This document shows positions 1 through 64,000 of a DNA stretch of 64,000 nucleotides, one piece after another. The first letter of the stretch is position 1. Each line of letters opens with the position of its first letter. Source of the DNA: Agitococcus lubricus (lineage in GTDB: Bacteria > Pseudomonadota > Gammaproteobacteria > Pseudomonadales > Moraxellaceae); assembly GCF_003051055.1 (NCBI RefSeq), contig NZ_QAON01000007.1, positions 62,001 to 126,000 of the forward strand. The letters are read 5' to 3'. Position numbers and translations under genes: made by a program. The notes beneath the pieces were generated by a model. It ran no database searches, was not told the origin of the DNA, and saw only the letters and a program-made list of their open reading frames with translations.

Positions 1-111
1 GCGGGTGCTGCGGCTAAACAATTAAAAAGCCAAGGAGTAATGGACGTCTATAAATTAGAAGGTGGCATTACCAATTGGAAAGCGTTGTCACTGCCCCTAG
101 TGAAAAAATAA
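1..111 (+). CDS. Rhodanese-like domain protein, C-terminal fragment
   Basis: This is an open frame running from the window edge to a TAA at 109-111, which gives 36 residues. The visible part, including VYKLEGGITNWKAL, matches the C-terminal end of single-domain rhodanese sulfurtransferases. The catalytic cysteine loop would lie upstream, outside the window. A rhodanese gene just before grxC and secB is a common arrangement in Pseudomonadales, and the 31-bp gap to grxC suggests one transcript. The role in sulfur or redox chemistry is inferred from family and context only. Confidence 0.75.
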   Translation, partial: AGAAAKQLKSQGVMDVYKLEGGITNWKALSLPLVKK

Positions 112-142
112 GCTCTCTTGTTATTGAGTTGGAGATGTGCTG

Positions 143-397
143 ATGGCTAAAATCGTGATTTATACCACCCCCATTTGCCCTTACTGCGTACGTGCTAAGC
201 ACTTATTTCAACGCAAAGGGGTCAACTACGAAGAAATAGATGTCAGCCGTGACCAAAACCTACGTCAACAATTAATAGAGCGTACACGTCAACGCACTGT
301 GCCTCAAATTTTTATTAATGAGCAACACATTGGTGGTTGTGATGATTTATACGCGTTAGAGCGGCAAGGCGCGTTAGACCCTTTACTTGCCCAATAA
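143..397 (+). CDS. grxC: Glutaredoxin 3 (GrxC)
   Basis: This is a small cytosolic thiol-disulfide oxidoreductase that uses glutathione to reduce protein disulfides and mixed disulfides. The 84-residue product has the dithiol active site CPYC close to the N-terminus (YTTPICPYCVRAK), the TVPQIFI cis-proline loop and the GGCDDL glutathione-binding segment, all typical of GrxC. I chose the ATG at 143 because a GGAG lies at 131-134 with 8-nt spacing; an in-frame GTG at 137 is too close to it. It sits between a rhodanese and secB, with a 24-bp gap to secB, so it is probably co-transcribed with both. Confidence 0.95.
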   Translation: MAKIVIYTTPICPYCVRAKHLFQRKGVNYEEIDVSRDQNLRQQLIERTRQRTVPQIFINEQHIGGCDDLYALERQGALDPLLAQ

Positions 398-421
398 AAT
401 AAACTTTGTTAGGAAAAAAAC

Positions 422-892
422 ATGAGCGACAATCAGAACCAAGGCGGACAATTTGGCTTAGAACGTTTATTTGTCAAAGATTTATCCTTTGAAGTACCTA
501 GCTCCAAAGTATTTCTTAATGACTGGAAGCCTGAAATGAATGTTCAGTTAAACACTGAAACTACACGTTTAGACGAAACCCACTATGAAGTTGCCGTGAC
601 AGTCACTGTGACAGCAACCAATGCAGGGGCAACTGCCTTTGTTGCCGAAGTCAAACAAGCAGGTATTTTCTTGATTGCTGGCGTGCCTGATGAACAATTA
701 GCACAACTCGTAGGCGCTTATTGTCCCAGCATTTTATTCCCGTATGTACGTGAAGCCGTTAATGATGTGGTCAATCGTGGTAGCTTCCCACAATTGTTAT
801 TAGCTCCCGTGAATTTTGACTCTTTATTTGCTCAAGCCCAAGCACAACGTCAACAAGAGCAAGCCGCTGCCAGTGCTGCGACCATTCAATAA
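422..892 (+). CDS. secB: Protein-export chaperone SecB
   Basis: SecB is a homotetrameric cytosolic chaperone that keeps preproteins unfolded and passes them to SecA. The 156-residue length is standard. Recognisable family segments are [13 protein letters not shown] near the N-terminus, the alternating beta strand [13 protein letters not shown], and the stretch [20 protein letters not shown] followed by [11 protein letters not shown]. The Gln/Ala-rich C-terminal tail is normal for the family. An AGGA lies just upstream of the ATG. It follows grxC and is followed by a stem-loop that separates it from the convergent trmL. Confidence 0.97.
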
Positions 893-910
893 GTCTTGTG
901 ATAAGACCGA

Positions 911-934
911 CTAAGGCAGCACACGCTGCCTTAG
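911..934. terminator. Convergent stem-loop between secB and trmL
   Basis: A perfect 10-bp inverted repeat, CTAAGGCAGC / GCTGCCTTAG, is separated by the tetraloop ACAC. It lies between the convergent ends of secB and trmL, and the trmL stop codon (931-933) is inside the right arm. No clear T tract follows on either strand, so it may be a weak or Rho-assisted terminator, or a 3'-end stabilising hairpin. Confidence 0.5.
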
Positions 935-1401
935 CCCTCTGCCCCATTAAAGGCCATTTGTCGCCACGCCTCATAGACTGTCACCGCTACTGCATTCGAT
1001 AAGTTCAAGCTACGCCCTGCTTTCATGGGTAACTTTACAAATTGCTCGGCACTCAAACCCAATTCTTGACTGATTTCGGGCGTTAACCCTGTACTTTCAC
1101 AACCAAACAACAACAGATCGCTGGCCTGATAGTGTATTTGATACGCATTTTGTGTCGCTCTCGCACTAAATGCAAAAATACGTGTTGGCTGAACATGATT
1201 TAGGCAGGCTGTCCATGAATCATGCACTTGCACAGATGCCCATTCATGATAATCCAACCCTGCCCGTCTGAGCTTGCTATCTTCCAACTCAAAACCCAGC
1301 GGTTTAATTAAATGTAATTGTGCCCCTGTATTGGCACATAAACGGATGATATTGCCCGTATTGCCTGCAATTTCTGGTCTAAATAACACAATGTTTAACA
1401 T
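931..1401 (-). CDS. trmL: tRNA (cytidine(34)-2'-O)-methyltransferase TrmL
   Basis: TrmL is a SPOUT-class, S-adenosylmethionine-dependent enzyme that 2'-O-methylates the wobble nucleotide of tRNA-Leu isoacceptors. The 156-residue protein contains the hallmark N-terminus NIVLFRPEIAGNTGNIIRLCA, the LRRAGLDYHEW segment, and the knotted cofactor region FGCESTGLTPEI followed by LPMKAGRSLNLSNAVAVTVYEAWRQ. The length and all SPOUT motifs agree with TrmL/YibK. It is encoded convergently to secB. Confidence 0.95.
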   Translation of the reverse strand: MLNIVLFRPEIAGNTGNIIRLCANTGAQLHLIKPLGFELEDSKLRRAGLDYHEWASVQVHDSWTACLNHVQPTRIFAFSARATQNAYQIHYQASDLLLFGCESTGLTPEISQELGLSAEQFVKLPMKAGRSLNLSNAVAVTVYEAWRQMAFNGAEG

Positions 1402-1628
1402 AGATACTCATATAAAGCGCTGTTGACAGGTCAGGTCTTCGCGTTTGTAACACTCTAAGTGCTGTTGCTGTTTTAGGCATGAACCGTCATGACAACACCA
1501 AAAGCCGCTAATCAATTTTTAGGCTTTATTTTAACGATTACTGTCAACTTTTTCACTGCTCAGACGTTTATTGAGATAACAGCTCTGCACAATCAACGCA
1601 GGTCATGCCACCATCATGGAGAACAGTC

Positions 1629-2099
1629 ATGAAAAATAGTGTACTTATCGTGTTACTCGCCAGCTTAAGCCTCAATGTACAGGCGGGTCAATTAGGCATA
1701 AAACACCGTTTACACGGTGAAGGCAAACCACATCAACGCCAAAACTTTAGTGAAAGTGCTACCCGAACACTCGCTAATGGCGAACAAATCACGCGTGAAA
1801 CCGTACAAACTACCAGCGAAAATGGCTTTAATCGACATTCAACACTGACCAATAGCGCAGGCCAAACCGCAACGCAAGACTTAACCGTGGTTAATGACCC
1901 TAGTACAGGCACACATACGCGAACCAAAACAGGCACCACATTTAAGGGCAAAAGCTATCGTCATCAACGTCAAGTCACCGTCGATAAAGAAAATCAGACC
2001 GCTACCAGTACCGTGAACAACACCCATATCAATGGACAAACGACAGGACATACCAGCACTCATCAATGGAATACCGTGACTCCACCATTGGCCGAGTAG
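1629..2099 (+). CDS. Small secreted protein of unknown function
   Basis: I do not recognise this family. The product is about 156 residues with a clear signal peptide (MKNSVLIVLLASLSLNVQAG). The mature part is Thr/Ser/Asn/Gln-rich and hydrophilic, with repeated motifs such as TRTLANGEQITRETVQT, GQTATQDLTV and GQTTGHTSTHQWN, which suggests an extended beta-rich periplasmic or surface protein. The start at 1629 is favoured over an in-frame ATG at 1605 because GGAG lies at 1618-1621 with 7-nt spacing, and because it begins directly with the signal peptide. It stands alone between trmL and the sigma-factor operon. Confidence 0.7.
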   Translation: MKNSVLIVLLASLSLNVQAGQLGIKHRLHGEGKPHQRQNFSESATRTLANGEQITRETVQTTSENGFNRHSTLTNSAGQTATQDLTVVNDPSTGTHTRTKTGTTFKGKSYRHQRQVTVDKENQTATSTVNNTHINGQTTGHTSTHQWNTVTPPLAE

Positions 2100-2294
2100 C
2101 TAATTAAGATATTCCCTATTTCGGTGACGAAGGTCTGCTTCACCGTACTGGGTATAGCTAAGGACTTAGGCATGTTATTGAAATTGGTGCATACGACATC
2201 GCCCAAAGCAGTAACCGCGATTGAACGCCAAACGCATACACTTTAACGGCCTAAGTTCTACGATAATACTGAAGGATTACAGGAGTCTTGTCTC

Positions 2295-2924
2295 ATGATA
2301 CTGGCACTTGCACCACAAGACACACTTGCGTATTGTGTGCCTGACTTGACAAACACAACGACGAATATGCCACCACGTCCCTATCCCATGCCTATTGATG
2401 ACTGGTTAAAAGATATGGGTCGTCGCGGGCTGGTGATGGCCAAACTGGCGACTCAACAGGCTGACATTGCCCAAGACATCGTACAAGATAGCCTACTTGC
2501 ATTTATCAGCCGTTATGCAGACCGACCTAACCCAGAATGGACGCCGTTATTTTATACCATTTTACGCAGCCAAATTATGGACTGGAAACGGCAACAAGCC
2601 CGACGTGGCAAATGGCTCACGTGGCTATCGTGGTCAAACACGGACGACGACGAAACCATAGACGAATGGCATACCATTAGTAACACTACTAATGATGACC
2701 CCGCTCACTTACTCGCTAATGCAAAAGATATCGCATTGGTTGATAAAACCTTAGCGAGTTTACCACTACGTCAACAACAAGCCTTTTTATTACGTGTTTG
2801 GGAAGGTTTGGATATTCAAACCACCGCACAGGTCATGGCTTGCAGTGAAAGCAGTGTCAAAACGCATTACAGCCGAGCTATTCAGAGTTTACGTCATGCC
2901 CTTAGCCAAGATAATCCTGTTTAG
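2295..2924 (+). CDS. ECF-type RNA polymerase sigma factor
   Basis: This is a sigma-70 family, extracytoplasmic-function-like factor of 209 residues. Region 2 is visible as QADIAQDIVQDSLLAFISRY through LFYTILRSQIMDWKRQQ. Region 4, with its helix-turn-helix, is LPLRQQQAFLLRVWEGLDIQTTAQVM followed by CSESSVKTHYSRAIQSLRHAL. A long acidic linker (NTDDDETIDEW) separates the two. An AGGAG at 2281-2285 supports the ATG at 2295. It is the first gene of a tightly packed group with a membrane-anchored partner 11 bp downstream, which is the usual layout of an ECF sigma with its anti-sigma. The signal sensed is unknown. Confidence 0.85.
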   Translation: MILALAPQDTLAYCVPDLTNTTTNMPPRPYPMPIDDWLKDMGRRGLVMAKLATQQADIAQDIVQDSLLAFISRYADRPNPEWTPLFYTILRSQIMDWKRQQARRGKWLTWLSWSNTDDDETIDEWHTISNTTNDDPAHLLANAKDIALVDKTLASLPLRQQQAFLLRVWEGLDIQTTAQVMACSESSVKTHYSRAIQSLRHALSQDNPV

Positions 2925-2935
2925 AGAATGCCATC

Positions 2936-3310
2936 ATGAGTGACCCACTGACAAATGAACGTTGGTTAGCCCATATCCGAGACAACTTAGACCAACAAAG
3001 CCAACAAACGTCTATTGAATTTGAGCAGCAACTGCATGAACTGGCTAGACATGCCCGTCAAACACGACAACAACGCCTCGCTCAGACAGGACGTTCGCCG
3101 CGTTTATGGTGGTTTGGTGGACTCAGTTTGGCAATGGGACTAGCCGTGATTCTCTTGCAGCCGTTATTGAACCCACAAGTAATGTCTACTGCACTTAGTC
3201 AAACGCCTATCACGCAGGCAAGCACGATGTTAAGTCCTAGTGTCGACCCAGAGTTTTTGGAGGATATGGAGATGGTCATCGTGCTAGGAGAAGACTATGA
3301 GAGCCGCTAA
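2936..3310 (+). CDS. Single-pass membrane protein, probable anti-sigma factor (DUF3619-like)
   Basis: This is a 124-residue protein with a charged, Gln/Arg-rich cytosolic N-terminal half and one transmembrane helix near residues 57-77 (WWFGGLSLAMGLAVILLQPLL). A short periplasmic tail ends in acidic residues. It resembles the DUF3619-type proteins found after ECF sigma genes. Position and topology suggest that it holds the upstream sigma factor at the membrane. I see no zinc-binding ZAS motif. It overlaps the next gene by 14 bp, so translation is probably coupled. Confidence 0.6.
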   Translation: MSDPLTNERWLAHIRDNLDQQSQQTSIEFEQQLHELARHARQTRQQRLAQTGRSPRLWWFGGLSLAMGLAVILLQPLLNPQVMSTALSQTPITQASTMLSPSVDPEFLEDMEMVIVLGEDYESR

Positions 3311-3536
3311 TTATGGTTGGTGCTTACTGTTAATTAGCCCTCTGAATTATGCTGCTGAGAGCCTGAGTCCTGAATTTGTCGAGTATTTAGTGCAATTTGC
3401 TGACAATAAGGAACTCTTTGACGCGAATGATTATGCCCTGATACAGCAGCAAACCAATCCAAAACCAGAGACACACCCGACCAAAACAGTGCAACAAACG
3501 ATACGCTCAACGAATACACAGGAGCTAAAGCCATGA
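3297..3536 (+). CDS. Small secreted protein in the sigma-factor operon
   Basis: This is a 79-residue product with a hydrophobic leader (YGWCLLLISPLNYAAE) that looks like a signal peptide. A short acidic segment (LSPEFVEYLVQFADNKELFDANDY) and a Gln/Thr/Lys-rich tail follow. I recognise no family. It overlaps the gene before by 14 bp and the gene after by 4 bp (ATGA), so it is translationally coupled to both. That layout argues that it is a real gene and part of the same envelope-related system. Confidence 0.6.
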   Translation: MRAANYGWCLLLISPLNYAAESLSPEFVEYLVQFADNKELFDANDYALIQQQTNPKPETHPTKTVQQTIRSTNTQELKP

Positions 3537-4045
3537 TACGCCGTTACGCTTTATTTGCGCTTATGTGGCTCAGTAGCCAGAGTTGGGCTAATCAAGGCAT
3601 TGAATGGCAACAACTGCCACCTGAGAGTCAACAACTCTTGATTCAGCTTAAAGATTCATGGTCGCAAATCCCACCCGAGCGACAAAAAATGATTGCCGAC
3701 CGTATTCAGCATTGGCAACAACTGAGTCCCGAAGCACGTGCCGAAGCCAAACAACGCTTTGAACGTTGGCAAGCCTTGTCACCCGAACAACGGCAAAAAC
3801 TGCTTGCGCGTTATGAAGAGTTCAAGCAGCTACCACCCGAGCAGCAAGCCAATATCAAACGCAAATGGCAATGGTTTAGCCAGTTAGCGCCTGAGCAAAA
3901 AGCGGCACTACGTGAACGCTGGCAAACCTTATCCGACGAGGACAAAGCGGCTATACGCGAGCGGCTTAAAAACGCCAGCCCTGCTGAACGTCGACAATTA
4001 CGTCGCGAGTTTTTACAGCAACGCTCTATACGATTACAACACTAG
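3533..4045 (+). CDS. DUF3106 periplasmic repeat protein
   Basis: This is a 170-residue secreted protein with the signal peptide MIRRYALFALMWLSSQSWA. Nearly the whole mature chain is a tandem helical repeat of about 20 residues with the pattern W-x-x-L-(P/S)-P-E-x-(R/Q)-Q, for example WQQLPPESQQ, WSQIPPERQK, WQQLSPEARA, WQALSPEQRQ, FKQLPPEQQA, FSQLAPEQKA and WQTLSDEDKA. This is the DUF3106 pattern. The function of the family is unknown; a periplasmic stress-sensing or chaperone-like role beside an ECF sigma is only an inference. It starts inside the previous stop (ATGA). Confidence 0.8.
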   Translation: MIRRYALFALMWLSSQSWANQGIEWQQLPPESQQLLIQLKDSWSQIPPERQKMIADRIQHWQQLSPEARAEAKQRFERWQALSPEQRQKLLARYEEFKQLPPEQQANIKRKWQWFSQLAPEQKAALRERWQTLSDEDKAAIRERLKNASPAERRQLRREFLQQRSIRLQH

Positions 4046-4056
4046 GCAACAATGCT

Positions 4057-4848
4057 ATGCGTATTTGGCTATTCACTCTCGGTTTAAGCAGCTCTTTGGT
4101 TTATGGCCAAGACGATGGATTGGCAGGTATCGACTGGAGTAGCCAATATCATCAACAACAATTTAGCCAAGGAGACCATCAAAGCCTTAAGATTGCTCTT
4201 CAACCTTGGTTAATGTGGCGAGACTGGCAACTTTATGCCGAACTGGCCTATGAATATCATCATTATACGTCGAGCGACATCATTAATCGTAATGGGCGTT
4301 TAGTGCGCCTACTGCCTCGTTTGAACAAAACGAAAATTGTCTATAGCGAACTTGATAGCGAAGGGATGGGCGATATCGCTGTTGGTTTAAGCTATCGTTT
4401 GATACATCATGAGCAAGTGAATAGTCTGTGGTCTCTCGATTACAAACATGATAACGGTGACTTTGCCATAGGCTTAGGGACAGGCAGTCAGGACTTAAGC
4501 CTACAAAGTGTATGGCAATACCAACAACAAGCATGGCGCTGGCAAGCGCATATCGGCTATAGCACAATTCATAGCACACAAGCAGCTTCTCTCAATACCG
4601 AAGCGAGTATGTATTTTTGGGGAGTGGGTCTGCAACATCCGCTAGCGGAATACAGCACTATCGGCCTATTTTATAACGACCAAAGTGCCCCTTATCGCAA
4701 TGCACCAGACCCATCGTATTGGCGTCTACAACTAAACACGCAAGTACATGAACAACTGCAATTATTGATAGCGCATAGCCAATATCAAACAGAAACACCC
4801 GATTTACCGTCCTCTGAGCAAAAAATTGCTCTATCTTGGGTATGGTAA
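4057..4848 (+). CDS. Predicted outer-membrane beta-barrel protein
   Basis: This is a 263-residue protein with a signal peptide (MRIWLFTLGLSSSLVYGQ). The mature chain has many short alternating strands rich in Trp and Tyr, such as WQLYAELAYEYHHY, DIAVGLSYRLIHH, SLWSLDYKHDNGDFAIGLG and YSTIGLFYNDQ. It ends in an aromatic residue (KIALSWVW), like barrel proteins recognised by the Bam complex. No specific family could be named. It starts 11 bp after the DUF3106 gene and is probably the outer-membrane component of the same operon. Confidence 0.6.
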   Translation: MRIWLFTLGLSSSLVYGQDDGLAGIDWSSQYHQQQFSQGDHQSLKIALQPWLMWRDWQLYAELAYEYHHYTSSDIINRNGRLVRLLPRLNKTKIVYSELDSEGMGDIAVGLSYRLIHHEQVNSLWSLDYKHDNGDFAIGLGTGSQDLSLQSVWQYQQQAWRWQAHIGYSTIHSTQAASLNTEASMYFWGVGLQHPLAEYSTIGLFYNDQSAPYRNAPDPSYWRLQLNTQVHEQLQLLIAHSQYQTETPDLPSSEQKIALSWVW

Positions 4849-5081
4849 TGATCATGAAACAAGCGATTATTGGCTTTCATCAAGATAATGAACAACATTG
4901 GGTCGCTCAATTAGCCTGTGGCCATCACCAGCATACGCGACATAATCCACCGTGGACAGAACGGCCTTGGGTAATCACCCCCCAAGGTCGTCAATCTATG
5001 CTTGGCCATTTATTAGATTGTAAAAAATGTGAGCAAAACGCCCCGCGTGACTGGTTTCCTCCAGTCCCTTCTCATCACTAA
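4848..5081 (+). CDS. DUF3565 family protein
   Basis: This is a 77-residue protein matching the DUF3565 pattern: an IIGFHQDNEQHWVAQLACGHHQHTRH N-terminus, then PPWTERPWV and LDCKKC at the C-terminus. The conserved Cys and His residues (CGHHQH, CKKC) suggest a small metal-binding protein. The family has no firm function. The ATG at 4848 overlaps the preceding stop as TAATG, so coupling is likely; an ATG at 4854 is the alternative start. Confidence 0.75.
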   Translation: MIMKQAIIGFHQDNEQHWVAQLACGHHQHTRHNPPWTERPWVITPQGRQSMLGHLLDCKKCEQNAPRDWFPPVPSHH

Positions 5082-5205
5082 ATAGTACACTCGCCATCTT
5101 CGTTAGTCGGTCACAAGCCGCATTTGAGCGTTTTTTTATTGTGATTCCATGCAGTAGATGGCATATTTTGATTTTATAACAATAAATTAACGGGTATCGC
5201 ATTGT

Positions 5206-7632
5206 ATGTTTACCCTGACTCAAAGCCTTTGGCGTCGACTCACTATTTTACAAGACTGGAGCAATGTCGAACGTGCCTGTATTCCTGCGGCACTGGTTGG
5301 TATTTTGTATTTATATTATATGTTATGGATGATGGTAGGCATTCATATTGATGGGGCTGGTCGTACCTTTAATGATATGGCGATTCTAGCCATTTTACCC
5401 ATCGCTGGTTTTATTGTCGTTTGCTCAGCCGCTCTCACGGGTTTAGGTTTATATCTCCATCAACGTCATATAGATAGTCCAGCCTTTCTATATCTTTGCG
5501 CTTTATTTTACGCATTATCACAAGTATGGGGCGGCTATTTAGTTGGTTCTCTCACGTTTGTTGTGGGTATTGTGATGACGGGTGCTCCGTTGATTGGCTT
5601 TTTACTCTTACCACGACGGGTGATGTGGATTGCAACCAGTACAGCATTTTTTACTATTTTTGGGATTAACATCGCCACAACAGAGGGCTATTTATCTTAT
5701 GCCCCTTTGTTATATGAGCCATCTGATGTCAACAGCGCCTTACTTTGGACACATAGCCAATTATTTATTGCTACGCCTCATATCATTGCCAATATCGTGC
5801 TGTGCTTGTTGGTATTAGACCAATGGCATCGCCGCGAAGAGCATGTCTTACATCAAAGTCTGACCGATGCCCTGACCAACATACACAATCGACGTAGTAT
5901 TTTGGATTTATTAAATACCGAAATTGCCCGTAGTCGTCAGTTAAATACCCCGATTGCGGTCATTATGCTTGACCTCGACTATTTCAAAAAAATCAATGAT
6001 AACTGGGGACATCCTATTGGCGATTTAGTCTTAGTTGAAGCCGCAAAAACACTGAAGCTAGGTATGCGTCAGAGTAACGAAATTGGCCGTTTTGGCGGTG
6101 AAGAGTTTATTTTACTCTTACCCAATACAGGTCGAGAAGGGGCTTTTCAATTAGCAGAACGCTGTCGTTTAGCACTACAAGCACTGAATATTTATACGCC
6201 TCAAGGTGATAAAGTGCCTGTAAGTGCTAGTTTTGGCATTGCCACTAGCGAAGGTGCTTCGCGGGTTTCTAGTGAATCGTTGATTCGAGCAGCAGACGCG
6301 GCGTTATATCAGGCCAAAGCAGACGGTCGAAATCGGGTTGTACTCGCGGCTCATACTGCTGCTGATGCCCCACTTGCTGCCGATATTGTAACCGCCAATA
6401 ATGAAGAATGGCACGGCCAACTCAAACGTCTGTCTGCCGTGAGTACACACAGTATACCCACACCAGAAGGCAAACCGTGGTGGCAACATTTTGAAGGCTG
6501 GCGACGACGCATTGGGAGTATTCGCGAGTGGAGTCCTGCGGCCAAAATTGCCTTAGTCATGGGTTTGTTAATCCATATTTTATGGGGCGGCTTGGCATGG
6601 CTGAGCAGTAGTTTAAGTGATGCACAGACTGCCCTCTTACTCAATACCGCACTCACACCTTATATAGTGACGGCACTCAAAATAGTGCTTGTGATTGCCC
6701 ATGTCCTACTCATCACGGCATTATTATTACGTCGTTGCCAGCCCAATGCTTATTGGTTTCAACACTTGAGTTTACAATTTTTTTCTCTCTCTTTGCTCGC
6801 TTTAGGTTATGTGTTGGGCATACTTTATTTACCAACAGGTGTAATTTTTACTAGCGCACCGTTATTAGGACTCATTTTATTCCCCAGACAACTGGTATTA
6901 GGGATTTGGTTGAGTGCCTTAGCCATTATTCTTGTACTCGCTTATGCTTGCGCATTAAACATACTGCCTTATGCACCGTTATTAGCAGGAACAGCAGGTA
7001 AATATCAAATTTATTCAGAATTTTGGGTGTATAGTAATTATTTGTTTTACTTACCCAGTTTGTTAATTGTATTGGTGACTACCGACCAAATACTCGGACG
7101 TTGGCGAGAGCGTGAAGAGCAAATTCGTACTATTAATCTCACCGATGCACTGACACGTATTCCTAACCGACGCAGTATTATTGAGCGCTTAGAGAAAGAG
7201 CTTCATTTAGGCACACGCTTACATACCCCGCTGGCTATCGCTTTATTAGACCTTGATTATTTCAAAAAAATAAATGACACATGGGGACATGCAACAGGTG
7301 ACCGCGTACTCCAAGAAGCGGCACGTGTACTCAAAGAAAATCTGCGTACTGAAGATGCGATTGGTCGTTTTGGTGGCGAAGAGTTTATGATTATCATGCC
7401 TAACACGCAGGCCTCAGACATGCATATGCGCTTAGAGCGTTGTCGTCATGGCCTTGCCAGTGTGGATATGTTGAATGACAATGGTCAACTCTTTCATATC
7501 AGTGCCAGTTTTGGTTGTTGCGTACACTTAGCAAACCGTACGGAAACAGTTGATGTACTGATTAAAAAAGCAGACGATGCCTTATATCGTGCCAAAACAG
7601 AGGGACGTAATCGGGTCATTGAAAACACCTAA
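5206..7632 (+). CDS. Duplicated membrane diguanylate cyclase (TM-GGDEF-TM-GGDEF)
   Basis: This is an 808-residue inner-membrane protein made of two homologous halves. Each half has about five to six transmembrane helices followed by a GGDEF domain. GGEEF sits near residues 297-301 and again near 723-727, both inside GRFGGEEF, so both catalytic sites look intact for making cyclic di-GMP from GTP. The upstream inhibitory site differs: RQSN in the first domain and RTED in the second, and only the second fits RxxD. The membrane halves share signatures such as T-x-APL-x-G-x-x-L-x-PR and YAPLL, so the gene arose by internal duplication. Single-gene unit; the ligand of the membrane sensor is unknown. 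Confidence 0.93.
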   Translation: MFTLTQSLWRRLTILQDWSNVERACIPAALVGILYLYYMLWMMVGIHIDGAGRTFNDMAILAILPIAGFIVVCSAALTGLGLYLHQRHIDSPAFLYLCALFYALSQVWGGYLVGSLTFVVGIVMTGAPLIGFLLLPRRVMWIATSTAFFTIFGINIATTEGYLSYAPLLYEPSDVNSALLWTHSQLFIATPHIIANIVLCLLVLDQWHRREEHVLHQSLTDALTNIHNRRSILDLLNTEIARSRQLNTPIAVIMLDLDYFKKINDNWGHPIGDLVLVEAAKTLKLGMRQSNEIGRFGGEEFILLLPNTGREGAFQLAERCRLALQALNIYTPQGDKVPVSASFGIATSEGASRVSSESLIRAADAALYQAKADGRNRVVLAAHTAADAPLAADIVTANNEEWHGQLKRLSAVSTHSIPTPEGKPWWQHFEGWRRRIGSIREWSPAAKIALVMGLLIHILWGGLAWLSSSLSDAQTALLLNTALTPYIVTALKIVLVIAHVLLITALLLRRCQPNAYWFQHLSLQFFSLSLLALGYVLGILYLPTGVIFTSAPLLGLILFPRQLVLGIWLSALAIILVLAYACALNILPYAPLLAGTAGKYQIYSEFWVYSNYLFYLPSLLIVLVTTDQILGRWREREEQIRTINLTDALTRIPNRRSIIERLEKELHLGTRLHTPLAIALLDLDYFKKINDTWGHATGDRVLQEAARVLKENLRTEDAIGRFGGEEFMIIMPNTQASDMHMRLERCRHGLASVDMLNDNGQLFHISASFGCCVHLANRTETVDVLIKKADDALYRAKTEGRNRVIENT

Positions 7633-7655
7633 TCAATGATGATAGGATTTATTTA

Positions 7656-8636
7656 ATGCCTGACAACAGTACAGTAGCAATACATCAAACGATACAGCCT
7701 AAAATATCTAGTGCCTTATTATCAATTATTCCTTTATTGTTTTTTGTATTATCGCCACTATTATTTATTAGCTATTATGCAAGCGAATTTTTCATTAGTG
7801 TTATCATTGGCAGTTTAGTATTTGTATTATTTTTCTATACTATTAATACACATATCATAAACATAACAATCACTGAAAAAAACATCACGTTTGGCCCTAT
7901 TATTGGTAAGATACCGACTAGAGTCGTTCAACTTAGCGATATTCATAGTATTAACATACTAAAGTATAAAGACAAAAAATATCAAATCACATTATCAACA
8001 CATCATGGAAAAATCTATGAAATCAATATGAAATATTATTCCGAAACAGATAAAGAAATGCTACTTCGCTATATTCAACATCAGATAAAATGTCCGCAAC
8101 GCGAAGGAGAAACCGCTAGTCTTGTCATGCTCATGTATTGTACTTTTATTATATATGGTGTTGCAGAAATTATTGAAAATCAGATACTCACAACTAGCCA
8201 TCAATCATCATCAGACTTGATGTTTAACTTAGGTGTTTTACTCATTATTCCTATCAGCTATGTTTGCCATATAATGATTAAAAATAATAAAGCATCGAAG
8301 CTACTTTTTATTTTTTCACCACTTATTGCAATAAATCTTACAACGCTTTTGACTAACTTAGTTTACCTTTACAATGAACATTATCCCTTATCATCGACAC
8401 AAAATATCCGACTAGCATTAAAGCAAACGGAGGGTAATTATCAGGATTGGCAACTGTCTGCTGCTATACAAAAAACACTCCTACTTGAAAACGCCATTTT
8501 AACAACACGCATTAATAAAGATGCATTAGCTGAAAACTTCATTCTAAAGCAAGGTCAATACTATAATTTAACCATTCAAACAGGCTTACTGAATGACACC
8601 TTTATTGTGCCTCACACCATTAGAGCCGCTAACTAA
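7656..8636 (+). CDS. AT-rich integral membrane protein of unknown function
   Basis: This is a 326-residue protein I cannot assign. Two N-terminal transmembrane helices (about residues 18-62) are followed by a beta-rich soluble segment (ITITEKNITFGPIIGKIP through KIYEINMKYYSE) that may be a PH-like domain. Further helices lie around residues 150-240, followed by a C-terminal soluble domain. Codon use and base composition are clearly more AT-rich than in the neighbours, with many Ile, Asn and Lys codons. That suggests recent acquisition or weak expression. It follows the cyclase by 23 bp and overlaps the convergent rsmJ by 8 bp. Confidence 0.65.
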   Translation: MPDNSTVAIHQTIQPKISSALLSIIPLLFFVLSPLLFISYYASEFFISVIIGSLVFVLFFYTINTHIINITITEKNITFGPIIGKIPTRVVQLSDIHSINILKYKDKKYQITLSTHHGKIYEINMKYYSETDKEMLLRYIQHQIKCPQREGETASLVMLMYCTFIIYGVAEIIENQILTTSHQSSSDLMFNLGVLLIIPISYVCHIMIKNNKASKLLFIFSPLIAINLTTLLTNLVYLYNEHYPLSSTQNIRLALKQTEGNYQDWQLSAAIQKTLLLENAILTTRINKDALAENFILKQGQYYNLTIQTGLLNDTFIVPHTIRAAN

Positions 8637-9408
8637 GCACATACACATCAAAACGGCTACTCTCGCCCTCATAGACCAAGGAAGGTATTTGCCCTGCTAA
8701 AGGTGTGGCATGGCGCGGCCGTTTAACCACGACCCTTTTACGAGCAACGGCTAATGCGGGCACTAATAGAGTATCGGCATCATCGTCTGCCCCTACCGCC
8801 AAATGAAAACTTTGCATATCTTGTTTCACTTTGGCACTGTTATGTCGGTCAGGAAACATGGGGTCTAAATACACCACATCGGGATAATCTAGGGGCGACA
8901 AGTGTTGTAAAAACGTCGTGGCGTTACCCTGATGCAACGCCATACGCGGCAAGATGGGGGCTAAATAGGGTTCTAATGCTGCACGTTGCCAACCATCACG
9001 TAACATAGCCGCCACCAACGGCGAACGCTCAACGAGTGTCACTTGGCAACCTAATGAAGCCAGTAATAAACTATCTCGGCCAAAACCTGCCGTTGCATCA
9101 ATAACCTTGGGCAGATACTCTTTTTTAATACCACAGGCTTTGGCTAATAACTCCCCTCGCCCTCCGCCGTGTTGTAAACGCCACAACAGGGTTTTATTGC
9201 CCCAATCGACCATGACAGGATGAGGTAAGGGTTTGCTGAGTGGTTGTAAGGCGACCTGTCCTGCCAACAAAATGGCTAATTGGCCATGACTTTGCCATGC
9301 CAAAAGTGTTTTACGTTCGGTATTAGCCAATAAAAAAGCCTCAATACCCAGTATTGAGGCTAATTCTTCGGCTTGTAATTGATAGTCCGCTAAATACAAA
9401 ATAAACAT
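8629..9408 (-). CDS. rsmJ: 16S rRNA (guanine(1516)-N(2))-methyltransferase RsmJ
   Basis: RsmJ methylates N2 of G1516 in 16S rRNA using S-adenosylmethionine. The 259-residue protein has the family core DATAGFGRDSLLLASLG (SAM motif I), LVERSPLVAAML (motif II), the catalytic segment VVYLDPMFPDR and the VVKRPRHATPL C-terminal element. The start codon overlaps the stop of uppP at 9408 (TAATG-type), so it is the last gene of a tsaB-uppP-rsmJ operon. Confidence 0.92.
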   Translation of the reverse strand: MFILYLADYQLQAEELASILGIEAFLLANTERKTLLAWQSHGQLAILLAGQVALQPLSKPLPHPVMVDWGNKTLLWRLQHGGGRGELLAKACGIKKEYLPKVIDATAGFGRDSLLLASLGCQVTLVERSPLVAAMLRDGWQRAALEPYLAPILPRMALHQGNATTFLQHLSPLDYPDVVYLDPMFPDRHNSAKVKQDMQSFHLAVGADDDADTLLVPALAVARKRVVVKRPRHATPLAGQIPSLVYEGESSRFDVYVLS

Positions 9409-10235
9409 TAATGTGACCAGTCAATCAAACCAAACCACGCCGTTGCCAAAATAAAGCAGCCAAAAACAATTCGGTAATAGGCAAATATTTTGAAATCGTG
9501 GTTAGCGACATATTTGACTAAGGTACGCACGACTAATAAACCAGCAACAAAGGCTGCCATAAACCCTACGGCAAATACGGGAAAGTCGGCCATAATAAAT
9601 TCGTCACGGCTTTTATAGACATCGTAAACCGTAGCCGCCACCATCGTAGGAATCGCCAAAAAGAAAGAAAACTCTGCCGCTGCTTTACGTGATAATCCAA
9701 AAAACAAGCCCCCGATAATGGTTGCGCCCGAACGTGATGTACCTGGAATTAAAGCACAACATTGAGCCAAACCTAATTTTAACGCGTCTAAGGGCTTCAT
9801 ATCGTCAACTTCTGGGACGGTAATTTTGTGTTGACGATTTTCGGCATACAAAATGACAAAGCCACCCACTACCAAAGCTGTTGCTACCGAGACAGGATTA
9901 AATAAATAGCCTTTAATGAAATCGCGGGCAAATAGGCCAATAATCGCTGCAGGTAAAAACGCAATTAAAATATTACTAGCAAAGGTCCATGCTTGTTGCT
10001 GACCCGTAAATAAGCCTTGTGTCACATTAATCAGACGCTGACGATACTCATAACAAACCGCCAAAATTGCCCCTAATTGAATTGCAACTTCAAACACATG
10101 ACGTTTTTCGGGTGTCCAAAAGTTAATCAGAGAGGCCGTCACAATTAAATGACCTGTACTAGAAACAGGCAAAAACTCGGTTGCCCCTTCAATTAAGCCC
10201 ATTAACACCGCTTTTAATAATAAAATAATATCCAT
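9408..10235 (-). CDS. uppP: Undecaprenyl-diphosphatase UppP (BacA)
   Basis: This inner-membrane phosphatase recycles undecaprenyl diphosphate to the monophosphate carrier used for peptidoglycan and other envelope polymers; its overproduction confers bacitracin resistance. The 275-residue polytopic protein has both family signatures: GLIEGATEFLPVSSTGHLI near the N-terminus and PGTSRSGATIIGGLFFGLSRKAA in the centre. It begins 11 bp after tsaB and overlaps rsmJ by one base. Confidence 0.96.
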   Translation of the reverse strand: MDIILLLKAVLMGLIEGATEFLPVSSTGHLIVTASLINFWTPEKRHVFEVAIQLGAILAVCYEYRQRLINVTQGLFTGQQQAWTFASNILIAFLPAAIIGLFARDFIKGYLFNPVSVATALVVGGFVILYAENRQHKITVPEVDDMKPLDALKLGLAQCCALIPGTSRSGATIIGGLFFGLSRKAAAEFSFFLAIPTMVAATVYDVYKSRDEFIMADFPVFAVGFMAAFVAGLLVVRTLVKYVANHDFKIFAYYRIVFGCFILATAWFGLIDWSH

Positions 10236-10246
10236 TTAGTACTCTC

Positions 10247-10927
10247 TTAGGATTTATTGGGCAATTTTTGCCACACACTGTCACGTAAATAGACAGGTAA
10301 GGCTAATTCAGGGGCTTGTGCTAAGCCTTGCCGCCATGCGTGTTGTGCCAATACAGCCAAATCATACGCATGGGGATGATGCTCTATCGCAAACTTGGCT
10401 TGCGGGATTTGTGCTTGAATGAGCTCATCATATATTGCACCGCTGCCCGCCACATACCACTCTTGTATGGCTAAAGCGGGTAATTGGTGTGGAGAACATA
10501 CGTGTTCTGAAATAACAGGCTGCATGAGTCCTTGCACAGACTGATATGCGCCCATATACACCTCATTCATGCGCGCATCAAATAGGCTGACAACGGCTGT
10601 TTGGCCAGTCAAACGGTGCACTGTTTGTGCCAAGGTTTGTAAACTGGATATCGCCAAAACAGGCATATCCCAACCAAAGGCTAGGCCTTGTGCTGCCGCC
10701 GCCGCTATTCGTACCCCTGTAAACGAACCAGGCCCACGACTATAAGCAATCGCTGTTAACTGTGATGGTTGTAATTGACTTTGCGCCAACAACTCATCGA
10801 CCATTGGCAACAATAATTGGGTTTGTAGACGCGGCGAGAACTCATAACGACTCAACACATCGCCATTGTCTAAAATAATCGCTACAGAACAAGCCTCTGT
10901 CGCGGTTTCTAGGGCTAAAATAGGCAT
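10247..10927 (-). CDS. tsaB: tRNA threonylcarbamoyladenosine biosynthesis protein TsaB
   Basis: TsaB is the pseudo-enzyme partner of TsaD in the complex that installs t6A at position 37 of ANN-decoding tRNAs. Seen here: ILALETATEACSVAI at the N-terminus, the YSRGPGSFTGVRIAAAAAQGLA signature, and FDARMNEVYMGAY. I chose the ATG at 10927, which begins the conserved MPILALETAT; an in-frame GTG at 10936 adds three residues and has no better ribosome site. It is the first gene of an operon with uppP and rsmJ and is divergent from mobA. Confidence 0.93.
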   Translation of the reverse strand: MPILALETATEACSVAIILDNGDVLSRYEFSPRLQTQLLLPMVDELLAQSQLQPSQLTAIAYSRGPGSFTGVRIAAAAAQGLAFGWDMPVLAISSLQTLAQTVHRLTGQTAVVSLFDARMNEVYMGAYQSVQGLMQPVISEHVCSPHQLPALAIQEWYVAGSGAIYDELIQAQIPQAKFAIEHHPHAYDLAVLAQHAWRQGLAQAPELALPVYLRDSVWQKLPNKS

Positions 10928-10977
10928 AATGACCACAAATTCGGAATAAGCATGCGCTTTATACGCATCTTGTCGTT

Positions 10978-11556
10978 ATGATGCAATCTTCCTTAATAGA
11001 AAATATGGCTATGAATCCCGTAAATTTTTCATTATTGATTTTAGCAGGTGGCAAAGCGACCCGTATGCAGGGGCAAGATAAAGGCCTCGTGCTATGGCAA
11101 GGTAAACCGCTGGTTGAGCATATTATTGGTCGTATTAGGTGCACAGATATCGTCATTAGTTGCAATCGTAACCATGCGCATTATCACTATTATGGGCGTA
11201 CCGTCAGTGACCAACAAAGCGATTTTTGGGGGCCATTAGCAGGCATTGCCAGCGGCTTAGCCCAATGCCAACACGATTGGGTATTGGTTGTGGCGTGTGA
11301 TATGCCCTCTCTACCCCATGACATTGCACAACGTCTGGCCAATGCACGGCAGACAGATACGCAAGTGGTGATTGCCCACGATGGCGAGCATTTACAATCT
11401 TTGTGTTTTTTAGCGCGTAAAGACCTCTATCTATCCGCACAAACTGCGATTAGCAAAGGTCAACGCGCGGTATATTCATGGTTACTAGAGCGGAATCATC
11501 AGATTGTGTATATTGACGATGCACATGCGTTTGATAACATCAATCGCTTGAGCTAA
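10978..11556 (+). CDS. mobA: Molybdenum cofactor guanylyltransferase MobA
   Basis: MobA transfers GMP from GTP to molybdopterin-molybdenum, giving the dinucleotide cofactor used by DMSO-reductase-family enzymes. The product is up to 192 residues and carries the nucleotide-binding loop LAGGKATRMQGQDKGL, then GKPLVEHI, the DFWGPLAGIASGL segment and VVACDMPSLP. The start is uncertain: ATGs at 10978, 11005 and 11011 are in frame, none has a strong ribosome site, and the last gives a family-typical N-terminus. It is divergent from tsaB. Confidence 0.9.
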   Translation: MMQSSLIENMAMNPVNFSLLILAGGKATRMQGQDKGLVLWQGKPLVEHIIGRIRCTDIVISCNRNHAHYHYYGRTVSDQQSDFWGPLAGIASGLAQCQHDWVLVVACDMPSLPHDIAQRLANARQTDTQVVIAHDGEHLQSLCFLARKDLYLSAQTAISKGQRAVYSWLLERNHQIVYIDDAHAFDNINRLS

Positions 11557-11615
11557 CACGCAAATAGCTGTTATTTCGCACCTTCGCCCTTGCCAAGATG
11601 CCTGATTGCAAGGCT

Positions 11616-12299
11616 TTAGCTCAGTTCTTCATCTTCTGGAAATTGGGTATCCCATTTTTTTTGTGTTTGATGACGGGGTAAAACTTCGCGTAGCGTTTTA
11701 TTAACCTCGACACTCAACTCATCGGCTTGCCGTGCCGCACGACGTGCCAATTTACCCATACCGACTTGTTTACTCACCTGTAAACCCAGTTGTAGCGCAA
11801 TACTTGCTGCGGGCACAGAATCTTCGGTTTTTTTCTCGATGGATTCCAAACGATTTAAGAGTTTTTCGACACTGGCCTCAACCTTACCTGCTTCTTTGAC
11901 ACGTTTAGCAGCAATACGGTCTTCGTCACGTTGTAATAAACGCCGACGTAAGGCTTCGACATTTTTTTCGATTTCTTGTTCTCGACGTTTTTCTAAGGAC
12001 TCCGCAAAGACTTGTAAACGTTTTTCGGTTTGTTCTCGTAAATCGGCAATACTGGTTTCGACTTTGACGCGCATCCAGTCACTTTTGGCTAACTTAAAGG
12101 CTTCTTTGGCTTCTTTGACTGCTTCCCTTGCCGATTCGTGACCTGCGGCTTTAGCCGAAGCAATCGCGTCATCTAGGCGTAAACGCGCCTCGTCTAAACG
12201 GTTTAGAGTTTGCTCTGCTTTTTGTTTGACCAGTTTTTCTAAATCTTCCCAAGACTCAGAAATATCGTTCATTAACGAGTATTTATTATCATCATTCAT
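11616..12299 (-). CDS. Coiled-coil protein of unknown function
   Basis: This is a 227-residue, highly charged protein without signal peptide or membrane helix. Residues of about 15-170 form a long run of Glu/Arg/Lys/Ala heptads (for example AEQTLNRLDEARLRLDDAI and VEALRRRLLQRDEDRIAAKR), predicting an extended coiled coil. The C-terminal part (GMGKLARRAARQADELSVEVN) is also helical. I recognise no family. It lies 45 bp upstream of... the 3' side of hemH on the same strand, but I see nothing linking it to haem synthesis. Confidence 0.7.
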   Translation of the reverse strand: MNDDNKYSLMNDISESWEDLEKLVKQKAEQTLNRLDEARLRLDDAIASAKAAGHESAREAVKEAKEAFKLAKSDWMRVKVETSIADLREQTEKRLQVFAESLEKRREQEIEKNVEALRRRLLQRDEDRIAAKRVKEAGKVEASVEKLLNRLESIEKKTEDSVPAASIALQLGLQVSKQVGMGKLARRAARQADELSVEVNKTLREVLPRHQTQKKWDTQFPEDEELS

Positions 12300-12344
12300 C
12301 TGAACTTCCTCTGTGCGGATATCAGTCAGGGTATGTTTATGCCA

Positions 12345-13367
12345 CTAATGATAATAAGGCATCGTCTGCCAAAATGCCTGCAAATGTGGTAAAACTAAGG
12401 CTTTTAATAATGCAACATGTTCAGGATTATCGTTTAAGGCAGGAATATAGGCATATTCCTTACCGCCTTCATGCAAAAAATGCGCTTTGTTTTCTTCGGC
12501 TAACTCTTCCAGTGTTTCTAAACAATCCGCAGAAAAAGCGGGTGACACTATCTGTACGGATTGTACCCCCTGCTTTGCCCACTCACTCAATAACACATCG
12601 GTATAAGGTTTAACCCATTCTTGTTTGCCAAAACGTGATTGAAAGCTAATCGCCCATTGGTCTTCTGTCAAGCCTAAGGCTTGGGCGACTTGTGCCGCCG
12701 TACAACGGCAGCGGCGTGGATACGGGTCGCCTTTGTCAGCATAGGGCTGAGGAATACCATGAAAAGACATCAATAATTTTTCGGCACTGCCGTGTTGCTC
12801 TCGGTAGCGACGAATACTATTCGCTAAGGCTGTAATGTACGCAGGATGGGCGAAATAATCTTTCAAAATGGTTAACGTGGGTAAATTACGCTGCTGACTA
12901 GACCAACGCTGAACAGCATCATACACAGGCGCACTTGAGGTCGCTGAAAATTGTGGAAATAAAGGTAAGACGACAATATGGTCTACCCCTTCTTGGCGCA
13001 ACGCATTGAGTGCAGACGCAATGCTGGGATTACCATAACTCATGGCGGCTTTGACACTGATACGCGCAGGCAAACTACCCGCTAGAGCCTGTTCTAAGGC
13101 GCTAACCTGCTGCTTTAATATGTGACGCATAGGCGAATCGCCTTGATGTTGCCAAATACTGGCATACAACTTGGCAACACGCTTGGGTCTAAAGGGTAAA
13201 ATAAATAGATTAAGAATGATTTGCCACAATAAAGGGGGAATTTCAATCACGCGACGGTCACTGAGAAACTGACGTAAATAACGTCGAACAGCCTGTGGGG
13301 TAGGTTCGTCTGGTGTACCTAAATTTGCCAAAACAACGCCTAAGATCGGTGTTTTTTGTCCTAACAT
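12345..13367 (-). CDS. hemH: Ferrochelatase HemH
   Basis: Ferrochelatase inserts Fe(II) into protoporphyrin IX, the last step of protohaem synthesis. The 340-residue protein has [13 protein letters not shown] at the N-terminus, the catalytic-His region [19 protein letters not shown], the segment [18 protein letters not shown], and [23 protein letters not shown], which holds the metal-binding Glu residues. The length is as expected. It would supply haem for the c-type cytochromes whose maturation genes lie further along the window. Confidence 0.97.
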
Positions 13368-13504
13368 AAAGTAACCCCTTATTCACAGATAATACAGTCT
13401 GTTGACATTTTGCAGGTGAGCCACCTGTGTGGCGATAAAATACGTTTACTTTGATAATTATTGATATTTTTAAGCAAAAATAAGGACTTGTCTCTAGGAC
13501 AAAA

Positions 13505-13532
13505 TAAAAAAGGCCGTTAAACGACCTTTTTT
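13505..13532 (-). terminator. Intrinsic terminator after adk
   Basis: On the minus strand, downstream of the adk stop at 13550, an 11-bp stem with one mismatch (AAAAAAGGTCG / CGGCCTTTTTT, loop TTTAA) ends in a T tract. It could also work for transcripts from the other side because both arms are A/T-flanked. It separates adk from hemH. Confidence 0.75.
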
Positions 13533-13549
13533 GTCTCACTTTAGCCTGT

Positions 13550-14597
<1,048 letters not shown>

Positions 14598-16691
14598 TTA
14601 CCAACGACCTTCCGCACTAAAAATAATATTGGCATAGGTTTGCATAATATCTTGCTCTGTACGTGTTAATTGTCCTTGATTGTCATATTCATACAGCGTA
14701 TCTGTTCTATCTTCTGCCAATAGATTATTCACCGCAACACGTACGTTAAACTGTTTATTGACTTTATAAGCAGCGTAAGCATTGAGTGTTTTTTGTTCAC
14801 CTTGCTCCTGAGAAACCGTTGCACTGCTCTCTCTGTCCATCGCCGCAATATAATTACCCGATGCGCCTAGCGTTAGATTGTTCAATTTATACTCTACACC
14901 CAGATTAGCACTTTGGCGGTCACCTTCACCCGAACCTAAATTCGCCACAGGGTCAGTGAGTGTATTTTGAGTATATGCATAAGCAGCACGCAAACTCATA
15001 TTGGGTAATGATAAAGCGAGTAGTTGTACTTTACTATCGAGCGAAACACCCCGTAAACGCGCATCGCCAACATTATAAGGACGCTCCAGCCAACGACCAT
15101 TTTCTAATAAGGTTAAACGCTGCACATAATCACTGATATGACGTTCAAATATCGATAGAGAAATATTACCTGCTTTATCAGCCAAATAATGCTCTAGCCC
15201 TAGTTCAATACTCCGTTGGGTTTCGTTAGCTAAGAGCGGATTGCCTGCACGGTCGGGATTACTGGAGCTATTCACTCCCGAGGTCGTACGTACCACAGGA
15301 CTTAATTCGCGGGCAAAGGCAGGACGCTGATGTTGGGCTATGCTAGCACGGACATTCCACTGGGCATTAGGTTGCCATAAATAGTGTATGGATGGCGCAA
15401 AGGTGTCTTCTTTTTGCACAATCAAGCCTTGCTGTATATCGTCAATACGATTATCTATCTGCTGCCAACGAACCCCATAACTTAGATTATGCTGTTCTGA
15501 AAGCAGCCACTCATCTTGCCACCATAAGGCCAGACGCTTTTCTTCTACTTGTGAATCAGTTGCTAACAGTTGGTCTTTATATTGTTGTTCGGTCGTTTCT
15601 TTTTGACGCCACTCTAAACCTGCCGTCACTAAATGCGTCTCCAAGAATACGCGTTTGGCACGTGCATCAATGGCAATTTCGCGCTCTTCACGGTCTGTAT
15701 TTTCTTGATTTGTTTGCTGTCCACCTGCGGATAACAGTTGATAGGTGAGCTTATCTGTCTTCTCGTTTTCGGTTTGTAAAAATAATTTCAGGCTTTGCTC
15801 GCCGCCTTGTTCGACTTGCTGCTTCCACTCGGTGATGAGTCGGCCTGTTAGTCGCTCACCTTCGTTTTGGTCGAGTTCTTGCGCAATCGTACTCTGGGTA
15901 CGTTGGGTATTCACCTCCCGACTATCTTGGTTATAACCCACAAAAGGACTGATAATCACTTGCTGATTGTTGGCTAACTTGATGTTCACACGCGGGGCAA
16001 AGGAAATATTATTATCGTCGCCCGATTGTGTGCTGCGCTCAATGACTGTCTGTGTCTGCGTGACATCATTAATCGTTGTTTGTCGCTCCCCCACTTGCGG
16101 TTTGCTGTCAACGGCGAGGGATAATAAATAGCCCCAAGGGTCTTTGCTTAAGCCATACTGACTATCTGCACGTATCCCTACGTTATTGTCTGCACTGAAT
16201 AACGTGACTTTGCCATTACGGGTTAATTGTTTTGGCACATCACGCAAAATAATGTTTATCACACCTGCGGGACTGGTGACTAAAAACTCAGGGGTACTAT
16301 TACGAATAATTTCTACTCGCTCAATTAACTCTACGGGCAATCGCATGACCGTCCCCATATTATTGCCGCCACCTAAGGGTTGGCCATCGACTAAAATCTG
16401 AGGCATATTACGGTTTTGCGCACGATTGCCGCCTTGTCCACGTTTAGGCGGAGCGCCTGTTGGCGCATCCATAAACATGCCTGTCATGGGTAATTTATTT
16501 AGTAATTCGGCGACGGTACTGCTATCGGTTGCTTCAATTTCTTTACGGTCAATAATGGTTTTGGCAGCCGACGCCATACGCTGCTCTTCTTGAACATCTA
16601 AGGTTGAGTTCACCTTCACTTCGGGTAAAACACTTTCAGCAAAAACGGGCTGTATCAAGACAACGCTTAAAGTAATTGGCCAATATTTCAT
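14598..16691 (-). CDS. TonB-dependent outer-membrane receptor, substrate unknown
   Basis: This is a 697-residue outer-membrane receptor. A signal peptide (MKYWPITLSVVLIQPVFA) is followed by the plug domain (LPEVKVNSTLD as a possible TonB box, PQILVDGQPLGGG, LIERVEIIRNSTPEF) and a 22-strand-type barrel ending in an aromatic residue (IIFSAEGRW). It sits downstream of exbB-exbD, so an iron-chelate ligand is plausible, but the plug does not identify it and I see no clear Fur box in front. I chose the ATG at 16691, which an AAGAG precedes by 7 nt, over the one at 16697. Confidence 0.85.
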   Translation of the reverse strand: MKYWPITLSVVLIQPVFAESVLPEVKVNSTLDVQEEQRMASAAKTIIDRKEIEATDSSTVAELLNKLPMTGMFMDAPTGAPPKRGQGGNRAQNRNMPQILVDGQPLGGGNNMGTVMRLPVELIERVEIIRNSTPEFLVTSPAGVINIILRDVPKQLTRNGKVTLFSADNNVGIRADSQYGLSKDPWGYLLSLAVDSKPQVGERQTTINDVTQTQTVIERSTQSGDDNNISFAPRVNIKLANNQQVIISPFVGYNQDSREVNTQRTQSTIAQELDQNEGERLTGRLITEWKQQVEQGGEQSLKLFLQTENEKTDKLTYQLLSAGGQQTNQENTDREEREIAIDARAKRVFLETHLVTAGLEWRQKETTEQQYKDQLLATDSQVEEKRLALWWQDEWLLSEQHNLSYGVRWQQIDNRIDDIQQGLIVQKEDTFAPSIHYLWQPNAQWNVRASIAQHQRPAFARELSPVVRTTSGVNSSSNPDRAGNPLLANETQRSIELGLEHYLADKAGNISLSIFERHISDYVQRLTLLENGRWLERPYNVGDARLRGVSLDSKVQLLALSLPNMSLRAAYAYTQNTLTDPVANLGSGEGDRQSANLGVEYKLNNLTLGASGNYIAAMDRESSATVSQEQGEQKTLNAYAAYKVNKQFNVRVAVNNLLAEDRTDTLYEYDNQGQLTRTEQDIMQTYANIIFSAEGRW

Positions 16692-16797
16692 GAACATTCT
16701 CTTGCTAGATTTGAACCGCTAATAAGGTTTTATTTAGGAATCCGTTGACAAACATGGGCTAAAAAAGTCAAAGGATTAGACGACAGAATAGAGACGA

Positions 16798-16813
16798 TTG
16801 AGCGGAGTCGAAA
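16798..16813 (+). repeat. GAGCGGAGTCGAA repeat, intergenic copy
   Basis: The sequence TTGAGCGGAGTCGAAA lies between the receptor gene and exbD. It matches the third unit of the repeat cluster inside the M16 peptidase gene (54287-54303). I take it as one copy of a short dispersed repeat family. Confidence 0.5.
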
Positions 16814-16835
16814 TGATTAGGACTTATTACAGCCC

Positions 16836-17246
16836 CTAGTATTTAGGCTCTGTAATAAACCCTAATTTTTGCACCCCGCTACGTTGTGCTTGCGCCATCA
16901 CTTGCATGACATACTCATACTCCACTTTACGGTCGCCACGAATATGCACTTCAGGTTGTGGCTGTTGCTGAGCAATTTGGCTAAATTGTTGCGCTAAGGC
17001 GGCTGGCTCAATTGGCGTATCGTTCCAAAATACTTGCCCTTGCGCGTTAATAGAAATACTAATCGGTTTCTGCTGTACTTGATTGGGCTGGTTGTTAGCA
17101 CGTGGCAAATCGACTTTCACGGCATGGGTGAGTACAGGTACGGTAATAATGAAAATAATCAGTAATACCAACATGACATCTACCAAGGGGGTCATGTTAA
17201 TCTCACTCATCATCTCGTCATCGCCACCTTCAATATTAAATGACAT
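16836..17246 (-). CDS. exbD: Biopolymer transport protein ExbD
   Basis: ExbD forms the proton-conducting motor of the TonB system with ExbB. This 136-residue protein has one N-terminal transmembrane helix with the essential Asp (MTPLVDVMLVLLIIFIITVP), followed by a periplasmic domain ending in VQKLGFITEPKY. It lies one base after exbB on the minus strand, in a piuC-tonB-exbB-exbD unit that would energise the receptors on either side. Confidence 0.95.
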   Translation of the reverse strand: MSFNIEGGDDEMMSEINMTPLVDVMLVLLIIFIITVPVLTHAVKVDLPRANNQPNQVQQKPISISINAQGQVFWNDTPIEPAALAQQFSQIAQQQPQPEVHIRGDRKVEYEYVMQVMAQAQRSGVQKLGFITEPKY

Positions 17247-17247
17247 C

Positions 17248-17946
17248 TTAAACAGCTCCCTTACGTGGTGAGCCAGTTAAAAAGTACGCATGTAATTGAC
17301 GGGCAAAACGTTGTAATTTACTGACGATACCCTTATTAGAACGGACTAAGACGTTGTAGCCTAAGACAGCAGGAATGGCGACTGCTAAACCAAATGCAGT
17401 CATAATTAAGGCCTCCCCTACAGGGCCTGCAACCTTATCAATACTGGCTTGGCCTGAAGCGCCAATCCCCACCAACGCATGATAAATGCCCCATACTGTG
17501 CCAAATAAGCCTACAAACGGAGCAGTCGAGCCAACAGAGGCTAAAATGGGTAAACCCGATTGCATACGCTCGGCACTTTCTTCAATGTCTGCACGTAAGG
17601 TTTCTTTTAACCATTCGGTCAAACTGATTTGACCATGTAAATCATTTTTACTTTGTTCATGATGTTCAACCGCATCTTGACCATTTAAGGCCAGACTCAT
17701 AAATGGATTAAAGTCTGACGATTTATATTGTCTTAATAACTCTAAACCTTGGTCAAAACTTTGCGTATGCCAAAACGCACTGCTATTTTTGACAATTGTC
17801 CGCAATTTCATGACTTGCCATGCACGACTGATAATGACATACCAAGATACGATAGACATAAGCAATAACAAGAGCGCGACAACTTTCATCACTATGTCGC
17901 CTTGTGCCCAAATTGCCATGACACCATACGGATTTTCAGTGACCAT
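17248..17946 (-). CDS. exbB: MotA/TolQ/ExbB-family proton channel protein ExbB
   Basis: This inner-membrane protein has 232 residues and three transmembrane helices: about residues 20-41 (VVALLLLLMSIVSWYVII), about 138-160, and about 185-205. The conserved stretch LPILASVGSTAPFVGLFGTVWGI and the segment GPVGEALIMTAFGLAVAIPAVLGYN are diagnostic. With ExbD it passes proton-motive energy to TonB. The gene lies 15 bp after tonB and one base before exbD. Confidence 0.95.
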   Translation of the reverse strand: MVTENPYGVMAIWAQGDIVMKVVALLLLLMSIVSWYVIISRAWQVMKLRTIVKNSSAFWHTQSFDQGLELLRQYKSSDFNPFMSLALNGQDAVEHHEQSKNDLHGQISLTEWLKETLRADIEESAERMQSGLPILASVGSTAPFVGLFGTVWGIYHALVGIGASGQASIDKVAGPVGEALIMTAFGLAVAIPAVLGYNVLVRSNKGIVSKLQRFARQLHAYFLTGSPRKGAV

Positions 17947-17961
17947 AATATAAACTCAAAA

Positions 17962-18645
17962 TTAGCTATTTAATGAGAAAGAAATCGGCAATACATACCA
18001 ATAATCAATCGCCTGATTGCCACGCTTGGCAGGTTGAAAACGCCATTGTTTGACTGCTTGTAAAGCGGCATCGTCTAAACGCTTAAAACCACTGCTCTGT
18101 TTGAGCTTAATCTCGCCTACCGTTCCGTTAGCCAAAATTAAGACATCTAGTAATACCTTGCCTTGTTCAGCCAAACGTCTAGACATCGCAGGATAGCTAG
18201 GATTGGCATTGTTTAGGCTACTCGCATCGCTGCGTGGTGGCGTAATTTCTGTCTCAGGCGGTGGCTCAGCTTTACTCACAACGGGCGCATCAGTCACAGG
18301 TGGTGTGGGTATGGATTTATCAATCACAGGTTCGCTTTTTTCAACGGCAACGGGTTTTTCGAGCGTAATTGCCTTTTCGGAAGGTGCTAAAACAGGCATT
18401 TTGGGAACTATGGGTTGTATCGTTGGCTGAGCAACAGGTTTAGGCGGTGCAGGTTGTTTAGGCGTCTCTAGGGTTTTAGTTGGCAAAGCAACAGGCATAA
18501 TCATCACCGCTTGGATGGGAACGATGATATCCTGAGGGATAGGAGGCAACACCTCTTGTTGACTCGCCCAATAAAGCGCGCAAGCATGTACCCATACAAC
18601 GGTCACAAAGATAACATACTGATTTCGAGAAAACGCGACACCCAT
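17962..18645 (-). CDS. tonB: Energy transducer TonB
   Basis: TonB spans the periplasm and transfers energy from ExbBD to outer-membrane receptors. The 227-residue protein has an N-terminal membrane anchor (YVIFVTVVWVHACALYWA), a long Pro/Lys/Val-rich spacer (about residues 55-145) and a C-terminal TonB domain (YPAMSRRLAEQGKVLLDVLI through LDDAALQAVKQWRFQPAKRG). The start codon overlaps the stop of the preceding dioxygenase gene (TAATG), so translation is coupled. Confidence 0.93.
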   Translation of the reverse strand: MGVAFSRNQYVIFVTVVWVHACALYWASQQEVLPPIPQDIIVPIQAVMIMPVALPTKTLETPKQPAPPKPVAQPTIQPIVPKMPVLAPSEKAITLEKPVAVEKSEPVIDKSIPTPPVTDAPVVSKAEPPPETEITPPRSDASSLNNANPSYPAMSRRLAEQGKVLLDVLILANGTVGEIKLKQSSGFKRLDDAALQAVKQWRFQPAKRGNQAIDYWYVLPISFSLNS

Positions 18646-19322
18646 TACTCAGCCCACTGCCGTAATAAGTTATGATAGTGATTGGTTAGCGCCAAAATAT
18701 CTGGGCTATCTTGTAGTTGCTGACGTAAACGGATGATAGTCATATCTAAATCAAATAACAGTTGACGTTGGCTGTTATCTTTCACCAAACTTTGTGACCA
18801 TAAAAACGCCGCAAAACGCTGCCCCTCAATCACTGGCTCGACACGATGTAAACTACTGGCAGGATAGACAATCGCATCCCCTGCGGCGAGCTTGACCTCA
18901 TGACTCCCGTAAGTATCTTCAACTACTAACTCACCACCTTCATAGTCTTCAGGCTCGGATAAAAATACCGTGGTCGATACATCGGTACGTACAGGCAACC
19001 GCGTTAAGGCCTCATATTGAATAGCACCATCAACGTGATTACCAAAATGGCCACCGTGTTGATAACAATTAAACAATGGCAACAGCAATTGTTTGGGTAA
19101 AACTGCCGATACAAATAAAGGATGCGCCAACAAGGCCTCTTTGACTTGTTGTGCCAATTGTTGAGCGATGGCTAGGTTTTGAGAGAGTTGCAAGTTATGT
19201 TTGACTTTGGCCGCTTGTGCACCTGCGGTCTGCGCACCTGCTTGCCACGGAGCAGCCTGTAGCTGCTGCCTTATCTCTGCCACGTGTTGTTTGCTGAGCA
19301 CTTGCGGAATATGTAATAACAT
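18645..19322 (-). CDS. piuC: Fe(II)/2-oxoglutarate-dependent dioxygenase, PiuC/YbiX type
   Basis: This is a 225-residue PKHD-type hydroxylase. The iron-binding facial triad is visible as HVD in FGNHVDGAIQY and the distal His in ASSLHRVEPV, with an Arg (QRFAAFLWSQS) expected to bind 2-oxoglutarate. PiuC proteins are encoded beside siderophore receptors; their substrate is not firmly known, and a role in processing an incoming siderophore is inference. It lies 59 bp after the receptor gene and is coupled to tonB. Confidence 0.9.
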   Translation of the reverse strand: MLLHIPQVLSKQHVAEIRQQLQAAPWQAGAQTAGAQAAKVKHNLQLSQNLAIAQQLAQQVKEALLAHPLFVSAVLPKQLLLPLFNCYQHGGHFGNHVDGAIQYEALTRLPVRTDVSTTVFLSEPEDYEGGELVVEDTYGSHEVKLAAGDAIVYPASSLHRVEPVIEGQRFAAFLWSQSLVKDNSQRQLLFDLDMTIIRLRQQLQDSPDILALTNHYHNLLRQWAE

Positions 19323-19345
19323 AATACCTAAACCCTTAACCTACA

Positions 19346-19364
19346 CCTCTCCCACAGGGAGAGG
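19346..19364. repeat. Short perfect hairpin between piuC and the siderophore receptor
   Basis: The stem CCTCTCCC / GGGAGAGG has the loop ACA and lies in the 59-bp gap between two genes of the same operon. It resembles short intergenic CTCTCCC...GGGAGAG hairpins found dispersed in many proteobacteria. Without a T tract it is more likely an mRNA-processing or stabilising element than a terminator. Confidence 0.5.
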
Positions 19365-19381
19365 ATGCATTTACACTGAAA

Positions 19382-21688
19382 TCAAAAACTAAACTCAGCA
19401 CTGATGGCGGCAGACATCGGAGCACCCAATGTCATACGCGCGCCACTGTTATTGAGCGTGTTGATGTATTCTTCATCAAGCACATTATAAACATTCAAAC
19501 GCAGATTCGTATTTTTGCTCACTTTATACGCTGCCATGATGTCAGCAACCATATATGCCTCAATAACAGGCATATTTTGCGTGCTTAAATCAGTGCCTTG
19601 GGTAATGACACGTTTTTGCTCACCCACATAACGTGCACCAGCACCTACCGTCAACTTATCTAAAGTATAAGATGTCCACACAGAAGCTGTAATATCGGGT
19701 GTCCAACGTACACTATCGGTAAACACCCCCGCCTGCGTGCGTAAATCTAGCTGCTCTGCCTCCATAAACCCAATAGAAGCGGTCACTTGCCAAAAGTTAG
19801 TTAACTGACCAACTGCCGCCAATTCAACACCATCAATACGCGTTTTTGCATCTTGGGTAACGACGCCTAGCGCATCTGTTGTGGTTTGACCATCATTTTC
19901 GGTACGGTAAATCGCCGCAGAGATATTTAACTGCTTATTGAGCAGTTCCCACTTAGTACCAAGTTCTGCGGTGGTCGTGCGCTGAGGGTCTAACTCGCCA
20001 TTCGCCTGATTACCAGCAACTGCTGATAGCACAAAGTTTGAGCCTGCTGGAGGCGTTTGTGCATCGGCAAAAGCAATATATACCGACCCATTCGCTGTTG
20101 GCTTAAAGACAAAGCCCGCATTCCAGCTTAATAAGGTGTCCTCGTCTTCCAAATCAACTATCGCCACATCACCTACCTGATAGCCTTTAGGTGAATAAGT
20201 CGCCAAGTTTCCACCTGTGCCACCTGTCACTAAAGTACCTGCCGTGGTCTTGGTTTTATAACGGTCTGCACGTAGCCCCAGATTTAGCTTTAGCTTTTCG
20301 GTTAATGACAAGGTATCAAAAGCATATAAAGCCACTGTGGTTGTCGAACCGTCACTGTCTGCACCGGTTAAATACGGGACTAAAAACGGTTGCTGGCTAT
20401 TTGGGTGATACACGGATTGGGTTGGCGCGGTAAAAACAGGCAAAGTTTGTCCATTGACAACCACTGTGGTGGTACTGGTGCTGCCTGTGGTTGTACCCAA
20501 GTTGAGTTGGCTCTCTTTCAACAACTCTAAACCAAACACTAAATCATGATGAATATTGCCTGTTTTTAAGGCCGTATTTAAGGTACTTTGGTTTGCCCAA
20601 ATTTCATTGGTTTGGTCTATACGCTGGCGACTTAATGAAGTTTCTAAAACTTGGCTCGTTTTATTGATAGATAACGCCGTTGTTCCCCCTGCAATCCCTG
20701 TCAGTACGCGGTCAACATGACTTTTGCCATAACGCGTGATATTACGAAATACTGTTTGTGTATTGATTTGATGCTCTATTTTAGCCGTTAGCATATCGGC
20801 ACTGACATTTTCGTAGTCTTGTTGACTGCCATAATAGTTTTCAGGATTGACCTTCTCAGCCGCATTGATGGTTGCGTTACTGTTATAAAAACCTGTCATA
20901 CCTAAAGTGGTAATGCCACCATCAGGCACATTATCTTGCCGTGTATGTTGCGAGTAAATATACACTTTTGTGGGTGAATTTAAGCCAAATGCCAAACTGG
21001 GTGCAATTGCCGTATGGTTGTAGCGCACTTCGTCTCGACCATCTACATTGCCTTCTTGAACCATCACATTCAGACGTAAGGCACTACGGTCGTCAATCAC
21101 ATTATTGCTATCAACCGTCAGACGCTTTTTATCTGCTGTTCCCACGGTTAAGGCAATATCATTGGCTTGTTCTAAGGTAGGCAACTTAGAAATCAAATTG
21201 ATATAGCCTGCGCTTGCACCGCGTCCCACTTCCGAACCGCCTGCCCCTTTTACAATTTCGACTTGTTCAAGGTTAAAAACATCTCGGCTTACAGCCCCTA
21301 AATCACGCACGCCATCGACAAAGGTAGAGGTATTTGCGCTAAAACCACGCATTTGAAAGGTATCACCTGCGGCGGTATTACCATTTTCACCCAATTGCAT
21401 GGTAATACCCGAGGTATTACGCAAAGCCTCCATTAACGATGCCGCCCCTTGTTCTTTCAACATTTCTTTTTTGAGCACCTGTACGGTTTTAGGTGTATCG
21501 ACAAGGGCTTGTGTCAATTTAGGCGAGGCTGATTTCTCGGCTTTGTACGGCACATCAACGGCCGCTTGGACTTTGACCTCATTGAGTACAGGTGCATCTT
21601 GTGCCTGTAATACAGGGGAGACCAAACTCCCTGCCATCGCCACCATCGACGATGTAAATAAGGTGGATTTTTTACGAGAACGAATCAT
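19382..21688 (-). CDS. TonB-dependent siderophore receptor (Fiu/PiuA-like)
   Basis: This is an outer-membrane receptor of 768 residues. After the signal peptide (residues about 1-29, ending VLQAQ) come a TonB-box-like segment (NEVKVQA), the plug (DTPKTVQVLKKEMLKEQGAAS, FQMRGFSANTSTFVDGVRDLG, VEIVKGAGGSEVGRG, GYINLISKLP) and the barrel ending MSAAISAEFSF. The MRGF and VEIVKG signatures and the PiuC neighbour point to a catecholate-type siderophore receptor. A Fur-like box at 21814-21834 lies about 125 bp upstream, so iron repression is likely. The ATG at 21688 is preferred over a GTG at 21694. Confidence 0.9.
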   Translation of the reverse strand: MIRSRKKSTLFTSSMVAMAGSLVSPVLQAQDAPVLNEVKVQAAVDVPYKAEKSASPKLTQALVDTPKTVQVLKKEMLKEQGAASLMEALRNTSGITMQLGENGNTAAGDTFQMRGFSANTSTFVDGVRDLGAVSRDVFNLEQVEIVKGAGGSEVGRGASAGYINLISKLPTLEQANDIALTVGTADKKRLTVDSNNVIDDRSALRLNVMVQEGNVDGRDEVRYNHTAIAPSLAFGLNSPTKVYIYSQHTRQDNVPDGGITTLGMTGFYNSNATINAAEKVNPENYYGSQQDYENVSADMLTAKIEHQINTQTVFRNITRYGKSHVDRVLTGIAGGTTALSINKTSQVLETSLSRQRIDQTNEIWANQSTLNTALKTGNIHHDLVFGLELLKESQLNLGTTTGSTSTTTVVVNGQTLPVFTAPTQSVYHPNSQQPFLVPYLTGADSDGSTTTVALYAFDTLSLTEKLKLNLGLRADRYKTKTTAGTLVTGGTGGNLATYSPKGYQVGDVAIVDLEDEDTLLSWNAGFVFKPTANGSVYIAFADAQTPPAGSNFVLSAVAGNQANGELDPQRTTTAELGTKWELLNKQLNISAAIYRTENDGQTTTDALGVVTQDAKTRIDGVELAAVGQLTNFWQVTASIGFMEAEQLDLRTQAGVFTDSVRWTPDITASVWTSYTLDKLTVGAGARYVGEQKRVITQGTDLSTQNMPVIEAYMVADIMAAYKVSKNTNLRLNVYNVLDEEYINTLNNSGARMTLGAPMSAAISAEFSF

Positions 21689-21813
21689 AGACACAGCTCA
21701 ATACCTCTAGATAGCCCTCTCATACTCACCCGCCAATAAGAGGCGTGAGACATGCAAAGGAAAAATATAAAAAGGCTTGGCTGGTCTGAATAAGAACTGG
21801 CTGGGCACTTTGT

Positions 21814-21834
21814 AAATGATAACAATTATCATTT
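21814..21834. promoter_or_regulatory. Fur-box-like operator upstream of the siderophore receptor
   Basis: The near-palindrome AAATGATAACAATTATCATTT contains TGATAAC-A-ATTATCA (21817-21831). This fits the Fur 7-1-7 pattern TGATAAT-n-ATTATCA with one change. Its position between the receptor gene and the DUF4198 gene suits iron-responsive control of the receptor-piuC-tonB-exbBD transcript. Confidence 0.85.
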
Positions 21835-21857
21835 AATTTTGCAACAACTTGCAACAA

Positions 21858-22673
21858 TTAGGGTAATAAAACTTCTACGGTGGCAGCATAGCTATAACGT
21901 TTTTCGGGCATAGGGGGACGTTTGCCATCAACCATATCGGGTAATTGTGGGTAGGCCGCTTTAAGCCAATACATCCCTGCAAATGGCCATTTAATGCTAA
22001 TAATGCCGTCTTTATCACTCACTGCTGTGATTTCATTTAAGACACCGCGATAACGCACACCGCCCGCAATCACCGAAACTTTGCTATCTGGGACAGGTTT
22101 TCCCTCTAACAAGACCTTAAAACGGGTCGTTTCTTGTGCAAACAACTCCGTTGGATTCGTCAGCGGCACTAACTCTAAGCCTGTTCCTGTTGCCTTGAGT
22201 ACCGTATCGTTTGCTGTATCGTTGGTAACATAGGTTTCTAAGCGACTATAAGTACGTGATACCTTAATATCCGTTGCGTCAGCAGGGATTTCTTGTGCCA
22301 TTTTCTCTTCGGTACCACGCCACCGTTTTTCTTCACCATTCAAACGGTAAGTCGCCATCACACTTTGGGCGTTTTGACTGATTTTATATGTCCCTTTTTG
22401 TGGCAATTTAATGTCTACCGAGCTTCTAAATTTTGTTTTTATTGCTGCTTCAGCCTTGATTTGACTGCCATCAGGCGCGATGACGTCTAAATTGTCCAAT
22501 GACAAGGCATTGGTATCAAAATCAAATACATTTTCAGAGACTGCACCGTCAATCGTTACCCATGCTTCTTTGGCATCTATTTGGGTACTCGATGGTAAAA
22601 GCCATTGCCGATGAGCCTGTGCTGAAGGCATTAACATTAATAAACTCAAACTCAATATGGTTTTTTTCAGCAT
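21858..22673 (-). CDS. DUF4198 periplasmic protein
   Basis: This is a 271-residue secreted protein with the signal peptide MLKKTILSLSLLMLMPSAQA followed by HRQWLLPSSTQI, a typical DUF4198 N-terminus with a His right after the predicted cleavage site. The C-terminal half contains a carboxypeptidase-regulatory-like fold segment (GKPVPDSKVSVIAGGVRYRG through ISIKWPFAGMYWLKA). DUF4198 proteins often lie beside TonB receptors and are thought to help periplasmic metal handling. Here the gene lies between a DUF2271 gene and the receptor in an apparently Fur-controlled group. Confidence 0.85.
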   Translation of the reverse strand: MLKKTILSLSLLMLMPSAQAHRQWLLPSSTQIDAKEAWVTIDGAVSENVFDFDTNALSLDNLDVIAPDGSQIKAEAAIKTKFRSSVDIKLPQKGTYKISQNAQSVMATYRLNGEEKRWRGTEEKMAQEIPADATDIKVSRTYSRLETYVTNDTANDTVLKATGTGLELVPLTNPTELFAQETTRFKVLLEGKPVPDSKVSVIAGGVRYRGVLNEITAVSDKDGIISIKWPFAGMYWLKAAYPQLPDMVDGKRPPMPEKRYSYAATVEVLLP

Positions 22674-22710
22674 GATGGATTTCCTAGATAGGGTGATTTA
22701 TGTATAGACA

Positions 22711-23226
22711 TTAGGGCTTTGCAACGACGGTTACTTTGCCTAATTCTTCTTGTCCTTGTGCGCTGGCCTGATTTGCTTTTTTACTTAACCAATCAAATGG
22801 CACTTTGAGAACTTCCCGTCCCCCCCCTTCGCGTGCGGCCTCTATCACTAACTGGTAATGTCCCGCGGGTAATTTTTCTAACGCTGTATTCTTGTCACTA
22901 AAAATGAGTTGATGCTCACCCACGTTACGCGTTGCGCCTGATACACCGTCGACAGGCATAGTTAATTCGCGACCACTTTTACGCCACCATTGACGCAAAT
23001 CTTTGAGCCATTTAGTCCCACCGTTATCACGTTTTTTCAGGTCATACCAAACTGCCAAATTACCCACAAACTGTTGACTCTCTTTTTCGACCCAAATCGC
23101 CACGTAGGGGCGATGATATTCCGCCACATTGAGTGCTGGAATTTGTATATTGACCGCCAACTCTGCTGCTTGTGTAGCTGACACTAGACTGATGGCCAAT
23201 ACAGAACCGTATATCAGTGACTTCAT
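22711..23226 (-). CDS. DUF2271 periplasmic protein
   Basis: This is a 171-residue protein with the signal peptide MKSLIYGSVLAISLVSATQA. The segments YHRPYVAIWVEKESQQFVGNLAVWYD, KWLKDLRQWWRKSG, VDGVSGATRNVGEH and LPAGHYQLVIEAAREGGGREV match the DUF2271 family. It lies between a PepSY-type membrane protein and DUF4198 on the same strand, a grouping seen near iron-uptake receptors. A role in periplasmic iron or flavin-linked reduction is inference from that neighbourhood. Confidence 0.85.
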   Translation of the reverse strand: MKSLIYGSVLAISLVSATQAAELAVNIQIPALNVAEYHRPYVAIWVEKESQQFVGNLAVWYDLKKRDNGGTKWLKDLRQWWRKSGRELTMPVDGVSGATRNVGEHQLIFSDKNTALEKLPAGHYQLVIEAAREGGGREVLKVPFDWLSKKANQASAQGQEELGKVTVVAKP

Positions 23227-23323
23227 AAAGACTCCTTAACTTGCAAAAAATAGGCGCTTCGCCTGAGATAAAACCCATATACGATTGCTTAAAAATGTAT
23301 TTCGTTGTCCAACGACGCGGAGG

Positions 23324-23947
23324 TTACACATGGACAAAAAAGAGGACTAAAACGAGTGGAATCACCAAACCTGCACTTAACAATGGCCACACCATGGGGC
23401 GACGACGTGCGTGTTGCTGTAAAATAAACAAGCCCGTTAGCGAAAAAATCACACAAGCGAGCGCGAAAATATCAATAAACCACTGCCAAACCACGCCTGT
23501 ATGACGACCTTTATGTAAATCATTTAATAAAGAAATCAGGCCACGGTTGGTGTTTTCATATTCAAATTGACTATCGAGCAACGAGAATCTTGCCCATGCA
23601 TCTCCCCCTGCTTTAGGTAAAGACAAATACACTTCGTCGTCTGACCATTCAATTTGCGACTCACTGTGTAAGCGAATACCGTGTTGATTAATAAGCCATT
23701 GCTCCACCGTTTTAGGCAATGATGACGGAGCGGGCTGTTGCTGTGCTAACTGTTGTAATTGTTGATTGATGCTACTGGGTGTCACTTGTGTTTGCCGTTC
23801 TACTGTGGGCTGTGCTTCAATTTGACTGGCATGATTCAGGGTGATACCCGTCACACTAAATACCAACATCCCCACTAAACATATCGCCGAGCTAATCCAA
23901 TGCCACTGATATAACTGTTTTAATAACGATGCTTTAGCCAAAACCAC
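23324..23947 (-). CDS. PepSY-associated membrane protein
   Basis: This is a 207-residue inner-membrane protein. An N-terminal helix (WISSAICLVGMLVFSVTGITLNHA) carries the His typical of PepSY_TM proteins. A periplasmic PepSY-like domain (about residues 45-145) follows, with DLHKGRHTGVVWQWFIDIFALACVIFSLTGLFIL and a last helix at the C-terminus. Such proteins act as haem-linked reductases for siderophore iron in several systems; whether this one does is not shown. A Fur-like box lies directly upstream of its start. Confidence 0.8.
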   Translation of the reverse strand: MVLAKASLLKQLYQWHWISSAICLVGMLVFSVTGITLNHASQIEAQPTVERQTQVTPSSINQQLQQLAQQQPAPSSLPKTVEQWLINQHGIRLHSESQIEWSDDEVYLSLPKAGGDAWARFSLLDSQFEYENTNRGLISLLNDLHKGRHTGVVWQWFIDIFALACVIFSLTGLFILQQHARRRPMVWPLLSAGLVIPLVLVLFFVHV

Positions 23948-23969
23948 ACCTTCTAAATAATAAATTAAA

Positions 23970-23984
23970 TGATAATAATTCTCA
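23970..23984. promoter_or_regulatory. Fur-box-like operator upstream of the PepSY-DUF2271-DUF4198 genes
   Basis: The sequence TGATAAT-A-ATTCTCA matches the Fur 7-1-7 consensus except for one base, in a very AT-rich stretch 23 bp before the start codon at 23947. It probably overlaps the promoter of the three-gene group. Confidence 0.8.
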
Positions 23985-24052
23985 TTATAATATAAAAAGT
24001 CTCGAAAACAATGACTAGAGGCGTATTTTTAGGAAAAAACAGGGAGGGTTTA

Positions 24053-24157
24053 GGACTTAAGCTAATCAACTTGGGCGTGTATATCCCCAAAAGCTCAGAT
24101 GATGAACGCTAAATAACGGTTGAAATGTGAGCAAATAAGCGATAACCGCGTAAGTCC
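24053..24157. mobile_element. MITE-like element, copy 1
   Basis: This is a 105-bp non-coding segment bounded by GGACTTA and TAAGTCC; with flanks, the inverted repeat is TTAGGACTTA / TAAGTCCTAA, 10 bp and perfect. Its right 40 bp are about 80% identical to the right end of another element at 51430-51526, including AAGCGATAACCGCGT. It carries no coding capacity, so a transposase elsewhere would have to move it. It lies in the 339-bp gap between the PepSY gene and ccmI. Confidence 0.6.
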
Positions 24158-24231
24158 TAACAATGCTATTGATAACAGCGAATTGCGTAGCTTTTATACG
24201 CGATAAAAATGGTTACGGCAGGTATGCGTTC

Positions 24232-24251
24232 TGAGAGGAGCAATCCTCTCA
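24232..24251. repeat. Hairpin downstream of ccmI
   Basis: The perfect stem TGAGAGGA / TCCTCTCA has the loop GCAA, with an outer, imperfectly spaced pair TGCGTT / AACGCA. It lies 36 bp past the ccmI stop codon. No T tract follows, so it may be a 3'-end stabiliser or a weak terminator of the ccm transcript. Confidence 0.5.
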
Positions 24252-24286
24252 AAACGATAACGCAGCCCAGATGCAAATTTTCTATA

Positions 24287-25564
24287 CTAGGGTTTCACTT
24301 GATTAATGGTTAATTCAACATGTGCAAGTTTTGCTGTTTGGGTGACAGGCACGGCAATCGCTTCTAAGTCGCCACTCTGCCCTTGTGGAGTGCCCTGTTT
24401 ACTAATACGCGCATTGACAACGACTGACGGGAATTTAGACAGCATGAGACTAGGCATCATCGCTTGCTGGTCATTCAAATAAACGGTAATCGGAAAGTTA
24501 GACACGGCTTGCTTCACCACCGCTAAGGGCATCGGCGGGCCATTTAAGGCGCGGGCAAAAACAAACAAGGTATCCGTTGGCTGCACTTTGGCTTGTAACT
24601 CTTTAGACAAACTAATCGTCACCTCTATGCCTGTTGTGGCTTTAGTTTTTGGCTCGCCCCCTTGTTGCGCAAGGGCAATGGCTTTGTCTATTTCTATCAT
24701 CGCTTGGGAATCAGGGCTAGCACCTGTACGCGCCAAATGCACTGCACGCAACTTGGGCAAAAAGACTAATGCCCCCGCATAATCACCCGACCGTAATGCC
24801 CCCATCCCCATCAGCAACAAAGCACCTTCGTGTTCTGGACTATTAGCCAATACTTGCATCAATAATCCACGACTCAACGGCGATAATTGTCCACGTTGAC
24901 TAAAGACTAAGGTCTGAGCGTAAGCTAGGGCAATATCATCACGTGCAGGGGCTAAACGGTGTGCATTTTCTAAAGCAATCAAGGCTTGGTCAGGTAATTC
25001 ACCTTGTACATAGGCCATTGCCAACATAAACCAACCATCGACATGGGTCGGGTTTTGCTGTAAACGTTGCTGCATCACACGGGCAAAGTCAGCCAAATTT
25101 TGTTTAGCAAGCAGTTCTTGATTAGGCTCTTGACCTGCTAATAATTGGTCAACAATCGGGCCAACGTCTTGCTGCGCTTGCCACCAACGCCATAAATGCG
25201 GTTGATAGGCGACGCTGGTATAGGCAATACCGGCCAATAGTGGCACCATTAAAAAAATAGCAAGCACCGCACCACGCCCTAAACCTGAACCTTGCTCGGT
25301 ACGTGTTTCTGTATCGGCCAAACTTAATAATTGCCGTTCTAATTCGGTTTTTAGTGCCTCAAAGGTATCTTGGTCTATTTTTTGACTTTGATAATCTTGG
25401 CTAAGCTCGGCTAGTCGTTCCTCAAACACTTGCACATTCAAGTCTAATAAGGAATAACGCTGTTCGCGTTGTGCGCGTAACATAGGCCAAATCAGTGCTA
25501 AACCCACTGCTAACGCTAACGCTACCGCAGAAACAATAAACGCCATAGAAAAAGTACTAGTCAT
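24287..25564 (-). CDS. ccmI: Cytochrome c maturation protein CcmI
   Basis: CcmI brings apocytochrome c to the haem ligation complex. The 425-residue protein has two transmembrane helices (about residues 6-27 and 98-118, RGAVLAIFLMVPLLAGIAYTS) with a cytosolic leucine-zipper-like loop between them. A periplasmic TPR domain follows (NPTHVDGWFMLAMAYVQGELPDQALIALENAHRLAP and the next repeat), then a C-terminal domain. The start overlaps ccmH by 8 bp. It ends the ccmF-G-H-I operon. Confidence 0.92.
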   Translation of the reverse strand: MTSTFSMAFIVSAVALALAVGLALIWPMLRAQREQRYSLLDLNVQVFEERLAELSQDYQSQKIDQDTFEALKTELERQLLSLADTETRTEQGSGLGRGAVLAIFLMVPLLAGIAYTSVAYQPHLWRWWQAQQDVGPIVDQLLAGQEPNQELLAKQNLADFARVMQQRLQQNPTHVDGWFMLAMAYVQGELPDQALIALENAHRLAPARDDIALAYAQTLVFSQRGQLSPLSRGLLMQVLANSPEHEGALLLMGMGALRSGDYAGALVFLPKLRAVHLARTGASPDSQAMIEIDKAIALAQQGGEPKTKATTGIEVTISLSKELQAKVQPTDTLFVFARALNGPPMPLAVVKQAVSNFPITVYLNDQQAMMPSLMLSKFPSVVVNARISKQGTPQGQSGDLEAIAVPVTQTAKLAHVELTINQVKP

Positions 25565-26024
25565 GATGATTGCGCTTTAAGAGAAGAGCCAAACGTGCAG
25601 ACTCCTCGGCACTGAGATGGCTGGCAGGAGCAACGGCTCGGCGTTTTTTCCAAATTAAAACAGCGATAACCGTGACTAATAATAAAAATGGCCCAAACCA
25701 TAAAATAAATGTGGTACTGCGTACGGGTGGCTTGTAACTGATAAAGTCGCCGTAACGGTCAATCATATACTGGCGAATTTCTTGGTCAGATTTGCCATCT
25801 TGCATCAACTCATAGGTACGCTGCTTTAGGTCTTTTGCAATCGGCGCATCAGAGCCTGCTAAGTTCTGGTTTTGACATTTGGGACAACGTAACTCATCCA
25901 TTAAGGCATGAAAACGCCTTTCTTCCGCAGGTGTTTGAAAGTCATAGACTTCAATCGCTGCATGCACATTGATACTCAACAACATCAGACAATAACAAAA
26001 TATGCGATAACAGCTTATTGGCAT
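25557..26024 (-). CDS. ccmH: Cytochrome c maturation thioredoxin-like protein CcmH (CcmL)
   Basis: This is a membrane-anchored periplasmic thiol reductant of apocytochrome c. The 155-residue protein has a signal peptide, the redox motif CPKC in LRCPKCQNQNLAGSDAPIAKDL, the conserved YGDFISYKPP segment and a C-terminal transmembrane helix (FILWFGPFLLLVTVIAVLIW). It overlaps both ccmG (10 bp) and ccmI (8 bp), so translation is coupled. Confidence 0.95.
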   Translation of the reverse strand: MPISCYRIFCYCLMLLSINVHAAIEVYDFQTPAEERRFHALMDELRCPKCQNQNLAGSDAPIAKDLKQRTYELMQDGKSDQEIRQYMIDRYGDFISYKPPVRSTTFILWFGPFLLLVTVIAVLIWKKRRAVAPASHLSAEESARLALLLKRNHHD

Positions 26025-26569
26025 GATGGTGCATCACCTCCCGCAACTAATTGCGTGTAACAAGGCTCTAATTGTGTTTGCCAGACTTTTTCGTCTAAAA
26101 CGCCCACAAAGCGGTAGCGTATATGTGCATTTGCATCAATTAGATAAGTTTCAGGCGCACCATATACGCCCAAATCCAGACCTAAATTACCTTTTTGGTC
26201 GGCAATAATCAGGGCATACGGATTGCCGCGTTGCGCTAAGTAGTTTTCGGCATCTTGCTCTTGGTCTTTATAATTGAGACCTAACACAGGAATACCCATA
26301 TCCGCCAATTTGTTAAGTGTAGGATGCTCTTCTTTACACGAAGGACACCATGACGCCCAAACATTCAGTAAGGCAGGTTTGCCTTTAATGTCACTGACGG
26401 TCAACAGACGCTCATCATCTAAGGAGGGTAAATTAAACTCGGGAAAGGGTTTACCAACGCGCGCAGACGGTAAATTGGTGGGGTCTTCGCCTAAACGCGT
26501 CATTAAAAAGGCTGAAACTGCCAAAAACAGCACCAATGGAATTGCCCAAATCAAACCACGCATTTTCAT
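26015..26569 (-). CDS. dsbE: Thiol:disulfide interchange protein CcmG/DsbE
   Basis: This is a periplasmic, membrane-tethered thioredoxin-fold reductant for the CXXCH cysteines of apocytochrome c. The 184-residue protein has an N-terminal anchor (LIWAIPLVLFLAVSAFLM), the active site WASWCPSCKEEHP, and the CcmG-specific GVYGAPETYLID segment. It overlaps ccmF by 4 bp upstream and ccmH by 10 bp downstream. Confidence 0.95.
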   Translation of the reverse strand: MKMRGLIWAIPLVLFLAVSAFLMTRLGEDPTNLPSARVGKPFPEFNLPSLDDERLLTVSDIKGKPALLNVWASWCPSCKEEHPTLNKLADMGIPVLGLNYKDQEQDAENYLAQRGNPYALIIADQKGNLGLDLGVYGAPETYLIDANAHIRYRFVGVLDEKVWQTQLEPCYTQLVAGGDAPSCQ

Positions 26570-28539
26570 TTTGTTGTTACCCCGTGTACAAAAGCGTCAC
26601 TCGTTTTTTTGGCCAAACGATAACGTCTGTCGGTCATGGCAATTGCACCACCCACCGCCATAAATATCGCACCTAGCCATAACCAGCGTACAAAAGGCTT
26701 ATAATACACCCTAACCGCCCATTGGTTATTATCTAATGGTTCGCCCATCGCCACATAAATATCTCTAAAGAGGCTGGCATCAATCGCCGCTTCGGTCATA
26801 CTGCGGTTTTGGACAACATATAAACGTTTTTCGGGACGTAATACTGCGACCAACTCACCTGCCTGTAGCACGTTAATTTCGGCTTGTGTGGCATTAAAAT
26901 TTGGCCCTTGATAATCACGTACGCCTTGCCAATCAAAATGATAAGGCCCCACCTCGACACTATCACCTGCTCCCAAACGAATATCCCGCTCAATGCTATA
27001 CGTCGCGGTGAGTGCGACCCCAACGACAGTGATAACCAACCCCAGATGCGCGACTTGCATACCGTAATAACTACGCGACAAACGTGCCAAACCCGCCCAT
27101 AGGCCTTGTTTGGCAGTCGCTGCTTTTAGATAAATATCACGTACCATAGCCAAGCTAACCCATGCTGCCAAACTCAAGCTAATCCCCACTTTGAGAGTGT
27201 TATAACCAAAGATAAACAAGGGTAAGACAATGCCCAAAGCCATACTGATAACAGCGATTTTCCACAACGGCGCAAAGTCCGCTAAGCGATGACGTTTCCA
27301 ATTACTTAAAGGGCCTAACGCAATAAAAAACATTAACACCAACGAGAGGGGTACAAAGAGCGCATTAAAATATGGCGCACCGACCGAGATTTTACCCAGC
27401 TTAAAGGCATCAGCAATTAAGGGAAACAACGTACCGAGCAAAACAACAGTCGTGGCGGTAATTAGCAGTAAGTTATTGATAAGTAAAAAACTTTCTCTAG
27501 AAACGGCTTGATAACGGCTTTCACTGTTAAGATGGCTGGCACGTAAAGCAAAAGTCAATAACGACGCGCCAATCACTACCGTTAAAATCGCCAACACAAA
27601 CATCCCGCGCGCGGGGTCAGAAGCAAACGCATGTACCGAGGTCAACACACCCGAACGGACCAAAAACGTGCCTAATAGACTTAATGCAAAGGCAATAATC
27701 GCCAACATGACTGTCCACGCCTTAAACACACCGCGTTTTTCACTGACAGCTAAAGAATGTATGAGGGCTGTGCCTGCCAACCACGGCATAAATGAAGCGT
27801 TTTCGACAGGGTCCCAAAACCACCAGCCGCCCCAGCCCAACTCATAATAGGCCCACCATGACCCCAATGCGATACCCAAGGTTAAGAAACACCATGCAGC
27901 GACTGTCCACGGCCTCGACCAACGCGCCCAAGCGGAATCTAAACGTCCCCCCAACAGGCCAGCCATCGCAAACGCAAACGGCACGGTAAAACCGACATAC
28001 CCCATATACAGCATGGGGGGGTGAATAATGAGACCAGGGTCTTGTAATAAGGGGTTTAAGTCAGCACCGTCGATGGGAAAATCAGGCAAAATACGATTAA
28101 ACGGATTAGAGGTCACTAAAATAAAGGCTATCAGTGCCACACTCACCATCCCCATAATCGACAAAACACGGGCGACCATTTCACGTGGCAAACTGCGACT
28201 AAATAGAGCAACGGCACTGCCCCATAAGGCTAAGACCAACACCCATAATAATAAAGAACCTTCATGGCCGCCCCACACCGCCGACACTTTATAATAATCG
28301 GGCAATAAGGTATTGGACTGACGCGCGACATAATCAATACTAAAGTCGTTGACTAAAAAGGCATAGGTTAAGCCAGCAAACGATAAGAGTAAGCAAGCAG
28401 CTTGCAAAAAGGCTGCCGAGCGCGCTAAACCTTGTAACGAAAGATTTGCTTTATAAACGCCGTATAACGGCAATGAAGCCTGCAAAAACGCTATTACCAG
28501 TGCCAGCACTAAGGCAAAATGACCTAGCTCTGCAATCAT
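26566..28539 (-). CDS. ccmF: Haem lyase CcmF
   Basis: CcmF is the large inner-membrane core of the haem ligation complex that attaches haem to CXXCH motifs. The 657-residue polytopic protein contains the WWD haem-binding region (YELGWGGWWFWDPVENASFMP), the upstream AVWGGHEGSLLLW segment and the conserved periplasmic His residues. It is first in a ccmF-G-H-I operon. ccmA-E are not in the window and must lie elsewhere if System I is complete. The products are needed for MbnH, the di-heme enzyme further along. Confidence 0.96.
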   Translation of the reverse strand: MIAELGHFALVLALVIAFLQASLPLYGVYKANLSLQGLARSAAFLQAACLLLSFAGLTYAFLVNDFSIDYVARQSNTLLPDYYKVSAVWGGHEGSLLLWVLVLALWGSAVALFSRSLPREMVARVLSIMGMVSVALIAFILVTSNPFNRILPDFPIDGADLNPLLQDPGLIIHPPMLYMGYVGFTVPFAFAMAGLLGGRLDSAWARWSRPWTVAAWCFLTLGIALGSWWAYYELGWGGWWFWDPVENASFMPWLAGTALIHSLAVSEKRGVFKAWTVMLAIIAFALSLLGTFLVRSGVLTSVHAFASDPARGMFVLAILTVVIGASLLTFALRASHLNSESRYQAVSRESFLLINNLLLITATTVVLLGTLFPLIADAFKLGKISVGAPYFNALFVPLSLVLMFFIALGPLSNWKRHRLADFAPLWKIAVISMALGIVLPLFIFGYNTLKVGISLSLAAWVSLAMVRDIYLKAATAKQGLWAGLARLSRSYYGMQVAHLGLVITVVGVALTATYSIERDIRLGAGDSVEVGPYHFDWQGVRDYQGPNFNATQAEINVLQAGELVAVLRPEKRLYVVQNRSMTEAAIDASLFRDIYVAMGEPLDNNQWAVRVYYKPFVRWLWLGAIFMAVGGAIAMTDRRYRLAKKTSDAFVHGVTTK

Positions 28540-28950
28540 GCTTGACTCCTATGAAGAAAGATAGAACAGCCTCTTTTTTCCTTACGCCTAGCGTACCGTG
28601 CATCGCGACAAATCTTGTTAATCGTTGGCATGCACACTCAGTCGTGGAAAACGCGGAATGCCTCACAGGGTAAATCCGTCGTTTAGTCAACGCAAAATGA
28701 CAAGCGCGGTATATCCAACACGTTGTCTTATTGCGGTAGATAAACACATCTTGGCAAACAGACGACCCTGTCGTCGCTGTGGGCTGTAAGTTGAGAGAGT
28801 GTGACAAGCTATTTATTGCGATAAAACAGCACACGTCCTCTACAATCAGCGCGCATGATACGCGCTGATTATCACTTGTCTAGGGGATTTTTTTAGTTAT
28901 TTGGTTTTATCTTGACTGAAAACGTATAGGAACGTTAGGAGCTATTGGCC
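28540..28950. other. 411-bp intergenic region upstream of ccmF
   Basis: There is no convincing gene here. A long minus-strand open frame running into ccmF (28451-28834) has no family resemblance and overlaps ccmF in another frame. The only clear structure is a perfect 10-bp inverted repeat at 28844-28870. The ccm promoter is expected near 28540-28700. Confidence 0.6.
28844..28870. repeat. Perfect inverted repeat upstream of the ccm operon
   Basis: The arms AATCAGCGCG and CGCGCTGATT are separated by 7 bases (CATGATA). It lies 80 bp past the stop of the upstream gene and about 305 bp before ccmF. No T tract adjoins it on the minus strand, so a termination role is uncertain; it could be a regulator site or an mRNA hairpin. 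Confidence 0.5.
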
Positions 28951-29394
28951 CTACTTTTCATTGGCAATTTTATCAATATCGACATATTTGACGATATCCA
29001 TAAAACCATCCGCAACGCCTTTATCGGACATCAATTCTTGCATCGCTAATTTGCCCAAATATTCAAAGCCTGCCCCAACTGCCGCTTGGTCACGGTCATT
29101 GATTGCTGCTTTTATAGGTTGACGACAATCTTGGGTAAATAAACGGTTATATAATTCGCCTGCTGTACGTTCAATTTGACGTGCTTCCGTCGTACTAATA
29201 TTGGCAATCGAACCCACTGCGGGGTGTTTTGCCATCACCGCAAAAATAAAGCGAGATAAGTCTTTACGGTCTTTGCCCGAGGTTGCGTCAGCCAAACACA
29301 CCGAAATAATCTCTGCATGATTGGGTGCTGCCTGTACAACACCTGCACCCATACTTAACATCAGGCCGCTCATTACCATCAATTTATTCATCAT
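28951..29394 (-). CDS. Small periplasmic protein of unknown function
   Basis: This is a 147-residue protein with a signal peptide (MMNKLMVMSGLMLSMGAGVVQA). The mature part is mostly helical, with two conserved-looking Cys residues (ISVCLAD and TQDCRQP) that could form a disulfide, and a repeated Asp/Lys-rich C-terminus. I recognise no family. It starts one base after the TetR gene and so belongs to the tatD-tetR transcription unit. Confidence 0.65.
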   Translation of the reverse strand: MMNKLMVMSGLMLSMGAGVVQAAPNHAEIISVCLADATSGKDRKDLSRFIFAVMAKHPAVGSIANISTTEARQIERTAGELYNRLFTQDCRQPIKAAINDRDQAAVGAGFEYLGKLAMQELMSDKGVADGFMDIVKYVDIDKIANEK

Positions 29395-29395
29395 T

Positions 29396-30028
29396 TTATT
29401 CCTTTAGTGTAGAAACAGGTGTGTCATAGTGCTGATTTCCCAGCGCCAACAACGACTGTAATAAGGCCGCTAATAAACCTTGACGGTCGCCCAAATAACG
29501 TTGATAAAAACTGGAGTGTAAAATTGCCGCTGTTCCCTGTACCAATGCCCACCCCGCCGTCAAATAATCTCGTGCTGTCATCGGACTATTTTGTTGCTGT
29601 AAATGTTGGGTGACAAAGGGCAGCATCTGTCGCAAATAGCTTTTACGAATAAAATATAAACGGGCAAAATAAGGACGCAAGGTACGGCGTGTCGCAGCCA
29701 ATTTATTTTCTAAGCGTTCAAATAATAAATGTTTTTCGGGCGTGGCCAAACGAAAAGAAAAATACGCCTGAATAATTTGTGCTAAATCATTACTTTTAGC
29801 CGCTTCAAACAAGGTGGTTGCCAGTTCAGTTTCGTAGGCAATCAGCAGTTGCAAAATTAACTCATCTTTACTTTGAAAATGCTTATAAATCGTGCCTTTC
29901 GCTATACCAACGCGCTCAGCAATCATTTCAATGGTGATGGTTTCATCACCTAATTCCAATAATAGGTATTCGGCAGCATTCAGAATGGCCTGCTCTCTCG
30001 CTCGAAAAGCAATTGCTCGTTGAGTCAT
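29396..30028 (-). CDS. TetR-family transcriptional regulator
   Basis: This is a 210-residue DNA-binding protein. The N-terminal TetR domain is clear: AILNAAEYLLLELGDETITIEMIAERVGIAKGTIYKHFQSKDEL. The C-terminal ligand domain is helical. The ATG at 30028 overlaps the tatD stop as ATGA and is preferred to an upstream in-frame start. A TetR gene at this point after tatD is also found in Pseudomonas, where it closes the fab/tmk/holB/pilZ group. The target and ligand are unknown. Confidence 0.88.
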   Translation of the reverse strand: MTQRAIAFRAREQAILNAAEYLLLELGDETITIEMIAERVGIAKGTIYKHFQSKDELILQLLIAYETELATTLFEAAKSNDLAQIIQAYFSFRLATPEKHLLFERLENKLAATRRTLRPYFARLYFIRKSYLRQMLPFVTQHLQQQNSPMTARDYLTAGWALVQGTAAILHSSFYQRYLGDRQGLLAALLQSLLALGNQHYDTPVSTLKE

Positions 30029-30801
30029 ACACAAACGCCAAATAATTGAGCAAAATTTTGACGCGTTATTTGCGCCACCTCGTCTACCGTCAGTCCTTTC
30101 ACGTCTGCAACTGCTTGAGCAACGGCAGGTAGATAACGGGGTTCATTTTTTTTGCCACGATACGGGACAGGGGCTAAATACGGCGAGTCCGTTTCTATCA
30201 ACAAACGCGACATCGGTATGTGCTTGGCAACGTCACGTAAGGCTTTAGCGTTAGCAAAACTGACAATACCTGACAAAGAAATATAAAAACCCAATGCCAT
30301 GGCAGCCTCAGCCGTGGCCAAGTCTTCAGTAAAACAGTGAAGTACGCCTTGTGTGGCATGTTCTTCACGTAAAATGCGAATTGTATCGGCACGGGCATCA
30401 CGGGTATGCACAATTAAAGGTTTTTGCGTCAGTTTACTGGCATGCACATGCGTGATAAAGCTCTGTTGTTGGCTACTGGCTTGTTCGGGATGATAATAAT
30501 AATCTAAGCCTGTTTCCCCAATTGCCACGGCCTTAGGATGCTGTGCTAAACGACATAAGGTATCGACACTGATTTCTTGGCTGGTCTGCGCCACATCTGA
30601 CGGATGCACTCCCACCGAAAAACTAATATCGGTATTGGCTTCTGCCAGTGTCGACAAGGTCTGATAGTCGGTCAAGTCGACACTGACGGTTAAAAAGTGA
30701 CTCACCCCTTGCGCACGTGCTGCCGCTAAGGCAAGGTCAAGATTGCCTTGATAGGCATCTAGGTCGAGGCGGTCTAAATGACAATGAGAGTCTACAAACA
30801 T
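30025..30801 (-). CDS. TatD-family metal-dependent hydrolase
   Basis: This is a TIM-barrel metal-dependent hydrolase of the TatD family, members of which act as DNases or quality-control hydrolases. Metal ligands are visible in FVDSHCHLDRLDLD (HxH), AIGETGLDYYYH (Glu), PLIVHTRDA (His), VLHCFTED (His) and LLIETDSPYLAP (Asp). I chose the ATG at 30801, beginning MFVDSHCHLD; an earlier in-frame ATG adds eight non-conserved residues. It follows pilZ and overlaps the TetR gene by 4 bp. Confidence 0.92.
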   Translation of the reverse strand: MFVDSHCHLDRLDLDAYQGNLDLALAAARAQGVSHFLTVSVDLTDYQTLSTLAEANTDISFSVGVHPSDVAQTSQEISVDTLCRLAQHPKAVAIGETGLDYYYHPEQASSQQQSFITHVHASKLTQKPLIVHTRDARADTIRILREEHATQGVLHCFTEDLATAEAAMALGFYISLSGIVSFANAKALRDVAKHIPMSRLLIETDSPYLAPVPYRGKKNEPRYLPAVAQAVADVKGLTVDEVAQITRQNFAQLFGVCV

Positions 30802-30895
30802 AAGGTATGTATTTCTAATAAACAAAAACTATATATTTTATCCATACGCTCAGCACCTATATATCGCTGGAGTCGTTTGCACATCAGATACGCGT

Positions 30896-31240
30896 TTACA
30901 AGGTATATGTTGGTTTATCTGACTGTAAGGAGCCACCTAATTGTGCTTCAATTTTACGACGCGCAATGTCACCTTGTTCACCCACTAACTGCAAACCAAA
31001 GCCAGCAGGTCGTTGCCCTTGACTACGATGGTTCACCCAGACCACTTTACCCGTTAACGGAATACGCTCTGCGTCATCGGGCAAGGTTAATACAACAAAC
31101 ACTTCTTCGCCCAATTTGTATTGGCGTGGTGTAGGGACAAAAATAGCGCCGCCTTTAATAAAAGGCATATAACTCGCGTATAAGGTTGTTTTATCTTTAA
31201 TTGGCAGGTTGATAATACCTGCGCCACGCGGTAATCCCAT
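30896..31240 (-). CDS. pilZ: PilZ-domain protein
   Basis: This is a 114-residue single-domain PilZ protein. The fold is recognisable from LPIKDKTTLYASYMPFIKGGAIFVPT, the strand LGEEVFVVLTLP, GKVVWVNHRSQGQRPAGFGLQLV and the C-terminal helix. It lacks the RxxxR plus D/NxSxxG pair needed for cyclic-di-GMP binding, as in true type IV pilus PilZ proteins that act through PilB and FimX. The position between holB and tatD is the same as that of pilZ in Pseudomonas aeruginosa. Confidence 0.88.
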   Translation of the reverse strand: MGLPRGAGIINLPIKDKTTLYASYMPFIKGGAIFVPTPRQYKLGEEVFVVLTLPDDAERIPLTGKVVWVNHRSQGQRPAGFGLQLVGEQGDIARRKIEAQLGGSLQSDKPTYTL

Positions 31241-31262
31241 GACTCCCCCTCTTTATAGCTGT

Positions 31263-32258
31263 CTAACTGGCTAATTGTTGCCAAAAATTATCAATCAATA
31301 ATGCTGGCTGAATATTGGCAGATAATAAGCGCATCGCTTCTGAACAATATTGATGCCATTGATTGAGAGCGACCGATGTACTGTTAGCGGCAATTTCTGT
31401 CATTATAGGCAATAAGTCTCTGTTTTTGATAGCACTGGCTTGCCCTAAACTCAACAATAACACATCTGACAGTAATAATTGCATCGCCCAAAACATATCT
31501 TCAGGTTTGGCTTGTTTTTGCCAATGTTGTGCTATTTGTAAACTGCTCTGTTTTTTCTGACGTACCGCTAATAGATGCTGTGCTAGTGGTTGACGTATGG
31601 TAAAACCCGCTTGTTGTGTCAGTGCTAACGCGGCTAAGGGGGCATTTTCGGTAAGTGCCAGTAATAACGGTGCTTGTTCGGGCTGTGTCAGTTGTGGCAT
31701 TAACCATGCTAACGCCTGTTGCGTATTTGGCGCGGTTAATGTCAGATGCTGACAACGGCTACGTAGTGTGGGCAAAATGGCTTGTGCTTGTTCGGTGATT
31801 AAAAAAATAGCCGTCTTTTCACCTGGTTCTTCTAGTGTTTTGAGTAAGCTATTGGCGGCATTGCTGTTTAAGGTGTCTGCTGCTGCAATAACCGCTACCC
31901 GATAACCATTTAACTGGGGTGATTTATTGAGAAACTCAATTAATTCACGCACCTGCTCCACTTTAATAACTTTGCTGACTTTGCCTGTTTTTTCGTCGGT
32001 TTGGGCTTGCACGAGTCGGTAGTCAGGATGACTCTCAGCTTGCCATAATTGGCAACTTTTACAACGGCCACACGCGCCATGAGCTGGGTCGGGTTGTTGA
32101 CATAACAGCCATGCGCTGAGCGCGTTTACAAAATGTTGTTTGCCAACCCCCGCAACACCACTCATTAAAAATGCATGCGCCAGTCCTTGCCCAGACCGCC
32201 GTTTGAGCAATGACTGCCATGGCGCTTGTTGCCAAGGATAGACGATAGGCATGGTCAT
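31263..32258 (-). CDS. holB: DNA polymerase III subunit delta'
   Basis: HolB is a clamp-loader subunit. The product (331 residues from the ATG at 32258) has the AAA+ P-loop-like [15 protein letters not shown], which is degenerate as expected for delta', the zinc module [20 protein letters not shown], and the sensor region [22 protein letters not shown]. The start overlaps the tmk stop as ATGA. It lies in the conserved tmk-holB-pilZ order. Confidence 0.94.
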
Positions 32259-32884
32259 AATGTATGTACCGCCACCCAATGTGCTAAGGCCTGTTGAATT
32301 TGTGCTTGTACGTCTTCTATTGAAGCAGTGGCATCTATACGCCGAAAACGCTGTGGTTCGGCTTGTGCACGCTGGCGATATATGGCACGCACCTTGTCAA
32401 AAAAGGAGGCTTTTTCTTGCTCAAAACGGTCAAGCTGTTGCCGTTTTGCCGCACGTGCTAAACCCACTTCGACGGGCGCATCTAACCATAAGGTGAGTTG
32501 TGGACGTAAGTCAGCTTGCACTAATTGTTCTAGAAGCGCAATTTTCTGGTTATCTACGCCACGTCCTCCCCCCTGATAGGCATAGGTCGCGTCCGTGAAA
32601 CGGTCACATAATACCCACTTTTTGGCAGCGAGCGCAGGCTTAATCACTTGCTCAATGTGTTGAGCGCGTGCTGCAAACAGTAAGAGTAACTCTGCATTGA
32701 CCGCTACAGGCTCTTGGCTTTTATTGAGCAATAAATGCCGTATTTGCTCTGCTAAGGGCGTCCCACCAGGTTCGCGGGTACTGATAAAAGGGACATGATG
32801 CCCCTGTAAATACTGTTGCATAAAACCTAATGCGGTACTTTTTCCGACGCCTTCTGTGCCTTCGAGTGTGATAAATACGGGCAT
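32255..32884 (-). CDS. tmk: Thymidylate kinase
   Basis: Thymidylate kinase phosphorylates dTMP to dTDP. The 209-residue protein has the P-loop [14 protein letters not shown], the dTMP-binding [19 protein letters not shown], the [16 protein letters not shown] segment and the LID region. The ATG at 32884 follows an AAGGA and lies one base past the mltG stop, so I prefer it to an in-frame upstream start. It is translationally coupled with holB. Confidence 0.96.
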
Positions 32885-32885
32885 A

Positions 32886-34037
32886 CTATGGTCCTTTTCG
32901 TGCTTGCAAATAGGCTTGAACCGCACGATTGTGTTCGTTTAGTGTGGTGCTAAAGGTATGCCGCCCTGTGCCGTCGCCTTTAGCCACAAAATAAACCTCC
33001 GTACCTGCCGCAGGATTTAATGCCGCCTCAATCGCTGCTTTACTCGGCAGTGCAATCGGTGTAGGCGGTAATCCATTAATACGATAGGTGTTGTAAGGGG
33101 TATAGGTCAATAAATCGGTTTTTCTAATATTACCGTTGTAGCTGTCACCCATGCCATAAATGACGGTTGGGTCTGTTTGCAGGCGCATTCCCTGTTGTAA
33201 ACGCCGAACAAAAACACCCGCAATTTGTGGTCGCTCTGCCGCGTTTGCTGTCTCTTTTTCGACAATAGACGCCATAATTAACGCATCATAAGGCGACTGA
33301 TACGGTAAATTGGCCGCACGATTTGCCCATGCCTGTTTGAGAATTTTTTGCTGTTGCTGGTATAAACGGCTTAATATTTTAATGTCTGTTTCGTCGGGTG
33401 GAAAAATATAGGTATCGGGCGCAAATAGGCCTTCAGGATGCCGCTCTTCAATGCCTAATAGGGCCAAGACCTCACTGTCTGTTTTATGGCTTAAGGTTTG
33501 CTTTACTTGCGGATGACGGGCTAATTGCTGACGAAGTTGCTTAAAGCTAATCCCCTCGACAACGGTAATTTTCGTCATAACCAAGCCTTCACCGTTTGAC
33601 AATTGTGCTAATAATTGCATCGTATTCAGTGGTGGTTTAAACAAATAAGTGCCTGTTTGTAGTGGTTTAGTTGTGTGGAAGCGTAAATACAATTTAGCCC
33701 ATACGGTACTGGGTAATACGCCGTCGCTATTTAATTGCTCAATGACATCGGCATAATGCTGGCCTTTATCTATCTGTAATTTATAGCCTGCTGTTGGTAC
33801 ATCTATCGTTTTTAATAGCCCCCAATAACCCCATGCTAACAAAGCACATAAGCATACCAGCACCATAATGACGCTAGACCTTAAGAGATGGAATTGTTTT
33901 TGGGGCGGATTATTTTTGGGTATGCGTGTAGTAGCACGTTTAGCCCGAGGTTTACGCGGTTTAGTAGACGTCTCTGTCCCCGTTTTAGGCGTGCGTGCAG
34001 CGCGGGGCTTGCGTGGAGGTTTAGGCGTATCAGACAT
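32886..34037 (-). CDS. mltG: Endolytic peptidoglycan transglycosylase MltG
   Basis: MltG is an inner-membrane enzyme that cleaves nascent glycan strands and probably sets their length. The protein (383 residues from 34037) has a basic, Pro-rich cytosolic N-terminus, one transmembrane helix ([20 protein letters not shown]), and the YceG domain with the catalytic Glu in [16 protein letters not shown] and the segment [14 protein letters not shown]. The ATG at 34037 begins [10 protein letters not shown] and overlaps pabC by 8 bp. Confidence 0.93.
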
Positions 34038-34845
34038 AATATAACTGTTGTTGTAAATGCTGGGTAATCGGATTATCCGCTTTGCTATGTTGCCCAATCT
34101 GCCGTATCGGCCAAATACCGTAAACACTATTACAAAAAAACGCCTCATCGGCATTGACGATATCGTCTATCCCTAACGTAGCTTCAGTAACAGCATACCC
34201 TAATTGGGGAGCAAGTTGACAGAGATGCTCACGCATAATTCCTGCCACCCCTGCTAACTCTAAACGTGGTGTCCATAATTGACCATCACGCACGATAAAC
34301 ATATTACTAAATACCCCTTCAGTGACATGGCCAAAATAGTCCAGCACAATGCCTTCGGGATAGGCAGTCAATGCCAACTCTTGGCGTAACAAAACTTGCT
34401 CTAAACGATTCACATGTTTTAAGCCCGCCAAGGTCGGATTGATGCCTAAACGACCTTGGAGTACATCTGTTTTAATACCTGTTTGGTTAGCCACAGGGTG
34501 TAAGTTGAGGGGATAGGCATAAAAATAACAATGCGTTTTTTGTTGGGGGTCTGGCAAGTAACCACGCCCGCCCTCGCCCCGTGTCACGATAATTTTAGCC
34601 ATTGCTTGAGGAAATTGCGCAACAAACTGCAAAAAATCCTGTTGCCACTGGGCAAAATCATCCGTATTGAGCTGTAAACGCTGGCAACCTATCCACAGTC
34701 GTTGCCAATGCAAGTCGAGCAAAGGTACTTGCGCTTGCTCAACACGCAAGGTACTAAATAAGCCATCGCCATAGGCAAAGCCGCGTTCTAATGGTGATAG
34801 GCACTGAATGGGTTGCCCGTTTAACCAACACGCTAATAGCGTCAC
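34030..34845 (-). CDS. pabC: Aminodeoxychorismate lyase PabC
   Basis: This is a PLP-dependent lyase that releases p-aminobenzoate and pyruvate from aminodeoxychorismate in folate synthesis. The 271-residue fold-type IV protein shows RGFAYGDGLFSTLRV, GEGGRGYLPDPQ, LKHVNRLEQVLLRQEL (with the Schiff-base Lys), VTEGVFSNMFIVRDG and VAGIMREHL. It starts 3 bp after fabF and overlaps mltG, within the fatty acid cluster as in other gammaproteobacteria. Confidence 0.94.
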   Translation of the reverse strand: MTLLACWLNGQPIQCLSPLERGFAYGDGLFSTLRVEQAQVPLLDLHWQRLWIGCQRLQLNTDDFAQWQQDFLQFVAQFPQAMAKIIVTRGEGGRGYLPDPQQKTHCYFYAYPLNLHPVANQTGIKTDVLQGRLGINPTLAGLKHVNRLEQVLLRQELALTAYPEGIVLDYFGHVTEGVFSNMFIVRDGQLWTPRLELAGVAGIMREHLCQLAPQLGYAVTEATLGIDDIVNADEAFFCNSVYGIWPIRQIGQHSKADNPITQHLQQQLYYV

Positions 34846-34848
34846 AGC

Positions 34849-36087
34849 TTATACACGCTTAAAGATAAGACTGCCGTTGGTACCACCAAAACCAAAGGAA
34901 TTGGATAAGGCAACATCTATCTTCATGCGACGTGCCTGATTGGGTACGTAGTCAAGACAACATTGTGGGTCTGGATTGTCTAAATTGATGGTTGGCGGTG
35001 CGATATTATCACGAATTGCTAACACGCTAAAAATTGCCTCAACTGCCCCTGCCGCACCGAGTAAGTGGCCAATCATCGATTTGGTTGAACTGACCGCTAA
35101 ACGCGTCGCATGCTCGCCAAATACCTGTTCTATGGCCTGTGACTCTGCGACATCGCCCGCAGGTGTACTGGTTCCGTGCGCATTGATGTAATCCACAGCC
35201 GATGGGTGGAGCTGTGCATCCTTTAAGGCATTACGCATGGCCGCCGCTGCACCCTCTCCATTTTCAGAAGGTGCAGTAATATGAAAGGCATCGTCGCTCA
35301 TGCCAAAACCGACTAACTCTGCATAAATAGGCGCGCCACGGCTGACAGCATGTTCATATTCTTCTAAGACTAATACGCCTGCACCATCACCCAATACAAA
35401 ACCATCACGGTCTACATCAAAAGGACGACTCGCAGCTTGAGGGTTGTCATTACGCGTAGATAAGGCACGAGCGGCCGCAAAACCTGCCATCCCTAAGGGA
35501 GATGACCCTTTCTCCGCCCCTCCCGCCAAAAAGACATCGGCATCCCCATAGGCAATTAAACGTGCCGCCAAACCAATACAGTGTGTGGCGGTGGTACATG
35601 CAGTGGTCACGGCCAAATTAGGCCCTTTTAAGCCAAAACGAATAGCGAGTAAGCCCGCCGCCATATTGATAATCGAGCCTGGCACAAAAAATGGTGAAAT
35701 TTTATTGGGTCCGTCTTGATTCAGAATGTCGTGGTTACGTTCAATAGACGTGAGTCCACCAATACCAGAGCCTAAAGCAACACCAATACGGCTGGCATTT
35801 TCGGGCGTGACGGTGAGTTTGGCATCTGCTAAGGCTTGAACACCCGCAGCAACCCCATAGTGCATAAACTCATCATAGCGGCGTAATTCTTTGGCAGGCA
35901 TATAGTTTTCTGCCGTAAAATCACGGACTAAGCCTGCAAAACGCGTTTTATAGGAAGATGTATCAAAATCATCAATGAGACTAATACCACTTTTGGCAGC
36001 TAAAATACCTGCCCATGTTGTAGCAACATCAGCCCCTAATGACGTCACCATACCTAAACCCGTGACGACAACGCGACGACGACTCAT
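34849..36087 (-). CDS. fabF: 3-oxoacyl-[ACP] synthase 2 FabF
   Basis: FabF condenses malonyl-ACP with acyl-ACP in chain elongation. The 412-residue protein has the active-site Cys in [13 protein letters not shown], His in [16 protein letters not shown], and the Lys/His pair in [18 protein letters not shown]. The ATG at 36087 starts the conserved [16 protein letters not shown] and has a GGAG upstream; the in-frame extension to 36108 is not family-like. A terminator in front (36371-36410) indicates it has its own promoter, apart from acpP. Confidence 0.96.
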
Positions 36088-36423
36088 ATCATACGCTCCA
36101 CACTGCACAGGACACAGGACGTCTCACTGAGCGCACTGTATCCACTGTTATTGATTATTCCGAAGACTTAGCGATAGCTGTCGGTGATTCAATGGATGAA
36201 ATATCACTGTCGCAATATAAACACTATTGTCACGATGACAATCTGCAATATTTTAATTGCGGTTTATTTGCTCAGATTTCCAGCATTTTTAGGCATTTTG
36301 CCTTTGGATTATGACGATATAAAGACGAATACGGATAACGACATATTCGTAAAGCGCCTGCGAGTGTTCAAAAAAAAAGCCGCACACTCACAATGAGTAT
36401 ACGGCTTTTTGTAGTCACACCAA
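36088..36423. other. Intergenic region between acpP and fabF
   Basis: These 336 bases hold the acpP terminator at the right end (36371-36410) and presumably the fabF promoter. I see no supported gene; a 70-codon plus-strand frame (36184-36396) runs into the terminator and has no recognisable product. Confidence 0.6.
36371..36410 (-). terminator. Intrinsic terminator after acpP
   Basis: On the minus strand, AAAAAGCCG pairs with CGGCTTTTT, an inner stem ACTCA / TGAGT continues it, and a run of eight T residues follows. It lies 13 bp past the acpP stop, which explains how this highly expressed gene can be uncoupled from fabF. Confidence 0.9.
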
Positions 36424-36660
36424 TTACTTAGCGTTAGCAGTTACATAGTCAATCGCTGCTTGTACGGTGCTGATTTTTTCGGCTTCTTCATCGGGGATTT
36501 CGGTCTCGAATTCTTCTTCTAAGGCCATGACCAATTCTACAGTGTCCAAAGAGTCGGCTCCGAGGTCGTCAACAAAGGAAGATTCATTTTTGACATCTTC
36601 TAATTTAACGCCTAATTGTTCTGCAACAATCTTCTTAACGCGTTCTTCAATGTTACTCAC
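36424..36660 (-). CDS. acpP: Acyl carrier protein
   Basis: This is a 78-residue acidic carrier of acyl intermediates in fatty acid synthesis. The phosphopantetheine attachment Ser lies in [21 protein letters not shown], with the standard N-terminal [15 protein letters not shown]. It lies 179 bp downstream of fabG, more than usual, and has its own strong terminator, so separate expression is likely. Confidence 0.98.
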
Positions 36661-36839
36661 TTTCTTTATTCTCCTAGGGATGGATTCTATAGTGAATCAA
36701 GGCGAGCCGCCGAGGCGAGGTTTATGCCTTAATCCAACGCTGCTGTACACTACAACAGATTTACAATTCAAACAATGGCCGTAGTGTAGGCAGCTATGTT
36801 TGACTGCGCAAGCCTTAAGCCACTATTTGATGAAAACAG

Positions 36840-37580
36840 TTACATATACATACCGCCATTGACCGCTAAAGTCACGCCATTGATATAACCTGCTTGGTCA
36901 CTCGCCAAAAAGCTAACCGCATGGGCGATATCTTCGGGTTGTCCCAAGCGAGCGGCAGGAATTTGTGCCAACATAGTCGCTTGTTGACTTTCGGTTAAGG
37001 CATGTGTCATATCAGTTTCAATAAAACCTGGTGCAATACAATTGACGGTAATGCCACGACTGCCCATTTCTTTGGCTAGGGCACGGCTAAAACCTTCTAA
37101 ACCCGCTTTGGCCGCCGCATAGTTACACTGCCCTGCATTACCCATCAGACCCACGACCGAACTGATATTAATGATTCGTCCCCAACGCGCTTTACTCATG
37201 CCTTTCAAACAGGCTTTAGATAAGCGAAAAATCGCGCTCAAATTGGTGTTAATCACGGCATCCCAGTCTGAGTCTTTCATCCGCAACAACAAGCCATCGC
37301 GGGTAATGCCTGCATTATTGACTAAAATTAAGGGCGCACCAAAACGACTATTCACTTGCTCTAAAAATGCATCAATACGGTCAGCTTGTGTGACATCTAA
37401 GGCCATACCCACACCTTGTGCTTGGCTTTCTTGCAAATAGGCACTGATGGCCTGTGCTCCTGCTTCGGTTGTGGCTGTGCCAATGACCACAGCACCCTGT
37501 GCGGCAAGTTGCTGGGCAATGGCTTTACCGATACCACGACTTGCGCCTGTAACCAGTACGACTTTTCCTGCTAATGACAT
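36840..37580 (-). CDS. fabG: 3-oxoacyl-[ACP] reductase FabG
   Basis: This is an NADPH-dependent short-chain dehydrogenase that reduces 3-ketoacyl-ACP. The 246-residue protein has the cofactor loop TGASRGIGKAIAQ, NNAGITRDGLLLRMKD, the catalytic Ser in INISSVVGLMGN, Tyr-x-x-x-Lys in CNYAAAKAGLEGFSRALA, and the FabG-typical NCIAPGFIETDMT. It lies 21 bp after fabD. Confidence 0.97.
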   Translation of the reverse strand: MSLAGKVVLVTGASRGIGKAIAQQLAAQGAVVIGTATTEAGAQAISAYLQESQAQGVGMALDVTQADRIDAFLEQVNSRFGAPLILVNNAGITRDGLLLRMKDSDWDAVINTNLSAIFRLSKACLKGMSKARWGRIINISSVVGLMGNAGQCNYAAAKAGLEGFSRALAKEMGSRGITVNCIAPGFIETDMTHALTESQQATMLAQIPAARLGQPEDIAHAVSFLASDQAGYINGVTLAVNGGMYM

Positions 37581-37601
37581 ATTTTTTCCTCGTGCGTTGG
37601 C

Positions 37602-38525
37602 TTAACCTGCCAGAGCATTCACCAAACTGCTGGCATTTTCTAGCGATTCACAGCGTAAATTTTTATCAATTCGTTTATTAAGACCACATAATACCTTACC
37701 CGGCCCACATTCAATGACGCGGTCAACGCCTTGACTCGCCAACCATTCGACAGTCGCTACCCACTTGACGGGACTGTACAACTGGGCAATCAATGCTTGA
37801 CGAATGGCCTGACTGTCAGCTTCGATACGTGCAGCAACATTTTGTACCACAGGGATGGCAGCTTGATGAAAATCAATATTTTCTAAGGCATCGGCTAATT
37901 TTTCAGCAGCAGGACGCATCAATGAGCTATGGGCAGGCACACTGACAGGTAAAATTAACGCCCGTTTAGCGCCGCGTTCCGTGGCTGCTTTCATCGCAGC
38001 ATGTACGGCATCGGTTTCACCCGCAATCACCACCTGTGCAGGCGCATTAAAATTCACTGCCTCCACCACGCCTACGGATGCAGCCGATTGGCAGGCTGCC
38101 AATACCTCCGCATCTTCTAAGCCCAAAATAGCCGCCATCGCCCCTAAACCCATCGGGACAGCTTGCTGCATCAAACGTCCACGCAAGGAAACTAAACGCA
38201 CACCATCTGCCAACGAGATGACACCACTGGCAACTAAGGCTGTGTATTCCCCCAAGGAATGGCCCGCTAAATAATCAGGATTTGCTCCCCCAAATGCACG
38301 CCATACTCGCCATAAGGCCACGCCTGCAGTTAACAAAACAGGTTGTGTATATTCTGTTTTATGCAGATCCGTTTCGTTATGTTGACATAACTGCCACAAA
38401 TCTAAACCTAAGGCATCGGAGGCTTCACCAAAGGTTTGATTGATGAGGGGATATTGAGCGGCTACATCTGCCAACATACCGAGTTGCTGTGAACCTTGAC
38501 CAGGAAATACAAAGGCTAATGTCAT
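37602..38525 (-). CDS. fabD: Malonyl-CoA:ACP transacylase FabD
   Basis: FabD loads malonyl units onto ACP. The product (307 residues) has the N-terminal LAFVFPGQGSQQLGML, the active-site Ser in LAGHSLGEYTALVASG, the Arg in RGRLMQQAVPMG and the catalytic His in VSVPAHSSLM. I chose the ATG at 38525 directly before TLAFVFPGQG; in-frame ATGs upstream add residues that do not fit the family. Confidence 0.96.
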   Translation of the reverse strand: MTLAFVFPGQGSQQLGMLADVAAQYPLINQTFGEASDALGLDLWQLCQHNETDLHKTEYTQPVLLTAGVALWRVWRAFGGANPDYLAGHSLGEYTALVASGVISLADGVRLVSLRGRLMQQAVPMGLGAMAAILGLEDAEVLAACQSAASVGVVEAVNFNAPAQVVIAGETDAVHAAMKAATERGAKRALILPVSVPAHSSLMRPAAEKLADALENIDFHQAAIPVVQNVAARIEADSQAIRQALIAQLYSPVKWVATVEWLASQGVDRVIECGPGKVLCGLNKRIDKNLRCESLENASSLVNALAG

Positions 38526-38705
38526 TATTTCTTTATCTCTCATAAAGACCCATGACACCGCTGTACAACCGTGGCTGAACATCATGTGACCATTCGGGTC
38601 TGACTTAAACAATTACGCGACGCATCTGACGACCAAACAGAGAATCTATCAACGCGCTTTACACCGTATGCCTACATTTTAGGTATGCAGCCTAGACGGA
38701 CGTTG

Positions 38706-39185
38706 TTAGTGCTTCGCTGCTGCTGTTTGCTCAGTATGCAGGTATACCAACTTACCATTTTCTAGGCCAACATCACTCAACCAATCTTCTTCTTGCGTAA
38801 GAATGTTTTGCCGCCCTTCAAATTCAAGGAGATAGCGTGAAAAAAGGTGGAGTTTTATTTGTGCATGTTGACCATTTTCTGAAATATGACTGTCTAATAA
38901 ATCAATTTTACTGATAATCAATTTTGCTATCATCAAGTTATTCTTATAAATCTTTGTCAATTCTGCTTTTGTTAAAATCTTATCGTGTGCCAAATTTTTT
39001 TGTTGATAGCGGGCTGAAAACAGGTTTAACAACGCCTCAGGCTCTTTTTGCATCATGTACGTGCTGTGCTCAGTCAACAATGCATCTAAGGCTTCGGGGG
39101 TGATTTTTTCGAGTGCCCAACAGGGAGACAGTATCGTCAATCCCCACAGCAAACCCACATAAACGAGCTGAGTGAATCGTTTCAT
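38706..39185 (-). CDS. Secreted protein of unknown function between plsX and fabD
   Basis: This is a 159-residue protein with the signal peptide MKRFTQLVYVGLLWGLTILSPCWA. The mature part alternates helix (LDALLTEHSTYMMQKEPEALLNLF) and strands (AKLIISKIDLLDSHIS, AQIKLHLFSRYLLEFEG), a pattern that fits an NTF2/SnoaL-like fold, but this is only a shape-based guess. It lies 18 bp before... downstream of plsX on the same strand, where most relatives have plsX and fabD adjoining. A function in lipid synthesis is not implied by sequence. Confidence 0.65.
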   Translation of the reverse strand: MKRFTQLVYVGLLWGLTILSPCWALEKITPEALDALLTEHSTYMMQKEPEALLNLFSARYQQKNLAHDKILTKAELTKIYKNNLMIAKLIISKIDLLDSHISENGQHAQIKLHLFSRYLLEFEGRQNILTQEEDWLSDVGLENGKLVYLHTEQTAAAKH

Positions 39186-39203
39186 CGCCTTATCACATCG
39201 TAT

Positions 39204-40208
39204 TTATTGTTGTTCTGGCATGTGTTGTTGAATAAGTGCGGGCACATCTTGTTCGACTGCTTTGATAGCCACTTTAATGGCTTGAGCAAAAGAGGAGCTA
39301 TCGGCACTGCCATGACTTTTGATGACAATGCCTGTTAAACCTACCAAACTTGCACCATTATAATGACTAGGATTCATTTTTGCTTTTAGACCACGCCAGA
39401 CAGGGTAAGCCAGTGCACCCGTTAATTTCGTTAACCAATTACGACTGATTTCTTGCTTAATAAAGGCAGCCATCATTTTAGCGACGCCTTCGGAGGTTTT
39501 TAGAGCAACATTGCCGACAAATCCATCACACACCACAACGTCCGCTTCGCCCTTAAAAATACCATCCCCTTCTATGTAACCGACATAATTCAGTGCCGAG
39601 GCGCGTAATAGTTGATGCGTTTGCTTGATTAGCTCATTGCCTTTGATTTCTTCTTCGCCAATATTTAATAAGGCAACACGCGGTTGTGCAATACCTTCTA
39701 AGGCACGTACCACCACATCACCCATCAAGGCAAACTGCACCAGATGTTTGGCTTCCGAGTCCACATTTGCCCCTAAGTCCAACATATAAGCGCGGCCATG
39801 TTCGGTCGGCAGTGCCGTCATAATGGCTGGGCGTTCAATATTGGCATGTGTTTTTAGGACGAAACGACTAATCGCCATCAAAGCACCTGTATTACCCGCA
39901 CTGATACAGGCATGTGCTTTTTTATCGTGCACTAAATTGATTGCCAAGCGCATGGAAGATTGACGTTTATTGCGCAATGCGACAGCAACTTTATCATCCA
40001 TGGTGACCATTTCATCGGTATGGACAATAGAAATACGCGCACGGATATTAGGCGCTATTCCCTGCAACAAGGGACTAATTTGCGATTCTTGGCCGACTAA
40101 AATGATGTGAATACTTGATGAAGCGGAGAGGACAGAAAGAGCAGCAGGAACGGTGACGCGGGGACCAAAGTCCCCGCCCATGGCATCAACCGCTAAGGTG
40201 ATCGCCAT
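39204..40208 (-). CDS. plsX: Phosphate acyltransferase PlsX
   Basis: PlsX makes acyl-phosphate from acyl-ACP for phospholipid synthesis. The 334-residue protein shows the N-terminal LAVDAMGGDFGPRVTVPA, the KAHACISAGNTGALMA segment, LLNIGEEEIKGNEL and VVCDGFVGNVALKTSEG. It lies 8 bp after rpmF in the conserved yceD-rpmF-plsX order. Confidence 0.97.
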   Translation of the reverse strand: MAITLAVDAMGGDFGPRVTVPAALSVLSASSSIHIILVGQESQISPLLQGIAPNIRARISIVHTDEMVTMDDKVAVALRNKRQSSMRLAINLVHDKKAHACISAGNTGALMAISRFVLKTHANIERPAIMTALPTEHGRAYMLDLGANVDSEAKHLVQFALMGDVVVRALEGIAQPRVALLNIGEEEIKGNELIKQTHQLLRASALNYVGYIEGDGIFKGEADVVVCDGFVGNVALKTSEGVAKMMAAFIKQEISRNWLTKLTGALAYPVWRGLKAKMNPSHYNGASLVGLTGIVIKSHGSADSSSFAQAIKVAIKAVEQDVPALIQQHMPEQQ

Positions 40209-40216
40209 ACGATGCT

Positions 40217-40402
40217 TTAGGCTTCAACCGCAGCAACGGTGAATAATTGACGACCACGGTAAAAACCATCTTTGGTCACATGGTGACGACGGTGTGTTTC
40301 ACCTGTGGTTTGGTCTACGCTTAAAGTTGGGCCAGTAATTGCATCATGAGAACGACGCATATCACGACGTGAACGGCTTTTACGGTTTTGTTGAACGGCC
40401 AT
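40217..40402 (-). CDS. rpmF: 50S ribosomal protein L32
   Basis: This is a 61-residue basic ribosomal protein with the family N-terminus [21 protein letters not shown], then [20 protein letters not shown]. It lacks the paired Cys zinc site, so it is the zinc-free form. It is located between yceD and plsX, as in most gammaproteobacteria. Confidence 0.98.
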
Positions 40403-40434
40403 GATAGCTCTCCAAACAACATCTATAGTCTAAG

Positions 40435-40977
40435 TTATTCTTCCGTTGACGGCTTTTTGAGTGCTGCCAACACCTGAAATGGATTTTCTTTGACGGGTGC
40501 TGCTACATCGACTTGCTTATACTGCAAGGACTCACAATGGTCATGCATGGGTGTATAAGGCACATTCAACAACAACTCGTCTTCAATAATCTCGGCCAGC
40601 GCGACGTCTTGCTCTGCAACCACAATATAGTCTGCATCTTCTGGCAATTTATCTGCTTCATCCTCGTCATGCACCAAGGCTAAATCAATCGTGGTTTGTA
40701 TACTAAGATTCATTGGCTCCAAACAACGTTGACACGTCAACGAGACATTTGTTGCTAAATCACCCCGTAAAAACGCGATACGTTGGGCATTACGCTCAAA
40801 CCGACAATTGACCTGTACACTGCCTTCAGTGGTAACTAAATCAGCAGCTAACCGTGTAAATTTCGCCAACGGGACATCGGCTACAACCTGTGTAGCTCTG
40901 TCTGCCCATTTGAAGGGCTCAACGGCGGCGGGTAATGAGACGACTGGCATAATAGGGGCGCGATGATACGGGTTCAT
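40435..40977 (-). CDS. yceD: YceD-family (DUF177) protein
   Basis: This is a DUF177 protein of up to 180 residues, implicated by work in other bacteria in 23S rRNA accumulation. The conserved CQRCLEPMNLSIQT motif and the C-terminal IIEDELLLNVPYTPMHD segment are present. The start is unclear: the ATG at 40977 and an in-frame ATG at 40950 (MPVVSLPAAVEPFKWAD) are both possible and neither has a strong ribosome site. It heads the yceD-rpmF-plsX unit. Confidence 0.88.
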   Translation of the reverse strand: MNPYHRAPIMPVVSLPAAVEPFKWADRATQVVADVPLAKFTRLAADLVTTEGSVQVNCRFERNAQRIAFLRGDLATNVSLTCQRCLEPMNLSIQTTIDLALVHDEDEADKLPEDADYIVVAEQDVALAEIIEDELLLNVPYTPMHDHCESLQYKQVDVAAPVKENPFQVLAALKKPSTEE

Positions 40978-41009
40978 AGGCAGAATGTCTAGTGTTTTTG
41001 CGTGGCTGG

Positions 41010-41549
41010 CTACTGTTTAACGGGATATTTGGCCAGTTTACGCTGTAAGGTACGACGGTGCATATTTAAGGCTCTGGCCGTGGCGGAGATGTTGCCGTCA
41101 TGGGCTTGTAAGACACGTTGAATATGCTCCCATTCTAAGCGGTCGACTGACAGTGGTTGCTCCTTTGGCGATAACGCACTGTCACCTTCTACACGCCCAA
41201 AGGCTTGGATAATGTCATCAACGCTCGCAGGCTTTGCCAAATAATGGGTTGCACCGAGCTTAATGGCTTCTACTGCCGTGGCAATACTGGCATAACCCGT
41301 CAACACCACAATACGGGTTTGATTATCTAATTGATGGAGCTGGCTCACTAACTCTAAACCTGATGCTCCTTGCATTTTTAAGTCCACTACGGCAAATTCA
41401 GGGGATTGCTGTGACAATAATCCGACTGCCTGCTCAACACTCTCGGCACTGATAACCTCAAAGCCGCGCCGTTGCATGGCACGTGTCAATACCTGTCTGA
41501 ACGTGGCGTCATCATCAACTAATAATAGGAGCGGTGCATTTTCTGACAT
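41010..41549 (-). CDS. regA: RegA/RoxR/PrrA-type redox response regulator
   Basis: This is a 179-residue response regulator with an N-terminal receiver (LLLVDDDATFRQVL, the phospho-acceptor Asp in FAVVDLKMQG, Thr/Lys switch residues in VLTGYAS and YLAKPAS). The C-terminal Fis-type helix-turn-helix is ISATARALNMHRRTLQRKLAKYP. The short linker and near-identity in this helix are typical of the RegA/ActR/RoxR family. It starts 3 bp after the kinase gene. Family members control respiration, cytochrome and redox genes; two candidate binding sites lie within 7 kb. Confidence 0.88.
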   Translation of the reverse strand: MSENAPLLLLVDDDATFRQVLTRAMQRRGFEVISAESVEQAVGLLSQQSPEFAVVDLKMQGASGLELVSQLHQLDNQTRIVVLTGYASIATAVEAIKLGATHYLAKPASVDDIIQAFGRVEGDSALSPKEQPLSVDRLEWEHIQRVLQAHDGNISATARALNMHRRTLQRKLAKYPVKQ

Positions 41550-41552
41550 GGT

Positions 41553-42806
41553 TTATGTCCGTTGTTGAATGGGCAACATCACCCGAGCAATAGAGCCGCC
41601 GCCCTGACGCGGTAAAAAGACAATTTGTCCCCCCAGTCGGCTTAAACTAGCATTTGCTAAAAACAAGCCAATCCCCATGCCCTGCTCTTTACTGGACATC
41701 ATTTGTGTGCCTGCTTGCTGTAATAGCTCATCGGGGAAGCCCAAGCCTCTATCCAACACATCGATTATCAGTTGTTGACTCAATCGACTCATCGCTAACT
41801 CTATACCTTGACTTGAGGCATCGGCTGCATTGTTGAGCAGATTGATTAAGGCTTGTTCTAAGGTCGCATCGTACGCCAGCATCACGTCATGCTGTGCGTA
41901 AGGGAGTACTTGTAAACGAATACTGGGTCGTAACAGATGAAACTTATCAACGACCTGTGCAATCAATACAGGCGCAGCTATCAGGCTTAAAGCGGTCGTT
42001 TGTGCCAACTCAACCTTTTGAATCATCGTCCCTAAAATCTGCTTACATACACCGACTTGTTGCTTTAACAGTGCAATATCAGGCTGTAGTTCTGTATCTA
42101 CCATGGCTTCTAAATCGTCAGCTAACACAGCAATTGTCGCAAGTGGTGTACCCAATTCATGCGCTGTGCCTGCGGCTAATGTGCCTAAGGTCAGTATTTG
42201 CTCTTGACGTTGATATTGTTGCTGATACTCGGCTAACTGTTGTTTGGTCTGCTCAATTTTTGCCGCTAAGTAGGCCATAAAGCAAGTTAATAGCCCCGCA
42301 CTCAAAGCAAAATTTAACCACAGGGCAAGATGATGAATGGAAATACGTAAGGTATTCGGCATTGCGGGTAAGGGTTGATAGTCTTGCATCAAGCTGGCAT
42401 ATAAAAAACACGTGAGTAACAATAATAAAATACTATAGCCTAAGGGTAACATGACAGCCGCTAAGGCCAATGGCAGTAAAAACAAGGAGGAAAATGGATT
42501 GTTAACACCGCCTGTAAAATACAACAACAAGGCTAAGGCCAGAATATCAATCAGCAGTTGACTGGCGAGCATGGTCTCACTGACCTGCCGACCGCGTTTG
42601 CTTCGTTGGGCTTGATAATAGGTAAGCGCATTAACGACACATAATACGGCCAGTATCGTCAACAAAGGCGTTAAGGGTAATGGCATCGCCAATCCCCAAT
42701 GCGTTGTCGCTATCGCGATGCCCTGCCCCATAATGGCCACACACCTGAGTATAAACAAGGCCATTAAGCGTCGGTGTTGTATAGAAAAAAAGCGCGCTGT
42801 GAGCAT
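41553..42806 (-). CDS. regB: RegB/RoxS/PrrB-type redox sensor histidine kinase
   Basis: This is a 417-residue inner-membrane kinase with six predicted transmembrane helices in the first ~190 residues. The quinone-linked motif GGVNNPF lies at residues 99-105. The H box is TAHELGTPLATIAV with the phospho-acceptor His at about residue 216, and a Cys at about 254 (GVCKQILGTM) matches the redox-active Cys of RegB. The ATP-binding domain shows LINLLNNAADAS, DRGLGFP and GMGIGLFLANASLSRLGG. This combination is specific to RegB-like sensors of quinone and thiol redox state. Confidence 0.9.
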   Translation of the reverse strand: MLTARFFSIQHRRLMALFILRCVAIMGQGIAIATTHWGLAMPLPLTPLLTILAVLCVVNALTYYQAQRSKRGRQVSETMLASQLLIDILALALLLYFTGGVNNPFSSLFLLPLALAAVMLPLGYSILLLLLTCFLYASLMQDYQPLPAMPNTLRISIHHLALWLNFALSAGLLTCFMAYLAAKIEQTKQQLAEYQQQYQRQEQILTLGTLAAGTAHELGTPLATIAVLADDLEAMVDTELQPDIALLKQQVGVCKQILGTMIQKVELAQTTALSLIAAPVLIAQVVDKFHLLRPSIRLQVLPYAQHDVMLAYDATLEQALINLLNNAADASSQGIELAMSRLSQQLIIDVLDRGLGFPDELLQQAGTQMMSSKEQGMGIGLFLANASLSRLGGQIVFLPRQGGGSIARVMLPIQQRT

Positions 42807-42907
42807 AGAGTGGCTACAATTTCATAAAAAGTGGCTTATTGTAAGCCGCTCTGCTTTAAGCCGCTGTAGATTTTAGGCTATCTGTTGCTAAAAAAGCGAT
42901 TTTTAAA

Positions 42908-42937
42908 ACACAGCTTAGGCTTGAGATTAAGCTGTGT
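42908..42937 (-). terminator. Probable terminator between the lipoprotein gene and regB
   Basis: The perfect 10-bp arms ACACAGCTTA and TAAGCTGTGT have a 10-base loop; on the minus strand they are followed by TTTTAAAAA. It lies 67 bp past the stop of the small lipoprotein gene and 100 bp before regB, so it probably separates the two units. Confidence 0.65.
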
Positions 42938-43003
42938 CTTGGTACGGCGCTGTTGACACCCTCACCGCTCATAAACTAGATGAAGGTATCAACATACGCG
43001 TGT

Positions 43004-43207
43004 TTATTGCGGAGGCAATAAATCGGCTGACAGCTTACCCTCAGCAGGTGGCAGGTCTAAGGCCGCCGCCACCGTTGGACTTAAGTCGCCGAAGGGGTCA
43101 ACACTAGCAGGGGTACTGACCTGAGATTGCGAATCATTTGCTGCGTCATGATTGCTATTACAGGCAACTAGCCCCAACGCTAAACACAAAAAAATCAAAA
43201 AGCGCAT
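43004..43207 (-). CDS. Small lipoprotein
   Basis: This is a 67-residue predicted lipoprotein: the signal peptide MRFLIFLCLALGLVAC has the lipobox LVAC. A short, acidic, Ser/Pro-rich chain without further Cys follows. I recognise no family. It lies 60 bp after the YcnI-like gene on the same strand, with a hairpin in the gap, and is likely part of the copper-related group. Confidence 0.65.
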   Translation of the reverse strand: MRFLIFLCLALGLVACNSNHDAANDSQSQVSTPASVDPFGDLSPTVAAALDLPPAEGKLSADLLPPQ

Positions 43208-43267
43208 GTTACTATCCCTTTAGGAAGCATGGTAGAGAGTGGGCAAAACCGTCTTTATCCACACTCT

Positions 43268-43990
43268 CTAGTATTTGACCCAAATATCACTGCCTGCGGG
43301 AATGGTTAAGAGTTGAGTGGCGTTCTTTTTAATCAGCTCCAAGGTTTGCCCATTCGCACTGTGCCCTTCTTTGTTTTTCCACACGATAGCGGCATCGGTA
43401 AAAAAGTTTTTGGCTGTGCCAGTTAAATCTAAGGTATTAGGCACCGTATATTTATTCCAACCTAAACCGCGTTTGGGCAGAATGTACAAAGTAGGCGTAT
43501 TGGCACCCGTCCATACTTCGCTTAATTGATTATTCGCACCGCAATATTGTGTGGTTTCAAAGCCTAATGTGCTAAAAGCTGGAATCGGTGTTGTTGTCGT
43601 ACCATTAATTGTGGATAAAGCGACACGGAAACTGACCTGATAAAAGTGACTGGCTTCTGTTTGTACGTCTTCGGTTTTTTGCTCCCAAACCAAACTACTC
43701 ACTTTACCTGCATTATCTTTGACAATTTTTACTTTGCCAAAGGTAGAGTGCATAGGCATCACACTCGATAGCGCCACGCCAGCAGGCATTTTTACTTCAA
43801 TTTTATTAGTGTCATAGCCAACATCAGCAGCATCATGGCAACCATGTGGTACATTCAGTGTGGCAATAATCGTATTTCCCGTAATGGGCAGATTATTACT
43901 GTCCCTAAAAAAACCAACATGTGCAGAGGCAAACTGGCTTGCCACTAAAGCCCCCACCAGTGTCATGGCTAATACTGAACGATTTAACAT
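43268..43990 (-). CDS. YcnI-like (DUF1775) copper-binding protein
   Basis: This is a 240-residue secreted protein. The signal peptide (MLNRSVLAMTLVGALVASQFASA) is cut just before His, so the mature chain would start HVGFF, the N-terminal His used for Cu(II) in YcnI proteins. The family signature ATLNVPHGCHDAADVGYDTNKIEVKMPAGV is clear, and the conserved C-terminal strand is VWKNKEGHSA. Bacterial relatives act in copper handling. No transmembrane tail is present, so it should be free in the periplasm. It lies downstream of the MbnP/MbnH group after a 343-bp gap. Confidence 0.85.
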   Translation of the reverse strand: MLNRSVLAMTLVGALVASQFASAHVGFFRDSNNLPITGNTIIATLNVPHGCHDAADVGYDTNKIEVKMPAGVALSSVMPMHSTFGKVKIVKDNAGKVSSLVWEQKTEDVQTEASHFYQVSFRVALSTINGTTTTPIPAFSTLGFETTQYCGANNQLSEVWTGANTPTLYILPKRGLGWNKYTVPNTLDLTGTAKNFFTDAAIVWKNKEGHSANGQTLELIKKNATQLLTIPAGSDIWVKY

Positions 43991-44333
43991 ACTCTTACCC
44001 TTTTAGTGTTTAACGACGCTGTTACTTGGCAGGTGCCGTTTGTAACGAGTTACTTAGTTCTTCGCGCAATCATTGTGTGAATGACAGGCATGCAACGCCA
44101 GATTTAGCTATCCGTATGCGCTAATCTGGATGACCTGTCGTAACCCGTTCACGATGAGCCGCGTAAGACCTGATGTCTGTGTTTGCGAGACGGAGACCGA
44201 TAAAAAAATGGGACTGTGTTGTGACCGCAACACAGTCAAGGAGAATCTCCTACATTCGGCGCAATGCACTGACCGAACGAGGGTTATTGTAAGAAAGGAA
44301 AGCTCAGAACAAAATGCGACATATTGTCGCAAG
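43991..44333. other. Intergenic region before the YcnI-like gene
   Basis: These 343 bases contain no convincing gene; open frames on both strands (44108-44332 and 44130-44354) overlap each other and lack ribosome sites or family resemblance. The region contains the palindrome at 44315-44331, which repeats the one in front of mbnP. The promoter of the YcnI-like gene should lie here. Confidence 0.6.
44315..44331. promoter_or_regulatory. RegA-box-like palindrome, copy 1
   Basis: The site reads TGCGACA-TAT-TGTCGCA, a perfect 7-bp inverted repeat with a 3-bp spacer. The same arms recur at 47799-47815. The 15-bp core GCGACATATTGTCGC matches the published RegR/RegA-type consensus GNG(A/G)C(A/G)TTNNGNCGC (as I recall it) at all but one position. 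It lies just past the stop of the barrel gene and about 325 bp before the YcnI-like gene. Confidence 0.65.
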
Positions 44334-45542
44334 CTATGGTTTGATTGGCCATAAACTGGCGATATCCCATTGATATCTCAATAAAAAAATTCGGTTTTTT
44401 TGTTGTTTATTATCTTCTTGGTGGAGTTCTAGACGCCATGTCATACCATAGGGGGCGCGCCATGTAAGCCCTACTCCATAACGAGACAAACGGGCTGCAC
44501 TGTCTTGAATCGCGGCTTCTTGTGCAATCAGTCCTGCGTTTGCGCCTGTCAACTGATGTTGGCCTGCCAAGGTTTCTAGCCGTAGACTCGCTTCTATAGT
44601 GGGATTTAGCGGATGACTCGCCATCAACCATCCCCCCGAAATGTCCCCTTGATAGTCAACTAACCCCGATACACTGGCTAAATCACCTGTTTCGCGTTTC
44701 CACCATGCTTCACCTGAAAATTCGGTGCCATACCAGCGTTTAGCACCACTGGCGACAACAATCAGGGCTTGACCATCAAAACATACCTGTCCTAAGGTAG
44801 GAACGAGACAGGCCGATTGGGCATGGCTATGCCCTTGTGTCAATTGTTGCTCGGTAGGACGACCATTCACATTAAAGTGTGCTGCGCTGAGTTGCCAATG
44901 ACTAAAATGTCCTTGCCAGCCGCCACCTACATTGATGGCATTCGCGCCTTGGCTTTTGACACTGGGAAAGCTGTCCGCTTGATACGCGCCCATAAACGCC
45001 TGCCATCCTTGTTCGTGTTCCCACGCAAGTGATACCCCATCGTCCAACCACCCCCCTGCAATGGCTGCGCGCATCACCAGAGGTGTTACACCGAATTGCC
45101 AATTATGGCTATGGACTAAATTTTGCTCACCCAAACGCACGTGTTGACGACCTGCCAGCGCGGTTAATTGGTGATCGGCATTAATATCGTAATGGTATTT
45201 TAGCCATGCTTGCTCTATTGCAAACTCGTTGCCTAAATCTGTCCCGTGATAACTGCCTTTGACAAGGGTGGTGATATCACTCGTCCAAGCCACTTGCAAA
45301 CCGACATCAACAAACTCTAACTGTGCGCCTTGCACGTAGGCCTGTTGAGCGCTACTTTCTAAGGCATTGGGTAGACGTGTCATCGGATAATCGTATGCCG
45401 TATCCAGATAACGTCCGCCGATATTAAGGATAGGCACGACCCCTTGTTCGGTCACTTCGTGACTATAAACAAGGGAACTTACGGTCGAAAGCCCCAATAC
45501 ACAGGCATAATTTGCCAACAAAAGACAATAGTTACGAGTCAT
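44334..45542 (-). CDS. Predicted outer-membrane protein linked to MbnH/MbnP
   Basis: This is a 402-residue protein with a signal peptide (about residues 1-27, ending SLVYS) and an immediate HEVTEQGVVPILNIGGRYLD segment. The chain has many amphipathic strands (LQVAWTSDITTLVKGSYHG, HYDINADHQLTALAGRQHVR, YGMTWRLELHQED) and ends with a Trp-rich strand and tail (FLLRYQWDIASLWPIKP). This predicts an outer-membrane barrel. It begins 2 bp after mbnH, so the two are co-translated. It could be the export or uptake port of the copper system; I cannot name a family. Confidence 0.65.
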   Translation of the reverse strand: MTRNYCLLLANYACVLGLSTVSSLVYSHEVTEQGVVPILNIGGRYLDTAYDYPMTRLPNALESSAQQAYVQGAQLEFVDVGLQVAWTSDITTLVKGSYHGTDLGNEFAIEQAWLKYHYDINADHQLTALAGRQHVRLGEQNLVHSHNWQFGVTPLVMRAAIAGGWLDDGVSLAWEHEQGWQAFMGAYQADSFPSVKSQGANAINVGGGWQGHFSHWQLSAAHFNVNGRPTEQQLTQGHSHAQSACLVPTLGQVCFDGQALIVVASGAKRWYGTEFSGEAWWKRETGDLASVSGLVDYQGDISGGWLMASHPLNPTIEASLRLETLAGQHQLTGANAGLIAQEAAIQDSAARLSRYGVGLTWRAPYGMTWRLELHQEDNKQQKNRIFLLRYQWDIASLWPIKP

Positions 45543-45544
45543 AA

Positions 45545-46699
45545 TCAGGGCTTAGTAATAAAAGGGTTAGCAAATTTGGGATTGTGCAAAAACTCATCAT
45601 CGGTGAGTGTTTTCAGAAAGGCAACAATGTCGGCTTTATCTTGCTCGGTTAACGCAATACGGGTCACCAAGTCACTTTTATACGGATTTTTACGACCATC
45701 CCCCGCATAAATACCCTCAGTAATATGACGCCCCCCTGCGGCATAAAAATCTAAGACCGCTTCTAGATTGGGAATAGAACCGTCGTGCATATAGGGTGCT
45801 GTGACTGCGACATTGCGTAAACTCGGTGCGCGAAACTTACCCATATCTTGCGCTCTGCCTGACAATTCAAATACCCCGCGATTGGGAAAAGGAAAGTCAC
45901 CTGTACCGCCAATATTGAACAAGCCCGTATTATGAAAAGGTAGCTCTACAACCCGTGTCCCTGCATGCCGTACTTGGTCATTAAAGTTAAAACTGCCATG
46001 GCAATGAAAACATTCGGCTTTTTCGCCAAAAAACAGGTTTTTACCCCGCATTTCACTGTCTGATAATACCGCCTGTTGTGTTAAAAACTGGTCATAACGC
46101 GAATTACCCGAAATTAAAGCACGCTGAAAACTGGCAATGGCTCTAATGATATTCGCAAAAGAAACAGGCTGCGTGTCTTGGGGATAGGCTTGCTGAAAGA
46201 GTTGCTGATATTGCGTATCCTGCTGAAATCGTTGCAAAACCTCTGCTTTATTTGTGTCGTTAATGCCCATTTCAATCGGACTATCACCAAATAAGGGGAC
46301 TTCCATTTGCCGTTCTAAACTGGTGAGTGCAGGATTAGCCCACGTCATTGTTGCGTTATAAACCACATTACTCAGATGCTGAGCATTGCGTGGATGTGCT
46401 TGTCCTGTAGAGCCAATCGCGGTTTCTAAGCCATCCGTAAAGGCTTTTTCTTGTAGATGACAGGTGCCACAGGCTTGAGTACCGTTGCCCGATAAGCGTT
46501 GGTCATAAAATAAGTGTCGCCCCAGTTCGACTTTAGCGACAGACATCGGATTATCAGCAGGTACAGCAGGGGTCGGAAAAAAAGCAGGTAATTGCCACTG
46601 CCATGTTTCAGAGTTGAGTGTAGGGTCATTGGTGGTCGTGCCTGTATTACAAGCGACCAACCCCATCATCACCAAGCATATAAATACGTTTTTTTTCAT
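45545..46699 (-). CDS. mbnH: MbnH-type di-heme cytochrome c peroxidase-like enzyme
   Basis: This is a 384-residue lipoprotein (signal MKKNVFICLVMMGLVAC, lipobox Cys about residue 17). Two CXXCH haem sites are present: CGTCH (residues 77-81) and CFHCH (230-234), plus the family segment YMHDGSIPNLEAVLDFY (around 303-319). It belongs to the MauG/CCP superfamily, in the branch paired with MbnP. In Methylosinus, MbnH oxidises a Trp of MbnP to kynurenine; the same reaction here is inferred. The ATG at 46699 is chosen because it starts the signal peptide; an upstream in-frame extension would cross the terminator at 46711-46748. Confidence 0.9.
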   Translation of the reverse strand: MKKNVFICLVMMGLVACNTGTTTNDPTLNSETWQWQLPAFFPTPAVPADNPMSVAKVELGRHLFYDQRLSGNGTQACGTCHLQEKAFTDGLETAIGSTGQAHPRNAQHLSNVVYNATMTWANPALTSLERQMEVPLFGDSPIEMGINDTNKAEVLQRFQQDTQYQQLFQQAYPQDTQPVSFANIIRAIASFQRALISGNSRYDQFLTQQAVLSDSEMRGKNLFFGEKAECFHCHGSFNFNDQVRHAGTRVVELPFHNTGLFNIGGTGDFPFPNRGVFELSGRAQDMGKFRAPSLRNVAVTAPYMHDGSIPNLEAVLDFYAAGGRHITEGIYAGDGRKNPYKSDLVTRIALTEQDKADIVAFLKTLTDDEFLHNPKFANPFITKP

Positions 46700-46710
46700 A
46701 AGACTCAAAC

Positions 46711-46748
46711 AAAAAAACTCATGTGGCCACGATTTGACCACACGAGTT
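46711..46748 (-). terminator. Intrinsic terminator or attenuator between mbnP and mbnH
   Basis: On the minus strand, AACTCGTGTGG pairs with CCACATGAGTT (11 bp, one G-U pair in RNA, 11-nt loop) and seven T residues follow directly. It lies about 45 bp past the mbnP stop and ends 12 bp before the mbnH start. It should end most transcripts after mbnP and lower mbnH expression. Confidence 0.85.
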
Positions 46749-46793
46749 ATCAACTCAAAAAGAGAACGTCGTCTCGCTGAGGTCATACCATGC

Positions 46794-47732
46794 TTACTTA
46801 TTAATCACCTTAAACATGGTTTGGGTGTGCGTCGTGCTTTTTTTGCCTGTCGCTAAATCAATCCCCATCGCATTAAAAATTTCGGGGCAATCGGTATCAT
46901 TTGTTTCAGACATACACCCCATTGTCGTTTTTTTATTAACCGCAATATCCGTATTTGCAAATAAAGCCGTTAAATCTAAAGCCACTTTTTGGGTACTGGG
47001 ATTAAAGCTGTTGAGGCTAATGGTATTGAGATTAGGTTTGCTACAGCTATACAGTGCAGGTGTATCTGGTGCATCAACACAATCGGTTGCCCCCAGATGT
47101 AAAAACCATGTTGGACTTTTGCTGCTTGTTTCGGTGTCTGTGACTTGACCATCAGGCTGTAATTCGATTTTGACAAAACGGCGACCCAACTGCCATGACC
47201 ACCCCATTGACATAATATCCAAGGGAGCTTGTGCCGTCATGACGTCGCTATGACTTAAAGCAATGGTTTTACCTGTACTATCAACACCCGTATCAGGCAC
47301 ACCTAATAAAAATTGAATGCCTGTATATGTGCCTGCTTCTACTTCCCCAACCACTGCCGTGTTCGTGCCTGCTGTCCCTGTGGCATTGTTTTCACACGCG
47401 CCAGTTGCATCCTCAAAATCTAAGAGTGCCACACCATAGTTTTGGTAGTTATTTTTGTTTAAGCTCACGGTTTTGAGCTGACCTTGGCTGTTAATTAACT
47501 TGATGTCGGCAATATAAAAACGTAAATCTTGCAGTTGTGCTGTTTGGCTACTCGCACCCAAATTGTTAATACGATTGACTGCACCACATTTTACATCTGC
47601 CCCATTGGCTTGAGCGGCAAATTGAATAGTGATGTTTTGTTTAGCATTGACGGCCACATCGTCACTGCCCCCGCCACAGCCAGTCAGGGCTAAAGTGAAC
47701 ACAGATAACGCTGCGATGGCGGTATAACGCAT
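46794..47732 (-). CDS. mbnP: MbnP-family copper-binding protein (metallo-mystery pair)
   Basis: This is a 312-residue secreted protein with a lipobox (LTGC, Cys 19) followed by GGGSDD. Family features seen are NITIQFAAQANG, LRFYIADIKLI, GVALLDFED, the VEAGTYTGIQFLLGVP segment, and the conserved MSMGWSWQLGRRFVKIEL with Trp 178 and 180. Six further Cys are present (49, 113 and four in the C-terminal third, as CVD, CSK, GCM and DCP). MbnP partners MbnH; a Trp-derived kynurenine helps bind Cu(I) in characterised relatives. RBS AGAGG is present. It is first in the cluster. Confidence 0.9.
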   Translation of the reverse strand: MRYTAIAALSVFTLALTGCGGGSDDVAVNAKQNITIQFAAQANGADVKCGAVNRINNLGASSQTAQLQDLRFYIADIKLINSQGQLKTVSLNKNNYQNYGVALLDFEDATGACENNATGTAGTNTAVVGEVEAGTYTGIQFLLGVPDTGVDSTGKTIALSHSDVMTAQAPLDIMSMGWSWQLGRRFVKIELQPDGQVTDTETSSKSPTWFLHLGATDCVDAPDTPALYSCSKPNLNTISLNSFNPSTQKVALDLTALFANTDIAVNKKTTMGCMSETNDTDCPEIFNAMGIDLATGKKSTTHTQTMFKVINK

Positions 47733-47770
47733 GGTATGCCTCTATTTTTGGATTAGCGAAGAAGGCACGC

Positions 47771-47776
47771 ATTATA
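47771..47776 (-). promoter_or_regulatory. -10 element of the mbnP promoter
   Basis: On the minus strand a perfect TATAAT lies about 40 bp before the mbnP start codon. At the expected -35 position I see only a weak hexamer (ACTTAT), which suits a promoter that depends on an activator. The palindrome at 47799-47815 would be centred about 43 bp upstream of the predicted transcription start. Confidence 0.7.
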
Positions 47777-47798
47777 AAAGAACTGTGCCGCTAATAAG

Positions 47799-47815
47799 TG
47801 CGACAGATTGTCGCA
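47799..47815. promoter_or_regulatory. RegA-box-like palindrome, copy 2 (mbnP promoter)
   Basis: The site reads TGCGACA-GAT-TGTCGCA, with the same arms and spacing as at 44315-44331. It sits between mbnP and mfd, directly upstream of the TATAAT for mbnP. The core read on the minus strand (GCGACAATCTGTCGC) differs from the RegR/RegA-type consensus at one position. The location fits activation of mbnP. Confidence 0.7.
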
Positions 47816-47897
47816 GCTTTAGGCGCTATTGCTGTTTTGATGCGGCTTGTAGTCTGCTTTAACACTCAAAAATCCGTTACAATCGGCCATTATTTTT

Positions 47898-50800
47898 ATG
47901 ACAGCGTTTGTTATGACCTCGCCTCTTTTTACGCAATTAACATTACCAAGCCACACACAAGACCGTAAAACATGGGTCAATTTAGTGGGCGCAGGCATGG
48001 GGCTTGCGCTGACTGAAGCCATTAAACAGTGGTCTGGCGTGGTGTTATTAGTGACCCACGACAGTCAACAAGCCACACGTTTAGAAGAAGAAATACGCTT
48101 TTTTAGCGAAAATAGTTTTCCCATTTTGCACTTTCCAGACTGGGAAACCTTACCTTATGACTTATTATCGCCCCATCAAGATATTATTTCGGAACGATTA
48201 CGCATTTTAGCGACCTTACCGACGCTGGCTAAAGGCGTGGTGATTTGTCCCATGAGTACCCTAGCCCAGCGTTTAGCGCCGCCTCAATGGTTATCGGCAC
48301 AGAGCTTTAGTCTCAAATGTGGGCAAGTGTTTAAGGTAGATGACACCCGCCAACGCTTAGAGGCCGTTGGCTATCGTGCAGTCGAAACTGTATATGAACA
48401 CGGCGAATACGCCGTACGCGGTAGTTTGATGGATATTTATCCCATGGGGGCAGATGCGCCCGTCAGGATTGAATTATTTGATGATGAAATAGAAAGCCTA
48501 CGTTTATTTAATCCAGATACTCAACGGACAACAGACGGCATCACTGCCCTAGAACTACTGCCCGCACGTGAGTTTCCGTTTGATAAAAGTGCCATTCGTT
48601 TATTCAAAGACCAATGGGCAGATACCTTTAGCCATACTGACCCCAAAAAATGTGCGTTGTATAAAGATGTCAGTCAAGGGTTGGCCGCTGCAGGTATCGA
48701 ATATTATTTGCCCCTCTTTTTTAATCAACATGCCAGCCTGTTTGATTATTTACCCAAACAAACCTTAATTGCGACCGTACAAGATGCTCAATCTGCTCTA
48801 GACCACTTTTGGCAGGAGTTGACGCAACGTTACGAAGACCGTCGTCACGATAATTATTTACCCATTTTAGCCCCTGAGCGTCTTTTTTTACGCACCAATG
48901 ATGTCTTTGCCCACATCAATAGTTTTAGCCGTTTACAATTAAGTAGCTTAACCGAGGCAACTAAAGCGGGTACAAGCCTGTTTGACTTTAGTGCTGTACC
49001 CGCCTTACCCATTGATTCTCGCAGTGATAGACCTCTACAAGCGCTAGCCAATTATTTACAAGACAAAAAGCACCGTATTTTGTTATGTGCAGAAAGCGCG
49101 GGTCGGCGCGAAAGCCTATTGTCCTTATTACAAAAAGCGCATCTTAAACCCCTATTAATCAATCAATGGTCAGAATTTCTCTGTAGTGATGCCCCCTTTG
49201 CATTGACTGTTGCCCCTCTAGAACATGGCTTATGTTTGCCAGAATTGAGTGTGATTGCAGAAAGTCAGTTATTTGGTCAACGGGTGATGCAGCGTCGTCG
49301 TCGTAAAGCCACTACGGGCGAAGGTGCAGCAGAATTAGCCATTCGTAGTTTGAGTGAGTTAAATATCGATGCGCCTGTCGTACATATTGATTATGGCGTC
49401 GGTCGTTATCAAGGCTTAATGACCTTAGAAATGGATGGTCAAACCCAAGAATTTTTACAACTTAGCTATGCCGACAACGCTAAACTCTATGTGCCTGTCG
49501 CCAATTTGCACCTGATTGCGCGTTACTCTGGCAGTGACGATGCACTCGCACCTCTACATAAATTAGGTACAGAGCAATGGCAAAAGGCTCGTAAAAAAGC
49601 CGCCGAACAAGTCCATGATGTTGCCGCCGAACTGTTGAGTATTGGCGCACGACGTGCCGCTAGAGCAGGTTATGCTTTTGGTTTTGACGAACAAGAATAC
49701 GCCAAATTTAGTGCGGGTTTTGCATTTGAAGAAACAGCCGACCAAGCTAATGCCATCGTGTCTACCTTAGCCGATATGCGTTCTCCACGTCCGATGGATA
49801 GATTAGTGTGTGGTGATGTGGGTTTTGGTAAAACCGAAGTTGCCATGCGTGCTGCTTTTGTAGCCGTCAATGACGGTAAACAAGTCGCGGTGTTAGTTCC
49901 CACAACATTACTAGCACAACAACATTACGAAAACTTTTGTGACCGTTTTGCCGACTGGCCCGTCAGTATTGATGTCTTATCACGCTTCAAAACGGCCAAA
50001 GAACAACAAAAAGCCCTAGACGCACTCGCTGAGGGTAAAATTGATATTATTATTGGCACACACAAACTCTTGCAAGATAGCGTACAGTTTAAGGACTTAG
50101 GCTTAATGATTGTCGATGAGGAGCACCGTTTTGGCGTTCGCCATAAAGAAGCTCTCAAAAATCGTCGTGCCGATGTCGATATGCTGACCTTGACAGCCAC
50201 TCCCATTCCGCGCACCTTAAATATGGCGCTGTCTGGCTTGCGCGATTTATCGATTATTGCCACACCACCTGCCAAACGTCTGGCGGTAAAAACCTTTGTG
50301 CGTGAAAGTACCGATAATGTCATTAAAGAAGCCATTTTGCGCGAGTTATTACGTGGCGGCCAAGCCTATTACCTGCATAACGATGTCGCGACTATCGAAA
50401 AATGTGCAGCTGACTTACAAGGTTTAATTCCTGAAGCGCGTGTTGGGATTGCGCATGGTCAAATGCGTGAACGCGACCTCGAACAGGTCATGCAGCAGTT
50501 TTATCACAAACAATTTAATGTATTGGTCTGTAGCACTATCATCGAAACAGGTATTGATGTGCCCTCCGCTAACACCATTATTATGGAGCGTGCTGATAAA
50601 TTAGGCCTAGCACAACTCCATCAGCTACGTGGTCGTGTTGGGCGTTCACATCATCAAGCCTATGCTTATTTATTGATTCCAAATAAAAAATCTCTCACCG
50701 CCGATGCCGAAAAGCGTCTAGAAGCCATTGCGAATGCCGATGATTTAGGCGCAGGTTTTGCGCTGGCTAGCCAAGATTTAGAAATTCGTGGTGCAGGTGA

Positions 50801-51362
50801 ACTATTGGGTGAAGAACAAAGCGGCAATATGCAAGTCGTCGGCTTTACACTGTATATGGAGATGTTAGAACGTGCAGTAAAAGCGATAAAAGCAGGTAAA
50901 ACACCCAATTTAGAACAGCCCTTAGCCTTGACCGCAGACATTAACTTAAGACTCTCCGCCTTAATTCCTGATGATTATTTAGGCGACGTACATCAACGTT
51001 TATTAATGTATAAACGTATTAGCCATGCAGATAGCGATGAAGGTCTGGAAGAATTACAAGTCGAAATGATTGACCGTTTTGGCCTATTACCTGAAGCGAC
51101 TAAAAACCTATTTGCCAGCCATAAGCTCAAACTCAAAGCAGCCAAATTAGGAATTAAGAAAATTGATGCACATGCCCAAGGTGGTCGTTTAGAGTTTGAT
51201 AAAGAGACGAAGGTACAACCCATCACGATTGTGCAATTGGTTCAAAAACAGCCTGCGCAATATAAACTCGATGGCGCAGATAAGCTGCGTTTTATCAGTG
51301 ACTTAACAGAACCTCATAAACGGCTGCGTTTTATTGAGGACTTATTACTGAAGTTAGGCTAA
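47898..51362 (+). CDS. mfd: Transcription-repair coupling factor Mfd
   Basis: Mfd removes RNA polymerase stalled at DNA lesions and recruits UvrA. The 1154-residue protein has the UvrB-like N-terminal module (DWETLPYDLLSPHQDIISERL), the RNA polymerase-interacting domain (VHIDYGVGRYQGLMTLEMDG), the helicase P-loop GDVGFGKTEVAMRAAF, the DEEH box (VDEEHRFGVRHKE, near residue 740), TATPIPRTLNMALSGLRDLS, and helicase motif VI (LHQLRGRVGRSHHQAYAYLL). A second in-frame ATG at 47913 is possible. It is divergent from mbnP. Confidence 0.97.
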   Translation: MTAFVMTSPLFTQLTLPSHTQDRKTWVNLVGAGMGLALTEAIKQWSGVVLLVTHDSQQATRLEEEIRFFSENSFPILHFPDWETLPYDLLSPHQDIISERLRILATLPTLAKGVVICPMSTLAQRLAPPQWLSAQSFSLKCGQVFKVDDTRQRLEAVGYRAVETVYEHGEYAVRGSLMDIYPMGADAPVRIELFDDEIESLRLFNPDTQRTTDGITALELLPAREFPFDKSAIRLFKDQWADTFSHTDPKKCALYKDVSQGLAAAGIEYYLPLFFNQHASLFDYLPKQTLIATVQDAQSALDHFWQELTQRYEDRRHDNYLPILAPERLFLRTNDVFAHINSFSRLQLSSLTEATKAGTSLFDFSAVPALPIDSRSDRPLQALANYLQDKKHRILLCAESAGRRESLLSLLQKAHLKPLLINQWSEFLCSDAPFALTVAPLEHGLCLPELSVIAESQLFGQRVMQRRRRKATTGEGAAELAIRSLSELNIDAPVVHIDYGVGRYQGLMTLEMDGQTQEFLQLSYADNAKLYVPVANLHLIARYSGSDDALAPLHKLGTEQWQKARKKAAEQVHDVAAELLSIGARRAARAGYAFGFDEQEYAKFSAGFAFEETADQANAIVSTLADMRSPRPMDRLVCGDVGFGKTEVAMRAAFVAVNDGKQVAVLVPTTLLAQQHYENFCDRFADWPVSIDVLSRFKTAKEQQKALDALAEGKIDIIIGTHKLLQDSVQFKDLGLMIVDEEHRFGVRHKEALKNRRADVDMLTLTATPIPRTLNMALSGLRDLSIIATPPAKRLAVKTFVRESTDNVIKEAILRELLRGGQAYYLHNDVATIEKCAADLQGLIPEARVGIAHGQMRERDLEQVMQQFYHKQFNVLVCSTIIETGIDVPSANTIIMERADKLGLAQLHQLRGRVGRSHHQAYAYLLIPNKKSLTADAEKRLEAIANADDLGAGFALASQDLEIRGAGELLGEEQSGNMQVVGFTLYMEMLERAVKAIKAGKTPNLEQPLALTADINLRLSALIPDDYLGDVHQRLLMYKRISHADSDEGLEELQVEMIDRFGLLPEATKNLFASHKLKLKAAKLGIKKIDAHAQGGRLEFDKETKVQPITIVQLVQKQPAQYKLDGADKLRFISDLTEPHKRLRFIEDLLLKLG

Positions 51363-51429
51363 GCTTCAATTGACACTCAAAACGTAGCTTTCTAAAACAT
51401 AGGAAGCCTGAGTTCGGGATAAAAAATCT

Positions 51430-51526
51430 GGACTTACGCGTTTCATCGACATTAGCAGATTTTGCGAACATAAAATCGTTGAAAACGATTGAAATCTAAG
51501 CTAACAAGCGATAACCGCGTCAGTCC
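51430..51526. mobile_element. MITE-like element, copy 2
   Basis: This is a 97-bp non-coding segment with imperfect inverted ends GGACTTACGCG / CGCGTCAGTCC. The right 40 bp are close to those of the element at 24053-24157. An internal hairpin AATCGTT-GAA-AACGATT is present. It lies between mfd and a DUF4124 gene; an in-frame extension of that gene runs through its right end. Confidence 0.6.
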
Positions 51527-51572
51527 TAAAAAAGTTTTTTTCGCAACTACAATCAAAACATCAATAGACCCT

Positions 51573-52094
51573 ATGTATAAAAAAATCATTTTTAGCCTAA
51601 TAATCATCATGACAATGACACGTGTTGATGCAGAAAATATTTATCAATGGAAAGATGAAGCAGGTAAAATTCACTTTGGCGACCGTAGCTCAGCACCTAC
51701 CCAAAGCAAAGAAGTCCATGTCGACACACCGACCAACATTGTTAGTCCTCAACAACCGACTCGCTATATGAAAAAATCCCTCTCTGTGCCCTATCATGCA
51801 CCCGCCTTAAAGGCACCTAACAGAGAGATTGACCCCAATTTAATGAGCTATACCACGAATAGCGGGTCAGCGATAGAACAGACCTGTTTATTAGAAGCCA
51901 TGTCGATGATACTAAACCGTGATGCATTATCCTTAGAGGCATTCAAAGCGAAGAGTCAGGGCTTATTAAAACGCTGTCCTAATAAGGCTTATGTTTGTGA
52001 AACCTACAAACGCAATGCCAGTAAAAATCATTGCTCGGTTGTGGATACCACCGTTGATGAACAGTTTCTGACGAAATATAAGGTCTATAATTAA
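51573..52094 (+). CDS. DUF4124-domain secreted protein
   Basis: This is a 173-residue protein with the signal peptide MYKKIIFSLIIIMTMTRVDA. The N-terminal DUF4124 motif ENIYQWKDEAGKIHFGDRS is clear. The C-terminal half has four Cys residues (QTCLLEAM, KRCPNKAYVCETYK, NHCSVVD) that may form disulfides. The ATG at 51573 is chosen because it starts the signal peptide; the longer frame begins inside a MITE-like element. It overlaps the convergent UspA-like gene by 4 bp. Function unknown. Confidence 0.82.
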   Translation: MYKKIIFSLIIIMTMTRVDAENIYQWKDEAGKIHFGDRSSAPTQSKEVHVDTPTNIVSPQQPTRYMKKSLSVPYHAPALKAPNREIDPNLMSYTTNSGSAIEQTCLLEAMSMILNRDALSLEAFKAKSQGLLKRCPNKAYVCETYKRNASKNHCSVVDTTVDEQFLTKYKVYN

Positions 52095-52555
52095 ACGTTA
52101 ACAGGCACGACTAATACAGGTCTATTGGCTTGATTGATAAGACTTTTACTGGTGCTCCCTTCTATCAGTTGTACCAATAAGCTCTTATGATGTGACCCCA
52201 CGATAATCATATCGGCGGCCAGTTTATCTGCTTCTTTGAGAATCGTCGTCACTACCGAGGTTCCGTTAACCAACAAACCGATGGCAGATAAACCCGCGTC
52301 TTGTAATTGCTGACTCAAAGTTTGCATTTGTTGATGCTCACGCTGAAAGCGTTGGGCAATATCATGACGAATCTCTTTGGGGTCAATATATACGGGCAAT
52401 TCACCAAAGACCCCGCCATAGCCCACCATTTCTTCTTGTGAATCAGTGACATGCAACAAACACATACGCGCAGACAACTGTTGTGCAAATTGTTGCGCAT
52501 ATTTTATTAAGATGGGGGTTTCTGGCGATAAGTCGACACAGACCAATAGTTTCAT
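52091..52555 (-). CDS. Universal stress protein, UspA family
   Basis: This is a 154-residue Usp-domain protein. It starts MKLLVCVDLSPETPILIKYAQQFA and contains the nucleotide-loop ADMIIVGSHHKSLLVQLIEGSTSKSLINQANRPVLVVPV near the C-terminus, matching the G-x2-G-x9-G(S/T) pattern only partly (SHHKS in place of GxxG), so ATP binding is uncertain. A GGGAG lies before the ATG at 52555; in-frame extension upstream is not family-like. It is the last gene of the M16 peptidase-nuclease group. Confidence 0.9.
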   Translation of the reverse strand: MKLLVCVDLSPETPILIKYAQQFAQQLSARMCLLHVTDSQEEMVGYGGVFGELPVYIDPKEIRHDIAQRFQREHQQMQTLSQQLQDAGLSAIGLLVNGTSVVTTILKEADKLAADMIIVGSHHKSLLVQLIEGSTSKSLINQANRPVLVVPVNV

Positions 52556-52617
52556 TGTCGTCTCCCTTGTTTGCGCCATGTTCAAGACATGGCGACTTGG
52601 CATGCACAATGATAGGT

Positions 52618-53610
52618 TTATTTACAAATTGAAGCACACGGTTTGCCGTCACCGTCACCGTCAATACTGGTATTACCACATGTATTGAGTTGGAACTTGG
52701 CTTCGGCACAATTAGCCATTTGACTACACGTTTTTTTAGTCGTACAAGAAAACTCTGTGGCAGTTTTATTGTCTATCACGGGTTTAAGCTCTGTTTTAGA
52801 CTGACTTACAGTGGTTTTATACTCACTAATAAAACGATTGTCTTTCCCTTGTTTTTCAGCAATCCGTTGATTTCTTTCAATTTCCCACGCATCGGGCGCA
52901 TCTTGTTTTGACCATACACTAAATAACTTACGGTCTTGGTCAGACAACTTAAAGCCGTAGGTATCTTCCATATAAAACATCACACGCGCCACATCACCTT
53001 TTACAGCATCAGGTGGTTCGGCACGGCGTATAGATTCATCGACTTCTATAGGACACGCACCGTATTCGCGTTTGTTACCTTCAACCATACCCCAATTATA
53101 GTTTGAACGGTCGCCATTCACTTCCCCCACCGCAGGAAACAAATTATGTAAGTCATTGTGTGCCGTTTCAAAAACAGGGTCTTTGGCTTCACAACATTGG
53201 CGGCCTGTCATTTTCTTTTCGGGACACACTTTTTCAGGCTCACGCCAACATTGTCTAAAATTACCAAATTGATGGGCTGGCATCACGTGTTCAGCCTCAA
53301 TGCGACTGGCACGTTCAGGGTTTTTACGGGGTTTATAACCACAACTTTGCCAATCGACAATTTTAGACCTCGGGTCATAATCACAACCACAGTAAAATGT
53401 GATGTTATGACCTTTGTAAATGTCATTATACAAAATCTTTTTTGCTGACTCAAAAGAGGCAGGACTTTTGGGCAAATTAGCTGTGTTTTCCTGCGGTGTA
53501 GCGGTCTGCGTTGGTTTTTCTGTTGCTTGCTTGCTCACCGCCTCGCCTTGATTACAGGCCGAGAGTAATAGCAATACGGGCAGCCAAAAACCCATTACTT
53601 GTTTCAACAT
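52618..53610 (-). CDS. Endonuclease I-family lipoprotein with an Excalibur-like C-terminus
   Basis: This is a 330-residue predicted lipoprotein (lipobox LSAC). The EndA/Dns-type nuclease domain spans about residues 55-235: SRIEAEHVMPAHQFG with the catalytic His, the HNDLHNLFPAVGEVNGDRSNYNWG metal-binding stretch, and paired Cys. The C-terminal part (FSCTTKKTCSQMANCAEAKF, DGDGDGKPCASIC) matches the Excalibur calcium-binding motif. It cleaves DNA non-specifically in the periplasm or at the surface if the fold holds. I preferred the second in-frame ATG (53610). Confidence 0.9.
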   Translation of the reverse strand: MLKQVMGFWLPVLLLLSACNQGEAVSKQATEKPTQTATPQENTANLPKSPASFESAKKILYNDIYKGHNITFYCGCDYDPRSKIVDWQSCGYKPRKNPERASRIEAEHVMPAHQFGNFRQCWREPEKVCPEKKMTGRQCCEAKDPVFETAHNDLHNLFPAVGEVNGDRSNYNWGMVEGNKREYGACPIEVDESIRRAEPPDAVKGDVARVMFYMEDTYGFKLSDQDRKLFSVWSKQDAPDAWEIERNQRIAEKQGKDNRFISEYKTTVSQSKTELKPVIDNKTATEFSCTTKKTCSQMANCAEAKFQLNTCGNTSIDGDGDGKPCASICK

Positions 53611-53624
53611 AGATGTCATCTCAA

Positions 53625-56600
53625 TTACAAACGCTCAATGGTAAAACCTAAACCTTGCACCGTTTCCGCTTGGCTATAAGGGGCAACGACGGCTTTGCTC
53701 ATCCGTTCTGCACTGAGATATTTAGCAGCCACCGCTTGTAAATCGGCAATGGTCACCGCTAATAACTTCGCACGTAAGGCACGACGTTGAGCAGGTGTAC
53801 GACCATACAAAGCATTATGGAACGCGCTACGCGCTTCACCTGCGGGCGACATGGGTTTATCTAAACTCGCCATAATGCCCAAAATCACTTCTTCTAATTG
53901 GCGTTCTTCGTGGTTATTCGTTTGTAACCATGTCAAACTGGCTTCAAAATCGGCAAAGGTTTCAGCCAAACGCGGGTCACGATATGAGAAGAAACGGAAC
54001 GCACAAGCATTACTGTCATAAGCCGCACCGCCACCATACGCACCACCTTGTTCACGAATAGCACGATGTAAAAAGCCATTACGCAAAAAGCCCCCTAAAA
54101 TCATCAATGCTGGTGCATCGTCATGGTCAATGGGCACAGCAGGATACGCCGCTGCACAAAATTGCACTTGAGTATTTGCTAACCATGCTATTTGTGTGGC
54201 TTGTGGGTTTGCCTGTGCTTGAATTTGGCCAGCCCTGAGCGAAGTCAAAGCGTGTTCCCTGAGCGTAGCCGAAGAGTCGTCTGGTAGCTGAGCGGAGTCG
54301 AAGCTCCACGTTTGTTGTAAGTTTTCAACCAACGTCGCTAAACGCTCTTTTTCGGCAATCAACAAAAACTGACGTGGTGCGGCTAATACTTTGTGATGAA
54401 TGGCTTGTAACTCTGCTAATAGACTGGTTATGCCTTGTTCATTTTGGCTATTGGCTACTAACTCACGTAAAGTACGCAAAGCGGGCAAACCTGAAATACG
54501 GTATTCCAATTGGCTTAAAGCACTCATGCTATGACTAGCGGTTTGCATTGCCAAGGCATGACCACTGTCGGTAATGCTTGCTTCAAAACGGGCTTTACGC
54601 TGTGCCAATAAATCTTGCACACGTTCGGCTTCATCAAAGCGTAATTGCTCTAAAATCGTTTTTAATAAGTTAAAGCTGTCGGTGTTGTAATGTAAGGCTT
54701 TGCATGAAGCGACCAAATGCGCTTGAGCTTGCCCTGCATTGTTCAGACTGGTACGCATACTTAAGCCCATACGCACACCGCCACTGACTTGTGATTGCCA
54801 TTGCTGCATGGCTAAATAGTCATGCTCGCCTGCACCCAATTCACTCAACAAGCTACTATAAAACGGCACAAGGCTTTGCTCACGTTCGGTTAAATTGGGT
54901 AAATCGATAATAATTTGTTGATAAAACAAACCATTCGTCCCTGCTTCAAAGGTGGTAATGGGTACATCAACACCATTAATTGGCAAAGTATAGGATTTAC
55001 CTTCGGCAATTTTTAAGTCAGCAGGAATATCCGCTAAACCAACTTTTGGCAAAATACTCACATCATCAATTTGTGCCTGACGCGCCACCAATGCTTTGGT
55101 ATTGGCAATAATTGCTTGTTTGTCAGCCTCACTTAAGCCTTGTTGAATCTTGGCTAAACGAGCGGCTTCGGCTGCTTGACGTTTTTGGCTAATGGTATTA
55201 TCGGGTTTTAAGGTTAAACGCACACGGTGTGGATTATCCAATAAAGCGGTTTTGACGAGGTTTTTAATATAGTCAGGATCTTGAATGGACTGGCGTAATT
55301 GTGCCAAAACTGAGTCAACATCCCACAAGGCTAAGGGGTCAGCATCTTGTAATGCCGCATTTAAACCATTTAACACTAATTGCAAACCATAAGGATAAGA
55401 GTCGCCACCAATTTCGCGTTGAGATAATTCAATTTGATGTAAAACGGCTTCTACCTCTTCTTGGGCTACACCTTCTACAGCAACTTTTTGTAGGACGTCT
55501 AAAATACCTGCTTCAATGTCGGCGGCTTTATCGGCGGCAGAACCTTCTAAACCACAAGCAAAACTCATTTCACGGCCATTATCATCCAAACCACACATGG
55601 GTGATGGTGCTTCGCCCAAGCCACAAGTTTCTAAAAATTGGCGTAAGGGTGAAGCAGAGTTTTCTAATAACACACCATTTAATAAATTCATCGCCAAACG
55701 TTCGCTAATATTCGCGGTTTGACCTAATAACCAACTCATCACCACATGACTTTTATTGGCTAAATCACCTTCATCTAAAGGATAATGATCTTCAACGATG
55801 ACAGGCGCGTAGTAACGTTTTTCATCTTTACCTTTGATAGTTTCGCTACGTTCAAAACTGTGTAAGGCTTCTTCTTCAAAACGACGTTGTAATTCAGCCG
55901 CAGGAATATCACCAAAGGTCATAAATACGGCATTACTGGGGTGATAATGCTTTTTATAAAAGGCGATTAAATCGTCATAACTTAAATCGGGAATGGTTTC
56001 GGGGTCGCCACCTGAGTTGTAATGATAGGTGGTGGTTGGAAAAACATATTTATTTAATACATCTGACAAAATGCTGGTGGGTGAACTCATCGCCCCTTTC
56101 ATTTCGTTAAAGACAACACCCTTGTACACTAAAGGACTATTCGGGTTTTCGGCTTCACTAAACTCTACCCGAATGCCTTCTTGAGCAAAATCTAAGGGGT
56201 CTAAACGGGCATAAAATACCGCATCTAAATACACAGACAACAAATTAAAAAAGTCTTGACGGTTTTGGCTCGCAAAAGGATACGCTGTCCAATCGCTCGA
56301 GGTAAACGCATTCATAAAGGAATTTAACGAGCGACGAATCATTAAAAAGAAAGGGTCGCGCACAGGAAATCGTTTAGAACCACATAAAGCCGTGTGTTCT
56401 AAAATATGGGCTACGCCAGTTGAATCCATCGGCATGGTGCGTAAGGCCACCAAAAACACATTTTCAGGGTTATCGGAGGCTAAGTGAAAATGACTCGCCC
56501 CTGTTTTTTTATGGCGATACTCGCTCATTTCTACGTTTAACGAGGCAATATGCACTGTGCGTAAACAGTCAAAGGCAGGATGAGGCATAGATGTGCTCAC
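53625..56600 (-). CDS. PreP-like M16C zinc metallopeptidase
   Basis: This is a 991-residue peptidase with four M16 lobes. The inverted zinc motif HILEH lies at residues 65-69 (AHILEHTALCGSKRFPVRDP), with the distal Glu expected in VFNEMKGAMSSP. The C-terminal Tyr/Arg region is PEGGAYGGGAAYD-like (EQGGAYGGGAAYDSNA). Relatives of this length degrade short peptides. The start is taken as GTG at 56600, which GGAG precedes by 6 nt. Around residues 766-790 the chain contains an in-frame insert coded by the repeat at 54233-54303. No signal peptide, so cytosolic. Confidence 0.88.
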   Translation of the reverse strand: MSTSMPHPAFDCLRTVHIASLNVEMSEYRHKKTGASHFHLASDNPENVFLVALRTMPMDSTGVAHILEHTALCGSKRFPVRDPFFLMIRRSLNSFMNAFTSSDWTAYPFASQNRQDFFNLLSVYLDAVFYARLDPLDFAQEGIRVEFSEAENPNSPLVYKGVVFNEMKGAMSSPTSILSDVLNKYVFPTTTYHYNSGGDPETIPDLSYDDLIAFYKKHYHPSNAVFMTFGDIPAAELQRRFEEEALHSFERSETIKGKDEKRYYAPVIVEDHYPLDEGDLANKSHVVMSWLLGQTANISERLAMNLLNGVLLENSASPLRQFLETCGLGEAPSPMCGLDDNGREMSFACGLEGSAADKAADIEAGILDVLQKVAVEGVAQEEVEAVLHQIELSQREIGGDSYPYGLQLVLNGLNAALQDADPLALWDVDSVLAQLRQSIQDPDYIKNLVKTALLDNPHRVRLTLKPDNTISQKRQAAEAARLAKIQQGLSEADKQAIIANTKALVARQAQIDDVSILPKVGLADIPADLKIAEGKSYTLPINGVDVPITTFEAGTNGLFYQQIIIDLPNLTEREQSLVPFYSSLLSELGAGEHDYLAMQQWQSQVSGGVRMGLSMRTSLNNAGQAQAHLVASCKALHYNTDSFNLLKTILEQLRFDEAERVQDLLAQRKARFEASITDSGHALAMQTASHSMSALSQLEYRISGLPALRTLRELVANSQNEQGITSLLAELQAIHHKVLAAPRQFLLIAEKERLATLVENLQQTWSFDSAQLPDDSSATLREHALTSLRAGQIQAQANPQATQIAWLANTQVQFCAAAYPAVPIDHDDAPALMILGGFLRNGFLHRAIREQGGAYGGGAAYDSNACAFRFFSYRDPRLAETFADFEASLTWLQTNNHEERQLEEVILGIMASLDKPMSPAGEARSAFHNALYGRTPAQRRALRAKLLAVTIADLQAVAAKYLSAERMSKAVVAPYSQAETVQGLGFTIERL
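54233..54303 (-). repeat. Three GAGCGNAGTCGAA-type repeats inside the M16 peptidase gene
   Basis: Three units of about 17-18 bp start at 54233, 54257 and 54287 and read CCCTGAGCGAAGTCAAAG, CCCTGAGCGTAGCCGAAG and GCTGAGCGGAGTCGAAG. They keep the reading frame and encode a low-complexity segment (SFDSAQLPDDSSATLREHAL) that looks like an insertion in the peptidase. A related single copy lies at 16798-16813. Confidence 0.7.
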
Positions 56601-56742
56601 GGGTAGCTCCAAACTAGATAATAACGTTTAGGACTTATATAGGGTCAGTTGAGAGATTGATTGCGTAACCGTACTAAAACGACTTAAGGGATTATGCGGC
56701 AAAGTAAGCTCAGTGACAAATACAGAACGAGTGAACAAAGCA

Positions 56743-57936
56743 TTAAGATTTAGCAACTGGCTTCAATAAGCTCTCTAGGCAATGTTCTTTAATACCATAA
56801 AACTGTTTAATCTCTTGTATTTGTTCGTAAATTTCCTGCTGTCTTTTAGGATTGACTGGCTTCTTAATGGCTAAAATCATTTTATTTTTACTGGTATGTT
56901 CCAAAGCAACAAATTCAAAGACCTGACTTTGATAACCTTGTGCTTCTAGTAATAATGCACGGATACCGTCAGTCAACATTTCGGCCTCTTGTCCCAAGTG
57001 TACACCGTGTTGTAACACAGGCTGCAAAATGGCTGGGCTAGTCAATTGAGGACGTAATTGCTTGTGGCAACACGGTGCGCACATAATAATCTCAGCCCCC
57101 AACCGAATACCTGTATGAATGGCATAATCAGTGGCAATGTCACAGGCATGGAGCGCAATCATCACATTCAGGCGTTCGGGTTGATAACTACGTACATCAC
57201 CTTGATAAAATTGTAGACCTTGTAATTGATGTTCATTAATAGTTTGTTGACACAAGTTCACCAAATTGTCACGCAGTTCCACACCCGTCACCTGTGCTGG
57301 ATTGGCCAATTGCTGACGTAAATAATCGTGTAATGCAAAGGTTAAATACCCTTTACCTGAGCCAAAATCAACGACATGTAAGGCTTGACCGATATCTAAT
57401 TGGCTATCTGCTAAGGCATGCTGAAAAATTTCAATAAACTTATTGATTTGCTTCCATTTACGCGACATGGCAGGAATTAACTGGTCTTGTTGGTCGGTAA
57501 TGCCTAGATTACGAAAAAAGGGACGATGCAAACTCAAATAGCGTTGCTTTTCACGATTATGCTGCAAATGGTTTGTAGGGGTTGCCTCCGTAGCAACGGG
57601 CGTTTTTAATAGACTGGCTTTGTCTTTTTTGCTAAAACTCAGTTGCCAGTCGTGAGTCTTCGTCAATAAATGGGCATTCTTAAACTCAGTCCCTAATAAC
57701 TGTGCTAACAATGCCGTACTGTCAGCCAAACTATAGTTTTTTGTCGTGTCTCGTGTTTGGTATGTAGAGACCCATGACAACATCATCTGCTGTTTAATCA
57801 TAGTTGGCCGCACCTGAATCTTCTGTAGTTGCGGCTCAGTGCCTCGATATTTGCTTAATACCAGTTTGGTGATGTGCTGTTGTTGGCAAGCTACGGTAAA
57901 GGCTTGGATAAACGCTGCTGATGCAGACGGGGTCAT
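56743..57936 (-). CDS. SAM-dependent methyltransferase (Methyltransf_32-like)
   Basis: This is a 397-residue protein of a class I methyltransferase family. The SAM-binding loop is HVVDFGSGKGYLTFALHDYLRQQL (around residue 190), then VTGVELRDNLVNLC, LNVMIALHACDIATDYAI and AEIIMCAPCCHKQLR. The last two segments with Cys-Cys-His are typical of Methyltransf_32 proteins. The N-terminal third is a separate, less conserved domain. The substrate is unknown. It lies alone between the M16 peptidase and the acyltransferase. Confidence 0.82.
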   Translation of the reverse strand: MTPSASAAFIQAFTVACQQQHITKLVLSKYRGTEPQLQKIQVRPTMIKQQMMLSWVSTYQTRDTTKNYSLADSTALLAQLLGTEFKNAHLLTKTHDWQLSFSKKDKASLLKTPVATEATPTNHLQHNREKQRYLSLHRPFFRNLGITDQQDQLIPAMSRKWKQINKFIEIFQHALADSQLDIGQALHVVDFGSGKGYLTFALHDYLRQQLANPAQVTGVELRDNLVNLCQQTINEHQLQGLQFYQGDVRSYQPERLNVMIALHACDIATDYAIHTGIRLGAEIIMCAPCCHKQLRPQLTSPAILQPVLQHGVHLGQEAEMLTDGIRALLLEAQGYQSQVFEFVALEHTSKNKMILAIKKPVNPKRQQEIYEQIQEIKQFYGIKEHCLESLLKPVAKS

Positions 57937-58125
57937 GGCAAATAATCCTTACAAACTTGAGGGGCGGTTGGCATGTTGATGGGCTTAGGGAAGCGACTCT
58001 TTTTACAAGATATATTGTATAAGTCGCTTGCTGACAAAACCACCTCAAAAAAATAGCCCTTGTCCTGTGAGTGATGAACCTCAATCATCCCATAGCCACA
58101 GGCAAAGTTTGTAGATTATACGGCA

Positions 58126-59436
58126 TCAACTTAATAACTGTTGCTTAAACAAGTCGGCAAATTGTTCGATTGCTTGCTGGCTAAACTGCGACTGACGATA
58201 TCTAAAGGCAAATAACAAACGCTCGCCAAAGCAGACAATTCCCACCGAAATGCTACAAGGCATGGGTGCAGGCGGCGAAAAATAGACACTTTTAATACGT
58301 CCTGCCTCGCCCATCGTGAAGTCATCTGACAAACGTCCCAAGTTAGACACCCATGTTGTTTCCATCAACACTTTGCCAAAAATGGGAAATAACTCCTTTA
58401 AGCGGGCTTTTAAGTAAGCAGGTAAAAACTTAGGAATAGCTAATAAATCAATGAGTGTACCTGCCGCCCCTGCCTCCTTGAAACTTGTGGTTTGTTGGCA
58501 AATCGCCAGTGATAATGACTCTAACTGTGTTTGTTGTTCGGGCGTGACGGATACCGACACATAGGAAGAAAAATTACCAATCACCTCATGCCACCATGCT
58601 TCTGGTCGTAAATTCACAGGCATCATAATCGCAATCCGACCGACTTCTTGGCCATGCTGTACATTCCATTGTTTAATGGCTAATGACATGGCTGCTAATA
58701 GCATATCGTTCACTGTCGCAGGTTTACGCCGACGCGCCATAAACTGTTTCGTTTGCTCGGGTGTTAAGGCCAAGATTTGCACACCGTAACCTGCAATATC
58801 ATCCGCATGGTGAACATGTACCCCTTCTGAGGCAATACGTACTGGCGGTTGTCGACTATTTCCTAAATGCTCTAATAATAATTTGGTACGTTCTAAACGT
58901 TGTGCCATCGTTTTTGCACCCGCTAGTTTCAATAAATGACGCACCGAGAGTGGGTCGATAGGCGGCACAATGTCGGCTTGTTCGCTATAAAAATTGACCA
59001 CCGAACGAATTAAACGAAACGTCCCCAAACCATCAGCTAAGATATGTGGCACATTAAACAAGAGATAATCCCCTTCTGGATAATGCACCAAATAGACAAG
59101 AAACGCAGGACTCAGGTGAATCGGCACTTGAATGGTCGCTAAACGGCGGCGTATGTCGACAAGGTCTTGTTGTGTTTGTGCATGCCACACCGTTAAGGGC
59201 AAGTGGTCAATGTGCTCAGGAAACTCCCAATAATAACGGCTTTCTACACCATCATGATAACGCATACGTGCATGGGCTAAAGGATGTTGACGTATGGCTT
59301 TTAATAAGGCTAGTTCTAAACGCTCGCGCACAATTCGACCTGTCACTTGGATTTCTAAGTGAATACTCCATGTATCAGGTCGGCGTTCAATATTGAAAAA
59401 AGTCGCATCTAAGGAATTAAACTCGGTGGTTTGCAT
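58126..59436 (-). CDS. WS/DGAT-like acyltransferase (condensation-domain fold)
   Basis: This is a 436-residue protein of the CoA-dependent acyltransferase/condensation superfamily, close to wax ester synthase/diacylglycerol acyltransferases. The active-site motif is PHILADG: His 131 and Asp 135 are present, but the first His of the usual HHxxxDG is Pro. The second family signature appears as GRIAIMMPVNLR with VSNLGRL later in the chain. The ATG at 59436 begins QTTEFNSLDATFF, which matches the family N-terminus; a longer in-frame start is less likely. Acyl transfer is probable, the acceptor unknown. Divergent from 59755. Confidence 0.85.
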   Translation of the reverse strand: MQTTEFNSLDATFFNIERRPDTWSIHLEIQVTGRIVRERLELALLKAIRQHPLAHARMRYHDGVESRYYWEFPEHIDHLPLTVWHAQTQQDLVDIRRRLATIQVPIHLSPAFLVYLVHYPEGDYLLFNVPHILADGLGTFRLIRSVVNFYSEQADIVPPIDPLSVRHLLKLAGAKTMAQRLERTKLLLEHLGNSRQPPVRIASEGVHVHHADDIAGYGVQILALTPEQTKQFMARRRKPATVNDMLLAAMSLAIKQWNVQHGQEVGRIAIMMPVNLRPEAWWHEVIGNFSSYVSVSVTPEQQTQLESLSLAICQQTTSFKEAGAAGTLIDLLAIPKFLPAYLKARLKELFPIFGKVLMETTWVSNLGRLSDDFTMGEAGRIKSVYFSPPAPMPCSISVGIVCFGERLLFAFRYRQSQFSQQAIEQFADLFKQQLLS

Positions 59437-59561
59437 CTTGAGTCTCGTGGTCTTAATTAGGTCATATACCCTGCATATTTTATATAACACACAAATAACA
59501 AAAAAGCAGTCTTAAGTCTTTATTAGCGTATTTCATGTGTTCAAGCGTGGCTATTTTCATG

Positions 59562-59576
59562 CAGTCATCATGACTG
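59562..59576. promoter_or_regulatory. 15-bp palindrome, candidate TetR-type operator
   Basis: The sequence CAGTCAT-C-ATGACTG has perfect 7-bp arms around one central base. It is in the divergent promoter region and about 125 bp from the acyltransferase start. Its shape suits a homodimeric regulator such as the TetR protein coded at 61809-62462, but nothing proves that pairing. Confidence 0.55.
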
Positions 59577-59683
59577 AATAAGCTAAAAGGAACGAATCAG
59601 TGTATTTTTATAGTTTACTCCGCCCTAAAATAATCATAAATATTTCTGTTAAACGGTTTTATAAAAAACTTGCCAAAGATGTT

Positions 59684-59733
59684 AAAAAAGCACAATATAC
59701 GTAACATATATGTTACGTATATTGTGCTTTTTT
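59684..59733. promoter_or_regulatory. Perfect 50-bp palindrome upstream of the GMC oxidoreductase operon
   Basis: Twenty-five bases read identically on both strands with no spacer: the left arm is AAAAAAGCACAATATACG followed by TAACATA, and the right arm is its exact reverse complement. The inner part ACGTAACATATATGTTACGT is itself an ideal dimer operator. It ends 21 bp before the ATG at 59755. No gene terminates into this region, so it is not an ordinary terminator; it may be an operator or a leader hairpin with a T6 tail. Confidence 0.75.
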
Positions 59734-59754
59734 GTTTAGATAGAGCGAGTTTCC

Positions 59755-60207
59755 ATGCCTCCTATTACCAATACTATGTCTCTAGCGCAGCTAGTCGATT
59801 GTTTTAAAACAGCGAGCTTACCCACATTGACCCAAAGAGATGGCTTTTGGCGGGCGCGTTTTGTTGGCCCTTTATGGTTAAGACTCGGTGGCATGCCCAG
59901 TTGTTATATCTCAGGTTTATGGGGTTGGTTAGGCAAAAAGTTTTTAACCCCCCATCGCGCAACGAATGTATTAAAGCGTGCTGAAAAAACCATTGATGCA
60001 CTCTCTATGCAAGCACAAGCACGGGCATCGTCTATAGATGGCAATCCTGTTATTGCCCTCACCTATGGTTCAGACGCACCTATTCCTTGGCGTTGGGTGA
60101 CTGATGAATTAAGAGCCTTAGATGACAGTACGTTATTGGGTATGACACGTGTCGACTTACCCTTAATTCGTCATTTTATCTTTCCCTTTATTTTAGAGCG
60201 CGATTAG
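59755..60207 (+). CDS. Conserved-looking hypothetical protein before the GMC oxidoreductase
   Basis: This is a 150-residue protein I cannot assign. It has no signal peptide. Hydrophobic, Trp-rich stretches (FWRARFVGPLWLRLGGMPSCYISGLWGWLGKKFL) suggest peripheral membrane contact, followed by a charged middle (NVLKRAEKTIDALSMQAQARASS) and a compact C-terminus ending PFILERD. The GMC oxidoreductase gene begins 2 bp after it, so the two are co-translated and probably work on the same lipid substrate. Confidence 0.65.
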   Translation: MPPITNTMSLAQLVDCFKTASLPTLTQRDGFWRARFVGPLWLRLGGMPSCYISGLWGWLGKKFLTPHRATNVLKRAEKTIDALSMQAQARASSIDGNPVIALTYGSDAPIPWRWVTDELRALDDSTLLGMTRVDLPLIRHFIFPFILERD

Positions 60208-60209
60208 GC

Positions 60210-61814
60210 ATGAGCACTGAAATTGACTATGACATTCTTATTGTCGGTTCTGGCTTTGGTGGCAGCGTCAGTGCCCTACGTTTAGCCGAAAAAGGTTGGA
60301 AAGTGGCTATTTTAGAAATGGGCAGACGCTTAAGCTCAGAGGATTTCGAAAAAGCCGCCACCAGCACCACCGCATTGTCATGGATGCCGAGTTTGGGCAT
60401 GAAAGGCTTTTTTGCCCAAGAAGTCTTTCAACATGTCGCTATTTTACGCGGGATTGGTGTGGGTGGTGGCAGTAATGTCTATGGTGCCGTCTTGCTTGAG
60501 CCTAAAACGGCATTTTATCAAGACACTGCTTGGTCGCACTTAAATGCAAATTGGCAACACGAATTAGCCCCACATTACGACACTGCTCGTCGCATGTTGG
60601 GTATTAGTCACAATCCTTATCGGGGTATTCAAGATGAATGGCTAGAGAAAGCTGCCCATAAGATGGGGGTTGGTCATACCTTTGGCGCGGTACCACAAGG
60701 TATTTTTTTTGGTCAGACGCAGGGGCTGAATCCTGACCCGTATTTTGATGGCCAAGGGCCTGCACGTCAGGGCTGCACACAATGTGGTCGTTGTTTTACA
60801 GGCTGTAGTTATGGCGCTAAAAATTCGCTCGATAAAAACTATTTGTATTTTGCCGAACGTGCAGGCGTCACGATTTTACCCGAGCATAAAGTCACCCACA
60901 TTGCGCCATGTCATGGGGGTGGGTACGTGTTATATGTAGAGCATCCGTGGCAAAAAGATAAAACTTACCGTCCATTAAAAGCTGCAAAAGTGATTTTGTC
61001 GGCAGGCGCACTCGGCACACAAGAAATTTTATTTAACTCACGTGACCGTTATCAGACATTACCCCATATTTCGGACACCCTTGGACAACGCGTGCGTACC
61101 AATAGTGAAGCGCTAGTCGGAATTTTGGCAAAAGATTCGCAGATTGATGTCACTCAAGGTACGGCTATTTCAACACATTTCTATGCTGATGACAAAACGC
61201 ATCTAACCCAAAATCGTTTACCACCCAGTTATAGCATGATGAAGTTTTATATGGTACCAATGGTAGATGACACACATCCGCTACGTCGAGCGATACGTAC
61301 CTTATGGGCTTATATGCGGCATCCCTTAAACGCCTTTCGCGTCTATTTTGCGGCTAATTGGTATAAACGCACCACCTACTTAACAGTCATGCAACACGCT
61401 GACAATGAAATGGCATTTAGTTTTGGCCGTAGCTTATTACGGGGCTTTCGCTTTGCTTTACGCTCGGAACTGGCCAAAGGTGGGCGTACACCATCGTTTT
61501 TGCCTCAAGCTAACGCGGCGGCGCGGGCAGTTGCTGAAGTCAGCGACGGTATTCCGCAAAACATGATTGTAGAAAGTCTTGGCAATATGTCCGTGACGGC
61601 GCATATTTTAGGTGGTGCTGTGATGGCAGATAGCCCACGTACAGGAGTCATTGATATTGACCACGAAGTTTTTAATTACCCGCATTTGTATGTGGTTGAT
61701 GGTTCTGCTATTCCAGCTAATGTGGGTGTCAATCCTAGTTTAACCATTACCGCACTGGCCGAACGCTTTGCGGCGCGTTTTCCTAAAAAACACCCCACAG
61801 GATACAGCTCATGA
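60210..61814 (+). CDS. GMC-family FAD oxidoreductase, steroid/cholesterol-oxidase-like branch
   Basis: This is a 534-residue flavoprotein. The FAD-binding loop is YDILIVGSGFGGSVSALRLAEKGWKVAILEMG, and the GMC signature LRGIGVGGGSNVYGAVLLEP follows. A ferredoxin-like cluster of four Cys (C189, C192, C195, C199; CTQCGRCFTGC) lies before YGAKNSLDKNYLYFAE, a feature of the GMC branch that contains bacterial sterol-type oxidases. The C-terminal NPSLTITALAERFA motif is typical. There is no signal peptide. The substrate is likely a hydrophobic alcohol; this is inference. It overlaps the convergent TetR gene by 6 bp. Confidence 0.88.
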   Translation: MSTEIDYDILIVGSGFGGSVSALRLAEKGWKVAILEMGRRLSSEDFEKAATSTTALSWMPSLGMKGFFAQEVFQHVAILRGIGVGGGSNVYGAVLLEPKTAFYQDTAWSHLNANWQHELAPHYDTARRMLGISHNPYRGIQDEWLEKAAHKMGVGHTFGAVPQGIFFGQTQGLNPDPYFDGQGPARQGCTQCGRCFTGCSYGAKNSLDKNYLYFAERAGVTILPEHKVTHIAPCHGGGYVLYVEHPWQKDKTYRPLKAAKVILSAGALGTQEILFNSRDRYQTLPHISDTLGQRVRTNSEALVGILAKDSQIDVTQGTAISTHFYADDKTHLTQNRLPPSYSMMKFYMVPMVDDTHPLRRAIRTLWAYMRHPLNAFRVYFAANWYKRTTYLTVMQHADNEMAFSFGRSLLRGFRFALRSELAKGGRTPSFLPQANAAARAVAEVSDGIPQNMIVESLGNMSVTAHILGGAVMADSPRTGVIDIDHEVFNYPHLYVVDGSAIPANVGVNPSLTITALAERFAARFPKKHPTGYSS

Positions 61815-62462
61815 TTTGAAGGTGGTTGCTGCCGAACGTAACATCGCTAAAAACATATGTGTCGTCATTTCACACTGTTGGTCTACTTCTTCCCGACTCA
61901 CAGGATAATGACGAAACACAACCGCCCCTGCCGTTTCCACCCAATTTACGAGTGTTTCAATCACACGTAATGGAATATGTGGTAACCCCAAGGCCTGCGC
62001 TTGCTGCTCAATCAGACCAATCGCCACATTAATTGACTGTTGGCGATAGCGTTGGGCAATAGAGCCTGTGGTAAATCCTTCCCGATAAATACCTGTGACG
62101 ACTGAGCCCTGCTCTAATCCCCAATCAAAATAAGCGCGCACCCCTGCACGTATGCGTGCTTCTGCTTGCTCGCATTTGGCAACTTCAGACACCAAACGAA
62201 TCACCAAATCGGCATTGGCTTTGGCAATCAAGGTCTCAAAGACTTGTTCTAAACCTTGGGGAAACCAACGATAAAACGTAGGCCGCGATGTCCCTGTTTC
62301 TTGTAATAATAATTCAACACTGATTTCACTGGATTGACGCGTCGCTAATAATCGACCTGCGGCAAGCAAAACGGGTGTCTGCCGTGCAATTAACGCACTG
62401 CCAGCAATACGAGGGCGACCACGTTGACGTGGATTATTATCAGAGAGAGTATCGTTTTTCAT
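61809..62462 (-). CDS. TetR-family transcriptional regulator
   Basis: This is a 217-residue regulator. The N-terminal region is unusually basic (DNNPRQRGRPRIAG). The TetR helix-turn-helix is LLAAGRLLATRQSSEISVELLLQETGTSRPTFYRWFPQGLEQVFETLI. The C-terminal ligand domain follows. I chose the ATG at 62462 (KNDTLSDNN). It lies between the GMC oxidoreductase and ceramidase genes, so those genes and the divergent acyltransferase are likely targets, possibly through the palindromes at 59562 or 59684. Confidence 0.86.
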   Translation of the reverse strand: MKNDTLSDNNPRQRGRPRIAGSALIARQTPVLLAAGRLLATRQSSEISVELLLQETGTSRPTFYRWFPQGLEQVFETLIAKANADLVIRLVSEVAKCEQAEARIRAGVRAYFDWGLEQGSVVTGIYREGFTTGSIAQRYRQQSINVAIGLIEQQAQALGLPHIPLRVIETLVNWVETAGAVVFRHYPVSREEVDQQCEMTTHMFLAMLRSAATTFKS

Positions 62463-62503
62463 GGTTTGATTATGCCACAAACCCATAGGCTGAGCTGCGT
62501 TTT

Positions 62504-64000
62504 TTAACGCCTTGGCGGCGTTAAATTACTCCTTAAAGCCAACTCATGTGCAGGTACGGGCAAAGGTTGGGTGTGTTGGTCATACTGACGCTGATGTGCA
62601 GGCAAGGCGAACTGCTCGGCTAGTTTGGCAAAACACGTTTGAAAAGCAGCTAAGGTCCATTGGCCATAAATCGTATGGCCGCCTTCATACGCCTGTTGTT
62701 GATATTCTTCGTAGGTGGTGACATAACCCATGTAGTCATTACAATAGGTACAAATTAACACCTGCTCAATGTTTGCAGTCGCTAAGATTTGTCCCACGGT
62801 TTGTACCACCCGCTGCCCTGCAATAGTCGTAAATTCACCAGGACAACAAACAATAGCTATATTACCTAGACGCACAATTTGAATCGGCAATACCGTTGGC
62901 ACCATTGCGCTTTCCTTCATGGCTCCTTTCGCCGCTTGACGTTTTAACTCTGCCACTAAGGGATCGGCAATCGCAGGCACCATTAATTTATCAATCGCTT
63001 GCCCCAAAACTTGTTTACGCCCTGCTTCGAGCATAATATCCTTAACCCCTTGGGCAGCATATAAACGTTGATAATACTGCTGCTCGGCTAGCGTTAATTT
63101 GTGCAAACGCCGCAAACGCGTGGTTTTAACCACACGCGCTAGTTGCTTGGCAACTTTACCAATGGCCATAGGCATACCCGGCCCATCCACACGCGTACCT
63201 GTAAAAAATGCCACACCATGACACGGCTGGCTGGTAAACGCTTGCTGTTCGCCATTGGCAAAACGAGGTTCAGCATGTTGATTGCTTAAATCGACATAAG
63301 TCAAAATGGCATCTAACGCGCCTGTAATGGGTAAACTAGCTTGTTGAATAATCTTTAATGCGTGTTCGGCTTGCAGGCGACCATTTTGCTCGGCATAGGT
63401 ATATTCTTTTTCTCCCTGCCACTGCTTGCGACGCACAATATCATTTGGCCCATGATAATGGGGTGACACATCCCCTGCTGTTGCTTGTGCAAAAATTGCC
63501 ACAGGTGCAGTAATGCCTTGTTGTGTCAATGCAGCTTCGGCAGCCACCGCCGCATAGCCTTTGTTATCGGCACAATATTTAGTTTGATTATTACCCACCG
63601 CCGTTGCATGAACCCCAAACAACGACACAAACGCTGCTACTTGTCCTTGATGACGAATCGCTAAAACAGGCATTTCTCGGTTTAAGGCTAAATGACATTG
63701 CTGATGATTTAATTTTGTCACTTCAGGATTACGATTATAAGCCTCTAATGAACGATTCCACGCCACTGCTGTCGTTTCGGCAAAGGCCGCATGTGCCAAG
63801 CTCAGCTCGACAGGTTCTAAATGTGCGCGTGCTACTAATAATGCATCAACCGTTGCTAACACAATTTGCGCTAAGTTATCTGGCACAAAACCGGGGGTCA
63901 CCACATTATACAAGGCATCGTGAGTGCATCCGCCCGGCCCTGAATGGGTATGCGTACAGGTTAAGACCAAACGCTCTGGGTTAAAGTGCTCACCAAGTTT
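62504..64000 (-). CDS. Neutral ceramidase-like amidase, 5' end outside the window
   Basis: This is an incomplete gene: the frame runs open to the window end (64000), so the N-terminus is missing. The visible 498 residues match the alkaline/neutral ceramidase family: VLTCTHTHSGPGGCTHDA holds the zinc His and catalytic Ser region, then SLFGVHATAVGNNQTKYCADNKGYA, IFAQATAGDVSPHYHGP and CCPGEFTTIAGQRV. Family members hydrolyse the amide of ceramide. The C-terminal beta domain usual in longer members is absent, since the frame stops at RSNLTPPRR. Lies after the TetR gene. Confidence 0.85.
   Translation of the reverse strand, partial: KLGEHFNPERLVLTCTHTHSGPGGCTHDALYNVVTPGFVPDNLAQIVLATVDALLVARAHLEPVELSLAHAAFAETTAVAWNRSLEAYNRNPEVTKLNHQQCHLALNREMPVLAIRHQGQVAAFVSLFGVHATAVGNNQTKYCADNKGYAAVAAEAALTQQGITAPVAIFAQATAGDVSPHYHGPNDIVRRKQWQGEKEYTYAEQNGRLQAEHALKIIQQASLPITGALDAILTYVDLSNQHAEPRFANGEQQAFTSQPCHGVAFFTGTRVDGPGMPMAIGKVAKQLARVVKTTRLRRLHKLTLAEQQYYQRLYAAQGVKDIMLEAGRKQVLGQAIDKLMVPAIADPLVAELKRQAAKGAMKESAMVPTVLPIQIVRLGNIAIVCCPGEFTTIAGQRVVQTVGQILATANIEQVLICTYCNDYMGYVTTYEEYQQQAYEGGHTIYGQWTLAAFQTCFAKLAEQFALPAHQRQYDQHTQPLPVPAHELALRSNLTPPRR

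Follow-up and report, generated by a model that had tools for sequence, protein, structure and literature searches.

Long palindromic operators are known from regulators of the TetR family. QacR, for example, occupies its operator IR1, a palindrome of 28 bp, as two dimers. EthR binds 55 bp as a homo-octamer, and its operator has been described as composed of direct repeats and nearly perfect inverted ones (PMC9210681). Here, a stretch of 64,000 nucleotides from the genome of Agitococcus lubricus (the whole stretch is referred to as the window) was analysed, which carries a perfect 50-bp palindrome in the promoter region of an operon for a 150-aa protein and a GMC oxidoreductase. This palindrome is very probably the operator of the TetR-family regulator encoded at 61809-62462. 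Like QacR IR1, the locus combines a TetR-family regulator with a long, here predicted, palindromic operator near a promoter (PMC9210681); it differs in sequence and in length (50 bp versus 28 bp). EthR is among the closest PDB sequence and fold relatives of the window regulator and also has a long operator, but the two proteins share about 20% identity and the EthR operator consists of direct and nearly perfect inverted repeats instead of one perfect palindrome (PMC9210681). It adjoins the oxidase gene ethA, whereas the window palindrome precedes the 150-aa/GMC oxidoreductase operon. The EthR target ethA encodes a flavin oxidase, too. The features of the locus are as follows.

58126-59490, minus strand: condensation or WS/DGAT-like acyltransferase gene, divergent, a possible second target (Pfam PF00668, 58.3 bits)
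59477-59506, no strand: a further, weak operator-like site where the divergent gene begins (14.5 bits, the runner-up in the window)
59684-59733, no strand: perfect, spacer-free 50-bp palindrome AAAAAAGCACAATATACGTAACATATATGTTACGTATATTGTGCTTTTTT (direct sequence check; single copy)
59684-59693, no strand: left outer arm A6-GCAC, a terminator-like end resembling A/T-tailed hairpins of the A. lubricus genome
59694-59723, no strand: predicted 30-bp operator footprint, consensus AATTAACGTAACATTAATGTTACGTTAATT (33.9 bits with a model derived from 11 sites of other genomes)
59701-59716, no strand: predicted operator core GTAACATATATGTTAC, recurring at tetR orthologue loci
59718-59723, plus strand: TATATT, a possible -10 element read from the sequence by inference only, mirrored at 59694-59699 on the other strand
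59724-59733, no strand: right outer arm GTGC-T6, a terminator-like end resembling the same hairpins (terminator scan)
59755-60207, plus strand: gene for a 150-aa protein, first of the operon predicted to be controlled (no Pfam or NCBIfam match)
60210-61814, plus strand: GMC oxidoreductase gene, cholesterol-oxidase-like (Pfam GMC_oxred_N and _C)
61809-62462, minus strand: gene for the TetR-family regulator, the proposed binder of the palindrome (fold, profile and orthologue alignment)

A preliminary description of this DNA had reported a perfect palindrome of 50 bp without spacer, 21 bp ahead of the operon and flanked by divergent genes. Re-reading of the sequence bore this out, with 21 bases between the end of the palindrome and the ATG at 59755, the gene at 58126-59490 on the minus strand and that at 59755-60207 on the plus strand. 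The same description had seen a dimeric operator in the core and had named the TetR at 61809-62462 as its candidate binder; the core is indeed kept at orthologues of this regulator. It has the form GTAACA-N4-TGTTAC with 12 fixed positions. A search with three TetRs in GTDB genomes gave 12 loci, of which the weakest three (L044-L046, partial matches) were left out, and the nine remaining loci with a tetR orthologue include those of the congener Agitococcus sp. (G002) and of Fluviicoccus. A TetR-type operator should be an inverted repeat located in promoter regions of the regulator gene or its targets, and eight of these nine loci show one: the core occurs there with zero to two mismatches over the 12 positions, ahead of tetR, of the acyl-CoA synthetase operon that includes tetR or of the GMC operon. 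The exception is L036. The operator reading rests on this recurrence: in related bacteria, one and the same core accompanies this regulator and operon. We observe the core, the footprint and their placement together with orthologues of the regulator, and from these we infer binding, repression, a ligand and the exact promoter.

The congener, whose TetR is 62-63% identical to that of the window, features two sites without mismatch, namely GTAACATATGTGTTAC ahead of its 150-aa/GMC operon and the exact GTAACATATATGTTAC ahead of its acyl-CoA synthetase-tetR operon. The core is identical in 16 of 16 positions at L028:14533 and L037:1070, L037 not being independent of G002 (acyl-CoA synthetases 98.7% identical). 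One core site was found at L037, two at Fluviicoccus and one at each of L039 to L043, where it separates the divergent tetR from the GMC operon or from a short-chain dehydrogenase gene next to that operon. The sites of L040, L041 and L042 carry two mismatches and count less when taken alone, because five further two-mismatch sites occur in the 13 loci scanned (L028:6316, L039:5053, L039:7884, L036:8821, L031:6636). At L036, which encodes a TetR of 65% identity, there is no site at tetR, and the only one with up to two mismatches is located inside a gene; a GMC orthologue at E <= 1e-60 was found neither in the genome of L036 nor in that of L037. Four loci had been chosen as negative controls. 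Three of them (L030, L031, L033) have no site at up to one mismatch, L031 having one with two, and the fourth, L034, turned out to have two sites (7310 and 7345) between a GMC gene and the gene of a distant TetR (27% identity) beside it, so that the operator may reach beyond close orthologues. In the congener, a third and weaker operator-like site with two mismatches was observed at L028:6316-6331, before a START-domain gene.

Autoregulation of tetR is common in the TetR family, though not required. In the relatives, sites sit at tetR or its operon; upstream of the window's own tetR and of the preceding ceramidase-like gene, no site with up to two mismatches in 12 was found, and autoregulation is therefore not evident in the window. 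This gene, neutral ceramidase-like, shares the strand of tetR and immediately precedes it (62504-64000 and on; L027:6504-8234), with 17 bases between its open reading frame and that of tetR, and matches Pfam Ceramidase_alk with 309 bits, its NCBIfam score being under the cut-off.

A 30-bp model was built from the 11 sites of other genomes only, the window being excluded. It assigns 33.9 bits to the window site, compared with 14.5 bits for the next site in the window and 19.7 bits for the best one in the remaining 1.6 Mb of the genome that were scanned. Likewise, the arm GTAACA gave nine sites in six of the nine loci at up to one mismatch, while the 59 letter rearrangements compared with it (60 arrangements drawn, one being the true arm) reached at most three. 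When each of eight groups, with the window as one of them, was left out in turn, the 16-bp model placed the named site first in 8/8 loci, with the second sites at rank 2, and the 30-bp model did so in 7/8, although these ranks are partly circular because the model sites had been picked as best matches to the window core. The register at L042 is ambiguous, the best one being shifted by 11 bp. A genome-wide regulon was considered and rejected, since the whole genome holds seven sites at up to one mismatch in 12 versus ten for a reversed control, so that the core is not widespread in it; the six other than the window site all lie inside open frames. Among 369 genomes of the class, the exact core GTAACATATRTGTTAC occurs in two, that of the window and G185, and the latter match is taken as chance because the reversed control matches four genomes. 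The weak site at 59477-59506, where the divergent acyltransferase-like gene begins, is about 217 bp away from the palindrome centre; sites above 14 bits number 12 in 1.6 Mb of the genome.

The regulator itself features an N-terminal helix-turn-helix and the all-helical TetR fold. Its predicted structure comprises nine helices and the helix-turn-helix (pLDDT 85.6), the Foldseek matches at probability 1.00 include EthR, BkaR and FasR, a Streptomyces TetR regulator is also among the fold matches, and the profile of the family finds the FasR and EthR chains with E of about 1e-9. Scores for Pfam TetR_N are 15.7 for the window protein, 16.6 for the L028 orthologue and 27.9 for the L032 orthologue at a cut-off of 24. 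The open reading frame opens at 62486, and the orthologues align from 62462. GTSRPTFYRWF, the expected recognition-helix region, stands unchanged in seven of ten aligned regulators and is otherwise one or two residues off; G, T, S, P, F, Y, R, W and F are invariant in the ten sequences, and R60 and T62 vary at most once each. Such near-invariance is expected if the operator is common to these regulators. Members of the subfamily were found in Moraxellaceae and in Alcanivorax-, Marinobacter- and Thalassolituus-like records; a full-text literature search found no paper on it, a delta-proteobacterial match aside. An order-wide search of 390 genomes for the tetR orthologue returned two matches at E <= 1e-25, the window and G506, the coordinates of the latter fitting L039. 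Two further GMC genes (43% and 41%) were noticed in a Marinobacter genome.

Regarding the putative target, the 150-aa gene adjoins the GMC gene in relatives, too. The GMC protein reaches 502 bits against NCBIfam NF058674, under the cut-off of 850, and the divergent protein at 58126-59490 reaches 55.5 bits against TIGR02946, again under the cut-off. Genes for an acyl-CoA synthetase, a dehydrogenase and a START protein are found at the loci of the relatives, and together with the cholesterol-oxidase-like GMC protein this operon cargo suggests lipid or sterol oxidation. In the mechanism proposed, one TetR dimer would bind GTAACA-N4-TGTTAC, the conserved 30-bp footprint would provide space for a pair of dimers, and the bound repressor would block RNA polymerase at the promoter region of the GMC operon until a ligand, by our guess a fatty acyl compound, a sterol or an acyl-CoA, would free the operon from the repressor. 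The model accounts for about 30 of the 50 bp. The perfect extension to 50 bp is the odd part, seen so far only in the A. lubricus genome, and this symmetry is probably secondary, resulting from template-switch copying of one arm or from selection.

The promoter must overlap the palindrome or sit to its left, since no more than 21 bases separate the palindrome from the ATG. The TATATT at 59718-59723, which the consensus promoter scan did not report, would put the transcription start in the T6 run, and the hairpin would then be absent from the RNA. Because TATATT is found equally far from the core on either strand and the flanking genes are divergent, the operator might lie within a symmetric divergent promoter that drives the GMC operon as well as the WS/DGAT-like gene, with one repressor shutting both; this would add to the operator reading without excluding it. 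The weak second site near the left gene (59477-59506) is consistent with such an arrangement, as are the hexamers one base off the core, which consist of at least 5/6 A/T on both sides in 9 of 11 sites from other genomes, although AT-rich flanks may also be repressor contacts. Nevertheless, no convincing -35 elements accompany the mirrored hexamers, the consensus scan is silent on them and the start of the left gene is about 200 bp off, which makes a divergent promoter of this kind rather unlikely.

The preliminary description had further taken the palindrome for a possible terminator or attenuator. As such it would act as an attenuator or a bidirectional intrinsic terminator, with a promoter further left and an RNA hairpin followed by U6 stopping transcription before the operon. 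For the RNA of 59660-59760, a folding energy of -39.7 kcal/mol (z -9.4) was computed, and a terminator scan of 59400-59900 gave four sites compared with 0.3 expected, two of them being the palindrome on the plus strand. One weak plus-strand promoter was returned by the consensus scan at 59607-59634, although chance alone would give 1.7 compared with the 1 found. The ends GTGC-T6 and A6-GCAC resemble the A/T-tailed hairpins of the genome, of which 53, the palindrome included, were counted in a sample of 1.664 Mb (the window and 80 stretches of 20 kb, 44% of the genome). Like these predicted bidirectional terminators, the palindrome shows the order A-run, inverted repeat, T-run, and a hairpin followed by a T-run, as in intrinsic terminators, is present. 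It is unlike them in lacking a spacer, in having gene starts on both sides and in its AT-rich stem of 19 bp after the A-run: counted as a hairpin with a 4-base loop, it has 35% GC, the third lowest of the 53 (median 71%), and the whole palindrome arm has 31.6%, so the GC-rich stem of an intrinsic terminator is missing. Both flanking genes start here, hence no gene end needs a terminator, and transcription starting in the right arm would leave the hairpin untranscribed. Moreover, the paired outer arms (A6-GCAC and GTGC-T6) occur in none of the 11 sites compared in other genomes, which retain the core. Over 40 bp around the core, all 20 pairs are symmetric in the window, compared with 9 to 13 in nine sites from other genomes; symmetry past about 30 bp is not common to the relatives, and any terminator or attenuator role therefore looks lineage-specific. 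It is quite improbable that the palindrome is primarily an attenuator or terminator, while attenuation is a possible extra role beside the conserved one.

The palindrome is beyond chance. It is the only perfect spacer-free palindrome with arms of at least 9 in the 64-kb window, and the 1.664-Mb sample contains 17 of them, with arms of 25 (the one at 59684-59733), 18, 11 (five), 10 (one) and 9 (nine), so that only two exceed 11. A first-order Markov control of equal size gave a longest arm of 10, and by a hand estimate at 43% GC arms of at least 25 are expected about 5e-9 times in 3.74 Mb. A spacer-free palindrome of 50 bp is also unusual since bacterial inverted repeats are reported to favour 4-bp spacers (PMC13155455). 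The search for further copies that the preliminary description had called for found a single one in the assembly of 66 contigs and 3.74 Mb at up to three mismatches. A 38-mer core had no match in 57 relatives at up to three mismatches, and the exact 20-mer core was not found in the GTDB genome collection, which may omit the source genome or very near ones. The window gave no Rfam match at gathering score for a structured RNA family. That the palindrome is the end of a mobile element, a generic repeat or an assembly artefact, as its out-of-the-ordinary length and perfection might suggest, is extremely improbable, given one genomic copy (which rules out a repeat family or mobile element) and none in 57 relatives, a core kept at one kind of locus, a sensible gene order and flanks that are both unique sequence, where an assembly fold-back would bring inverted ones. 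The earlier argument that the preservation of an unstable palindrome speaks for function is weak at 50 bp, because an 85-bp interrupted palindrome is described as tolerated by E. coli with active SbcCD (PMC3315005). Hence, the evidence for function is the conservation of the core and not the survival of the palindrome.

Only one other long palindrome without spacer, of 36 bp, was detected in the sampled 44% of the genome (L087:18821-18856; G000:C8:78821-78856). It has a reductase/desaturase gene pair on one side and, on the other, a TetR-family gene scoring above the NCBI FabR cut-off (186.6 versus 151). A part of this palindrome, TACA-N2-TGTA, recurs at 5 of 24 other loci (L110, L112, L118, L119, L125), no more than 400 bp ahead of the homologue, with 0.09 loci expected from Markov shuffles and none of 500 shuffles reaching five. 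The motif is absent from the other 19, both congeners included, and the operator role suggested for the fabR palindrome by this recurrence is accordingly less firm than that of the window palindrome. Both loci share a spacer-free perfect palindrome beside a TetR-family gene; they differ in the core (TACA...TGTA at fabR) and in the regulator, and the operator role at fabR is likewise putative.

Two such palindromes suggest operators perfected by selection or template switching, the latter being reported to make perfect hairpins (PMC8794818). Operators in this genome may tend toward perfect palindromes, perhaps by template switching during replication. As a more detailed and rather doubtful version, operator dyads would seed template switching in which one arm is rewritten as a copy of its partner, and repressor sites would thereby expand to long, perfect palindromes (from 16 to 50 bp here; 36 bp in the case of fabR). 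With the terminator ends gained, the enlarged sequence would serve as a repressor operator in DNA and as a transcription stop in RNA. The stretch left of the core in Fluviicoccus L029, AAAAAAATCAAACAATATAC, resembles the left arm of the window, although this similarity falls short of significance (22 comparisons made, p 0.0085; p 0.30 when the last six bases are kept fixed), and the left flank of L042, despite a poor score of 1, gave a lower p of 0.0015. That the left arm was copied consequently stays a guess.

Altogether, the palindrome represents a newly predicted and well-supported operator of a TetR-family regulator. The analysis yields a concrete predicted operator sequence, the 30-bp consensus, together with a small predicted regulon for this regulator subfamily, which ties it to genes of GMC oxidoreductases, acyl-CoA synthetases and short-chain dehydrogenases. 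Moreover, the 50-bp form and its 36-bp partner at fabR offer a natural test case for operators becoming perfect palindromes.
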